Below, piece by piece: positions 1 to 64,000 of a DNA stretch of 64,000 bases; position 1 is the first letter of the stretch; every line of letters begins with the position of its first letter. The position numbers and the translations under genes were made by a program. Under the pieces are notes generated by a model. That model did no database searches. It saw only the letters and a list, made by a program, of their open reading frames with translations, and was not told the DNA's origin. This stretch comes from Apostichopus japonicus. Taxonomy: Eukaryota; Echinodermata; Holothuroidea; Aspidochirotida; Stichopodidae. The stretch is from contig NC_092562.1 of assembly GCF_037975245.1 (NCBI RefSeq), positions 31,560,554 to 31,624,553 on the forward strand, written 5' to 3'.

Positions 1-2848
1 TTTTTTAATGGTTTGTTACCTGGCAAAGTGACAACAATTTTGCATGTTTTGTAAATGTACCTATATTTTCAATGCCAAACTGTCTCTGACTTTTTCTGAA
101 AATTGTGCTCTATAATACGTCAAGTTCTTTTCTTTCATTGATGCTTAAAGGAGATGAGTATTTCCGTTGAATATGCCAAAATGGTCATCCACATTCAAAC
201 TTCAGTAACCATAGAGCGATGTTGACAGCATTGCTTCCACTGGTGTAATTTACTGCCTAATTCAACACTCCTTTGAGGTCGAGAAATCACTCTGGAATGT
301 CAAAACCAGCAAGCAAATTTTTGTGAAAATTCCAGGAGATTGCCTGTGAAAGCAAAGTGTTGGCATATTGTAGCGTTATAATTTAGGATGCAAAACTGCT
401 AACCTTTAAAACTGTTGTGTATATATGTTAAGAAATGTTGGAATTGTTTCAATCAATGATGTCAATGAAAGTGATTGCTTCTTTCTTTCTTAGGTAAAGA
501 TAAAGTAATATATTTTTTGTTGGCAGTATTTGTACTAGTTGAGTTAGTAATTTGACGCTCCCTTCATCATATGATTGTTGTAGTTATTCCTTCATTCATG
601 AATATTGTGAGTCTTGTTTCACATCAGATTGGTGATCTTTGTAAGTATGCAAAAAGTACTTTGCCAGCAACTTTTAAAGTTAGTGCAATGTAACGTATGT
701 TAATGGTTGTTTAATCAATATATTACTATATATAAATAAATCCATTGTTTGTTTTGCCTATTTTTGCTTCATGATTTAAAGCAATATTCTCATCAAATAT
801 CGTTTCAAATTAAATGACACACCATAACTGTTACAAGGGCAAGATTTGTTTTGGTCGGTAATCAATCATTTTCTGATATTCTAATTTAAAAAAAAACTTA
901 GTTGAATAGTGTAAAATGATTAAATTTGCATATTCTTATTGGGAATAGTTGATGCACCAGACCAGTAAATATCTCAGGGCTCTTACCTGTTACTTCAACT
1001 TTTCGGTGCCCCTTCTTTCCCCCTTCGAAGGCTTGTTCCCCCCCTATTGGCTTTCCCTGTTACAATTTATTGGCCCTGTTAGGCCCTACCATTACAGTTG
1101 GATTCCGCTATTGGTTCTGCTATTGCGGTTGTTTTCCCATGTTAGTGTTGCCGTTGCCCATGCATGAACACAAATGTATTGCTAGATTTAGCTGCATTGC
1201 CGACACAACTTCATCGGTTACCAAGAAAATATATCAGCCTCAAAAACCAAATATCTCTGGCCAATACATCCCAGGAGATAAACCCAGTCCCAGGGATTGG
1301 TTTATTTGAAGGGAACAGAAGTTGTTGCTCTTGGCAGAATTCTGAACAGAAATACCCATTACACTGGGAATTTTGTTTACAGTAAGCATTGATTGTAAAG
1401 CAGACTGTGCATATTGTGTGAACTTGAACACTTAGGCCAGGCAACATTGCACCGTTAAAATCAACTACTTGCCGTTTACAGTGTATCTGAAATACAAGAC
1501 ACGGCGGAACTTCTACTAATAAGTTCTACCAGCGAGTCCACTTGGAGTCCATGTTTCTGTCAAGTGTAACCCTAATGACATTTAAATTTAGCATTCCTTT
1601 AACTCGGTGAGGAATGTTACAGAGAGGCAGACATGCGAAGCTCTCCCTTACCTCCCTATCCCAAGGTGTTAACCTGTGGATTTCTAGGGAACTGTGTAGA
1701 ATAACTATTTGTTGATTTTATCGCGCAACTGGTTCGAAGCTATTTTAGATGGCCAAGACTTACACATATACTGTATATATACTGTATATACCATTTAGTT
1801 GCGAACGAGCGTGACTGCGGATATCTAGCCTTTTCAGTTGTAAATATCCATGGGATTTGATAGTTGTGGAAAACTTAAGCCCAATCATGTATCAAGAACA
1901 TTGGACGCCCATCTGATCAGAGAGGCAGCGCTGAACAAGTAAGCACGGAAACAGACTCAAAGAGAATCTTTTAATAGATTAGTTAGTTTATAGAATCCTG
2001 GGCAGTACCAGTTGGCTAAGGACATTTCTATCCAATATGTCGTAGGCCTAGGGTAGAACTTAAAAGTAGAAGTTTCCTATCGACAGGCTATACGGCCAGC
2101 TGAAGGCTATATACCATTACTAGTATTGTCTAACTTAGGCTAGCTTACATGTCATGAAGCCAATAATTATTGCAAGACCTTTAGAAATGAAACTTTACGT
2201 AGCCTAACCAGGCTATGCGTACACTGTACTTAGCCTAGGTTGCCCTGCCTCAATGTAACGTTAAATATCAACAATATATAGGACTAGGCCTAGCTGAATT
2301 GTTCTTGTCAGTATGACCAACGTGAACTTTAAGTTCCAAGTTATTCCTAAAATTAAGGCATAGCGCTAATGTACACCGTGATTGACACTTCATGTTTACG
2401 GAACTTGTAATACTAACAGATATTGGTATTTCCATTAAGTCTTACTGTATACAAAATAATACTGCCACTGAAGAAGATCAATATTTGTAGCCTTACTAGT
2501 TGTCAGTGATGATTAACTTAGCCTAAGTCTAAATTATAAAGATGAAATCTAACAATTAAGTAGCCAACTATTATTAAATAAACATGATCTTGCCCATGTT
2601 GAGTATAAATCTGAACAGTATAAATCAATTTAATTACATAGCCTAGATTCATTTCTCCTGATTTTATACAGTAACAGTAATTTAGAAATTTTGTAAGGGA
2701 CCGCTATAATCCTATATAAATAAAGACTAGATCCTTCTCCCCCAATCACCCCCCCCCCCCCCCCCCAAATGATCGATGCTTGTATTTAATCAAGGTATTG
2801 ATTGTTTGCTTTGCAATGTGTTTACTTTGCAATATTGAAATTTTTCAG
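1..2848. other. Non-coding region upstream of ZfA
   Basis: I see no convincing exon here apart from the possible 5' UTR exon near 1938 described separately. An AATAAA at 735-740 could end a plus-strand gene lying to the left of the window. Short open frames around 950-1450 overlap on both strands, lack supporting splice sites and look like chance. A poly-C run lies at about 2750-2766. Confidence 0.5.
1842..1889 (+). promoter_or_regulatory. Candidate ZfA promoter block with CCAAT box
   Basis: This block shares an interrupted match with 11952-11987 upstream of ZfB: 'aatatccatgg', then 'gaaaactta', then 'ccaatcatg'. The flanks of the two blocks do not align well, so this short segment is the conserved part of the two 5' regions. 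CCAATCA is a typical CCAAT box. A possible 5' UTR exon follows and ends at 1938 before gtaagc. Promoter function is inferred. An open frame from the ATG at 1851 exists in ZfA only and is not conserved in ZfB. Confidence 0.3.
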
Positions 2849-2975
2849 GTATGAATTAATTGAAGCAACACTGGAACTAAATCTGATGTATAGATTACCT
2901 CTTCTGTATGTAAGAATGATAGCAGATGGACATTTTCCTACTACACAAAGGCGCACATAATGTTATGAAGAAATG
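2849..2975 (+). other. ZfA 5' exon ending on the initiator ATG
   Basis: A tttttcag acceptor precedes 2849 and a gtatgt donor follows 2975. The last three bases (2973-2975) are ATG, and the next exon starts in phase 0. An in-frame TAA lies five codons upstream of this ATG, so the rest of the exon would be 5' UTR. ZfB (13846) and ZfC (22699) have the same ATG|GT layout, which is the main support. Confidence 0.5.
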
Positions 2976-5900
2976 GTATGTTGGTACTATATTATCTTGC
3001 TATCTGTTCATATAACTTTACCTTTTTCATTATATGAAGTTAGGCCTGTCCTCTCTCTCACCCTATCATACGAAAACAAATATTCTTCCTACGTAGTTCA
3101 GCAACATACATGTTTTAATTAGTTTTTGGGCACTGTCTTGGATGTATAACAGGTTTCATTTTATTTTGCAAAGATGTAAGACATACTATAGTCATTGCTG
3201 GCTTGAAGCTTTCATTTCACCTCAGTTTTTTCACTGTGAAAGGATCAACTTTGCTATCAGCCCCACAAACTATAGCAATGTATCTGGAGAAAGAGTTATT
3301 TTGCCTTGTTCTACTATTTTTACACAATTTGTGAAAATTGTATGATTAGAAACAACATTGTTATTAAGGTTTCCTAATGTGATATTTGTGTGAATATGTG
3401 CAGCTATTATCTCAGCAGCCGTTTTTCTAGAATGATAATTAATTGGTACCAGAAGACATCAACAGAAAATGAAGTGTACGCCAATCTTACAACAGGAACT
3501 AAACTTCATGAATCCCCAACTACTGTATTGTACACTGCCCATTAGTTGTGCATTAGATTTTGATATTATTTGATTAATTCATGATTTAATTTCAATTTTG
3601 AGAAATGTCTTAAAATTTGTTTTTGTAGGGGGCCATCCAGGTTGAAGTCAAAATTTTAAGTGGTACTAAACCCATCTTGTTTTCATGGGAGAATCCTCTT
3701 AAGAAGTCTGTAGAGTGTGTCTTGGTGACGTGTGCCTGTCAAGCCCTTGGTTTACGTCACGGCAAGGCCAAGAGAAAGGATCGAACCGCTGTGACTTCTA
3801 GCAGCCAGCAGTGGGCATCTAATCTTGCTTATGCACTGGAGAAAGCTGAAGTTGTCACATATGCTTCTATTGACCCTCTGGAGAGTATAGCTAACCATAT
3901 TAATGTATTCCAAGACACTGATCAGAAGTACTCTAAGGAAGAATGGAAGAATCTCTCAAAAACAGAAAAACAGAAAATAAGAAGGAAGATAAAGAAACAG
4001 AAACAAAAGGAATGCTCAAAAATAAAGGAAGAACAATTAGTTGTTCGCAATCAAGATGAGCAATCTGCTGCGACATTAATTGATGAGGTTTCAACGTCCC
4101 CTTGTGGACAAGATGACAGCGAAGGTATGGAGGCAGCTACAACAGTTGATGAAGAGAAATGTAAACCAGTGGTTCCTAAGGATAAACAAATTGGAGAAGG
4201 TCTATTGGATGTGACATCCAAAGGAGAGATATATTCCACAGGGAAAGACTTTGTGGTTGTCCCTGATTCCAGTGAGGAAGTTACAGAGGTTGATACGTCC
4301 TCAAGAGAAGTTGAAGTTGGGAGAACAGAGTGTGATGTGACAAATGAAATACTACCTGAGACACAGGTTGTCACAATGCATGATGAATCTCAAGGAGATT
4401 TGTTAAATGAAAGTTTAAGCCCAAAATGTATTGAAAGTGAAGGGCTCTCTGTGCCTACCATTGCTTCAATGCCAGCTTCAAACTCTGTTTACCTCAAGGC
4501 CATAAATGATTCAGATGTTCCAAATGGTATCACTTCGGAAAACACTGTTTCAGCCGCAAGCAGCAATCCTGTGACAATTATCTCTGTAGATGAGGCTGTT
4601 ACAAGTCACAAGGGTTCTGAAGTCACTACTGGCAGCTCAGATAACGACACTGTTCAATTTGTAGACATTCAGGGAGCTGTAGTTGTGTCATCTGCTTTCC
4701 CAAGCTCAGTGTCATCCTCTCTCTCTGATGAGCAAACACTTATGAAAGCTATTGACAGCATCATGGACATGTGCCCAGCACCAGAGATGGGTGAATCTCC
4801 AGTGCTTCCTGAGACCATGTATACGTTACCAACAACAACCACAACACCAAATGAATTACCAAGAACTAAAGTGCCATTTATCAGAAACCTCACAGAAGAG
4901 GAACGGAAAAAGATGTTCAAATTCCAGTCAGACTCTGAGAGAGAAAACCAAGCTGCTTTGGAGTCTGGGAATGCTTGTCTTTGTGAACAGTGCGGTAAAG
5001 TTTTTGGTCGGCGTAATTTGAAGAAACATATTCAGACACACCAGAAAGGTAGAGAAAGAGATCTGATTTGTGACATTTGTGGGAAAGGTTTTTTTTTTAA
5101 AAATGGCTTAAGAAATCATCAACAAATCCATAACAAGAAGACATCATTTGTTTGTCGTTACTGTCCCAGAAGTTACAAAACATTCTTTGGACGCACCATT
5201 CATGAGCGACTTCATTTCTCTGTTTACCCAGAGACTTGTCCAAAATGTGGAGGCAAGTTTAAGTGTAATCGAGATCTGAAGAAGCATTTAGCCAGAGGCC
5301 GTTGTGATGGAACAGTGGAAGTTGGTAAATCGAGTGTGTTAAAGAAGAAGAACACGGATGGCTCAACCACCTGCCATATCTGTAAGAAGGTTCTGAGAAA
5401 TGGTTCGTTACCGGCGCATTTGTTGATGCATGAGAGGAAGATGTTCACCTGCCCTGTATGTAACAAGGTTATGGCATTCGGTACCAGATATTACCACTTG
5501 AAAATACATGAAAACAAGAAAGACCACAAGTGCAGTGTTTGTGGAAAAGATTTCAGTACCAAGCAAGCATTGCAGGCACATTTTAGGGTGCACACTGGTG
5601 AGAGGCCCATCAAGTGCAGGTGAGGACAGAATTTATTCAAATGAAGTAACCATGTTGATGAATCCTACTTTGGTCTGGGGCCCCAAGTCTAATAACTTGC
5701 TGTAGATTAACTGTCTGTTATTAGACTGACAAAGTTTCCATGCAGTTTCTGAAATAAATCTTTTCCAATTTAATTTTTTCAACCTTTGAAAGTGGATTTC
5801 TTATCCTAACTTCCATCAGTAATCAGAAATTGTTATGAAATGTTTTCCATATTTTTGAAATTTTCATATAGTCTTAGGATAATCTCATTTTGACCATTTT

Positions 5901-6998
5901 TTTCCAGGTACTGCGACAGAACTTTTGCCAGGTATGGTCCTCGTGCAGTACATGAAGCTACTCACACAGGAGAACGGTCCTTTAAATGCACCATTTGTGA
6001 TAAGTCTTGGAAGGATAGGGCCACCTACTGGCTTCATATGAAGAAACATCACCCTGGAGAGTAAGTCTGCTAAACATTTGAAAACTCCCTACCCCCTCTC
6101 CCCCCCCCCCCCCCACCCCTCCCCCCAAAAAATGGGATACTGCCATAGATAAGATGTAAACTGGTGTTAAAGTGAAGCATCTTGTAGGGAATATTTTGGT
6201 GGGAAACAGGTCTGTATACTTCAATATTTAAATTTACAAGGTCAAATGCAGTTCAGGTAGCTCCATTGTCAAGCAGTTTTTAAATGTAGGTTATGAAACA
6301 AATATGGCAAGGCTGTTTATTGTTCAAAAATAACCTCAAAGTGAAGTTTTCTAGTAATATTCGGGTGTGTATAATGGTGGGGAAAGATACAACATATGTG
6401 AGAACTCAAGAATTTAAGTAAGCAGGTATTTTATTGAACTGTATTGTCATGAGAAAGTGAACCATTTGATATACTGTAGAAAGTAACTTAATATAAGAAC
6501 AAATCACATGTGTATGTATGACACGAGATGAATCATTTTCTGAGAACTGTAGAACAGAATCCTAGACCTGACTGACATCCTGTAACAAAGGCTAAGAAAG
6601 TGATATTGTTTTTTATAGTATATATCTAACCACTGTCAATCAATGGTCATGTTACTATCTATGTGAGGTGCACCTTCAAATAAAGCAACAGAGAAAATTC
6701 TATGTCCCTCAAGTTTAAAATAATGTTTCTTCCTTGTATTTCATCACGAGTCAGATTTATTCTGATTTTGTATGTATGTATGTATGTATGTATGTTGACC
6801 AAGTTATTTTGACCGAGTATTTGACCAAGTATTTGACCAAGTATTTTGACCAAGTTAACAGATGAAATTGTCATGTACTAAACTATTTTCCCTCTCACTC
6901 TCTCCTCCAGACCTCTCTACTACAGGCGACTCTCGGCTCAGATTAATAACCAGCGACTGGCAAAGGCGATGCAACTACCAGCATCACCTTCAGAATGA
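2973..6998 (+). CDS. ZfA: nine-finger C2H2 zinc-finger protein, tandem paralogue 1
   Basis: Exons are 2973-2975, 3629-5619, 5908-6060 and 6911-6998, giving 744 residues. Residues 2-90 are a domain I do not recognise, shared by all four paralogues; its core reads WENPLKKSVECVLVTCACQ. A Lys/Arg-rich patch follows and may be a nuclear signal, then a Ser/Thr/Glu/Asp-rich linker. Nine zinc fingers start near residue 453. Finger 4 is a C2HC variant, fingers 1 and 5 have 11 rather than 12 residues between Cys2 and His1, and finger 9 has Trp in place of the usual Phe. The TGERPIKC and TGERSFKC linkers mark a DNA-binding array, so a nuclear DNA-binding regulator is likely; targets are unknown. The large exon is firm. 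The ATG at 2973 is inferred from the same layout in ZfB and ZfC, and an in-frame TAG just before 3629 rules out an unspliced start. Confidence 0.85.
3629..5619 (+). CDS. ZfA large coding exon
   Basis: The acceptor is tttttgtag before 3629 and the donor is gtgagg after TGC AG at 5619 (phase 2). The exon codes for the N-terminal domain, the linker and fingers 1-7. It breaks off one base short of the Arg codon inside finger 8, between that finger's two cysteines. Confidence 0.9.
5908..6060 (+). CDS. ZfA exon with fingers 8 and 9
   Basis: It is bounded by tttccag and gtaagt and is 153 nt long, phase 2 to phase 2. It codes for the rest of finger 8 (YCDRTFAR..H..H), the TGERSFK linker and finger 9 (CTICDKSW..H..H), ending HHPGE. 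ZfB and ZfC have exons of identical length and phase. Confidence 0.92.
6762..6856. repeat. TATG microsatellite and short TTGACCAAG repeats
   Basis: A (TATG)n run at about 6771-6795 is followed by four imperfect units of about 16 bp containing 'ttgaccaagta'. They lie in the last intron of ZfA, about 55 bp from its acceptor. Confidence 0.85.
6911..6998 (+). CDS. ZfA last coding exon
   Basis: The acceptor is ctcctccag. The exon opens PLYYRRLSAQIN and ends at TGA 6996-6998. It is 88 nt long, as in ZfB and ZfC. Its second half is the first unit of a 53-bp tandem duplication (6951-7056). Confidence 0.85.
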
Positions 6999-7056
6999 TC
7001 CGCCAGCAACTGGCAAGGGAGATGCAACTACCAGCATCGCCTTCAGAGTGATCCAC
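6951..7056 (+). repeat. 53-bp tandem duplication spanning the ZfA stop codon
   Basis: Unit 1 (6951-7003) holds the last 15 codons, the TGA and 5 further bases. Unit 2 (7004-7056) repeats it with a handful of substitutions; the stop becomes 'gagtga'. ZfB and ZfC have only one unit. Confidence 0.9.
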
Positions 7057-8404
7057 GGTTACCACTCATTAGAGACAACAAACTATGTGTGTGCCTTCAT
7101 ATTCAAGTGTACTTTAAATATATTGACAAACTAAATTGGTCTCTCATGTTCTAGTTTACTTAACTAAATATTTAAAAGTCCTCAGGTCTGTTTACGACAT
7201 TATTTTTAATTGCACACACTTTTAATTACATTCTGTGGAGACGGATCAAACAGATTAGAAAAGTTCTGGGGAATATGTCCTGACTTTATACTAGACTGAA
7301 TAAATACTGGCTGAATCATTAATTGATGGTGGAATACCTAGTCCAGTGGTGGGCATGAAATTAACCAGTTTGTGAAGCACAGTGAACTTTGAACCTAATC
7401 TGCAAGACCACAAATACTTAGGGATATTCCTACTGCAGCTGTAGCAAACTAGGTATTAAGAGGGGGTTAAAAAAAAACCTTCTACAGTTATAGGGGCCTT
7501 GCAACTTCAGTTAACCCATGTGTGATCTAAGTCTAACATTCATTTCAATGCAGCTGTGTGAGAGTTAGAAATTAATAATTCCTACTACATACATAGTTTT
7601 ATCATATTTAATATGGATACCAATGTCTACAAGACTGTATATTGAGTAGTTTTCAATAAAGGTTTCTATGCCAGCCTGGGTAGTATGCTACTTGAAATAT
7701 AGAAAATATTGCTGACAATCATGTGAGACTCAAACAGCAATTTTTTTGCAGGTAAGATTGTGTAGATACACTTCTACAGCCTTTCTTCTTTGATTTACTT
7801 TACAAGTGGTTTGTGTGGGGGATGGGGGGGGGGGTGAGGGTGGAGAGCTAGATCCTACATTAATCATTTTTTGGTTGTTATTTGGGTTAAGTTTATCAAT
7901 TAATTGCACAATACATATACGTTGCTGTATGATGTTATTTATTTCTATTTGTATTTGAAGGACTTGTATATACCCAACTATTATAAAGGTTATCTGAAGC
8001 GACTATAATAACTTCAGGTTTTCATTATTCAAACTACTATCAGATATTGATGAGAGTCAGATAATTAACTGTCCTACTCAGACGGACAGAAGAATAAATA
8101 TATTAAACTAGTATTTGATGGGAATACTGATTATCTTCTCACACACTTTCAGTGCTTCATTTAATGCCAACATTTCGAAAGGGTAGGGTGTGGCATTCCA
8201 GAGTTGTACCCCCTCCCCCAGTCGTAGCCCCCCCTCCCCCAGTCAAGGTAAATGTTTGGTTTACATTCAGTCTGGGAAGAACTTAAACTTCTATTTGTTA
8301 CCACAACCCCCTTTAAGACCTAACTATGGACCTAATTCGTAGTCTATATATGCCTCAGTATGCACCATTTTAGGTTTAGACTTTTAATTTTGTTTTCTGA
8401 GGCT
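6999..8404. other. ZfA 3' UTR and spacer
   Basis: AATAAA hexamers at 7299-7304 and 7655-7660 are candidate ZfA poly(A) signals. A G-rich run at about 7818-7834 and C-rich runs at 8208-8242 are the only other notable content. I see no gene. Confidence 0.45.
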
Positions 8405-8645
8405 GGACACCCGGTTCCCGGACAATTTCCCCCTGGACGATTTCGCCCCGGACGATTACCCCCCAGACGATTCCCCCTCGGACAATTGCCCCCCGGACAA
8501 TTCCCAACCCTGACAATTGCCCCCCGGACAATTCCCACCCGGACAATTGCCAACCCTGACAATTGCCCCCGGACAATTCCCACCCATGACAATTGCCCCC
8601 CGGACAATTTCCCCCGGACAGTTTCCCCCCGGACAATCCCCTTCC
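8405..8645. repeat. Degenerate GGACAATTSCCCCC array, left arm
   Basis: About 15 units of 14-18 bp built around 'cccggacaattgcccc'. The same motif recurs in reverse orientation at 11070-11335. The open frames on both strands are by-products of the repeat and are not genes. Confidence 0.85.
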
Positions 8646-8801
8646 TCGGAAATTTCGACGATTGATTGACAGCCGATGTAGGCGGGGTTTAGGCTATTAT
8701 TCCAGTAAAAATGAGGGTGTGCAACAAGAGATTTCAGTCTTGGTTTCGATGACAATCGTAACCTATGCATTCATGCAGGCGGAGAGTGTGTATGCGTGTG
8801 T

Positions 8802-9300
8802 GTTGGGGGGGGGGGGGGGGTGTAACGCCTCGCTTGTAAATACGATATCTCAGGAAGTGAAGCTTTGACCAATCTAATATTGGTGTATATGAGTAACACA
8901 TTGGGTAGAAGAACCCTTTTGTTTTGTGGGTAGGTCAAAGATCATTTTGAGTCACCAGGGGCCAAATAGTAAAAACCTTGTAAAGACGATATCTCAAGGA
9001 TGTAAGCTTAAACCAATATCATATTTAAGTTCGTGAGTAGGGGACCACATTTAGGAGCAAAAGCCTCTAGTTTAATGTGGAGGTCAAAGGTCATTTGGGT
9101 TCACCAGGGGTCAAATAGTGTAAACCTTGTAAACACGATATCTCAAGAAGGGAATGTTGAACGAATCTCATATTTAGTATGTAGTTGTGACACGTTCAGT
9201 ACAATATTTTATTGAGATCAAAGGTCATTTTGAGTCGCCAGACGCCAAGTTGTGGAAACCTTGTTTATAAGCTACAGTATCTCCCACCGACCAGCCTATC
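8802..9300. repeat. Tandem ~150-bp dispersed repeat, about 3.5 units
   Basis: Units carry the landmarks 'cttgtaaa.acgatatctca', 'aggtcaaagatcattttga' and 'gtcaccaggggccaaat'. They recur at about 8835, 8978, 9127 and 9258. A diverged stretch of the same family is at 27395-27700. A poly-G run at 8803-8820 adjoins. Confidence 0.7.
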
Positions 9301-9841
9301 AGATAACATGTGCGTTACGCCTCGTACGAATAGGGGGCTATTGGCATTGGAAATGAGCTTATGGGCATCCGTAGAATCTAAAACTCAAAAACTGTAAACT
9401 CCAACATACTTGCATTTGCTTAAACCTGCCGCTTGGAAGCCTTACTTTGCGTGCAAAAGGTGTACCATTACTTTAAATAATTCAGACAACAGAGGATAGT
9501 TGTAGCCTTCCTGGATTACAAGCTGGGATAGGGGACCAAATGGAATATTTTTGCCACTGACTTGAGTTGAGCCCACTCTTTTTGAATTTCCTCCTTTATT
9601 TCTTCAAGCAATCTGGGTTGTTCTGATCATTTAGCAGCAAAGTACTACAATGATCAGCCACCCTCCCAATTTCTTCAACACCCCCGATGAATTCAAAGTT
9701 TCGTCTTTTCTTGCTGGCCATAATAAGGGTCAACAATTTGGTAACAGAACTGAAAGTTTGTGGACAAAAGCCGAAGCTATGCCTCATATTACTGACTTGT
9801 GAATTAGGATACAATGTTTTATTGACATGTCAGGTGGGCCT

Positions 9842-10560
9842 TTCTATTCTGTGCAAAAAATATATTTTGTAAGAAATATATATATATGCTGAACAAAGTA
9901 CGGAGCTCTGTAAGTGCCAACTGAGATGTTGGTGTTTCAGTAACTTCAGTGAACAGCTTATTCATTATATTGGCAATAAGTGTGCAAGTACAATGCACTT
10001 TCTTGCTCAGAACCGAAATGCAGTTCAAAGTTAGTGGTTTTGCGACATCACATTGCATATGATATTACGACGATACGATCGACAGCATAGCCTACTGTAT
10101 CTAGCCGGCTTAACAGTCCCATTAACATATCATATAACCAGGGATCGAGCTGTTAGAGTAGCAGCTCCCTGGTATAACATAGGTAACATATATATTGCAG
10201 CAGTACTGCAATCATGGCGTCCAGATACAGCGCGTTAGTAGGATAGTTGGTAGTGTGATGTTAACGTTAGACTACTCTAAACAGCATACTTATTACTTAC
10301 ACTAGGCTAAGACTTAGCATATATTCCACTATTTGCTCTTCTCTAACCACAGTCTTTCAATAATTTGTTGCACTTCTGCAAGGACTCTATACATCAACGG
10401 AAAGAAAGTGGATGTGAAGAAAACAGCAATATGATGAATAAGCTGGTCACTGAAGTTACTGAACAACAAAACATCTCAGTTGGCACTTACAGAGCACCGT
10501 ACTTTGTTTAGCATATATATTTTTCTTACAGAATATATTTTTTGCACAGAATAGAACTTT
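9842..10560. repeat. Imperfect inverted repeat with ~135-bp arms
   Basis: The left arm 9842-9981 and the reverse complement of 10428-10560 match closely. Shared words include 'ctattctgtgcaaaaaatat', 'acaaagtacgg' and 'gtgccaactgagatgtt'. The ~450 bp between them includes a short hairpin at 10138-10174 (accaggga..tccctggt). The right arm runs into AT-rich 'agagaatatatattttt' repeats up to about 10960. Confidence 0.8.
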
Positions 10561-11069
10561 GTTATTAGAGAATATATATTATTTCCTACAAAGAATAAAA
10601 ATTTATTTTTGTACAGACAAAAACTTTTTCTATAGAATATATATATTTTCTGTCACAGAATTTATATATTTTGTTAGAGAAAAATATTTTTCGGTCAGAG
10701 AATTGACATACTTTTTGAAAAGGATATATATATTTCTTTAGAGAATACCTTTTTTTTCTCTTGGAGAATAAATATATTCTTGGCAGAGAAAAAATATTTT
10801 TTTGTGTTAGAGAATATATATTTTTGACAGAATATTTACTGTAAGAGAATATATATTTTTGCACAGAATACATATTTGTTATTAAGAAAATACTTTCTGT
10901 ACGCCTGGAGAATATATAAATATATACTTTAAGGGAATAAATATAATTTTCAGGGAATATATATGTGTAAACAAATATGTCTAAAATGTATTTTTGAAGT
11001 TAACCATGTATGTATTTCGCAAGTACAGCATATATATATTTGTACGTATATATTCCGCTTTCTCGCGCC

Positions 11070-11335
11070 ATAGCAATTGTCCGGGGAAATTGTCCGGGGG
11101 GGGGGGGGAATAGTCCGGGGGGAAATTGTCCGGGAAGGTTATTGACCGGGGGGTAATTGTCCGGGGGGAAGTCGTCCGGGATGGGAATTGTCCGGGGGGG
11201 AATTGTCTGGGGTGGGAACTGTCCGGGGTGGGAATTGTCTGGGTGGGAATTGTCCGGGGGGTAATTGTCCAGGGGGAGTTGTCTGGGGGGTAATTGTCCG
11301 GGGGGTAATTGTCCAGGGGGGGAGTTGTCCGGTCA
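11070..11335. repeat. Degenerate GGGGGAATTGTCC array, right arm
   Basis: About 15 units of 14-18 bp, the reverse complement of the 8405-8645 motif. It ends at 'ccggtcaccggacaccc', which resembles the inverted left end 'ggacacccggttcccgg'. Confidence 0.85.
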
Positions 11336-11345
11336 CCGGACACCC

Positions 11346-13732
11346 AGACCCATTTTATGGTCTGCTTAAAGACCTGCAGGTCTCGCAACCTTCTTGGTAA
11401 GATACTTCATGAGGCTCTACATCAAGTCGGTGGAATTTAGAATTGAACCCCCATAACTTTAAACCCGGTGCAAGGCAATGGTGTTCGCTGATTGTTCACG
11501 TACATTCGCATCACAAAGCATACTTAATTTTTGCATTTCTGGCTTTCCATATAAATGTGCGCAATAGAATAGCGTGTTAAGCGCCATTTTCTTTACACAA
11601 ATAGAGTTAGCGATTAGGTTTTGGTCCTATACAGCATAGGTACGGCTAATCTCCATAGAGCTATAACAAGAATCACCTTACATAAAGTCTGACTGTGTAC
11701 TCCTTGTTACTGACATCGCATATTTGAAATTGCATTGATAAAAGGATAAGACCAACTCATTAGGTTTGTGCTTATTTTACTAACCCAGGCTATGATAGTT
11801 TACGGGAAAAGATGAACATGGTTGCAGCATAGCCTAGGCTGTTACGGAAATTGCGTCATAGCATTTGTATAGATGTGTAATATATATGTATGCTGTGGTG
11901 TGCTATTCTCTATATGATGTAACTTTCGTGGTACATCTCGGTAAGCTGTAGAATATCCATGGTTTTGAAAACTTACGTCCAATCATGAAATGAAACAGGA
12001 TCAAATTGACGTCGTCGTGGAAACCTGTAATTTGGAAGACTAACCTCTTACAGTCTTAAACTCCAGAAGTTACAAAGTAGGATTAATATTCGGCATATCT
12101 TTTTTTTCTAATAGGGTTGTGAAATGAATGGAATGGTTTGCCTGAGAAAGTTGTACTTGCAAGTAGTGTGAGTGGGTTTAAGAACGCTCTGGACAAGTAC
12201 GGTTTTGAGGAGGAACAGTAAGGGGCATAGTTAGGCCAGGCCTAAATTAACTATTATAGTCAAGGCTAGTAGTAACATGCTAGTTCGTTGCAACCCTCAT
12301 TGGAGAGGGCGGGGGGGGGGGGGGGCCATGGAGTGACATACTGGTGCAGTCAGAAAACAGTATGAGGCTAGGCTATGTATTTGGTGGATTGGCTTTGGTT
12401 AATGCAGGGCTGGTAGCGTATCTGCTGTAGTTGGTTATTAGGATCATTCCCTGGGGGTTGATTAAAAGTTAGGTTATAATTTACAAAGCCCATACAATTA
12501 ACAGATCATGGCACATTCTCTAAATATAAAATAACTCTGGATAAAATAGTAATAAACAGTGAAAAGTTACCGTTGATTTGTTCTCTTCTCACATATTAAC
12601 ATTGAATCGTGATGTACAATATTGAAGGCTACGTAGTATACAGTAGGCTAGGCCTGAAAGTTGAGAGAGCCTTATTTTATGGGGTATTGTATGCAAGCTG
12701 ATTGGTGAAACAAGGAACACCTCTAACAACATTACTATAGTCTAGTTAGCATGTGCATTGATCCAAAGATATGGTTTAAAACCTAACGTCCCTGATTTCT
12801 GGGGACAGTCCCTGATTTCTGGGAAAGTCCCTGGACTTCATGTGTCGTCTCCAGATAACTAGTATATGCCTGGATATTTTAGTTTCAATTTTTCCAGTTT
12901 GGCCTACCATTCATAGAGATATATAATTCAACCTAGGTTAAGCTGTGATTATATATGCAAAACTAGGCTACAAACATACTTTGTAGTAATTGAATAAAGG
13001 CAACCCAGATCATTTGATAATATCATATAGCCTGTAATGAATTATGGAAAGCAGCATGTTGAACTTAGAAATGAATATTAACACTTAATTTCAGCAACCT
13101 TTACCGTTCTTGCATTGGATTGTTATTGTGGACAAAATACTCGTTTCTGGATGAGGTTTTCTCATAACCTTTTAAGCATTTGAAAACATAGGACCACCAA
13201 AACACTTAGCTTGAGATCCTCAAAATGCCTCTCTTATGGTGATATGTGAAATACGTAGTACTGGTAATAGCGCAGTATTTTAAAAGTTAGAAAATATATA
13301 GATAGGTAGCAGATACACTACTTAGGCTATGCAAGTAATACCAGTGAGTACAGCTGGTCTACAAATTTACAATTTATAGCCACTTGTTAAACGAGCAAGT
13401 GCATAAAATACTACCGGCTAAAGTCAAGTTTCCACTGTCATGTAGCTAACTTATAACACACATCAGTCAGCTTATGGGAGCAGACAAATAATATTTGCTG
13501 ATAATAATTAATAGTAATACTGGGTGCACTATGCTAGGTACAGAAATCACTCCTATTCTTAGACCGGTCATTGTTACTGATAATAAATGCGTTTATGTTG
13601 TTCATATCGGCTGCCAGGAATAACACAAGTACCTTTTTTCTACTGGCAAGGAGTGGAATCCACTGGTCAGTATTTAGCCAGTAAAATAGCCTGAAGTTGT
13701 AATACAATCTGTATTGTGCTTGAATCTTTCAG
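11346..13732. other. Upstream region of ZfB
   Basis: I see no supported exon. It contains the promoter-like block 11952-11987, a poly-G run near 12309-12325 and two copies of 'gtccctgatttctggg' near 12789-12823. Confidence 0.45.
11952..11987 (+). promoter_or_regulatory. Candidate ZfB promoter block with CCAAT box
   Basis: This is the counterpart of 1842-1889 upstream of ZfA, with the same order 'aatatccatgg', 'gaaaactta', 'ccaatcatg' and a shorter spacer. Function is inferred from this shared position upstream of two paralogues. Confidence 0.3.
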
Positions 13733-13846
13733 ACCATACAAAACCCAGTGCTGCAATCCGCCGAGATGCATCTCTAGAATTGGTACCTGGAATAGCTATC
13801 ATACTATCAGCTGAATCAACAGAACTGACCTACTGTTATCAAGATG
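13733..13846 (+). other. ZfB 5' exon ending on the initiator ATG
   Basis: Acceptor ctttcag, donor gtaggt, length 114 nt. ATG occupies 13844-13846, with an in-frame TGA six codons upstream and a good Kozak context (A at -3, G at +4 after splicing). Another frame is open across the whole exon but would hit TGA within five codons of the next exon. Confidence 0.5.
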
Positions 13847-16800
13847 GTAGGTATCCATATCATGTCTCTTTTCACATTCTCACATTTCTTTTACTTTTCT
13901 TAGAGAAAATTGTCATTGAGTTAATGTTTCACCCAGACCAAAGAAAAAGCATTTTGGATGTATGTATCTTGATCTCCATGTTAACATAGCATTTACTGTA
14001 CCTGAAATTTTGTAAGGTACAGTAAATATTGTATATGTGTGGATATAGCATTTACTGTACCTTAAATTTTGTAAGGTACAGTAAATATTGTATATGTGTG
14101 GATATAGCATTTACTGTACCTTAAATTTTGTAAGGTACAGTAAATATTGTATATGTGTGGATATAGCATTTACTGTACCTTAAATTTTGTAAGGTACAGT
14201 AAATATTGTATATGTGTGGATATAGCATTTACTGTACCTTAAATTTTGTAAGGTACAGTAAATATTGTATATGTGTGGATATACACATACTGTAGTTGCC
14301 TATTTCCAATCACCTGCATGCTGTAAATAAATTGCATGGTGGTCATTGGTCCTGAGAGGTGGTACATGATGTCTGGGCCGGTCACAGTTCTGAACTGCTG
14401 TAAACAAATTGTATGGTGGTCATTGGTTCTAAGTGGTGGTTCCTGATGTCTGGGTTACAATTTGAACTGCTGTAAATGATAGAAACGTGGTTTAAAATAG
14501 AGTCACGACATGTGTAGGCAATGGACAGGTTTAAACAGAAGCTTAACTCAAGTCCAGGCGTCAAATAGTTGCAATTTGTCATTAATTTTATGAAATATGT
14601 TAAAATGCTGACATCTTTCCAAGTGTACAAGTTGACAATTTTATGAAAAATCTTGGAATGACAACTTATTACATCTCTTCATTTCAACAATTTTCTGCAA
14701 AATATTAAGTTACACTTGAGGTTTTACCAAGTCTGTAGTTTAAAAATTTTCTGAAATTGAACAAAAATGATGAGATGGAAACTGATTATTGTACATTTCC
14801 TGATCTCATAAATTTTATGAAAAAGGTTAACGAAGTAGAGTTTATTCTTACATTTATCTTGATGGCACTTTAAGCTGCCATAGGTCACAGATGTTAAAAC
14901 CTTGAGGATGAAACTGAAAGTTGTTTTTTTATGAAGGTCTCCTCTAAGTTTTAGGTCTATTATGCACATCAAAGCAGGGTGTTGAAAGTAATATACTGCC
15001 ATGTCATTTGATTGCCTTGAAAAGGTGAGGATAAAAACTAGTAAGAGTCCTAACAAATCCTGTGTCAACTCAACATATACTATGTGTGGTCAATAGTGTA
15101 CAGTGGCCTACATCTCAAAACTGTAGCTGTTACCATTATTTCATTACATTCTGTGTTTTGTATAGTGTCTAGTTGTAACTATTTTGGTTGCTTTCTGTAT
15201 AGATTCATCATAACTTTACATTCTTCATGCAAATCATTTGATAAATGATAATACACGATGTCCAGTTTGAAATCATCCATTGGACTGGAAAACACTTCAA
15301 AGTACAGTATCCTCCATTTTGACTGAACTGCAAACTTTTTTAAAATTCAATATTTGTTTTTAATTGCTAACTTTATTTTTGCAGGGGGCCATCCAGGTTG
15401 AAGTCAAAATTTTAAGTGGTGCTAAACCCATCTTGTTTTCTTGGGAGAATCCTCTTAAGAAGTCTGTGGAGTGTGTCTTGGTGACGTGTGCCTGTCAGGC
15501 CCTTGGTCTACGTCACGGCAAGGCCAAGGGAAAGGATCGAACAGCTCTGACTTCTGGCAGCCAGCAGTGGGCGTCTAATCTTGCTCATGCACTGGAGAAG
15601 GCTGAAGTTGTGACATATGCTTCAATGGACCCTCTGGAGAGTATCGCTAACCATATTGATTTAAACGAGACAGAGGGGGTAGATCGGGAGTACTCGAAGG
15701 AGGAATGGAAACTACTCACAAAATATGAAAGACAGAAAATAAGAAGGAAAAGAAATAGACAGAAACAAAAGGAATCATTAGAGAGACAGAAAGAACAATT
15801 AGTTGTTTGCAATCAAGATGAGCCATCTGCTGCAACATTAATTGATGAAGTTTCAACATCCCCATGTGGACAAGATGACAGCGAAGTTATGGAGGCAGCT
15901 ACAACAGTTGATGAAGAGATGTGTGAACCAGTGGTTCCTAAGGATAAACAAATTGGAGAAGGTCTATTGGATGTGACATCCAATGGAGAGATGTATCCCA
16001 CAGGGAAGGACTTTGTGGTTGACCCTGATTCCAGTGAGGAAGTTACAGAGGTTAATACCTCAAGAGAAGTTGAAGTTGGGAGAACAGAGTGTGATGTGCC
16101 AAATGAAATTCTACCTGAGACACAGGTTATCACAACGCATGATCAACCTCAAGATGATTTGTTAAATGAAAGTTTAAAACAAAACCAGATTTGGAATGAT
16201 GGACATTCTGAGTCCATAACTACTGCTTCAGTCATCCCAACTGCAAACTCTGCTTACCTAGAGACAACTCATGAACCAGAAATAAGTAATGAAGTCACTT
16301 TAGAGGCCACTGTGTCAGCCGAAACCAGCAACCCTGTGACAATTATCTCTGTAGATGAGGCTGTTGCAAGTCACAAGGGTTCTAAAGTCACTACTGGCAG
16401 CTCAGATAACAACACAGTTCAATTTGTAGACATACAGGGAGCTGTAGTTGTGTCATCTGCTTTCCCAAGCTCAGTGTCATCCTCTCTCTCTGATGAGCAA
16501 ACACTTATGAAAGCTATTGACAGCATCATGGACATGTGCCCAGCACCAGAGATGGGTGAATCTCCAGTGCTCCCTGAGACCATGTATACGTTACCAACAA
16601 CAACCACAACACCAAATGAATTACCAAGAACTAAAGTGCCATTTATCAGAAACCTCACAGAAGAGGAACGGAAAAAGATGTTCAAATTCCAGTCAGACTC
16701 TGAGAGAGAAAACCAAGCTGCCTTGGAGTCTGGGAATGCTTGTCTCTGTGAACAGTGCGGTAAAATCTTTGGCCAACGTAATTTAAGCAAACATATGCAG

Positions 16801-18480
16801 ATTCACAAGAAAGGTAGGGAAAGAAATTTGATATGTGACAAATGTGGGAAAGGCTTTTATTTGAAGAGTGCCTTAAAAAACCATCTACAAGTCCACAATG
16901 ATAAGGCACAGTTTACTTGTCGTTACTGTCCCAAAAGTTACAAGTCATTCTTTGGACGCACCATCCATGAGCGCCTTCATTTTGCTGTTTACCCAGAAGA
17001 ATGTCAGAATTGTGAACGTAAGTTCAAAAGTAATCGCGAGTTGAAGATTCATTTAGCTAGTGGTCACTGTGATAACAATGTCAAGGGGAAAAGAAAACCC
17101 AAGATGTGCGGCTACACTCGTAAATCATCTGTTCCGATGAAGCACGGCCAGTTTGGCTCAACTACCTGTCACATTTGCAACAAAGTCTTGCGCACTGGTT
17201 CCTTCCGAGCTCACATGCTGGTGCATCAGGGCAAGATGTACACGTGTTCAATTTGTAACAAAGTGATGGCATTTTCAACAAGATATTACCACTTGAGAAT
17301 GCACAAGAACAAAAAAGATTTCAAATGTAACGTCTGCACAAAGGAGTTTCTTACTAAGCAAGCTTTGGTAGCACACTTGAGGGTGCACACTGGTGAGAGA
17401 CCCATCAAATGCAGGTGAGGACAATTAAATCTTCCTCCAAGAGATTCATTTAGATTTAGGATATGAGTCAGTGAACTTACCTTCTCTACCGTGTCTAATT
17501 AGCTCTCTGGTATTAACAACATATCTGTAATCCATGTGAAAGAATATTACTACTTTAAGCTCCAGGTTTTTCTTCTAATATTGATAGAATATTTCTTTAT
17601 ATTAATTTTCAGGCACTGTGACAGAATGTTTTCCAGATATAGTTCCCGTGAGGTTCATGAAGCCTCTCATACAGGGGAAAGGGCATTTAAGTGTACCATC
17701 TGTGATAAGTCCTGGAAAGACAGGTCATCTTATTGGTTGCATATGAAGAAAAACCACCCTGGAGAGTAAGTAGCTGAGATTCCAGTTTCTAAACTGAAAA
17801 GAAATCATTTAACTTTAGTATAAGGAGCAGCTGATGGGGAGAGGAAGAGCTCTTGTGACCTTTCAGGGAATTTATTGAAGCTTCCTCCTTAGTTCCATTA
17901 CTTGCTTTTTTAACACCTGATTTGTTCAAGTTATAGGTTTTTCAAAATTTTTATAAAAAAAGAAATTTGTAGCACAATATGAAACACTATTCTACCAACT
18001 GGACTTTGATAATACGTTGAAAAATTGGTCATTGGTCAAACATGTGTGTCCTCTTATTACTACTCTCTTTTAATATCATTCATGGTTTTTCTAACGGGGG
18101 TGTTTATTTATATATTATTTTCGGAAAGGGGGGGGAAGGGGAGCCACAGGAGGTGGGGAGATCTAGATAAATGTAAGTCTAACAGTTTTTCAGGTGGTAC
18201 AAACTATATTTATTTTGTGTATTAATATATGTATATTTATATTACACCGGACATATTAACTCTATGTTTATTAATTTTGAGCACCAGTGTCAATGAAGAC
18301 AGATTCAAAGTGTGGCTCTTCAAGCTATCCGATCAAGTATGATCTGTGTGACATGGCCGTATATAATCTGTTTATTCTCTCCTATCTTGTAGACCTCTTT
18401 ACTACAGACGACTCTCAGCACAGATTAATAGCGAACGTAAGACTCAGGGGATTGAACTTCAGCCATCAATTGCAGAATGA
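13844..18480 (+). CDS. ZfB: nine-finger C2H2 zinc-finger protein, tandem paralogue 2
   Basis: Exons are 13844-13846, 15385-17414, 17613-17765 and 18393-18480, giving 757 residues. The layout is that of ZfA: N-terminal domain, basic patch, long acidic Ser/Thr linker, nine C2H2 fingers starting near residue 456, and a short tail (PLYYRRLSAQINSERK). Large parts of the linker are nearly identical to ZfA at the DNA level, while the fingers and one linker segment differ substantially. Finger 4 is C2H2 here (H-X4-H) where ZfA has C2HC. A nuclear DNA-binding regulator is the likely role, inferred from the fingers. The first intron holds five tandem 59-bp hairpin units. The coding exons are firm; the ATG assignment is inferred. 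Confidence 0.85.
13990..14284. repeat. Five tandem 59-bp units, each a 14-bp-stem hairpin
   Basis: Units start at 13990, 14049, 14108, 14167 and 14226. Each contains 'atttactgtacctt', a 9-nt loop, then its exact complement 'aaggtacagtaaat'. Unit 1 has one mismatch in the stem. The array lies in the first intron of ZfB, about 140 bp after the donor. Confidence 0.93.
14310..14480. repeat. Short duplicated segment downstream of the hairpin array
   Basis: Two copies of about 80 bp sharing 'ctgtaaa.aaattg.atggtggtcattggt' and 'atgatgtctggg', then a third partial start 'gaactgctgtaaa'. Confidence 0.7.
15385..17414 (+). CDS. ZfB large coding exon
   Basis: Acceptor tttttgcag before GGG GCC; donor gtgagg after TGC AG, phase 2. 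It codes for the N-terminal domain, the linker and fingers 1-7. Confidence 0.9.
17613..17765 (+). CDS. ZfB exon with fingers 8 and 9
   Basis: Acceptor aattttcag, donor gtaagt, 153 nt. It codes HCDRMFSRYS..H..H and CTICDKSWKDRSSYWLH..NH, ending NHPGE. Confidence 0.92.
18393..18480 (+). CDS. ZfB last coding exon
   Basis: Acceptor tatcttgtag, 88 nt, ending at TGA 18478-18480. No canonical AATAAA follows within 600 bp. Confidence 0.85.
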
Positions 18481-19114
18481 TTTCTACTTTGGGGATGCAG
18501 AGATATCAACACTATTGTGCCTTACAAGAGCTATCAGTGTACTGATGAACAGATCAGCCTGCAATGTACTCAGTGTAATCATTACTACTAACTTATAAGC
18601 CAAACTGTGTTGAGTTCCTCCAGGGTGTGTTTACTGCTATTCTACCTCTTGACAACTTTGTTACCTGTGTAGAATACTGTAGTATAACCCAGACAAATAG
18701 ATTTCAAATATTTTTTGACGATTGCTAATTGTAAGAATATTTGCTGACTCGATCTGTTTCCTTTATTGTATAGCTGAACCTTGTTCCTCCATTTTGTTAA
18801 GTTGTTTGCTTATTGAATACTTTATAAACTTGGTACGTTCCATTTTCATAATTTCTGATATGTTGGATTGTTTGCTACCATTTTCTTGATACCAAAACTG
18901 GACATATCAATTCCAAAATAGGTTCCTAATTGAACACCGCTTTGATACAGGTTGATCAGCTCCTTCATGAGTTTCATTATTCTGTATTATACAACACCTA
19001 ATTGTATTCTGGTCATTTGATTGGTCAATTGCTCGTTGATTGCATGCAAAATCCACTCTATTCCACTCTATGAAATAGAACTGTGGGTTATACTTTTTTG
19101 ATAGCACTTTTTTC

Positions 19115-19494
19115 CAGTGGCGTAGGAAGGTACTTTTGAGTGGGGGGGCTGAAGACTGATGGTCGGCCTGGGGGAGGGGTCTAAGGGGAGGGGTGTCCCC
19201 CTCCCTTTTGGATTTTTTTGCATTTCCAGGTAGCCTTTGATGCAATTTGGTGCAATATAGCACACTTCAACACCGACTCCATTTTGTAAACTAAATTTTG
19301 TATTTTCACCTGGCCTTAGATGCAATTTGGTGCTCCAAATGAGATTTTTTTCTCATTTGGAAATGAAAAAGGAGTTTTCAGACTTGCGAAGCGGGGGGGC
19401 GGAATGATACTTCCGCCCCTCCACATTTTTCACTGGGGGGGCTGGCGCCCTCCCCCCCAGAAACCCCCCCCCCCCCCCGGTTCCTATGCCCTTG
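19115..19494 (+). mobile_element. hAT-like MITE 1
   Basis: The 380-bp element starts CAGTGGCGTAGGAAGG and ends with the complement of CAAGGGCATAGGAACC, an imperfect 16-bp terminal inverted repeat. It is flanked by an 8-bp duplication CTTTTTTC (19107-19114 and 19495-19502). An 8-bp duplication and CA-start termini fit the hAT superfamily. It has no transposase and a C/G-rich interior. Confidence 0.8.
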
Positions 19495-20635
19495 CTTTTT
19501 TCAATGGTAAGAGAGCAGAGAAACCTGTCTGTACAAAACAATCTGTTGCATGAGTGCATTTTACATCCAATTATATCCAAATTTGACGGTGTTGTATAAA
19601 ACAAATAATGAATGGTTTGCATTCGTGCAATAGTGCAAATATTTCATTCGTTGAAAGATGTAATTTGTTCCATTCAACTCGGCTGCGCATCGTTGAATGG
19701 AACATTCCATATTTCAACTCATGAAATATTTGCACTATTGCACTCATAACCATTCATTATGTGTATATTATTTCATTGTCAACCAGAACAGCAAATATAC
19801 GTGTACCATGAAATGTTTCACTCCAGGTCAAGAATGTGGCTTGCTTTAATACCAACTCTTTTAAAATATACTGTACCTCTCATTCTCAATGCTTCAAAAT
19901 CCAGTGCTGATTTGTGGAAAGTAGTGACATTTATGTTTTGGAAGGATGGGTATTAAACCTTTTATAATTTCTGAGTACTGTGGAAAGTAGTGACATTAAT
20001 GTTGTGGAAGGATGGGTTCTAATTTTTTTTTTTTTTTGGAGAACTGTGGGATTGTGAAGTCTCCAAATGCATGCAGACATGAATTTGCATATCTTACTCC
20101 GTAATAAATGGAAACAAAAGAAATATTATAATGGAATGGTTACTAAAATTTTTGGTTGTCTTTGTTTTAGACATCTCAAAATTGATAACTCGACCTCTGA
20201 CCTCACCAGAATTAGTCCATGGATGCAGCTGTCATTGCTCCCCACCCCTCCCCCACCCATTCCACCCCCTCCCCTCTTTAACTGCTATTGGGAACAAATG
20301 CATCGGATTCAATCTAACGGCTAAATAAAATGAGATGTGACTGAATCCCATTACTGCCGAATATGTTTACCTCGGTTGAGATAGATGACAACATCTAATC
20401 CATCAAGTTGAAGTCCCAATAAGTACTGGTTTTGTATTTAGAGTCTAAATGACTTGAAAACTGGGCTAAATCTTGTTTAGGGTAGCTACAATTTATTTAG
20501 AATAGCATAAACGAATTTCCATAGTTCTCGTACAATGTTGCATTACTGGACACACCCCAATGTCTCTTACCACCTCTCTCCCATTCCCCTCACCCACCCT
20601 CATCTCTTCTAGCTCAAAATCTATATAATAATGGC

Positions 20636-20991
20636 CATAGGCGTAGGAGCCCAATTTGATTTGGGGGGGGGGGGGGGGGGCTGTAACAAGTTGCCTGAAA
20701 AATATAACCAAAATTTTCGCGCTCCGCGCGAGTTCAACATCTTTATGTGCATATCATATAGACATGCATCGGTTATTACATCACATGCCAATAACATAAA
20801 ATCATTTGCCGTGTTATTACCCTTCCATATTGGTTATAATTATTGGGGAAGTCGTTACAATAATAATGATAATAATAATATCACTTTAACCATTGAAAAA
20901 CACATTGCAAATTATCTTTCTTTCAGTAGGTGCCCGAAAATTTCTCAGCATATTGCCCGAATTTTCACCAAAAAAAACTCCTACGCCTATG
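20636..20991 (+). mobile_element. hAT-like MITE 2
   Basis: The terminal inverted repeat is a perfect 14 bp (CATAGGCGTAGGAG) with the 8-bp duplication ATAATGGC at 20628-20635 and 20992-20999. The interior has a poly-G run and the GC word 'cgcgctccgcgcg'. Non-autonomous. Confidence 0.88.
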
Positions 20992-21078
20992 ATAATGGCT
21001 CATAAATTTGAAAGTGCCATAATAGTCTAAACCATCAACCAGCTTATGGTAACTAGAACATGTCACTTGAAAACTTGT

Positions 21079-21391
21079 CAGGCGTGTAGCCAAGGGGGGG
21101 GGTGGCGAAAGGAGCAGCCGCCCCCATCCCCCTTGAGCATATTTAAAAAAAAAAAAGTTTTTATGATATCGCTAGTAATTTCAAAAGAGAAAATGCTAAG
21201 ATGCAACTTACAAGGCCTGGGAAGTGCCATTTCCAGCGATCTGGGAGGCATTTTTAGCCTAAATTTTCTTGTGCGCTTCGCGCCAATCATGGTGGCGCTA
21301 CGCTTAGATAGTTTGCAATGCCGTTTCTACGGCTCTGATAGTTTGCCTACATTTTCGCCCCTCCCTTGGCAAATTCCTGGCTACGCGCCTG
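21079..21391 (+). mobile_element. hAT-like MITE 3
   Basis: It starts CAGGCGTGTAGCCA and ends with the complement of CAGGCGCGTAGCCA, flanked by the 8-bp duplication AAACTTGT (21071-21078 and 21392-21399). No transposase. Confidence 0.88.
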
Positions 21392-21724
21392 AAACTTGTA
21401 CCTTTGGAAAATTACAAATTTTGAGTGTAGTTTAACAGATCAATGCAAGGGATGTTCTGGTGTTATACACTGTAAATCTAATATTGAAGAGAAAAATATT
21501 CCACTCTGTCAGTTGAAAATACCATCGCAATATCTTGCTCCTAAGTCATAACAGATTGAAAAAAAAAACATTTTGAACAACTAAACTTTTCATTGATCCA
21601 GTAAGTGAATCACAGTAGGTGGTCTCTTATGCAATCGAGGTAAATGTTCTACAGAATCTTTACCAGATGCATTTGGAATTTTTGCTGCGCTGTCAATGTT
21701 CTCTACTGACTCCTCTATTTTTAG

Positions 21725-21936
21725 AATTTCGAAGAAAAGTTTGATCATGAATCGGATTTGTTGCAACACCAGAGTTATGTTATGTGCTCCTTTGAAGTTC
21801 GATTTTCAATTGGCGTTCCATACAAAATAAGCACTACTAGCTACCCTAGACACTTTCTAAAGTTGCATCAAGACCCGGCCTACAATCTTTGTTTGGTTGT
21901 ATCGACAGCAGGAATTGAGATTGAAAGTTGGCGAAG
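21725..21936 (+). other. Candidate ZfC upstream exon with long open frame
   Basis: Acceptor ctatttttag, donor gtaagt, 212 nt with one frame open throughout. That frame continues through 22614-22699 without a stop. It is out of frame with ZfC and would end at TAA 23079-23081 after splicing, so it is either an overlapping upstream ORF of about 92 residues (ATG at 21782) or part of an unrecognised separate product. I recognise no domain in it. Confidence 0.4.
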
Positions 21937-22613
21937 GTAAGTAGGGAGCATTTGGGATTTCAGCCAATGTTTGCTATTTACGTATAATTTTTCAGCTTGT
22001 CTGTCCCACTTTACGCATCGATTGTTTCCTAGGCCTAGTCTAATGTAGTTTTAGCCTAACGTAGCAGGATACAGTAGGTAACGCAAGTGAACAGATTATG
22101 CGAACCGGCATTTAGTCAAAATTTGGTCAATCGGGAGGACATTTACTTATCGAGTTAATGAAAAATTTCGATCAAACTCCGTCCAAAGACACGCAAAAAC
22201 ACAGCTCGATTAAAGTCAGCCTTTTCTAACTGCGAACTGCAAAAGTTACTGAATGGTGGTCAAACGTCTGAAACAATTCTCAATTGAACATATTCAGTGT
22301 CAAGTGAAGGCCTAACTTAATCCTGTACCAAGATTCAAGATAGAATCTGCTCATTCTTAGTAGGCCTACTTGTGATTAAAATGTATCGGTATGACACATC
22401 AATCAAATGTACCATTATACACTAGGGGTCGTTCAAAGTTTTCTGGGCTGAAAACATTTACTAAACTATATTAATGAAAGCAGTCTGAGTAACAAACTGT
22501 GAATGTTGTTGTTATTGTAGATGCTAGAAGTCTGGGTTGAAACATTAACTATGTTATTAATGATAGCTCTGACTTTCTTCCATTCTTGATAATGTTTTGA
22601 CTTTGTCTTTCAG

Positions 22614-22699
22614 GTACTTTCTAAAAAGAGTACAGTGTGTAGGCTTCTCCTTCAGTGCTAATAATATCTTTGCAACAGTACCACCAGCAAACAGAAATG
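22614..22699 (+). other. ZfC 5' exon ending on the initiator ATG
   Basis: Acceptor gtctttcag, donor gtatgt, 86 nt. ATG at 22697-22699 is followed by a phase-0 junction to GGT GCA at 23044. The ATG frame has a TAG 19 codons upstream. The other frame carries the open reading frame from 21725. Confidence 0.5.
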
Positions 22700-25600
22700 G
22701 TATGTATTCCATTCAACAACTTACCACCATGTAGTAAAATGAAAGAAATATACTTAAACTGTAAGTTTTCATAGTTAAATCATCAAGTCTGAGGTTTGGG
22801 AAAAATGATGTATGTTTCTTCTAATACAGATGCATCTGGTACAGATATATACAATGGAAAAGATATGTATCGTCTCAACAGATTTTATGACTGGATATGC
22901 ACTTACAAATAGGTTCAATGTCTCAGCATGCCAATGAGTTTGGTGTATTCATATCATTGTGCATCTAATTGTAACATTTAATTAGTTGCATAGCATTTAT
23001 GCTAGTGGAAAGTAACATGTTATCATTGTACCTATCTTCACAGGGTGCAATTCAAGTGGAAGTAAAGGTACTAAGGGGTAAGAAACCTGTCTTGGTGACC
23101 TGGGAGAATCCAGCCATGAACGTTGTTGAATCCCTCCTGGTTACATGTCCATGTCAGGGTCTTCACTTGGAAATTCCGAGTGTCCAAGCCAAAGGAAGGA
23201 CAGTATATACGAAACGAGCATCTAATCTTGCTCATGCTCTGGAGGTGGCTGATGTTGTTACTTGTGCTTCTGTGGATCATCTGATCAGTCTCGCCGATCA
23301 TCTCCATTTGTCAGATGAAACCAGGGAAGTGACTTCAACGGATGGTCGGCAACCGCGACCAAAACAGAAGAAAAGCAAACTTCACAAAACGTCAAAGAGA
23401 GGGAAAGTTAAAAAGAGAAAGTTTTCAAAGAGTTCAGATGTGTTGGTAAAGACAGACAATTCTTCCTCTCTGGATCATCCTGCATCTGCTTTAGGATTAG
23501 ATACAGAGAGAAAGACCAAAGCAGACAAGTTTGAGAAACAGGAAATAGATTCTCTGGAGGAAGAAATTCCCCATCCTGGGAGTGCAACAGCTTCAGGTCT
23601 CCCTGACGACTGCCGTGATGACAACAATGTTGTTGTTGATGCTGACAGCATACAGATGGAGGAAGTTGTTAACAATATTGTTGTTGATGCTGACAGCATA
23701 CAGGGGGAGAAACTTGTAAACAATATTGTTGTTGATGCTGACAGCATACAGAGGGAGGAACTTGTAAACGATATTGTTGTTGATGCTGACAGCATACAGA
23801 GGGAGGAACTTGTAAACAATATTGTTGTTGATGCTGACAGCATACAGAGGGAGGAACTTGAAAGCAATATTGTTGTTGATGCTGACAGAATACAGAGGGA
23901 TGAACTTGTAAACAATATTGTTGTTGATGCTGACAGCATACAGAGGGAGGAACTTGTAAACGATATTGTTGTTGATGCTGACAGCATACAGAGGGAGGAA
24001 CTTGTAAACAATATTGTTGTTGATGCTGACAGCATACAGAGGGAGGAACTTGTAAACAATAATGGTGCTAATGAATGTTTGGAACAGTCAAACCTGGAAG
24101 CAGAAAATGCAGGAAGAGAACAGACTTTGTTAAGTGATACTTCAAAGAGAATTCATGGCACCATGGATACTTTCATCGATATTTCTAATGTAGAGAACGT
24201 TGTGATACCAGCTTCTTCAACGAGCTCTGATTCGACAGAAGCAGTTATGAAAGTTTTGGGTGGCATCCTGGCATCGCAATCAGAAACGGGCATTCCCGAA
24301 TCAGATTTGACACCAAGAGTTTGTGATTTGTCGATAGGCAGATCATCGAAGGCAAAGGTCAAAGTCATTAAGAACCTCACAGAAGAGGAGCGCAAAGAAA
24401 AGTTTCTATTTTGGTCAGATAATGAGAAGAAGAATCGTTACGAACTGGAACATAATGGCACTAAAGCTTACCTCTGTGAGTATTGTGGAAAGGTCTTAAG
24501 TCAAGGTACAAGGAAGAGGCACTTGCAGACTCATACGTCAGACAGAGAACGAAATAATGTCTGCGAAGTATGTGGCAAAAGATTCTACAGTCGCGAGGGT
24601 CTCAGGCACCACGGTGAAACTCACGACGCCAAGCGAACTTTCAATTGTCGGTATTGTGATATGCAGTACAAAACAATGTATGGACGTACTCTACACGAAA
24701 GGAAACACTTTGCCATTCATGTGGAGAAGTGTGGCAAGTGCGGGGAACACTTCAAAAATCTGGATGATTTGAAAACTCACGCAAAGGCCATTCATAATGG
24801 CGATCATGTCGTTGACGTCCCTACTGCAGTCAAACCAAGTAGAAGGGGACGACACTCGGAAGTATTGAAGGAAGGGCAACCAGGCACGTCTACCTGCGAA
24901 ATATGTCTAAAGGTTGTACTGGACAAAAGCCTGCGTGCTCACCTAAGTCGACACAAAAACCAGATGTTTACATGTCAACTCTGTGGTAAAGTGATGGCTA
25001 ACATGTCCAGATATTCCCACATGAAATTACACACAGGCCAGAAAGATCATAAGTGTGATTTTTGTGGTAAATGTTTCGCCAGTAAGACCACGCTGACCGT
25101 CCATGTAAGAACGCACACAGGTGAACGACCAATCAAATGCAGGTAATGTCCTTTCCTATGTGTAGTATCATACTTGGGCTCTTTGAAAGTAAATAGGTTA
25201 GGCTTTTGAAAAGGGATGAAGAAAACAATAGAATCGGACCAGGAACAGGCTGACTTAAGAATAAATGAGTGTACAAATTATAAGTCTCCCTGGCTGTGCT
25301 TGCCAATTTAACCTAAATACCAACTTCTAATACCCTTTCCAAGGTACTTGCCACTTGGTGCTAATAATTTAAAGTGTGTGGCAATGAAGTGTTGAGTGTC
25401 TAATAGGCTCATCAACATTCATTTGGTGAAGAAATCAAGGAGTTTGTCTTTAGTGTGATCCATTACAGTTGTATTTGGAGCAAACTCTCTGTCCAACCAC
25501 ACACACTAAGGTACCTTTAACCATGCTACATTGTTTGTATACTGATGTTACATGTCCCTATTGTTGTCATTTTGTGATCAATAACTAACTATCATGTACT

Positions 25601-26180
25601 GTTCGCTTCACCCTCAGACATTGTGACAGGGGTTTCACTCGACATTATTCTCGTGAGGTTCATGAAGCCTCTCATACAAATGAAAGACCATTTAAGTGTA
25701 CCATCTGTGATAAATCCTGGAAGGACAGGTCATCCTATGGGACTCATATGAAGAAAAACCACCCTGGAGAGTAAGTACCCAAAGTCACAAACACCAACAA
25801 TCAATATAAATGTACACTGGCACTTGGCAGAATGCATTAGTGGAAGCCTGTCAAAGGCACAAACAGGATTGGCAATATTCTTTAGACAAAAGTTTTATAT
25901 CAAGCTGAAAGAGGTGCCAATGTTTGCACTGTATACATATTGGTGATCGGATTCCTTCTTACAGCCAACGTATGCACTGTACATACTGGTGATTGGAGTC
26001 ATTCTTATAGCCAATATATGTCGCACCTTTATCTCTAGAGTTATGTTTCTAGTTTTAAATCTTTGTATCTGTTTTTTTCTTTCTTCTACCAGACCTCTAG
26101 TCTACAAGAGACTGTCAGCTCAAATCAACAGCCAGCAAGGGAAGTTATCTACCAGGCTGGAGATAATTAATGGAAATTAA
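22697..26180 (+). CDS. ZfC: nine-finger C2H2 protein with 16-residue linker repeats
   Basis: Exons are 22697-22699, 23044-25142, 25618-25770 and 26093-26180, giving 780 residues. The N-terminal domain matches ZfA/B (AIQVEVK..WENP..LVTCPCQ). A Lys-rich patch follows, then nine perfect-length 16-residue repeats (residues 195-338, consensus NNIVVDADSIQREELV) that ZfA and ZfB lack. The segment before the fingers (KNLTEEERK) is conserved with ZfA/B. Nine fingers start near residue 479. An unspliced start at ATG 22999 would add 15 residues instead of the spliced Met, but ZfA and ZfB could not do this, so the spliced ATG is preferred. The poly(A) signal AATAAA is at 26374-26379. A DNA-binding nuclear role is inferred from the fingers. 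Confidence 0.85.
22830..22912 (+). other. Possible alternative ZfC 5' exon
   Basis: Acceptor ctaatacag, weak donor gttcaa. In the frame continued from 22699 it reads 27 codons to a TAG at its last three bases. It may be an alternative 5' UTR exon or a chance segment. Confidence 0.2.
23044..25142 (+). CDS. ZfC large coding exon
   Basis: Acceptor atcttcacag, donor gtaatg after TGC AG, phase 2. It contains the N-terminal domain, the repeat array and fingers 1-7. Confidence 0.9.
23623..24054 (+). repeat. 48-bp coding minisatellite, nine units
   Basis: Nine units of exactly 48 bp give nine 16-residue repeats with no frame break. Units differ at a few sites (NN/ND, REELV/RDELV/GEKLV). Acidic and amphipathic, so possibly helical; function unknown. 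Confidence 0.95.
25618..25770 (+). CDS. ZfC exon with fingers 8 and 9
   Basis: Acceptor caccctcag, donor gtaagt, 153 nt. It codes HCDRGFTRHYS..H..H and CTICDKSWKDRSSYGTH..NH, ending NHPGE. Confidence 0.92.
26093..26180 (+). CDS. ZfC last coding exon
   Basis: Acceptor cttctaccag, 88 nt, opens PLVYKRLSAQINSQQ and ends at TAA 26178-26180. AATAAA follows at 26374-26379. Confidence 0.87.
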
Positions 26181-26479
26181 TTACTGGAAATTAATGTGAC
26201 CTTACAAGAAATTTCTATGAAGACTAGAGTGTACGGTCACAGCGCGCTTGAAACTAACTTCTACATCCACAAGTACTCTGCTTATAAATGTAAATAATGA
26301 TAATATTGTTAAGCTTCAAATACTGCCAACCTTTTGTATGGTGAACCATCTATTCCTCTGTTATAATATATTTAATAAAGACACTTATTATGATTGGTAG
26401 TAATCAACTCACATTCCTTGTTTGGATGTCTTCCTTTGAGTGGACTGATTAATTCACAAGGTAGTAACACCAGGCCGCA

Positions 26480-26735
26480 GTCCATGTCTGCCCCCCCCCC
26501 CCGCACACTCCTTACTGTCCTGCTGCCCTCTGGAGTACCAACACCAGGCAGCAATCCATGTCTCCCCCCCCCACACTCCTTACTGTCCTGCTGCCCTCTG
26601 GGTCTCCCCCCCCCACACTCCTTACTGTCCTGCTGCCCTCTGGAGTACCAACACCAGGCAGCAATCCATGTCTCCCCCCCCCCCCCCCCCCCGTCCGAAC
26701 TCCTTCCCTTCCTGCTGCCCTCTGGTGATCATTCT
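26480..26735. repeat. Degenerate C-rich repeat downstream of ZfC
   Basis: About four units combining 'ctgccctctgg', 'accaacaccaggc', 'agcaatccatgtct', poly-C and 'acactccttactgtc'. Non-coding. Confidence 0.8.
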
Positions 26736-26958
26736 TACATCCTCTGATTTGAAGTAACAATTCAATACGATAGGATGAAATGCTAGTTTGGCTTGATGAC
26801 ATATACACAGCAGAGAAACATTAGTCAGAGTGACTGAATTACCTAGTCTAGCATGCTGTTAGCCTTCAAAGGCCACAGCCAAAATACTTTATGCACTCTC
26901 AATAACATGTTTAAATGCAATGTTTTAAATACTTGTCATAGATAACATTGCATGAAGG

Positions 26959-27281
26959 CAAGGGCATAGGAACCAGGGGGCTGGGGGCACCAGCCCCCCA
27001 GTGAAAAATATGGGGGGCAGAAGTATCATTCCGCCCCCCGCTTCGCAAGTCAGAAATCCCCTTTTTCATTTCCAAAAGGCCAGGTGAAAATGCAAAATTA
27101 TTTACAAAATGGAGTGGGTGTTGAAGTGTGCTATATTGCACCAAATTGCATCTGAGGCCACTTGGAAATGCAAAAAATTCCAATGGGGAGGGGACACCCC
27201 CTCCCCTTAGACCCCTCCCCCAGGCTGGCCGTCAGTCTTCAGCCCCCCCCCCCCACTCAAAAGTACCTTCCTACACCACTG
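26959..27281 (-). mobile_element. hAT-like MITE 4, same family as MITE 1, inverted
   Basis: This is the reverse-orientation relative of 19115-19494 (323 bp). The ends are CAAGGGCATAGGAACC and the complement of CAGTGGTGTAGGAAGG. A perfect 8-bp duplication CATGAAGG lies at 26951-26958 and 27282-27289. Confidence 0.88.
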
Positions 27282-27289
27282 CATGAAGG

Positions 27290-30200
27290 TCTTTGTGGAT
27301 ACCACTGTGAGAATACTTTGATATTTTCTTTTATTCCTTGCCAGAGGCAGAAGGAATCTATGTTACGGTGATGGCGTGCGTGTGTGTGTATGTGACTCTT
27401 GTAAACACTTTAACTCAAACAATTCATGGTGGATTAACTTCATACTTGCTATGTGAATCAGTCTTATTGAGAACAAGACCCCTATTGTTTCCTGTGAAGT
27501 TCAGTAGTCATTTGGGGTGAACAGAGGTCAAACTTTGTAAACACCATAACTCAAAAAGTACATCTTTGTTAAACTTCATACATGATATGCACATCCAGCT
27601 TGGTGAGTAGCCTACAAGAACCCTATTGTAATTGGAGGTCAAGGGTCATTTGCAGTCAACATTTAAGAGTTTAGAAGAAGCTTGTTGTTTTTCACAGTGG
27701 TCTAAACTCATTTGAGACCAACATAGGTCAAAGTTTGAAATATAGTGAACTCCAAAAGGAAACATTAAGTGAATCTCAATGATAATATGCAATCAGAAAG
27801 TCAGAAACTTGTGTGAAGTCTTGTTAAATCTGAAATAAAACGTGGCATGTAATCACAAAGCCTGTTGGTTTTCTGGTCTAATAATTTGACTTTTTGGACT
27901 GACATGTGAACATAAAAGTCTAACACAAAGTGATATGTTAGCTGTTATATTCTGATCGATAAGATCTTGGAGTTCATGAGTGAAGGTGGGATATAGATGT
28001 TACAAGCTTGTCACTCAGTTCTCGGGATATTCTAAGTATGAAAAGAGAAGTCATGATATGAAGTGATCTCACTGATACACGATCATAACAGATAGGCTCG
28101 GGATTAAGTGAGAGATTGGTGAATGTATCCGTACCCATGGTGTTCATTAAACGAAAAGGATCATCTTCGGAACTGCTCACATACACCTGAACGGTCGCCT
28201 TTCAATATAAACTTGGAACCGTAGTGGAGTCATATATTTTCTAATAATATATATTGTCATATAACTTCAGAATTCATTTTTTCCACAGTTAGCGTATTGT
28301 AAGTTATTTTAGACCTAAATGGCCACCCATGGTATTTACTTTCTTCGTAAGATTAAAGATGACTACCAAACTTTGAAAGAAGGGAAAGTCATTTGAAAAG
28401 AATGCTGGTTAGTTCAACAAGCGGTATTATGGAGGAGACTACTTTGTGGGATGGTATCGAAAATTATTTTTTTGAACAACTGTTACACATCTTGATCGCA
28501 TTTCCCCAAATTATCATAGTGCGTGTTGAAAAAATATTCGAATGTCCTTATAATGCGTGCGCATGTTTGCGTTGGCCAACGTTGCTGTTGAATGTGTTGC
28601 CACAGTGTTCTTGTTCCAAAGCTCCATACCTTCAGTTGAAACGGTAGGGAAATGGACCCTGACTCTTCAACATCAAATCTTCGGATTTAAATGAGGGAGG
28701 AAGAAAGTTATAAAGTCATGTCTTTTCGAATTAACTCACCCAGCTTCAGTAGTAGTAGGAGTAGTAATGTGTTGTTGGAGTCGGTCTACCTTGCTCATCT
28801 AATCTATCATCAGTGATGTGTCAGCTGACGATTGTTAAGTGAGGGCGTGCTACCAAATATACATCACTGCACTGTGTCGTAGGGTACAGCTGCCGTGACA
28901 GAATAGGTGCTGTTCTTTCCTGGTTTACTATCCTTGAACAGATCAAGTTGACTTGGCTTGTAAGAGGGATTTAGCGGTTTATCCAAAATTTGTTGGACTT
29001 CAAGATCACAAGAGGGTTAACATAACATCGAATTTTATTCAATGGTTTCAAAAATAGAGTAGTCTACTTTCATTTTCAAACACTGATTGGAAAGGTTTAA
29101 TACACAGTCTGTATGCCTTCTTTAGAACCGCTAACCTACCCATAAAAAGGATTTCCGAAGCCTATCCTATATGTGTAACGTCGGGCGAAAACTAAGAATT
29201 AAAATATGAGTTTTGGGTTGAGGTGGACTATGAAGGTTATGAATATGAGCAGTAGCATTGTAACTGGTGAAACTTAAAGATACACTAAGATTAAGAACAG
29301 AGAAAGTAAGAAGAAAAATAGAAGTCAGAATATATTTATATATTACCTATGCCTAGCCTAGTATATATTAGGCCTAGCCTTGTAATGACTAATGGTATGG
29401 CTCGTTTTACTGTTATGAAGTTATGTATAACTTTAAAGGCTTACAATGATTTTTCCACCGCTACTTGGACTCCAGCAAAATATGTCCTTGGCTTAGGCCA
29501 CTAGTCCTAGTATGGGGCGTGTCATACTCAGAAGCATTTATGTGTCGTTCTCCTTTGCAATTATGAAGTGTACATCTAGGCCTATCTATTCTAAAAATGG
29601 TTTCCCCCACCACGATAAAAGGCAAAACAAAGTTAGAAAGATGTCTATTCTAAAAAGCCTTGAAGATCTGTTTTATTGGCGCCAATTATAGCACGCTATA
29701 GCTAGGAAAGTTTTGTGATTATATTGTAATCCACCTGCCACGGTCGTAAATCGACCACAGGCTCTACAATTAGCCTGCATAGATTCATAACACCATTAGG
29801 TTGTTAGTGTTAACATTGTGTGGAAATATGTTCATGTCTACAGTATAGTTAATCGTACAGCGTTCACACAAAGACCCTCATACAAGAATAATTAATATGT
29901 GGCAGGCCTTGCAGACTAATTGGTAAAAAGAGGTCCTTTCAAGACCAAGGCAGGTCATTAACGTAATCTCAACTTTTCCATGATAGGGTGCTATGGTTGG
30001 GGTCTATAGAGCAGACCTTTTTAGGAAGAAAAATAGGCCTAACAAGTCTTCCACTGCGACCCGACTCCAGCAAAACATACCCTGTTAGGAAGATGTTTCA
30101 TTCATTCTGTTTATGAAGTAGTATATAGCCCTGCATGGCTATATATCTAATTAATAATGATTTTCCTGCCACTAATGTGACTCAGTTGTGAGATTAAACT

Positions 30201-30479
30201 GTTAACATATTGAATGTAAATAGTGAGGGCTACATACCACCCCCACTCCACTGGTCCTGATCTAATTCCTTGTGGTATGGTAGCAACTAAATCCATAGGC
30301 CCATATTTATCGAATGGAAGTCATGCATTAATATACATTCTAGGCTCAAATAATAAATATCGTTCTTATTCGTTATCGTTCTTATTCACCAGGTAGACTT
30401 CCAACCCTGCATCCTTAGATGCGATTAATTGAAGGGTTTATACTGAAGATCAACGTGACAAGTGATATAAATCATTATC
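27290..30479. other. Spacer between ZfC and ZfD
   Basis: A diverged copy of the ~150-bp dispersed repeat lies at 27395-27700. A minus-strand open frame (27974-28186) and plus-strand frames near 28320-28645 have nearby splice-like sites but no recognisable product. Nothing else is supported. Confidence 0.4.
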
Positions 30480-30482
30480 ATG
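30480..30482 (+). other. Proposed ZfD initiator ATG at an exon end
   Basis: ATG is followed directly by gtatgt, has TAA four codons upstream in frame and A at -3, and would splice in phase 0 to TTA GAG at 31765. It copies the ZfA-C layout, but several other ATG|GT sites exist in the region, so this is only the best candidate. Confidence 0.3.
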
Positions 30483-33400
30483 GTATGTATCTCATCATAT
30501 CTTAAAGGATTGACAGTTAAAGATATTACTTGTAAGCAAGTCTTGCTTTTGACAGATAGCAAAGAGTCCAGTGCAGGGCAATTTTTAATCATCATCTGAG
30601 ACGACAAATTTCTGTTCAGACGACCAAAATCAGCTCTGAAGGTCGTCTGGCGGAGAACTACTGTAGTTCTCTTCAGATTGCATTGTAAACTTATTTTGTT
30701 GGTAGCAATCCTCCATCACTATGGAGATATTGAAATGCCAGAATATAAAGAAATAAACATAGGATCCACTCATAGGGGAGTTTTTGCTTGCCCAAAGCTG
30801 GTGTTCTATTCACCAGATCTGTACATCCTTCTGACTCATATTGGTCATAGTTTACTATTTTGCTGTTTTGACAATAGAAACATTAAATTAAAAAACCCTT
30901 TAAAATTTGCCCAGCAGTGTAGTGCCTTGTTGTAGGTGAATGTTCATTGAGAGTTACGGTTGTATACTGAAGTAATATGGTGGCCTGGGATCAATTGTGG
31001 TGCAATTAATAACTGAACAAATTTCAAGTTTAATATTTCTAGCTTTTTGCAATATGTTAATAACATGACTTGTCTGTTTATTATATGTATTGTATATACC
31101 GTGCTAAAATAAATTGATAAAAATGTTGACAATTTCCTTAGAAGTACAGTATATTCGTTAATAATGGCGCCATTTCGATAGCTACTGTTTTATGGCCACA
31201 GTCAACTTAAAAGAATGGACTCCATATGATATTAACTGGCATGACCTCAGATGAGTTACAAATAGTAACCTGGAGTGCATATATCACAAATATAATTTAT
31301 AAAGGTTTGTCTGAGTAATTGCCTATATCCTTCATCGTTTCAAAAGTTTCCATTGAACTCAAACACTTAAGAGTTGTTCTGATGTAGTAAACCATCATGA
31401 AATACTGTATTACTGGATAGGGAATAGTTAGATGTAGCTTTGCAAAGGTTCACTGTTTGTGAACAGCACAGTGAGAGACAGGGAGAGACAGGCGTTGGCT
31501 TAACTTTCTGCTGTAATACGGTATAATCATGATGTTCCAAAAATGTGTCATAGTAGGTACCTTGCCATAAAAGGTCTCTATTACAGAAGCAAGGTCTAAT
31601 ATTTTCAGAGCACTACTTTGCAGTACGAATAACATAAGAGAAATTAAAAAATATGACATTTGAATGTAGTAATGTCCTATCTAGTCTCTGATATGCATTA
31701 GTGTTCTATTTATAACATACAGTAGCATTAATTTTGTTTGTATTTTCTTCTTTTCTATTTTCAGTTAGAGCTGAATTTATCCGTCAAAGTGCTGGATCGT
31801 AAAGCACCTTACCTCTTCGTTTGGTGGAACGAAAACGATGGTTGTGCGGATGGCTTCTTGGTGACTTGTGAATGTCAGAGCTTTCATCTAGGAAAGGATA
31901 AACCTGCTCCCAAACAAGCGCCTACAGATAAATCGTCAGCGTGGTACGGTAGCCTTGCAAAAGCCATGCAAAATGCCGAGATCGTAACAGTTCATCCACA
32001 GCGGAGTGGGACAAGTCTGTGTAAGTTGAGTGACGTGGTGGAGGTACAGAGTAACAAGGCGAAAAAGAAAAGAAAAGGAAAGCAATGCAAGAAAAAGACA
32101 GAGAAGAAAGAAACACAGGAAGATGAAAAGAAGGAAGAGGAAGAAGATGAAGAAAATGCTGCCTCGAATGGTCACCATGGTGATGATGAAAATGATGGAA
32201 ATGAGAAAGAAGAGGTGACTGAAGAGACGAGTGAAGAAGAAATAAAGAACCCAATAGATGTTGACATCTTCCAGAGTGACATGGAGATGGGCAAGGAGAT
32301 TAGAGACTTTGATATCAGCATTGGCATGGAGACAAATGTAACCACAACTATAGACTATGATCAGGGTGAAGAAGGAGAAGACATCTCAGACCCAAGAAAT
32401 GAAGAGACCATCGCAGCTGTTCCCATATCAATCGGCTCTATGTCTGATGCTATCCAAGATATGCTCTCACCGTCTGCTCTGGTTACTGAAGAAACAGTTC
32501 CAACCATTTCGATTTCAGCTCCCGCAGATGAACTTGACCTAGATAGTATTAATCCCAAAGCCCAAGAGAAAATTGCTCAACTTAAGGCTCTGAAAGACCA
32601 GCAATACTTGGAAAGATACAATAGAAAAGTCAAGAATCGCAAGATAACTTTCATGCTCTGTGAAATATGTGGAGCTGCTGTTTGCAACAAGAGTTTCAAG
32701 AGACATATAGAAGCTGTGCACTATAAAGGACAGAGAGAAGGCCTATTTGCCTGCAGCATTTGCAACAAAAAATTCCTGTACCCGACTAACGTTAAGAGAC
32801 ATGAACTGATTCACGCTAATGCCAGATTCCACTGTCGTTACTGTGAGAATACCTATGCTCAAGAAGGAGCATGCAGGGTAGGTAATATCCAAATGTATGA
32901 GGACTTGAAGGGTCCTTGACAAATAAGCACACTGCTGGAAAGAAAGATAGGCCAGTGGTATATGTATATATAAATACACTTAGTAGACACACAGCTGTAT
33001 ACTAGATACATGTTGGTTGTGTTTGTACATACACTTAGAAGACACACAGCTGTATACTAGATACATGTAGGCTGTGTTTTTACATACACTTAGTAGACAG
33101 TAGACACACAGCTGTATATTAGATACATGTAGGTTGTGTTTGTACATACACCTAGTAGACACACAGCTGTATACTAGATACATGTAGGCTGTGTTTGTAC
33201 ATACACTTAGTAGACACACAGCTGTATACTAGATACATGTAGGCTGTGTTTTTACATACACTTAGTAGACAGTAGACACACAGCTGTATATTAGATACAT
33301 GTAGGTTGTGTTTGTACATACACTTAGTAGACACACAGCTGTATACTAGATACATGTAGGCTGTGTTTTTACATACACTTAGTAGACAGTAGACACACAG

Positions 33401-36400
33401 CTGTATATTAGATACATGTAGGTTGTGTTTGTACATACACCTAGTAGACACACAGCTGTATACTAGATACATGTTGGTTGTGTTTGTACATACACTTAGT
33501 AGACACACAGCTGTATACTAGATACATGTAGGCTGTGTTTTTACATACACTTAGTAGACAGTAGACACACAGCTGTATATTAGATACATGTAGGTTGTGT
33601 TTGTACATACACTTAGTAGACACACAGCTGTATACTAGATACATGTAGGTTGTGTTTGTACATACACTTAGTAGACACACAGCTGTATATTAGATACATG
33701 TAGGTTGTGTTTGTACATACACTTAGTAGACACACAGCTGTATACTAGATACATGTAGGTTGTGTTTGTACATACACTTAGTAGACACACAGCTGTATAC
33801 TAGATACATGTAGGTTGTGTTTGTACATACACTTAGTAGACACACAGCTGTATACTAGATACATGTAGGCTGTGTTTCTACATACACTTAGTAGACACAC
33901 AGCTGTATACTAGATACATGTAGGCTGTGTTTGTACATACACTTAGTAGACACACAGCTGTATACTAGATACATGTAGGTTGTGTTTGTACATACACTTA
34001 GTAGACACACAGCTGTATACTAGATACATGTAGGCTGTGTTTGTACATACACTTAGTAGACACACAGCTGTATACTAGATACATGTAGGTTGTGTTTGTA
34101 CATACACTTAGTAGACACACAGCTGTATACTAGATACATGTAGGCTGTGTTTGTACATACACTTAGTAGACACACAGCTGTATACTAGATACATGTAGGC
34201 TGTGTTTGTACATACACTTAGTAGACACACAGCTGTATACTAGATACATGTAGGTTGTGTTTGTACATACACTTAGTAGACACACAGCTGTATACTAGAT
34301 ACATGTAGGCTGTGTTTGTACATACACTTAGTAGACACACAGCTGTATACTAGATACATGTAGGTTGTGTTTGTACATACACTTAGTAGACACACAGCTG
34401 TATACTAGATACATGTAGGTTGTGTTTGTACATACACTTAGTAGACACACAGCTGTATACTAGATACATGTAGGCTGTGTTTGTACATACACCTAGTAGA
34501 CACACAGCTGTATACTAGATACATGTAGGCTGTGTTTGTACATACACTTAGTAGACACACAGCTGTATACTAGATACATGTAGGTTGTGTTTGTACATAC
34601 ACTTAGTAGACACACAGCTGTATACTAGATACATGTAGGTTGTGTTTGTACATACACTTAGTAGACACACAGCTGTATACTAGATACATGTAGGTTGTGT
34701 TTGTACATACACTTAGTAGACACACAGCTGTATACTAGATACATGTAGGCTGTGTTTGTACATACACCTAGTAGACAGTAGACACACAGCTGTATATTAG
34801 ATACATGTAGGCTGTGTTTTTACATACACTTAGTAGACACACAGCTGTATACTAGATACATGTAGGCTGTGTTTGTACATACACCTAGTAGACAGTAGAC
34901 ACACAGCTGTATATTAGATACATGTAGGCTGTGTTTTTACATACACTTAGTAGACAGTAGACACACAGCTGTATACTAGATACATGTAGGCTGTGTTTTT
35001 ACATACACTTAGTAGACACACAGCTGTATACTAGATACATGTAGGCTGTGTTTTTACATACACTTAGTAGACACACAGCTGTATACTAGATACATGTAGG
35101 TTGTGTTTTTACATACACTTAGTAGACACACAGCTGTATACTAGATACATGTAGGCTGTGTTTTTACATACACTTAGTAGACACACAGCTGTATACTAGA
35201 TACATGTAGGCTGTGTTTTTACATACACTTAGTAGACACACAGCTGTATACTAGATACATGTAGGTTGTGTTTTTACATACACTTAGTAGACACACAGCT
35301 GTATACTAGATACATGTAGGCTGTGTTTTTACATACACTTAGTAGACACACAGCTGTATACTAGATACATGTAGGCTGTGTTTTTACATACACTTAGTAG
35401 ACACACAGCTGTATACTAGATACATGTAGGCTGTGTTTTTACATACACTTAGTAGACACACAGCTGTATACTAGATACATGTAGGTTGTGTTTGTACATA
35501 CACTTAGTAGACACACAGCTGTATACTAGATACATGTAGGCTGTGTTTTTACATACACTTAGTAGACACACAGCTGTATACTAGATACATGTAGGCTGTG
35601 TTTTTACATACACTTAGTAGACACACAGCTGTATACTAGATACATGTAGGCTGTGTTTTTACATACACTTAGTAGACACACAGCTGTATACTAGATACAT
35701 GTAGGTTGTGTTTGTACATACACTTAGTAGACACACAGCTGTATACTAGATACATGTAGGCTGTGTTTTTACATACACTTAGTAGACACACAGCTGTATA
35801 CTAGATACATGTAGGCTGTGTTTTTACATACACTTAGTAGACACACATCTGTATACTAGATACATGTAGGTTGTGTTTGTACATACACTTAGTAGACACA
35901 CAGCTGTATACTAGATACATGTAGGCTGTGTTTTTACATACACTTAGTAGACACACAGCTGTATACTAGATACATGTAGGCTGTGTTTTTACATACACTT
36001 AGTAGACACACAGCTGTATACTAGATACATGTAGGCTGTGTTTTTACATACACTTAGTAGACACACAGCTGTATACTAGATACATGTAGGTTGTGTTTGT
36101 ACATACACTTAGTAGACACACAGCTGTATATTAGATACATGTAGGCTGTGTTTTTACATACACTTAGTAGACACACAGCTGTATACTAGATACATGTAGG
36201 CTGTGTTTTTACATACACTTAGTAGACACACAGCTGTATACTAGATACATGTAGGCTGTGTTTTTACATACACTTAGTAGACACACAGCTGTATACTAGA
36301 TACATGTAGGCTGTGTTTTTACATACACGTAGTAGATACACAGCTGTATACTAGATACATGTAGGCTGTGTTTGTACATACACCTAGTAGACACACAGCT

Positions 36401-39400
36401 GTATACTAGATACATGTAGGCTGTGTTTGTACATACACCTAGTAGACACACAGCTGTATACTAGATACATGTAGGCTGTGTTTGTACATACACCTAGTAG
36501 ACACACAGCTGTATACTAGATACATGTAGGTTGTGTTTGTACATACACTTAGTAGACACACAGCTGTATACTAGATACATGTAGGCTGTGTTTTTACATA
36601 CACTTAGTAGACACACAGCTGTATACTAGATACATGTAGGCTGTGTTTTTACATACACCTAGTAGACACACAGCTGTATACTAGATACATGTAGGCTGTG
36701 TTTTTACATACACCTAGTAGACACACAGCTGTATACTAGATACATGTAGGCTGTGTTTGTACATACACCTAGTAGACACACAGCTGTATACTAGATACAT
36801 GTAGGTTGTGTTTGTACATACACTTAGTAGACACACAGCTGTATACTAGATACATGTAGGCTGTGTTTTTACATACACTTAGTAGACACACAGCTGTATA
36901 CTAGATACATGTAGGCTGTGTTTTTACATACACCTAGTAGACACACAGCTGTATACTAGATACATGTAGGCTGTGTTTGTACATACACCTAGTAGACACA
37001 CAGCTGTATACTAGATACATGTAGGTTGTGTTTGTACATACACTTAGTAGACACACAGCTGTATACTAGATACATGTAGGCTGTGTTTTTACATACACTT
37101 AGTAGACACACAGCTGTATACTAGATACATGTAGGCTGTGTTTTTACATACACCTAGTAGACACACAGCTGTATACTAGATACATGTAGGCTGTGTTTTT
37201 ACATACACCTAGTAGACACACAGCTGTATACTAGATACATGTAGGCTGTGTTTGTACATACACCTAGTAGACACACAGCTGTATACTAGATACATGTAGG
37301 TTGTGTTTGTACATACACTTAGTAGACACACAGCTGTATACTAGATACATGTAGGCTGTGTTTTTACATACACTTAGTAGACACACAGCTGTATACTAGA
37401 TACATGTAGGCTGTGTTTTTACATACACCTAGTAGACACACAGCTGTATACTAGATACATGTAGGCTGTGTTTGTACATACACCTAGTAGACACACAGCT
37501 GTATACTAGATACATGTAGGTTGTGTTTGTACATACACTTAGTAGACACACAGCTGTATACTAGATACATGTAGGCTGTGTTTTTACATACACCTAGTAG
37601 ACACACAGCTGTATACTAGATACATGTAGGCTGTGTTTTTACATACACCTAGTAGACACACAGCTGTATACTAGATACATGTAGGCTGTGTTTGTACATA
37701 CACCTAGTAGACACACAGCTGTATACTAGATACATGTAGGCTGTGTTTGTACATACACCTAGTAGACACACAGCTGTATACTAGATACATGTAGGTTGTG
37801 TTTGTACATACACTTAGTAGACACACAGCTGTATACTAGATACATGTAGGCTGTGTTTTTACATACACTTAGTAGACACACAGCTGTATACTAGATACAT
37901 GTAGGCTGTGTTTTTACATACACCTAGTAGACACACAGCTGTATACTAGATACATGTAGGTTGTGTTTGTACATACACTTAGTAGACACACAGCTGTATA
38001 CTAGATACATGTAGGCTGTGTTTGTACATACACCTAGTAGACACACAGCTGTATACTAGATACATGTAGGCTGTGTTTTTACATACACTTAGTAGACACA
38101 CAGCTGTATACTAGATACATGTAGGTTGTGTTGTACATACACTTAGTAGACACACAGCTGTATACTAGATACATGTAGGCTGTGTTTTTACATACACCTA
38201 GTAGACACACAGCTGTATACTAGATACATGTAGGCTGTGTTTGTACATACACCTAGTAGACACACAGCTGTATACTAGATACATGTAGGTTGTGTTTGTA
38301 CATACACTTAGTAGACACACAGCTGTATACTAGATACATGTAGGCTGTGTTTTTACATACACCTAGTAGACACACAGCTGTATACTAGATACATGTAGGC
38401 TGTGTTTGTACATACACCTAGTAGACACACAGCTGTATACTAGATACATGTAGGTTGTGTTTGTACATACACTTAGTAGACACACAGCTGTATACTAGAT
38501 ACATGTAGGCTGTGTTTTTACATACACCTAGTAGACACACAGCTGTATACTAGATACATGTAGGTTATGTTTTGGCTTCATTTCACTTCTGTATACCTAT
38601 GTCATGGTTTTGACCTGCTTTGACATACAATTATGTGTGATTGCAATGACAAATAAATGTAATGGCAAATAAATATAAATTAAATGATAATCAAGCAGCT
38701 TTGCCATGTCACTGTCAAAGATGTAATTTATTGTACATGAAGTTATAAAGTAGTAAATGATACTAAAAAATGAACTAAACACATTCATATTCAGAATTAA
38801 AATAAAAGTAATATTGATGTGCGGGCAAACCATTCTCATTCTCTGTGTTTGTATTTTATGTCACCATTAATCTTCACGAGCCCATTGTTGTTTTATTGTC
38901 TTTCTTCAGTCTCACGAGAGAAAGTGTCATAGTAGCGAAGATCCGAAGAATGAGGAGGCAAAGATGACCGTTACCAAGATGACAAAACTGACCGCTTGGC
39001 CTCATTATAAGTCTGCGGACAGGGCGACCAAGATCGTTGAATGTCAAATCTGTAAGAAGAAGATGAAGAGGTCTTCGCTGAGACATCACATGGAGACTCA
39101 TAATCCAGAGGGTGTGGCTTGTCCAATCTGTCATAAAGTCTATAGTTCAACGTGCAGCCTCAGGACTCACACACAGACTCACGGGGAGAGGAAGTTCCAT
39201 TGCACGGTATGCGGTAAGAGGTTTCACCAGAGACAAGGCCTAGTAACGCACACTCGTATACATACCAATGAAAAGCCACTCAAGTGTCGTATGTGCGGGG
39301 AAGCATTCTCACGACAGCAGGCTAGGATAAACCATGAAAGACGACACACCGGGGAGAAGCCATACTCATGTACCATCTGTGTGAAAGACTGGAGAGATAG

Positions 39401-40458
39401 GACCACGTACCTCCACCATATGAGAAGGAACCACCCGAACGAGTAAGTGAAGAACAATAACCACCATCATCTAAATATGTAATGATAAGTAACAATGGGT
39501 ATGATATAACAACATAAGTGGGTCTTTGAACAATGGGTGTGATATAACAACATAAGTGGGTCTTTGAACAATGGGTGTGATATAACAACATAAGTGGGTC
39601 TTTGAATAATAGGTGTCATATAACAACATAAGTGGGTCTTTGAACAATGTGTGTCACATAACAACATAAGTGGGTCTTTGCACAATGGGTGTGATATAAC
39701 AACATATCTGGGTCTTTGAACAATGGGTGTGATATAAATGGGTCTTTGAACAATGGGTGTGTTATAACAATATAGTGGGTCTTTGAATAATAGGTGTCAT
39801 GTAACATCATAAGTGGGTCTTTGAACAATGGGTGTTATAACAACATAAGTGGGTCTTTGAACAATGGGTGTCATATAACAATATAAGTGGGTCTTTGAAC
39901 AATGTGTGTCACATAACAACATAAGTGGGTCTTTGCACAATGGGTGTGATATAACAACATATCTGGGTCTTTGAACAATGGGTATGATATAAATGGGTCT
40001 TTGAACAATGGGTGTGTTATAACAATATAAGTGGGTCTTTGAACAATGGGTGTGATAAAACAACATTAGTGGGTCTTTGAACAATGGGTGTGATAAAACA
40101 GCATATATAAAGTGGTTTTCTTATGATTTGGGTCGTTGGAAATTTCAGGCAACTTTGTCAACTAAACAACAAGATAGTTAAGTAAACATTGGGTTCATGG
40201 ACCTGTTCAGCTTATCCTATTCAGCTTATCCTATTCAGCTTATCCTATTCAGCTGTGTATTAGACAACCTGATGTGGGCACAACATCCAACAATGCACCC
40301 ACATTTAAAAGTATTGCAGTCTTCACACTGCTTAATACTGCTGAGGCAGTTTATTAAAGGGACAACAAGAAGCTAATATGTGTTTTGCATTTTTCTTTAT
40401 TTGCAGGCCTGTGATGACATTGAAGAAGCAGTACTTAAGAAGCAGAGTGGACCAGTAA
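30480..40458 (+). CDS. ZfD: diverged eight-finger C2H2 paralogue
   Basis: Exons are 31765-32877, 38910-39442 and 40407-40458 (565 residues), plus a proposed initiator ATG at 30480-30482. The N-terminal domain is recognisable (VKVLDRKAPYLFVWWNE, LVTCECQ). It is followed by a Lys-rich block and a strongly acidic run (residues ~100-160), then eight C2H2 fingers from about residue 300. The equivalent of finger 4 in ZfA-C is missing. Finger 3 is split by a 6 kb phase-0 intron filled with a minisatellite. ZfA-C have no intron there, and ZfD lacks their intron in finger 8. The last intron (phase 2, after the final His) is shared by all four. A DNA-binding nuclear role is inferred. The 5' exon is the weakest part. 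Confidence 0.8.
31765..32877 (+). CDS. ZfD exon with N-terminal domain and fingers 1-3 (part)
   Basis: Acceptor ctattttcag, donor gtaggt, phase 0. It ends within finger 3 (CRYCENTYAQEGACR), before its histidines. Confidence 0.88.
32974..38572. repeat. 55-bp minisatellite, about 100 units, in ZfD intron
   Basis: Tandem 55-bp units around 'agctgtatactagatacat' and 'acatacacttagtagacac'. Occasional 62-bp units carry an extra 'gtagaca'. Three variable positions (aggC/Ttgtg, tttG/Ttac, cacT/Ctag) form ordered higher-order patterns, 3-4 units long in the middle and 4-6 units after about 36.3 kb. It starts 97 bp after the exon. Minus-strand open frames in it are not genes. Confidence 0.95.
38910..39442 (+). 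CDS. ZfD exon with the rest of finger 3 and fingers 4-8
   Basis: Acceptor tttcttcag, donor gtaagt, phase 0 to phase 2. It opens SHERKCH, which supplies the two histidines for finger 3, and ends with CTICVKDWRDRTTYLHH and NHPNE. Confidence 0.92.
39493..40105. repeat. 38-bp minisatellite after ZfD finger exon
   Basis: About 16 imperfect units built from 'acataagtgggtctttgaac' and 'aatgggtgtgatataaca'. Some units are shortened. It lies in the last ZfD intron, about 50 bp after the donor. Confidence 0.92.
40407..40458 (+). CDS. ZfD last coding exon
   Basis: Acceptor ttatttgcag; codes PVMTLKKQYLRSRVDQ and ends at TAA 40456-40458. It corresponds in position and phase to the 88-nt last exons of ZfA-C but is shorter. 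Confidence 0.82.
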
Positions 40459-41679
40459 TGACTCTGAGGTTATTTCTATTACATACAGTCACACATGATC
40501 TTATGATGATAATATTGTAAATGTCAAACAGGTGTTTGATGTTTCTATAACTTCATATTTCATATCCAAAATGACTTCCATTTCCTAATGTCTTGACTTC
40601 CTTTTATATCATTCCACCTTTGATGGAACAACTAGTAGCGTTAAAGTGTTTCTCAAGATTCAAGCAGTTCATTTAAGAATATGAAACATTCACACTGCAA
40701 GCTGCTTTTAGATGCTGCAATCACAGTGAAGAGCTTAGTTATGAAAATCCCCCATTTGAGGGTGTGTGGAGGGGTCGCCTCGTACACTTAATCAGTCCAG
40801 CCCCCTCCCCTCCCCTCCCCCCAACAACAAAAGCCAAGGACGGAACAGAGTGATCAGCAACTAACAATACTACTAAATTCCCTTTGATGGACTGAGTTAT
40901 ATGAACAGTGGTACAATGATGCACCATGGTCAGTTTTGAAATTCATTCACATGTGGTCATTGGAGGCTGTAATGACATGCAGCATGTTAATATGATAAAT
41001 GCCTTATCCCTCCATGTGATGTATAATTAAGTGATATCATGCAGACAGCATGCCTATCCCAAGTTCCCAACAACTTATTTTTGTTTTTGACATCTAATGG
41101 GTAATCAGATATTACTGTGTGAAGGATACCAGTGCTGTGTGAAGGAAAGCATTATGATGAAGTAACAACATCAATAGTAAATAGTGGTTGTAATTGCAAC
41201 AATGGAAACAAAAAACATGGCCCATCACAGTGTGCAATCTACTTTCCCTTAGATGAAATGAAGAAATTTACAATTTAATTCTATATCTCATTATAGGAAC
41301 AAGCTATGTCAACAGGGACTGTGTGTCTGTGTCTGTTATTGCTTGCTCTGTATATTGTCATGGTTATCACTGATACATCATTAAATATGTCACCTGCTGG
41401 AATTATAATGAATGAGCTATGAGGTCAGATGAGATGGGGTAGGAGAGGGTGGGGGAGTAGGGTACAGATGATTTCAAGTGATGTAACTCTCATAAGTCTA
41501 ACAGTTTTGTTGCCTTTGGTTTTACTTATTCTGCCCCAATTACTATATGCAAATAAGGGTAGAAATATGTACATCAGGTATGCATGGGTTGATATTTGTT
41601 TGAAAAGGTAACATGGTTTTTTGAGGTATCATATATTTTGTATATACGTCACAGATCAATAAAAATGCTTCATCATTAT

Positions 41680-41935
41680 CAATTGTTTGAAATCCACTCA
41701 CTTCGTTGGTCAATTGTTTTAAGTGGTCAGATCCTTTGAATACACTCACTTTTTTTGGTAAATTGTTTAAAGTGATCAGATCCTTTGAATCCACTCACTT
41801 CGTTGGTCAATTGTTTTAAGTGGTCAGATCCTTTGAATACACTCACTTTTTTGGTCAATTGTGTGAAATGATCAGATCCTTTGAATCCACACATTTGGTC
41901 AAGTGTTTGAAGTAATAAGATCCTTTGAATGCACT
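41680..41935. repeat. ~48-bp degenerate tandem repeat
   Basis: About five units of 'gatcctttgaatccactcac', 'ttggtcaattgttt' and 'aagtg(a/g)tca'. Confidence 0.85.
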
Positions 41936-44224
41936 CCTCTTTTTAAAGGAAGTTGATTTTGATCAATTTGAAGCTATTCGAGACTTAATATCCTATAACA
42001 ATTTTCAACAAGTTTTGATTCAAATGTTGAGTAACAAGCCATAGGTCTTTAAAAATCAAGCAAACTTTAATGGTTGCTTTTATTGCCCTTTCCAATCACT
42101 CTTGAATCACTCTTTAATAATGGGCATGTAGCAAATGATATGGCCAAAGCCAATACTCGGTACCTTCTAACACTTTGAAATTAACCAGAAAGCCAGCAGG
42201 CTTAGTGATTCCTTGCAAGATTATATATAGAATCACCTGATTGATGGAGCAACTGAGGAAAATGTGTCCTGAAGTCAAGTACCAGAAAATCATAATGGAC
42301 AGGTAACAGTCATTAGTGAGAGTGGAAACCCTCTCAGCCACTTAAAAGAGGAAAGGTCAAATGCTATGACAGTGATACAGAACAGCCATTCATCATACAA
42401 TTGAGTTTGCAAGCTTACAAGGTTTCCAGACTTTGACCTCATTTGAATTCAAATGACCTTCCATCAGCATCATCTTTGGGCAAATATTTGGACAATATCT
42501 GTCACTTAATGTACTTTTTGTAATAACACCACTAATAGGGGCTACTTTAATCCACTACCTCCCTTGAGATATCATGTTCACATCGATGAATACGAACAAC
42601 AATCCCAAACCAGTTCTAGCCCAGGGGAACTTACATACCAAATATGAAATGTACCTCAGTTATCCTTCTGAAGGTAAGAGCGTTTACGAGCAAGTGTCAC
42701 ACACATGCCAGCACCATCGGCAAGGAATAACAAACTTTCCAGTTTCAATTGACTTGAAGCTATCAACATGACCACCGGAGGGGAAGAAAAACAGGATAGA
42801 AATATTTGTTGGAAAACACAACAACTGATTATTTTGCCATTTATTTTATTTCTACTTGACATTGCAATATTTCACTGAAGGCAATTCACACAGTTCTAAG
42901 TAAACATTAAATTCAAACAGTGATGTCCAATACTCAAAAAATATGATTCAGTCTAGTTGGTTGCTATGCACAACACCTGCTGAATGAGAGAAATCTATGA
43001 ATGCAAAAATAACTATTCTTCAAAGAAATGAAGTAGCATGGTACTTAACCTTTTAAATTTAATTAATATCGAATATTTATTATTTTAAGAACTAATTATA
43101 ATTCATAGCATTAACACTCATGCCAGGTGCTTTGAAGAACCATCACCCAAGACAGCCTAGCTGCAAAAAAACCCACAGAACTCATCCACTCTTAACTGAA
43201 GTCCCCAGTCTGGCATTCACTATTAACTTAATTGTCAGTGTTCATAATTTTATATATTTTCATTGTTCTGAAATTCTAGAATTTGATATTCAAAAGCAGT
43301 AAAGTTAACCCACAGAGCTGTTTTAATTAAGGAGCCTCAAAGCTCTGGGTATTAATATAATATCAGTATTTTATTGACAAGCTTGAGGACAGCTAGTAGA
43401 TAGAACAAAAATAAACAGGATACATTTGTACTTTATTTATACATTACCTGTGACCTACTTAAGAAATGTTAAACTTCTAACCTTCATTGCATTGTATACT
43501 CATGATATAATGACAAGACCCAATCATAGCATACTATATAGAGCTGAGGGAAGTATGTTTTAAACCAGCAGCATTTTTCCTACTTAGTATTTCTATATAG
43601 TTCAACAAAACTGAAAATAAGTAGATTAATATGGAGTATAGAATGGATACAATGTATCATAGACATGATTTTATTTTTTGCAATATGTTGCATTCAACAA
43701 TATAATTTTTGCGGATATATCTTGGCCTGGTTTGATAACAAGCAACTTTGAAAAATGACAGAAACAAGGTAAAGTATAGGAATAATTGAAAATTAAAACA
43801 TAGCTAGCAGAACCAGTGGGTTATTGAATGATGAAGTAAGGTATTCATGTAAGTTTGTAACAGATCACCAATATTGAGATGATTAAAGGCACGAAGAAGT
43901 GACAAACCTGAAAGGCTAAGCTAAAGAAATAAGAACCACAAGAAAAAGAGAGAGAAGGGTATAATTACTAGATAATCCTAAGTCTTGAAATGACTCTGCA
44001 ACAAGTCTATGCATAAAGTTTATTACTGTAACCTCAAACAAAGAACCTAGTGAGAGAAGTAAGCAAATGTTAAAGGCCTGTGACGTCGCATCAGTCACAA
44101 TATGTACCGATGGATGAACACACTATAAACATGACAGAGTTTGTGAGAGCTGTACAGATTGATGGAGACCTATGCATAGTATTGAGCTAGCTTGAGAGGG
44201 CTATGTTAAGTTAAGCACTACTGG

Positions 44225-44395
44225 AGCATATGACAACAAACAATACATGTATTGAAGCAGTTAATAAAATACCTCTCTGACTACTCACAAATACATAGTA
44301 CATAACATAGCATATGACAACAAATAATACATGTATTGAAGCAGTTAATAAAATACCTTTCTGACTGCTCACAAATACATAACTTGGCATAAAAT
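44225..44395. repeat. 85-bp direct duplication
   Basis: Two copies starting 'gcatatgacaacaaa.aatac', with the second offset by 85 bp, differing at a few sites. Confidence 0.85.
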
Positions 44396-45650
44396 CCATC
44401 ATTTCATAAGAAACATGTCTTTGTACAAGACGTAGCTAAGTAATGGATAGTAAACTTACTATTTAGAGATCTTTGAGTAACATTCACAATATAAACTTTC
44501 ACTAACATGGTACATGATTATAATGGTTTCCATGGGAACCCATTCAAATCCAACTTGGATGAAAAGTGAGACATCGTCATTAATCCTGTCACAGAGATCA
44601 AAGATAATGATATATATACATGAGCTAGATAAATGGTCTCTTGGAGAAAATAAACTAAAACTTTCATATCTACGACTGTTACCTTGTAAGTGAATAAAAT
44701 GACGATTATGCTTTGGGTCATTGGAACGTGGACGTTATCTAAAAGTCCAATTCATTGCAGAATAAGAACAAGAATAAAGCAAAAGAAAATACATATTATA
44801 ATCTTTGATTGTACTGGTATCCCATAATCCCAAGCCCAAAAAAATACACAGAAAAATGATTTCCTTTGTAGATGTACTTAATACTTCCCAGTGACAATTT
44901 CCCGTAGTCCAGCTTTGATGAAAACAATAATACCTTTAGCAACGAGTGGTGAAGACCAGTTAATTAGAATGTCACGATTATTAATAACGTAAGTACCCTG
45001 TATATATCTTAATATCTATTCTTATTCAAATATCAATTACACATGATTAAGCTTATTTCTTAAAAAAGTAAATTTGTTTATTACTTTGAAAACCTGATGA
45101 ATGAGAGAAAAAGTTATGGCACGAATTAGTTTTTATTTGTTATAGAGATGAGCAACCAACCAACAACGATTGAGAAAAGTATGTTATAGCTCACAAACTG
45201 AAAAAGCCTTTTTAAGAGTGAATTTGCATTAATTTCAAATATGATTTCAAATATATACTTATATACATATATGGCCAGCTGGTCACCAAAACACACAAGA
45301 GAATGATTTGTATATGAATATACTAAAACATCAATATCAAGTTGGTTGTAGTTTATTTAGGAGATATAAATACTTTCAGAAAAGGTGCATGATCGAAATA
45401 ATGAAGATGATCAGAAGGCTATGACCTAGCCATTTATTAATAGCTCAAACTGGTCACAAAAATGTGTCTTGTGTAACTATCGAAGCTTTATGAATATATA
45501 ATAGGCACTGCAACAATAGATTTTTTTCATTATACTATTCTAGTCATAAATATTTACAAACGCTAAACTTTACAATGAATAGCTAATACTATCAAAATAC
45601 AAGTACTTCAAATGTTTTGTATGAACAACGTGTCCTGTCAAATCTAATTT

Positions 45651-45845
45651 GAGTCACTCCAAGATTAATGTATGTCATCCAGTTACAGATTTGTTGACAA
45701 TTGACAATTCATAATCATGGACGTTAAATATGAATCTAAGAGACTGACTTCGGTCAGCTTGCGGCTTTGATAAGCCAATGAGGCTTCTTCGAGAGTTCCT
45801 GCTTGCAGGAGGATCTAAAAATACATACAAATACATACATACAAA
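45651..45845 (+). mobile_element. 5'-truncated tRNA-derived SINE
   Basis: It matches the body of the SINE at 48365-48612 from 'gagtcactccaagatt' onward and ends in an (ATACATACAA)-type tail. The tRNA-like head is missing. It lies downstream of the GLDC stop codon. Confidence 0.8.
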
Positions 45846-46135
45846 ATAAACTCTTGTGTGAAAAAAACAATTCATTCCTGCTTCATTGAAAACAACAGAT
45901 CAAATTTGCCTTAATATTCATTGCTTCCATATGATCCACCTTAGGTATAAACTATCCTTCATTTATTGACAAGAGTGACATATCCGATCCTACAATTCAT
46001 TATCTTAATACTCACGTTTCTCTTGGTAAATGCTATATATGCTAGCAATGGACAAAGATACTAGTATATATTTATCGAATCCATGCCATCAAGCAAGTAA
46101 TATTAAACTAAAAACATAACAAAACATCTACCCGT

Positions 46136-46718
46136 CTTGTGATATTTTACGTATGGTACGGTTTTCCTCTACCTCATAGCTTCCTGTTCTTGTGTTATTT
46201 TACGTATGGTACAGTTTTCCTCTACCTCATAGCTTCCTGGTCTTGTGATATTTTACGTATGGTACAGTTTTCCTCTACCTCATAGCTTCCTGTTCTTGTG
46301 TTATTTTACGTATGGTACGGTTTTCCTCTACCTCATAGCTTCCTGTTCTTGTGTTATTTTACGTATGGTACAGTTTTCCTCTACCTCATAGCTTCCTGGT
46401 CTTGTGATATTTTACGTATGGTACAGTTTTCCTCTACCTCATAGCTTCCTGGTCTTGTGATATTTTACGTATGGTACAGTTTTCCTCTACCTCATAGCTT
46501 CCTGGTCTTGTGATATTTTACGTATGGTACAGTTTTCCTCTACCTCATAGCTTCCTGGTCTTGTGTTATTTTACGTATGGTACAGTTTTCCTCTACCTCA
46601 TAGCTTCCTGGTCTTGTGTTATTTTACGTATGGTACAGTTTTCCTCTACCTCATAGCTTCCTGGTCTTGTGTTATTTTACGTATGGTACAGTTTTCCTCT
46701 ACCTCATAGCTTCCTGGT
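46136..46718 (-). repeat. GLDC: 53-bp array carrying the GLDC stop codon, 11 units
   Basis: Eleven units of exactly 53 bp. On the minus strand each contains 'caggaagctatgaggtag', which is the last five codons plus the TAG stop. Only the unit nearest the gene (46666-46718) is the functional end; the other ten lie in the 3' UTR. Confidence 0.95.
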
Positions 46719-46839
46719 CATCTACATAATCCCCGTAAGAGTCCATACTTGGGCAAGTACAAATCAGGTTTTTATCCCCGTATAAGTCATCGACGCGACC
46801 CACCGACGGCCAAAACTTGCTCTCAGGCTTCACAAAGGG
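46699..46839 (-). CDS. GLDC: GLDC last coding exon
   Basis: Phase 0 in. It codes [18 protein letters not shown] through LICTCPSMD to the TAG at 46699-46701. The final residues (DDQEAMR) lie in the repeat unit that is duplicated downstream. Confidence 0.95.
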
Positions 46840-49800
46840 CTATGGAAATACATAGAATATGTAATTTAACAGTCAAGGACATGTAGGTTTGTGAAGCTCA
46901 TGTTATAATCTACAGCAATACATAATACAGACGCTTGCTCGGATGATAGCATCATGGTAACTTAATAAGGACCATTTCCTTGCTGGACTGACAATTCCTA
47001 ACTATGTTAATAGGTATGCATGATCTTATCATTAACAACCAAAACATGAAACTCTTGGACGTAGGTTTCCAAGGAACAAGAACTCTGCTACTCAATGAAG
47101 TATTTGTTCCAGACAATATTTTCAGCATTCATTAATATCTATACATACTGATTTAACCATGATAAGTATAACACAGTCTGGTCTATGAACCATGATAGCT
47201 TCCCATTACTGCTCATCATCACTGACAAACTAGGATACAAGCTTCAGAGGGATGAGGGAAGGGAGAAATCAACAGAGATCCAGTTTACACTTTTGCTTGG
47301 TATGTTGGTCTTTAAATCTATGAATGATTTGCAGTGTGACAAGAAGTATTTATGTTAAACTAATTATGACTGTTTAGTTTCATTCCAGAATCTCTATCTT
47401 AATTATTCATGTAAGACTCACCAATGGGAATGCAGCTTGTTCTCTACTGTAGGCCTTCTCCCATTTACTGGACATAACCACTTGAGCAGTGTGGGGAGCA
47501 TTCTTCAGGGGACTGTCTTTGACATCAACAAGGCCATCTTGAATATCCTGGATCTCATCTCGAACATCTGATCAGAGAAGAAACAGATCAACAATCACCA
47601 GTTAGAGAATCCCTGGAAACACCACCCATCTTAGAATGTCACAAATCCATGATAATATGGCAACACCCATTTTAGAATGGAATGCCACAGTTCTAGTACA
47701 TACATATGTTAATCATCCTTAGCAACACCCATCTAGTATCAAATGACACAGCTCTAAGGTCACATAATAATCACCCTTAGCAACACCCATCTAGTATCAA
47801 ATGATACAGATCTAAGGTCACATAAAAATCACCCTTAGCAACACCCATCTAGGATCAATTGACACAGCTCTAAGGTCACACTGCAATCACCCTTAGCAAC
47901 ACAAATCTAGAAACAAATGACACAGCTCTAATGTCACATAATTATCACCCTTAGCAACACCAATCTTGAATCAAATGATACAACTCTAAGGTCACAGGCA
48001 ACCACCCTTGGCAACACCAATCTAGAATCAAATGACACAGCTCTAAGGTCACATGGAGATCACCCTTAGTAATACCCATCTAGAATCAAATGATACAACT
48101 CTAAGGTCACTTGGCAATCACCTTTAGCAACACCCTTCTCAGAATCGATACAAAACTACAATTGGATCATATGACACTTAAGTCCCCCCCAATTGTTATA
48201 ACAAACATGCTATCTTCAATTGCATTTGGCAATGCTGTCTGATTTACCTTACCCCCCTCCCCTCCGCCTCCCCACACACACCTATCCTTCCTTAGTTTTC
48301 ATACCCAGATGAACCTTAAGACTCCTAGCCCCCAACCTCTGTAATTCGGCCAAAATGTTTAACAAGGAGTGTTAGCTCAGTGGTTATAACGCCGGTGCCT
48401 TCCAATCATAAGGTCCCTGGTTCGAGTCACTCCAAGATTCGATGTATGTCGTCCAGTTACAGAGTTGTTGACAATTGACAATTCATAATCATGGACATTA
48501 AATGTGAATCTAACAGACTGACTTTGGTCAGCTTGCGTTTTTGATAAGCCAATTCGAGGCTTCTTCACGAGTTCCTGCTAGCAGGAGGATCTAAAATACA
48601 TAAAAACATACATACAAACAATGTCATATTCATTCTGCATTCATTAAATATATCCGATAATAGCTAAGTCATCATTTTAATTACTATTCAATTACTTACA
48701 CAGAAGTGCATCACAAAGTCTGTCTAACTCATCCTTGTTTTCACTTTCTGTAGGCTCAATCATTATCCCAGTAGAGACCGGAAAGGAGACAGTTGGAGCA
48801 TGGAAGCCTAAATAGAGAGAATACAAGATTATACACTGTCAGCAATCTATTAACTGACCAATCAATGAGGTGGCATTTATCTAACTGACCAATGAATGAG
48901 GTGGCAGTTATCTAACTGACCAATGAATGAGGTGGCAGTTATTTAACTGACCAATGAGGTGGTTGGAGCATGGAAGCCTAAATAGAGAGAATACAAGATT
49001 ATACACTGTCAGCAATCTATTAACTGACCAATGAATGAGGTGGCAGTGATCTAACTGACCAATGAATGAGGTGGCAGTTATTTAACTGACCAATGAGGTG
49101 GTTGGAGCATGGAAGCCTAAATAGAGAGAATACAAGATTATACACTGTCAGCAATCTATTAACTGACCAATGAATGAGGTGGCAGTGATCTAACTGACCA
49201 ATGAATGAGGTGGCAGTTATTTAACTGACCAATGAGGTGGTTGGAGCATGGAAGCCTAAATAGAGAGAATACAAGATTATACACTGTCAGCAATCTATTA
49301 ACTGACCGATGAATGAGGTGGCAGTGATCTAACTGACCAATGAATGAGGTGGCAGTTATCTAACTGACCAATGAGGTGGTTGGAGCATGGAAGCCTAAAA
49401 AGAGAGAATACAAGATTATACACTGTCAGCTATCTATTAACTAACCAATCAATGACGCGACAGTTATCTAACTGACCAATGAATGAGATTGCAGTTATCT
49501 AACGCACCAATGAGGTGGTTGGAGCATGGAAGCCTATATAGAGAGAATACAAGATTATATACTGTCAGCTATCTATTTACTGACCAATGAATGAGGTGGC
49601 AGTTATCTAACTGACCAATGAATGAGATTGCAGTTATCTAACGCACCAATGAGGTGGTTGGAGCATGGAAGCCTTAATAGAGAGAATACAAGATATTACA
49701 CATCTGAACTCTTGCAATGTGTAACCTATGTGTACATCTATATTTATGAATGCTGATCAAAATTTGAAGAATTTATGAATTTACGGTCAATATTTAGAGG

Positions 49801-52800
49801 TAGGCCTATGTATTATGGGAAAATTACTTGAAAATGCATCTGAGACTCACATGATGTGAATTACAGCACTTGAGGAAGTTTCCTTCATTGTTAACATTTG
49901 TAATCACCAAAAGAAATTTCGTTGGCATAACCTAGCCAACAACATGCTGAAGAGTCGTGATTTGGAGCTAGATTTGGCAACATTAAATCAGCATTTGACT
50001 TTTTTGAGAAACACATTCAGAGAGTTGCTAGCCACAATTCTAGCAGGGCATACTTAGCATTGCTTTAGCAAACTGATGAAGATTTCTGAAAATGTGCTGT
50101 ACTATATATAGTGCCATATTAGGTCCCAAGACTATACACATTAATACAGTGCAGTATTAGGTCCCAAGACTATACACATTAATACAGTGCCACATTAGGT
50201 CCCAAGACTATATATGTTATACAAAACATCACATTGCTCAATTCTCTAGCAACAGAAATCATGCCTTAATGAATCTGTAAAATTAACAGCTTGTAGCTGA
50301 ATGGATACCACACGTATTCTGCGACATAATGCATCATATGCACTATGAAATCAACAACTTACCAAAATCCTGCAGCCTTTTAGCGATGTCACCAGGTTCA
50401 ACACCAATTTTCTTAAATTCTTTGAGTTCGAGGATAAATTCATGAGCAACAAAACCTAGTGATTTGAAAAAGCAGATAATTTTGTAATAGTGTCTGTCCA
50501 GTCCATGTTTACTTAGCTAGTGATCCCATCGTATTACAATGAGACAACCTTCATGGATTAATCTGAAGTTTTAGTTTTACTATTCGACTGTAACCATAGT
50601 GACAGGGTACAACTCATGTTTTGTGGGATAAGTTGCTGTCTTTATCTTAAAGAAAACGAAACACTCTGGGTGTCAACATCCTTTGAACAATGTTTTCTCA
50701 TCATGTCTCAGAAGTGTGTATGCCATGGCATACCATGATACTACACTGGAAGATACTTCATAGCAACAATAAGGAGAAACTGTGGAATTGTTGATGTAGT
50801 GACAAATCATACTATCTTACTGAACTTATCAACAAAAATAACATTGCAGTATTTTACAATTATGAGTGGCTGGATATCTGATCCACACAGACCAGAGGTC
50901 AGAACAATGTAGGCTTGACTGTATCAGGATATGTTTTGGCTACATGCATATTTCAAGTATTGCCCCCACCCCCCCCCCCGCCCTTCATGATTAAAAGCCA
51001 AATAATGGTTCTGATGCCCAATGTTGTATGTCTAATTGTTTAGAACGGATACCCCTCAAAGAAATAACTTGGAGGAAAAAAACCCTTGAGGAATAGTTTT
51101 TGGAATTTTTTATCAATTTTCAAACTGATGACTTGTATGAACAAGCACACTTTGTACTATGTGTACACTGTGTGTACTATGTGTACACAGTGTGTACACT
51201 GTGTGTAAACTATGTGCACACTGTGTTCTATGTCTCACCATTCTTTCCAGTAAACAGGATTCTGTATGAGTTTTCTAGCCTATTAGCCATATAATTAGCA
51301 TTTAAAATGGCCACCTCTGTAGCCTGTCTCAGTCCACGGGGTCCCATCATCTGTAGACAAAGCAAGAAAATATCTCAAATAATAAACAACGGTGGACATA
51401 ACTAACAACAAAGGTAATTACAAACAGGAACCACATAACTAACAACAAAGTAATCACAAACAGGAAACACATAACTAACAACAAAGTAATCACAAACAGG
51501 AACCACATAACTAACAACAAAGTAATCACAAACAGGAACCACATAACTAACAACAAAGTAATCACAAACAGGAACCACACAACTAACAATGTAATCACAA
51601 ACAGGAACCACATAACTAACAACAAAGTAATCACAAACAGGAACCACATAACTAACAACAAAGGTAATTACAAACAGGAACCACATAACTAACAACAATG
51701 TAATCACAAACAGGAAACAACATAACTAACAACAAAGTAATCACAATCAGGAACCACATAACTAACAACAAAGTAATCACAAACAGGAAACACATAACTA
51801 ACAACAATGTAATCACAAACAGGAAACACATAACTAACAACAAAGTAATCACAAACAGGAACCACATAACTAACAACAAAGTAATCACAAACAGGAACAA
51901 CATAACTAACAACAAAGTAATCACAAACAGGAACAACATAACTAACAACAATGTAATCACAAACAGGAACACATAACTAACAACAATGTAATCACAAACA
52001 GGAAACACATAACTAACAACAATGTTATCACAAACAGGAAACAACAAACAATGTAATCACAAACAGGAACCACATAATTAACAACAATATAATCACAAAA
52101 TAATGCAATTAAGCCAAACAAATGTAGCAGAAATGTCAGAAAAGTAAGTAAGAGCAACTTACTTTGATGTAGGTCCATGTGATAGGCAAGATAGAGCTAG
52201 ATCCCCATGGTGCAGCACTAACAGCGCCCCCATTTCTACCTTCACCAACTCCAACTAATGGATGACTTGGAAGGTGTGGAATGAGATGCTTCTTGCTGTC
52301 AAAAGAATAAGTCATAAAACCACCATAAACACATAAAACTATAAATTAATATTAAATTTAATCGAGTAGTGCAAACAGAGGTAATTATAGAATGTCAACA
52401 CAATAAATCATATTTGCACATAAATGCACTTTGAACGGAATTTAAGAAAAACCCGGTAAGCTGCAGTACAGCCATGCTAACTAAAATCCCGGAATATCTG
52501 GCAGCAATCTGATATCAATCTGTGGATCTGTGAACTCCAGTAAGAATTCATTTTCAGTTTTTGATTGTATTATTCCTCAAGGTCTTAGAATACTTTGAAG
52601 TTTTGGTAACTGTTAGCAAGTTATAGAACATTTAGACCTGAAGTTACACTCATGACATTTTAGACTAGGTAAAGGGCGCCACCATTATTTACCATGCACA
52701 CTAGCCTGATAAACTTACACCCCAATAGGTCCCATTCCTGGTCCACCTCCCCCATGTGGAATACAGAAAGTCTTGTGGAGGTTGAGGTGAGAGACATCAG

Positions 52801-55800
52801 CTCCATAGTCTCCTGGTCTACAGAGTCCCACCTGGGCGTTCATATTGGCGCCATCCAGGTAGACTTGTCCACCATGATGGTGAATCAGTTCCAGCACCTC
52901 TCTCACATCTTCCTCAAAGATTCCGTTAGTGGATGGGTATGTTATCATGAAAGCTGCGAGGCGATTGTTGTACTTTTCAACCTGTAAACAACAACAACAA
53001 GAATAAAAGCTTCACAAATGTCATTTTGTTTGAGTACATTGGAAAGTTGTGTTGTTAATGAATCTGCGGCATTTGGTGAAAGGCATGACAAGAAACTTGT
53101 CAATAGAACCAATAGACTACAAAACCCATCAATCACTTAAAACCATGGAAGCCACAATAACACTTAACACTTACAATAACACTTAACACTTACAATAACA
53201 CTTAACAGGGAAAAGTATTCAAAAACAGGGGAACCCGGAATGACTAATATGACTAATTTTGCAGTCCAGCAAATCAAACACATTTCAAAACAGTGAGTAT
53301 ATAATATCTATCAAAATTCACAAAATAATGACATATGAAGGTCAATTTAATTTAAAGTGGTAATAAACTTGAAGCATCTTTCAAGTGTGAACTTTTAAGC
53401 TTTTAGCTTTGTTCAGACAGTCCAAACATTTGTTCAGACATTGCCAACATTTGTTCCGACAGTCCTAACATTCCCAATACATTTTAGTTTCTGGTATCAT
53501 GACTATCATGACAAGTCGCTTGCAGGACAGCTGGTAGCCGGGTGAGATATGGAGTTAACGAGTCGCCTCGTTTGACTTGAGGACAGCTTACCTGACGTTT
53601 GAGGTCCGCAAGGTCAATATCTCCATTTGGTGCAATCTTGACCGGCTGGACCTCCAAACCTGTCATGTTGGCGCTGGCTGGGTTGGTTCCATGGGCTGAT
53701 GTAGGAATCAAGCACACCTAACCAGGCACAAACAAGAAAGACAATGAATGATGGCTATTAACATAACATAATAACAGCATGCAAGAACAATTGATAGGAA
53801 CGGTACATAGTACCAATATATTTAACTTGATATCCTTACTTTGATGTTCTACATATTTTCAGACTATCATTAAATGTACTAACTATCGCATGAAAAAATA
53901 CTGGTAATGTTAAACAGTTTCACCGTATTGCAAGCATGCATTAAAAGACCTCAAGAAAATGTTCATTAGTAATGCCCTGAGAGTGCACAACATATATGAG
54001 AACTTAGGTGAGAAATATGAGAATACATGACTATGGCCTGTACTGGCCAATGGTAACACTTACATCTCTATGGTGGTCGCCACGGTGATGGTGATAGTTC
54101 ATAATGGCCATCAGTCCGGCATATTCACCTTGAGCACCACTGTTGAAGAGGAAAGGCAGATGATGAATGACATACCATGATATCATATAAATGTAAAACA
54201 TAATTACCAAATGAAATAACGTGACAAGGCATGACATATCTGTAAGCTCTACATAAGACTTCCCACAAACTGACAATGTTTGTAACTTACAAACACAAAA
54301 TTGACTGGGTAAGTATACACCAATTTTAATGAGCTAAGTAACAATTTGATAGAACAAGTTTTAAATCAGAGAACTTGTGATGATATGATGCAGCTTTTAA
54401 TTAGTTGCTGGCAATCCCTATATATCCATTACTTTCCCAGTGGAGGCAATAGGTTGCCAGTCAACAGCCACAGTAAACCTTGTAATACTTGGAATTAGCT
54501 GGGATCATATTTTCTTGTTTTCACTCAATTATTAAAGCTAGATTGCAACTGGGAAGAGATTTTTCCAGACTCTGTCTGAAAATTGTTGATAACTTTTAGA
54601 TCCTCATTCACCACGTAAAGTAATCCCACCCTCAATTCTGTTAATTACTTTTCTCTGATAGCAATAATAAATATAAAGCTTATCATACTTAACTGGCTGC
54701 CACTTTCATATTTGTGAAAGCTAATAAAAAGGCCACAGAGAGTTGACACATAATTTACATACCAGCAAGATAATGTTAATTTGCATTCTACAGGTAGCGA
54801 AAGTTTTATATATTGATATTTCACACAAATCGTTATTTTGTACCTGTTAGGCTGCAGGGATATTCCATCAAACCCTGTGATTTCACACAAATCTTTCTCC
54901 AAGTCTTCAAACATTTGCAGGTAGCCACGGGATTGCTCCGTTGGCACGAACGGATGGATTGCAGAAAATTCTGGCCAAGAAACGGGCTAAATGGGTCAAT
55001 ATTGAGAGGAAGATGTTAATCATACTGTAGACATGTACAAGTGAAGCTAAACTAATACTTAACTAGCATACATGTATTAATATATCACACAAGCTTATGG
55101 CAATAGGAAGGTGTTGTTCCAAGAGCTGGTTTCATTGCTAAGAAATGAAAAGCTCAAAGTTAATTCAGTTGATCTAAAAGCTGCACTGAGCAATAATCTG
55201 TTGCATGACCTAGGACAGGCATATCAAATTTTCTTGGTTTTTTGGTTCACTAATTCCATTCAGGCTCATTAACAGTTGTATTTACAAATGAATTTATCAT
55301 ATCTGGCAACCATTACATAGAAATACCTTGCTACAGTAATGTAAATTTCCAAACTAATATTAATGTCATTTCAGTTTTGTAGTCTCTCCTTCATATCGTT
55401 CTCAATTGGAGATTTTATTTCCCTCTAATCCCTGAAACACCTACTTCATCTATTGTAGTGACAGAAAACAATAAGGCTATACTCAATAGCTTAGCTCCAC
55501 ACATCATCCAAGCATTCATGTTGAAGTGACCAAGTATAGAGTAATATTCTTCACAAACCATGGTCTCACACACATACATCACAACCCCTCCCCCCTCCTC
55601 CCCCACACACAACCACCATCACGCTTGATTAAATTCTGTTTGCATTCAGCAAGGAATTAAATGGATCTCATGGAAGAAAAGCTGTACCGCCTCTCAGGTA
55701 ATTACAACATGTAATGCTTTTGAGGAAAGAAGGTTTGGTACACCACTTACTATAAGTTCAACTGTAGCATTGAGTTTCATGGTACAGGAACCCAATGGAA

Positions 55801-58800
55801 TCATTGAGTGTGCAAGAGAGAGGTCTTTGTTCTCCAGTTGCTTCATATATCGAAGGAGAGCCGTTTCTGAATGGTGGCTGGAAAATTAAAATCACATCAT
55901 GATAAACCATGCATGATACTTAAATAAGGTTGCAAGGCTGTGTACATTTTAGTGGTCATATCTAACACTATTTTAGTGTACAATAATTACTGGATACATA
56001 GTATGTGCTTCCTTTATACTGTCAATGTTATTTAAATTCCTCTGTCTCAATTGTGACAAATGTTTCAATATGTTCATGTCTGTCATTGTTTATATTCTGT
56101 ATACTGTACATATAAGTCAAACTGTTGACACCCGGCAGGCTTGTTTTATAGGATTCTGTAACATGTTTTCGTCTGATACTTAGATGGCTTGTTGTCTAAG
56201 ATTCTGTAACATGTTTTTGTCTGATACTTAGATGGCAAGTTAACGTTTAATGGATGAAATCAGCTTAGCTGTCTCCCGAAATCTTACCTATGAAATACAG
56301 GATGACTGAGATAAGAGGTCTTCCTCTTAAATGATGAGTTACTGATACTTTTCAGGTTTCCTTTGCTTTGCAAATCACCTGCAATCTCCTCCTAGTTAGA
56401 AATGAAAACAAACACGGTTTATATTAAGCACAATGGATACTGTTTAAACAAGCTGTTGAAGGTTTGAGAAATAAACTATAACTCCCCGCTCCCCCTACTC
56501 ACATCTACCCATCTAAGCAGAATGGATACTGTTTAAACAAGCTGTTGAAGGTTTGAGAAATAAACTATAACTTCCCCTCCCCCTACTCACACCTACCCAT
56601 TTAAGCAGAATGGATACTGTTTAAACAAGCTGTTGTAGGCTTAAGAAAGAAAAAGTGTAACTCCTCCTCCCCCCATACCTCCTCCTCCCACCTACCCAAT
56701 TCCCAGAATTGCTAAAACATTGAAGAAATTCTCTGGTTGTATATCGCTATAAATGTCCTGTAATTGTAGCAGTTTTTCATACAAAGGCAAAGATTCTCTG
56801 AATTAGTCAAAGAGTTTTGTTAAGACTAAAACTAGTGTTATGCTGCTGATAAACTCTGGCATAGCCCAACATATCTAGTATAACATTACCAGCAGTTCAT
56901 GACAATTATAAATGACAATACATACTAAGACTAAACAAATACTAAGCAACAAAAATAAACTTGTTCAGCAAACCAGAAAGAACAATGAAAACATAAAGGC
57001 AGTCTTTACCGCTGATGATTTGCACTCAAAAATCCTCAATAGGTCGTTGAGGTCTGCCTCTTCCACTGTTTCATCCAGAGATATCCCAAACTGTAAAAGG
57101 ACAACACTGATTGGATGAAGCTGGTCATGTGACACAAAACATTGTATATGAAGCAGTAGATGCTGTCAACAGTCATGAACTTGTCAGAGCTAATTTGCAA
57201 TTGTTATTCAATATGGATGAGCTATAGTAATGCATGAACAAAGTATCAAAACATCATGGATGACATCACAACGTTGCATCATGAATATGGATGAGTAATA
57301 ACACAACTGTAATCATGAATATGGATGAGTAGTAACACAACTGTAATCATGAATATGGATAGGTAGTAACACAACTGTAATCATGAATATGGACGATGTG
57401 GTTTGCAGTCAGAAATTAAAAACAGGGATAAGATTGAATCATGAAAGTAAAAGAACTTCAACTGAAGCCAAGATAACTTACGCTTCCATCATCAAATTGC
57501 CGAAGGTTTATTTTATGATTATCAGCCTGCTGCTTGATGCCTGCCTTAAGACCATTACACTGAACTCTGAGAGTATCAAAGAATGTGTCTGTCATCATCA
57601 GTTCATGGCCAGCCTGCTTCAGACCTGAGAAAATAATACACCAGATTCTGCATATATCATCATGAATATAATAAAACCACATGTAATAAATTATTCAACT
57701 TTATCATTGATGAAAACTTGCAAAACAAACAACCTAACATGTGATTCAGGTGGGTGAGGTCAGGGTGCTAGGGCTTGAAGATTTTACTAGACAGACACAC
57801 CAGATATATATTCAGTTAATTACCAGTGCCATTATTTAATAACACTAAGAAAGACGTTATCAAATTACATCTAGTACACATCTTTCTGTATGGAAACCTT
57901 GAAGTACCATCAAAATGTTAATATCTTTTATGTACATATATGGGAAGCAATATTCAACACAATAATGAAATGCTTAAACAAGTAATCAGCAAACAAACTG
58001 ACAAATTCCATACTCTTCACAGGTGAGAAATTCATGGTTTACAAACCATGTAACCCACATTTTCCCTGTGCATTTAGACTGCAGCATGACAAATCAATTG
58101 CTTATCACATATTGTGAAACTTGTAAAACACAACTTTGGCAAAACAACTTTTAAATATCAACGTATAAATCATACACATAAACCAGCGCTGCACTGGTTC
58201 GAATCCCGTCCTAGCCGTAAATTTCTTTGCTTTTGTTTTGCTTCTCAAAAGAACAACAAAGTGTACAGTTTTTCTGCATATAATGTCAGCATATTGCAGA
58301 CAATTCTTATCACATTTACATCGACATAAACCTTTTGATTGCACCTCAACGTTTCCATACTTTGTGACCTTGACACTGATTACTCAACCTTACCTTCAGC
58401 TAATATGAGGGTAGAATTATGGATTCTATGTGCTATGTGTTGCAGTCCCTGTGGTCCATGGTAGATACAGTACAGCACACTCATATTGGCCAGCAGAGCC
58501 TAGGAACAAGATAGGAAACATAGAAAAGCTGTTAAGCCTTGAGTAAGAGAGACCTACATGCAACCACAAACAGGTTTCAACTGATGTTCTCACCCCCTTA
58601 CCCCTGCCCCACCCCCAATTAATCCAATCATAATTAATCCTCTCCTCGCTCTCTCCATGCCTGTTCCCACCCCCCCTCATTACCCCTGCCCACCCACTCC
58701 ATTAATCAAATCATATTTATTCCTCTCCTCCCTCTCTCCATGCCTGGTCGCCCCACCTCCCCATTACCCCTGCCCCACCCCCTCCATTAATCCAATCATA

Positions 58801-61800
58801 ATTATTCCTCTCCTCCCTCTCTCAATACCTGGTCCCCCCACCTCCCCATTACCCCTGCCCCACCCCCTCCATTAATCCAATCATAATTATTCCTCTCCGC
58901 CCTCTCTCCATGCCTGTTCCCCCTCCCCATTATCCCTTACCCACCCCTCCATTAATCCAATATTATTCCTCTCCTCACTCTCTCAATACCTGGTCCCCCC
59001 ACCTCCCATTACCCCTGCCCCACCCCCTCCATTAATCCAATCATAATTATGCCTCTCCTCCCTCTCTCCATGCCTGTCCTCCCCTAAATGATTCACTTAA
59101 TATCACAACTAATATTGTGTTACTTTACACAATGCGTGATTCTATAAGCTGCTGTGCTGTGACTTACACTGGATGACAGCATTTCAATTTCTCTTGTACT
59201 TTATCTTAGTTTATCTTTTAAATATGATGATAAAGCCCAGCGATATTGACAAACAATTGATTATCAGGACATCAAAGCATAAGCAGCAAATACAGGCCTA
59301 GGTTGTAAAGATAACTGCTTAGTGTACATAATTATTGTGTAAACATAAGACAAACTAGACAATGGCTTTACATTGCGCAAGTGGTGCTAGGCACCATTTA
59401 AATGGCTTACAATATTCTCCTGTTTTAGACACGATAGAGAAAGCTCATTAGTAAGCTTAGCAATAGCTAAAGACAATTCATCAGTCCTCAGGGCTCACCT
59501 TATGATTAGCAATGTTCACATGTTAATTTGAAACCTCTCACATATTTCTACCACCCCACCTCTCCCTTCCCATCCACAGTTCATCCCCTTCTCTTTTCAC
59601 AGTTATCAAAGCTGTGTAGCCTTTTCTGACTCGGGTTACCAGACCTATGGTGGTATCTTCTGGAAGCCTTCTTCCCCATCCCATAATTTACCTGAGCTCT
59701 ACCCCATCCCATAATTTACCTGAGCCTTCTCCCCCATCCAATAATTTACCTGAGCTCTACCCCATCCTATAATTTACCTGAGCTCTACCCCATCCTATAA
59801 TTTACCTGAGCCTTCTCCCCCATCCCATAATTTACCTGAGCCTTCTCCCCCATCCCATAATTTACCTGAGCCTTCTTCCCCATCCCATAATTTACCTGAG
59901 CCTTCTTCCCCATCCCATAATTTACCTGAGCCTTCTCCCCCATCCCATAATTTACCTGAGCCTTCTTCCCCATCCCATAATTTACCTGAGCCTTCTTCCC
60001 CATCCCATAATTTACCTGAGCCTTCTCCCCCATCCCATAATTTACCTGAGCCTTCTCCCCCATCCCATAATTTACCTGAGCCTTCTCCCCCATCCCATAA
60101 TTTACCTGAGCTCTACCCCATCCTATAATTTACCTGAGCTCTACCCCATCCCATAATTTACCTGAGCCTTCTCCCCCATCCCATAATTTACCTGAGCTCT
60201 ACCCCATCCTATAATTTACCTGAGCTCTACCCCATCCCATAATTTACCTGAGCCTTCTCCCCCATCCCATAATTTACCTGAGCCTTCTCCCCCATCCCAT
60301 AATTTACCTGAGCTTTCTTCCCCATCCCATAATTTACCTGAGCCTTCTTCCCCATCCCATAATTTACCTGAGCCTTCTCCCCCATCCCATAATTTACCTG
60401 AGCCTTCTTCCCCATCCCATAATTTACCTGAGCCTTCTTCCCCATCCCATAATTTACCTGAGCCTTCTTCCCCATCCCATAATTTACCTGAGCCTTCTCC
60501 CCCATCCCATAATTTACCTGAGCCTTCTCCCCCATCCCATAATTTACCTGAGCCTTCTCCCCCATCCCATAATTTACCTGAGCTCTACCCCATCCTATAA
60601 TTTACCTGAGCTCTACCCCATCCCATAATTTACCTGAGCCTTCTCCCCCATCCCATAATTTACCTGAGCCTTCTCCCCCATCCCATAATTTACCTGAGCC
60701 TTCTTCCCCATCCCATAATTTACCTGAGCCTTCTTCCCCATCCCATAATTTACCTGAGCCTTCTTCCCCATCCCATAATTTACCTGAGCCTTCTCCCCCA
60801 TCCCATAATTTACCTGAGCCTTCTCCCCCATCCCATAATTTACCTGAGCCTTCTCCCCCATCCCATAATTTACCTGAGCTCTACCCCATCCTATAATTTA
60901 CCTGAGCTCTACCCCATCCCATAATTTACCTGAGCCTTCTCCCCCATCCCATAATTTACCTGAGCCTTCTTCCCCATCCCATAATTTACCTGAGCCTTCT
61001 CCCCCATCCCATAATTTACCTGAGCCTTCTCCCCCATCCCATAATTTACCTGAGCCTTCTTCCCCATCCCATAATTTACCTGAGCCTTCTCCCCCATCCC
61101 ATAATTTACCTGAGCCTTCTCCCCCATCCCATAATTTACCTGAGCCTTCTTCCCCATCCCATAATTTACCTGAGCCTTCTCCCCCATCCCATAATTTACC
61201 TGAGCCTTCTCCCCCATCCCATAATTTACCTGAGCCTTCTTCCCCATCCCATAATTTACCTGAGCCTTCTTCCCCATCCCATAATTTACCTGAGCCTTCT
61301 CCCCCATCCCATAATTTACCTGAGCCTTCTTCCCCATCCCATAATTTACCTGAGCCTTCTCCCCCATCCCATAATTTACCTGAGCCTTCTCCCCCATCCC
61401 ATAATTTACCTGAGCCTTCTTCCCCATCCCATAATTTACCTGAGCCTTCTCCCCCATCCCATAATTTACCTGAGCCCTCTCCCCCATCCCATAATTTACC
61501 TGAGCTTTCTTCCCCATCCCATAATTTACCTGGGCCTTCTTCCCCATCCCATAATTTACCTGAGCCTTCTCCCCCATCCCATAATTTACCTGAGCCTTCT
61601 TCCCCATCCCATAATTTACCTGAGCCTTCTTCCCCATCCCATAATTTACCTGAGCCTTCTCCCCCATCCCATAATTTACCTGAGCCTTCTCCCCCATCCC
61701 ATAATTTTCCTGAGCCTTCTACCCCATCCCATAATTTACCTGAGCCTTCTCCCCCATCCCATAATTTACCTGAGCTGTGCAGATGTTGCTGGTAGCTTTC

Positions 61801-61866
61801 TGTCTTCTGATGTGTTGTTCTCTAGCTTGTAAGGACAATCTGTAAGCCTCATTACCAGAAGAATCC
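46699..61866 (-). CDS. GLDC: Glycine dehydrogenase (decarboxylating), P protein, partial at 5' end
   Basis: Sixteen exons with matching phases code for the C-terminal 665 residues of the animal P protein, about two thirds of the usual ~1,000. The enzyme is PLP-dependent, decarboxylates glycine and passes the aminomethyl group to the lipoyl H protein in the mitochondrial glycine cleavage system. Diagnostic segments in order are [126 protein letters not shown] and [15 protein letters not shown]. The PLP-binding lysine is at 52772-52774. The first exon seen enters in phase 2; the mitochondrial presequence and the remaining N-terminal exons lie beyond the right edge. I see no frame break. Confidence 0.97.
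47422..47567 (-). CDS. GLDC: GLDC exon (penultimate)
   Basis: Phase 1 in, 0 out, donor gtgagt. It ends [13 protein letters not shown], the conserved C-terminal region of P proteins. Confidence 0.95.
47625..48145. repeat. ~59-bp degenerate repeat in GLDC intron
   Basis: About eight units of 'caacacccatctagtatcaa', 'atgacacagctctaaggtca' and 'caatcaccctta'. Confidence 0.88.
48365..48612 (+). mobile_element. tRNA-derived SINE
   Basis: The head 'ggagtgttagctcagtggtt' has an A-box-like tagctcagtgg and a B-box-like ggttcgagtc, but the anticodon stem does not pair, so it is not a working tRNA. A ~170-bp body follows and ends in a low-complexity ATACATA-type tail. A truncated sister lies at 45651-45845. 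It sits in a GLDC intron in antisense orientation to the gene. Confidence 0.8.
48700..48807 (-). CDS. GLDC: GLDC exon coding [11 protein letters not shown]
   Basis: Phase 1 in and out, donor gtaagt. It codes [20 protein letters not shown] to DRLCDALL. Its first bases and acceptor are copied six times upstream in the 139-bp array. Confidence 0.95.
48793..49700 (-). repeat. GLDC: 139-bp array carrying a GLDC 3' splice site, seven copies
   Basis: The exon start 'gcttccatgctccaa' and the tttag before it recur at 48793 (true site), 48963, 49102, 49241, 49380, 49519 and 49658. The last five intervals are 139 bp and the first is 170. Within each unit is a ~30-bp sub-repeat 'taactgaccaatgaatgagg'. 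The acceptor AG is kept in every copy. Confidence 0.95.
50095..50215. repeat. ~41-bp repeat, three units, in GLDC intron
   Basis: Units contain 'attaggtcccaagactatac' and 'acattaatacagtgc'. Confidence 0.85.
50363..50455 (-). CDS. GLDC: GLDC exon coding [14 protein letters not shown]
   Basis: Phase 1 in and out, donor gtaagt. It ends in [10 protein letters not shown], a conserved P-protein segment. Confidence 0.95.
51239..51350 (-). CDS. GLDC: GLDC exon coding [20 protein letters not shown]
   Basis: Phase 0 in, 1 out, donor gtgaga; acceptor ctacag. Confidence 0.95.
51397..52098. repeat. 36-bp minisatellite in GLDC intron, ~19 units
   Basis: Units are built from 'cataactaacaacaaagtaa' and 'tcacaaacaggaacca', with small indels. 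Minus-strand open frames in it are repeat by-products. Confidence 0.93.
52163..52295 (-). CDS. GLDC: GLDC exon coding [12 protein letters not shown] to [13 protein letters not shown]
   Basis: Phase 2 in, 0 out, donor gtaagt; acceptor ttgacag. Confidence 0.95.
52719..52981 (-). CDS. GLDC: GLDC exon with the PLP lysine
   Basis: The longest GLDC exon in the window, 263 nt, phase 0 in, 2 out. It codes [31 protein letters not shown] and [20 protein letters not shown]. The Lys of HK (52772-52774) is the expected Schiff-base residue, and the glycine-rich run after it is intact. Confidence 0.97.
53592..53717 (-). CDS. GLDC: GLDC exon coding [20 protein letters not shown]
   Basis: Phase 0 both ends, 42 codons; donor gtaagc. 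Confidence 0.95.
54064..54139 (-). CDS. GLDC: GLDC exon coding [17 protein letters not shown]
   Basis: Phase 2 in, 0 out, donor gtaagt. The first base completes the Ser of [13 protein letters not shown]. Confidence 0.95.
54844..54986 (-). CDS. GLDC: GLDC exon coding [20 protein letters not shown]
   Basis: Phase 0 in, 2 out. The donor gtacaa is the weakest in the gene. It ends [18 protein letters not shown]. Confidence 0.94.
55751..55877 (-). CDS. GLDC: GLDC exon coding [20 protein letters not shown]
   Basis: Phase 2 in, 0 out, donor gtaagt. It ends [14 protein letters not shown]. Confidence 0.96.
56288..56391 (-). CDS. GLDC: GLDC exon coding [16 protein letters not shown]
   Basis: Phase 0 in, 2 out, donor gtaaga. 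The start of the exon is less conserved; the [11 protein letters not shown] part aligns with animal P proteins. Confidence 0.92.
56430..56690. repeat. ~90-bp repeat, three units, in GLDC intron
   Basis: Units contain 'aatggatactgtttaaacaa' and 'gctgttgaaggtttgagaaa', then a C-rich stretch and 'cacctaccc'. Confidence 0.88.
57010..57090 (-). CDS. GLDC: GLDC exon coding [20 protein letters not shown]
   Basis: Phase 0 both ends, 27 codons; donor gtaaag. Confidence 0.95.
57278..57395. repeat. 34-bp repeat, about 3.5 units, in GLDC intron
   Basis: Units are 'aatcatgaatatggatgagt' followed by 'agtaacacaactgt'. Confidence 0.85.
57482..57624 (-). CDS. GLDC: GLDC exon coding [20 protein letters not shown]
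   Basis: Phase 1 in, 0 out, donor gtaagt. It ends NLRQFDDGS. Confidence 0.94.
58178..58245 (-). mobile_element. tRNA-like SINE fragment
   Basis: 'actggttcgaatcccgtcc' resembles a tRNA B box. The opposite-strand translation contains the familiar repeat artefact TGFEPVQ. Only a short fragment is visible. Confidence 0.4.
58394..58499 (-). CDS. GLDC: GLDC exon coding [20 protein letters not shown]
   Basis: Phase 0 in, 1 out, donor gtaagg. It ends [10 protein letters not shown]. Confidence 0.96.
58583..59092. repeat. ~84-bp C-rich repeat, six units, in GLDC intron
   Basis: Units contain 'cattaatccaatcataatta', 'ttcctctcctccctctctcc' and 'cccattacccctgcccca'. Confidence 0.9.
59668..61778 (-). 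repeat. GLDC: 30-bp array carrying a GLDC 5' splice site, ~70 units
   Basis: On the minus strand each unit reads 'ggctcaggtaaattatggga' then 'tgggggagaa'. The 'gctcag|gtaaat' part is the exon end and donor at 61770, so almost every unit repeats that splice site. A few 28-bp units ('agagctcaggtaaattatag') occur in pairs at intervals of several hundred bp, a higher-order pattern. The long minus-strand [10 protein letters not shown] frames are intronic. Confidence 0.96.
61770..61866 (-). CDS. GLDC: GLDC first exon in window (internal exon)
   Basis: Phase 2 in, 0 out. It codes [17 protein letters not shown] at its 3' end; donor gtaaat lies within the first unit of the 30-bp array. Confidence 0.95.
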
Positions 61867-62250
61867 CTAATGTACAAAGAGAACAAAAATGTTTATTGAT
61901 ATATGTTAACCATCATCAAGGATGGACAAACACAACTTAATTTACCCTAGTCAAACTCATTAAAACAAGTACTTATCTTATTAGGACATAGCGAGAATAT
62001 AAATATATCACACTTGCATAAATACTAACAAAATGGACAAAGGTTTATATGACTTTGAATACCTTTGTATGATAGGCTTCAGTTGAATGATGTTAACATG
62101 GACTGGTAACTAGAAATACACTATAAAGCAACATCCCAGATTACTAAGTTTGACACTTGATGTAAGCAAGTGCAAAAACATACAATTTTGTGCTGAACAT
62201 AATGCAATGCTTTATGCTGTTTGAGGTGTAACTACCCTACAGAATGCTTG

Positions 62251-63511
62251 TTAAAAGGATTGTCTGGTGGCCCAAAGAAGTTACCTTAAAAAATAGTAAA
62301 TAATTTTCCAAACATGTTGTCAAAGTATGAGAACGCTAATGTTGCGTTTGACAGAGAAACGATTTTTTAATCGTTATGGATAGACATTTCAAATATGATT
62401 TGAACAGTACAATACGTGACGTCAGCTCTGCCATAGCAGATTGCGTCATAACCCACCCTCCGCACAGTACCTATACGGTAATCACAACAAAAACAGCGTT
62501 TGTATACAGATAAATTTCTTCCTTAATTTCCGGTGAAATTTCTTAAAAAATTAGATATGTTTTCAAAAACTCCTTAAGCCGCCATGTACTTGAGCGGTGG
62601 TTCCGTGGTCTTTGTGTAACACAAGGTAAATTTTAACAGCAGACTCTGAGTTGTTCAGGCTATACATCGCGCTATCCAGCTCCAACGCGAAAAATGTTCG
62701 CATGTAGGCTGTACTCAAACGTTGACAATCGGACAGTTCTGCGAAGCCTAAGCTTCTCAGTGCTATATTCTGCTCTGACAACGATTCGATCAATTTCTTC
62801 AATAATTTCCGGTGAAATTTCTTGTAAATTAGATATGATTTAAAAAACTCCTTAAGCCACAATATATGTAGTAGATCGGTGGTTTCGTGGTCTTTGTGTT
62901 ACACAAGATAAGTTTTAACAGCAGGCTCTTCATTGTTTATACATCGCGGTATCCAGCTCCAGCGCGAAGAATGTTCGCGTGTATAGGCTACTCTAACGTT
63001 TACAATCGGACAGTTCTGCGATGACATCGATCCCGCCAAGTTTCATCTTTCGGTTTAACGAATACTTTACAAGTTTCCTTTACTGTTAATTTGATCCGTG
63101 AATTTTATTTCAGCGATTTCGAAGAACAGTTAATGAACTGTGGTTTGAGTGTGAGTGTACTATGTGTAAGGCTATACAAGTACACCAACTGAGCATCGTA
63201 GTATATACGTTCGCGAGTATGTACGTTATATATATGAGGCAATTCAATGTGCTTACACGTGAGTTATTTTGCTGCGGAATTGGGAGTGCTAACTTCAAGT
63301 CGCCTGTTTTGCCTATCTGCAAGCACTACGTCAATCACCATATTGAAGCGTTCGAACAAACGGTACTTTTGGTGAGAAACTGGTGAATTTGAAAACCAGA
63401 TTTCTACAAGAAGAAAACGTCGAATGGGGACAATTTTTACATGGTTAGAAAGAGAAAAATAATAACTACAAGGACAATGTATCAAAATCTTCCACCAGAC
63501 AATTCCTTTAA
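62251..63511. mobile_element. piggyBac-like non-autonomous element
   Basis: TTAA bounds both ends (62251-62254, 63508-63511). Inside are near-identical inverted ends: 'aaggattgtctggtgg' on the left and, on the complement of the right, 'aggaattgtctggtgg'. TTAA targets are typical of piggyBac elements. The interior holds a direct duplication (about 62527-62750 and 62811-63020) and no transposase frame. Confidence 0.6.
62527..63020. repeat. ~285-bp-offset direct duplication
   Basis: Two copies share 'ccggtgaaatttctt', 'aaaactccttaagcc', 'gtggtctttgtgt', 'tatccagctcca' and 'caatcggacagttctgcg'. They lie inside the TTAA-bounded element. Confidence 0.88.
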
Positions 63512-64000
63512 GTATATTCACGAAACACTGATTAGTGTTCTACAAAACAATGTTGACCTCCACCAAAACAATATGCTTCTGGCACTGAAACACAGGGCAT
63601 CAATATCAGGGCATCAAATATAACATTTGTTCAACCTTAATGTTTCAGATCCCTATGCTTACAAGTGTTTCAAATTTGTTACCTCTGCTGATATCAAAAG
63701 TCCTTTGAATCACCAAAAGAGATACCATTCCTTTGTTCACCACAGGACATCCCACATTATGGCAACCGCATACACCCAACTTAAACCAAATGTAAAACGT
63801 TGACATGAAATCCTGCAAAGAATTAGGTTTAACTTCCTAGTAACTAACTTGTGTCATGGTTAAGGAGTACCTTAGGGTGTCAGATGAAATGCTATTTCAT
63901 TCTTTAAACAATTTAGGGAGAGGAACGACCATTCTCCTTTAATGAGTACACCATTACGGCGACAATTTATTTAAAAATTAAAATGCTTCATGTTAATAGT

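Follow-up and report, generated by a model that had tools for sequence, protein, structure and literature searches.

The glycine dehydrogenase (P-protein) gene GLDC of the sea cucumber Apostichopus japonicus contains an intron that opens with dozens of copies of its own 5' splice site, raising the question of how such a ladder of donors arose and how splicing could choose among its members. The stretch analysed, referred to below as the window, comprises 64,000 nucleotides of contig NC_092562.1, and coordinates are window positions unless a contig is named. The intron is flanked by two minus-strand coding exons assigned from splice signals and GLDC homology, to the human protein in the case of the first: an exon of 97 nt (61770–61866), which ends at the first donor, and the next exon (58394–58499), whose acceptor lies outside the ladder. 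Joined as 61866–61770 and 58499–58394, they encode 67 amino acids that match human GLDC with an E value of 3.2e-27 and are gap-free across the junction, which is confirmed to be in phase 0. The intron is 3270 nt long, and the array occupies 64% of it. A genome-wide search with PF02347 produced six matches, all inside one 16 kb stretch, so that a single GLDC locus was found. A tblastn search with E. coli GcvP places homologous segments in order along this locus (minus-strand matches listed with E below 1); the gene is thus a glycine dehydrogenase gene with its homologous exons ordered at one locus. Among those same matches there is none for E. coli residues 1–63 or about 414–478, the latter interval corresponding to a middle GLDC exon that is missing from the matches listed. 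A GLDC pseudogene is rejected on the homologous segments along the gene together with the sole locus found.

The array is placed by TRF at 59665–61775 (period 30, 71.1 copies, 95% matches) and by unit parsing on the minus strand at 59662–61769, where 71 units of GTAAATTATGGGATGGGGGAGAAGGCTCAG run head to tail from the last six exon bases to about 59662. Sixty of these are 30 bp long and 11 are 28 bp. The donor CAG|GTAAAT, the same as that of the exon itself, is intact in 70 of the 71, the exception being unit 3 (GAAAAT). The initial annotation had described about 70 tandem copies of the donor at a GLDC exon in a unit spanning the last exon bases and the splice site, and both points hold: the hexamer GCTCAG is common to the exon and the unit end, an identity that extends to 9 bp if up to two mismatches are allowed. 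Head-to-tail units of tens of base pairs, with the internal turnover described below, characterize the array as a minisatellite (VNTR). A 23-base unit pattern (one base off the consensus, two mismatches allowed) has 71 matches in the 671.6 Mb genome (35 contigs), all 71 of them here, and as a tandem array the ladder is far beyond chance. A repeat that spread from elsewhere in the genome is rejected, the unit pattern being matched at this locus only. The same intron holds a second tandem array (about 85 bp; 58593–59085 by TRF, no strand assigned), to which no role is ascribed.

The first three units, all read on the minus strand, differ in what they would do to the message. Donor 1 (61764–61772) is, from the unit parse, GLDC homology and the U1 duplex, the sole donor predicted to yield the normal protein. 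Unit 1 (61740–61769) would be kept if donor 2 were used and, since the junction is in phase 0 and unit 1 is open, would add ten residues without a frameshift, as had been proposed. The TAG that had been noted in the following unit is indeed in frame in unit 2 (61719–61721), and use of any donor past the second would carry it. In unit 3 (61680–61709), a change at the +1 position (61709) destroys the donor, with a U1 duplex of −4.5 versus −8.3 kcal/mol for the intact copies. The units had also been described as multiples of three, which, with 28 bp in 11 of the 71, is true of only 60; the reading frame along the array is first broken at unit 29.

Two loci read for the U1 snRNA of this genome start with the standard AUACUUACCUG. 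As a separate observation, 42 U1 snRNA matches are clustered on one strand at G000:C20:29019462-29087219, often about 856 bp apart. The pairing energy of −8.3 kcal/mol makes the 70 intact unit donors joint seventh among the 17 GLDC donors recovered (18 were sought). On the same strand, GT windows at least as strong number 63 of 5245 (1.2%) outside the array and 70 of 82 inside it. The units are not acceptor-like: the pyrimidine fraction is 0.26 in the unit versus 0.74 and 0.83 at two true acceptors, and the true acceptor of this intron lies 1.2 kb beyond the array, which therefore forms a donor-only ladder. A recursive splicing (ratchet) site consists of AG|GT with an upstream pyrimidine tract; the unit lacks such a tract and does not belong to this class. 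Masking of the decoy donors by G-quadruplexes is likewise rejected, as RNAfold with the quadruplex option predicts no such structure for stretches of 1, 2, 4 or 6 consensus units or for the exon joined to the initial units, under a loop limit that forbids quadruplexes across distant units.

With 70 donors equal in U1 pairing, the choice among them would fall to position and exon context. The Q|A site, at which any retained unit would be inserted, is without indels in all 80 prokaryotic homologues aligned, these being the best 80 of 590 confirmed and retrieved with seed peptides of which one adjoins the site, so that the sample leans toward conserved copies. GLDC chains from solved structures are also gap-free at this position when aligned. 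The absence of indels in homologues argues that normal GLDC needs donor 1. Slippage to donor 2 would insert ten residues into the conserved core, and a working GLDC isoform with these residues is judged unlikely from the sequence comparison. Donor 3 is dead, and any later donor would leave the unit 2 TAG in the message, ahead of further exon junctions. A stop codon in such a position predicts nonsense-mediated decay, which would be the expected fate of transcripts that slip to donor 4 or beyond. Given the need for normal GLDC, splicing most probably keeps to the first donor, with the copies being tolerated decoys. Donor 1 may be favoured because an exon-definition complex would bound it together with the 97-nt exon and because it is transcribed earlier. 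Artificial donor duplications often favour the intron-proximal copy, nearest the acceptor, which would predict the opposite choice. Two-donor substrates can bear two U1 snRNPs, according to an excerpt of PMC8724738.

The variants along the array carry a record of how it has turned over. Six unit types occur once only, the truncated last unit among them, and all six lie no more than ten units from an end (units 2, 3, 8, 10, 69 and 71), a placement as close to the ends as this being reached in none of 20,000 permutations. A ten-unit block, ADCAAABBBA, which holds 28 bp D and C units, occurs twice in succession on the variant map (units 28–37 and 38–47; 60368–60959, minus strand). The longest repeated block in 2000 shuffled maps averages 5.7 units with a maximum of ten, so that the observed duplicate is unusual but not unreachable. 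End-clustered singletons and a doubled block are what minisatellite repeat turnover gives. The disabling changes in units 2 and 3 (the TAG and the dead donor) could hint at selection, yet both array ends are enriched in variants.

These features suggest a history in which a minisatellite was seeded across the GLDC exon–intron junction, copying the last six exon bases and 22–24 intron bases, and then expanded in the downstream direction, into the intron, through turnover of its repeats, so that 70 potential donors resulted. The reading preferred here, at a probability of roughly 0.7, is that a minisatellite private to this locus captured the GLDC junction and grew into the intron, with the first donor mostly used and the copies tolerated as decoys. 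A related arrangement is found at the other end of the gene, where an array of 11 copies of a 53 bp unit (46134–46719, minus strand, TRF) starts inside the final codons of GLDC (DDQEAMR) and carries repeated copies of the stop codon, the first stop being at 46701. If an array arises astride a coding border, it would be able to expand only on the non-coding side, and both the ladder and the stop-codon array fit this inference.

Tandem arrays are common around the gene: the GLDC part of the window has 15 (overlapping TRF rows merged) over 38% of 16.9 kb. When arrays are placed at random, 28% of 20,000 trials bring at least one array edge to within 7 bp of a donor (12 donors in all), so that an array edge at a donor is not surprising by position alone. 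Several further arrays were noted in the window. The largest, at 32974–38572, has 101 copies of a 55 bp unit over 5.6 kb (95% matches, TRF). Arrays of 15 bp units at 8417–8637 (CCCGGACAATTGCCC) and 11102–11332 (GGGGGGGAATTGTCC), 2.5 kb apart, resemble inverted relatives by eye, and an array of 5.3 copies of a 59 bp unit at 13986–14294 (98%) appears by eye to have an inverted repeat within its unit.

The GLDC ladder is not alone. The genome was searched for triple donors spaced 15–45 bp apart using five donor patterns and their reversed counterparts, and manual grouping of the matches lists at least 35 donor-ladder loci, including GLDC: five for CAGGTAAGT, at least four for CAGGTAAAT (including the window), five for CAGGTGAGT, seven for AAGGTAAGT and at least 14 for CAGGTATGT. 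The ladder of near-identical donors that the initial annotation had pointed out is therefore one of several in this genome. Counted as overlapping triples rather than loci, donor and reversed matches are 29 versus 28 for CAGGTAAGT, 131 versus 3 for CAGGTAAAT, 31 versus 63 for CAGGTGAGT, 27 versus 25 for AAGGTAAGT and 129 versus 26 for CAGGTATGT. Ladders are thus not consistently commoner than reversed patterns and, with the 28% expected from random placement, nothing shows that donors attract arrays; preferential nucleation at donors is not claimed. Three reversed-pattern loci (L125–L128) were translated as a control, a number too small for a rate. One of these, L127 (G000:C19:190900-192500), is open for 158 and 201 codons, LREGTDHHGRSRS-like and possibly a coding repeat.

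At 25 of the 34 other loci, Pfam was searched with one or two frames that precede the first ladder donor; the remaining nine have no open frame of 25 amino acids at the ladder. A coding exon supported by homology ends at the ladder in six of the at least 35 loci (GLDC, L093, L094, L111, L116 and L120), the genes being GLDC, a BTAF1/Mot1-like gene, an ATP13A-like gene, MCM3, a C2H2 zinc-finger gene and an RWD gene. The ATP13A-like transporter (L094) matches a solved structure with an E value of 3.7e-07, its Pfam match being under the cut-off; its exon is followed by 15 exact donors, and the protein resumes in a later exon. The MCM3 ladder exon has homology at 4.2e-13, and the RWD gene (L111) has a Pfam match of 1.6e-05, with its best solved-structure match at only E 0.56. 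In the C2H2 zinc-finger gene, the exon's own donor is GTAAAT and the ladder copies are GTATGT. Donor spacings in the five non-GLDC ladders are 44, 40/41, 23/24/43, 31 and 27/33/34/59 bp, mostly not multiples of three, and in four of the five a reading frame continued past the exon reaches a stop codon in at most 18 codons; for MCM3 the 34 codons shown are free of stops.

Some loci were left out of the coding count. At L113 (G000:C3:8821050-8822230), an EF-hand-like exon that narrowly misses the Pfam cut-off (E 1.5e-5) stops at GTACGT, and the exact donors of a GTATGT ladder start 45 bp further on. Ladders at L104, L105, L117 and L121 (G000 C2, C3, C10 and C19) appear by eye to be fused to exons that lack homology; the exon and unit of L104 share 26 bp (up to two mismatches), L121 has an ankyrin-like end and L105 a possible start-codon exon. 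At G000:C29:14745-31219, away from these ladders, there are five matches to pieces of COX1 in addition to the full COX1 on C35, representing a mitochondrial copy, a fragment or a misassembly. Read by eye, the COX1 of this genome makes sense under the genetic code in which AAA is Asn, which points to a probable echinoderm source, although flatworms have the same code.

The most extreme anatomy is that of the BTAF1/Mot1-like SNF2 exon (L093), which matches PF00176 at 5.9e-15 and has as its best solved relative 7zb5_E ('Helicase-like protein', 1.7e-12), which we take to be Mot1. The ladder has 77 exact donors (C19:21631027 to 21634638), and its 44 bp unit consists of 32 bp of exon (with one mismatch) and 12 bp of intron; 68 of the 76 donor spacings are 44 bp. 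Except for about its final 20 bases, the whole 3647 nt intron is array; the next exon (NNVLELWSLFDFLMPGFLG), presumably the continuation of BTAF1/Mot1, starts 36 nt beyond the last donor. Nowhere else in the genome is matched better than these two exons (81% and 96%), the next best match being 53% identical. Exact identity of the later donors to the sequence upstream of donor 1 is found over 10 nt in 50 of 76, over 20 nt in 43, over 30 nt in five and over 35 nt in none. Since 43 of the 76 decoys have the upstream 20 nt of donor 1, this case removes many local sequence cues. By eye, the 44 bp units of L093 and L101 (G000:C19:21631027-21634673) include a CTAAC branch-like motif.

Several other explanations of the GLDC ladder can be weighed against capture of the junction by a minisatellite. 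The copies might serve as functional alternative donors, with an isoform from donor 2 carrying ten extra residues and selection maintaining a frame-preserving 30 bp unit. Such a system would need an open, in-frame unit 1 and an intact donor 2, both of which are present, but the insertion point is free of indels in 80 of 80 homologues aligned, 11 of the 71 units are 28 bp long and frame is mostly lost in the other ladders; we regard the proposal as very improbable. The frame-keeping of the GLDC units, which had been noted initially, is not supported as a meaningful feature and is probably a coincidence, given that the other ladders are mostly out of frame. A somewhat better, although still doubtful, case can be made for a copy-number rheostat, in which donors past the second lead to targets of nonsense-mediated decay and the length of the array, varying between individuals, tunes GLDC output. 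Every donor past the second is rendered unproductive by the TAG of unit 2, and human IFI6 offers two downstream repeat units reported as used donors (part of PMC4526556); however, the same anatomy occurs at unrelated genes and there is no sign of selection.

The duplication could instead have created the intron, tandem copies of an AGGT-containing segment providing both splice sites. The units do end in CAG|GT, and related cases are a fission-yeast one, with the proto-splice site given as AGGC (in part of PMC3629103), and ATP2A1 as cited in a portion of PMC4974935. The GLDC copies, however, provide no 3' splice site: the unit lacks a pyrimidine tract, and because a separate acceptor is located 1.2 kb past the array, the ladder is not a new intron. 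Intron gain by this route is thus most improbable here. Of the earlier suggestion that introns grow by tandem duplication of an AGGT site, what stands is growth by duplication of a donor segment, above all on the anatomy of the BTAF1-like intron; gain of an intron does not, for want of a pyrimidine tract and of an acceptor within the array. An assembly artefact, with the existence or length of the array in error, is equally hard to credit. Long near-identical arrays are error-prone and can be mis-sized, but the unit differences follow an ordered pattern and similar ladders are present at other loci.

Turri, Cuin and Porter reportedly described in 1995 a minisatellite in human IFI6 (6-16/G1P3) that provides multiple splice donor sites. 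According to PMC4526556, two downstream repeat units of IFI6 are used as donors, giving three mRNA species. The GLDC ladder resembles IFI6 in having tandem units at the end of an exon with a donor in each, 70 of the 71 units carrying CAG|GTAAAT and the first abutting the exon. It differs in its 71 units of 28–30 bp, in its residence in a conserved enzyme gene and in the identity of all but one donor; moreover, several ladders occur here in one genome. In the fission-yeast genes SPOG_01682 and SOCG_00815, tandem 24 nt copies contain a proto-splice site and a gained intron spans the repeats (excerpted in PMC3629103); those are coding repeats with a new intron, whereas the GLDC array is intronic with a separate acceptor. 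In ATP2A1 and potato RdRp, a duplicated segment with a splice signal alters the intron structure, as summarized in a section of PMC4974935, through single or few duplications, in contrast to 71 units and no new acceptor here. Ordinary intronic minisatellites share the period, turnover pattern, variant ends and restriction to one locus, but the GLDC unit includes a donor contiguous with a coding exon. Among the open-licence papers listed, none was found to describe ladders of donors that recur as a class within a genome, which is weak evidence of absence. IFI6 is the clear precedent and the fission-yeast genes are a second; what is new is that ladders recur in a single genome.

It is possible, although we rate it at somewhat below even odds, that ladders constitute a recurring intron class of this genome, with competition among dozens of donors that are identical, in places across 20 nt upstream as well as downstream, and with position in the transcript alone selecting the right one. 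If so, donor choice in vivo would follow exon definition or the order of transcription rather than donor strength, and productive mRNA could be held back to a degree that varies with array length. The choice of a 5' splice site among equals has so far been studied with artificial duplications. The ladders are substrates provided by nature, with between 4 and 77 exact copies of a donor in the DNA read, several of them in conserved genes that require correct splicing. They also give a concrete route of intron growth, in which a junction is duplicated in tandem and expansion is possible only on the non-coding side.
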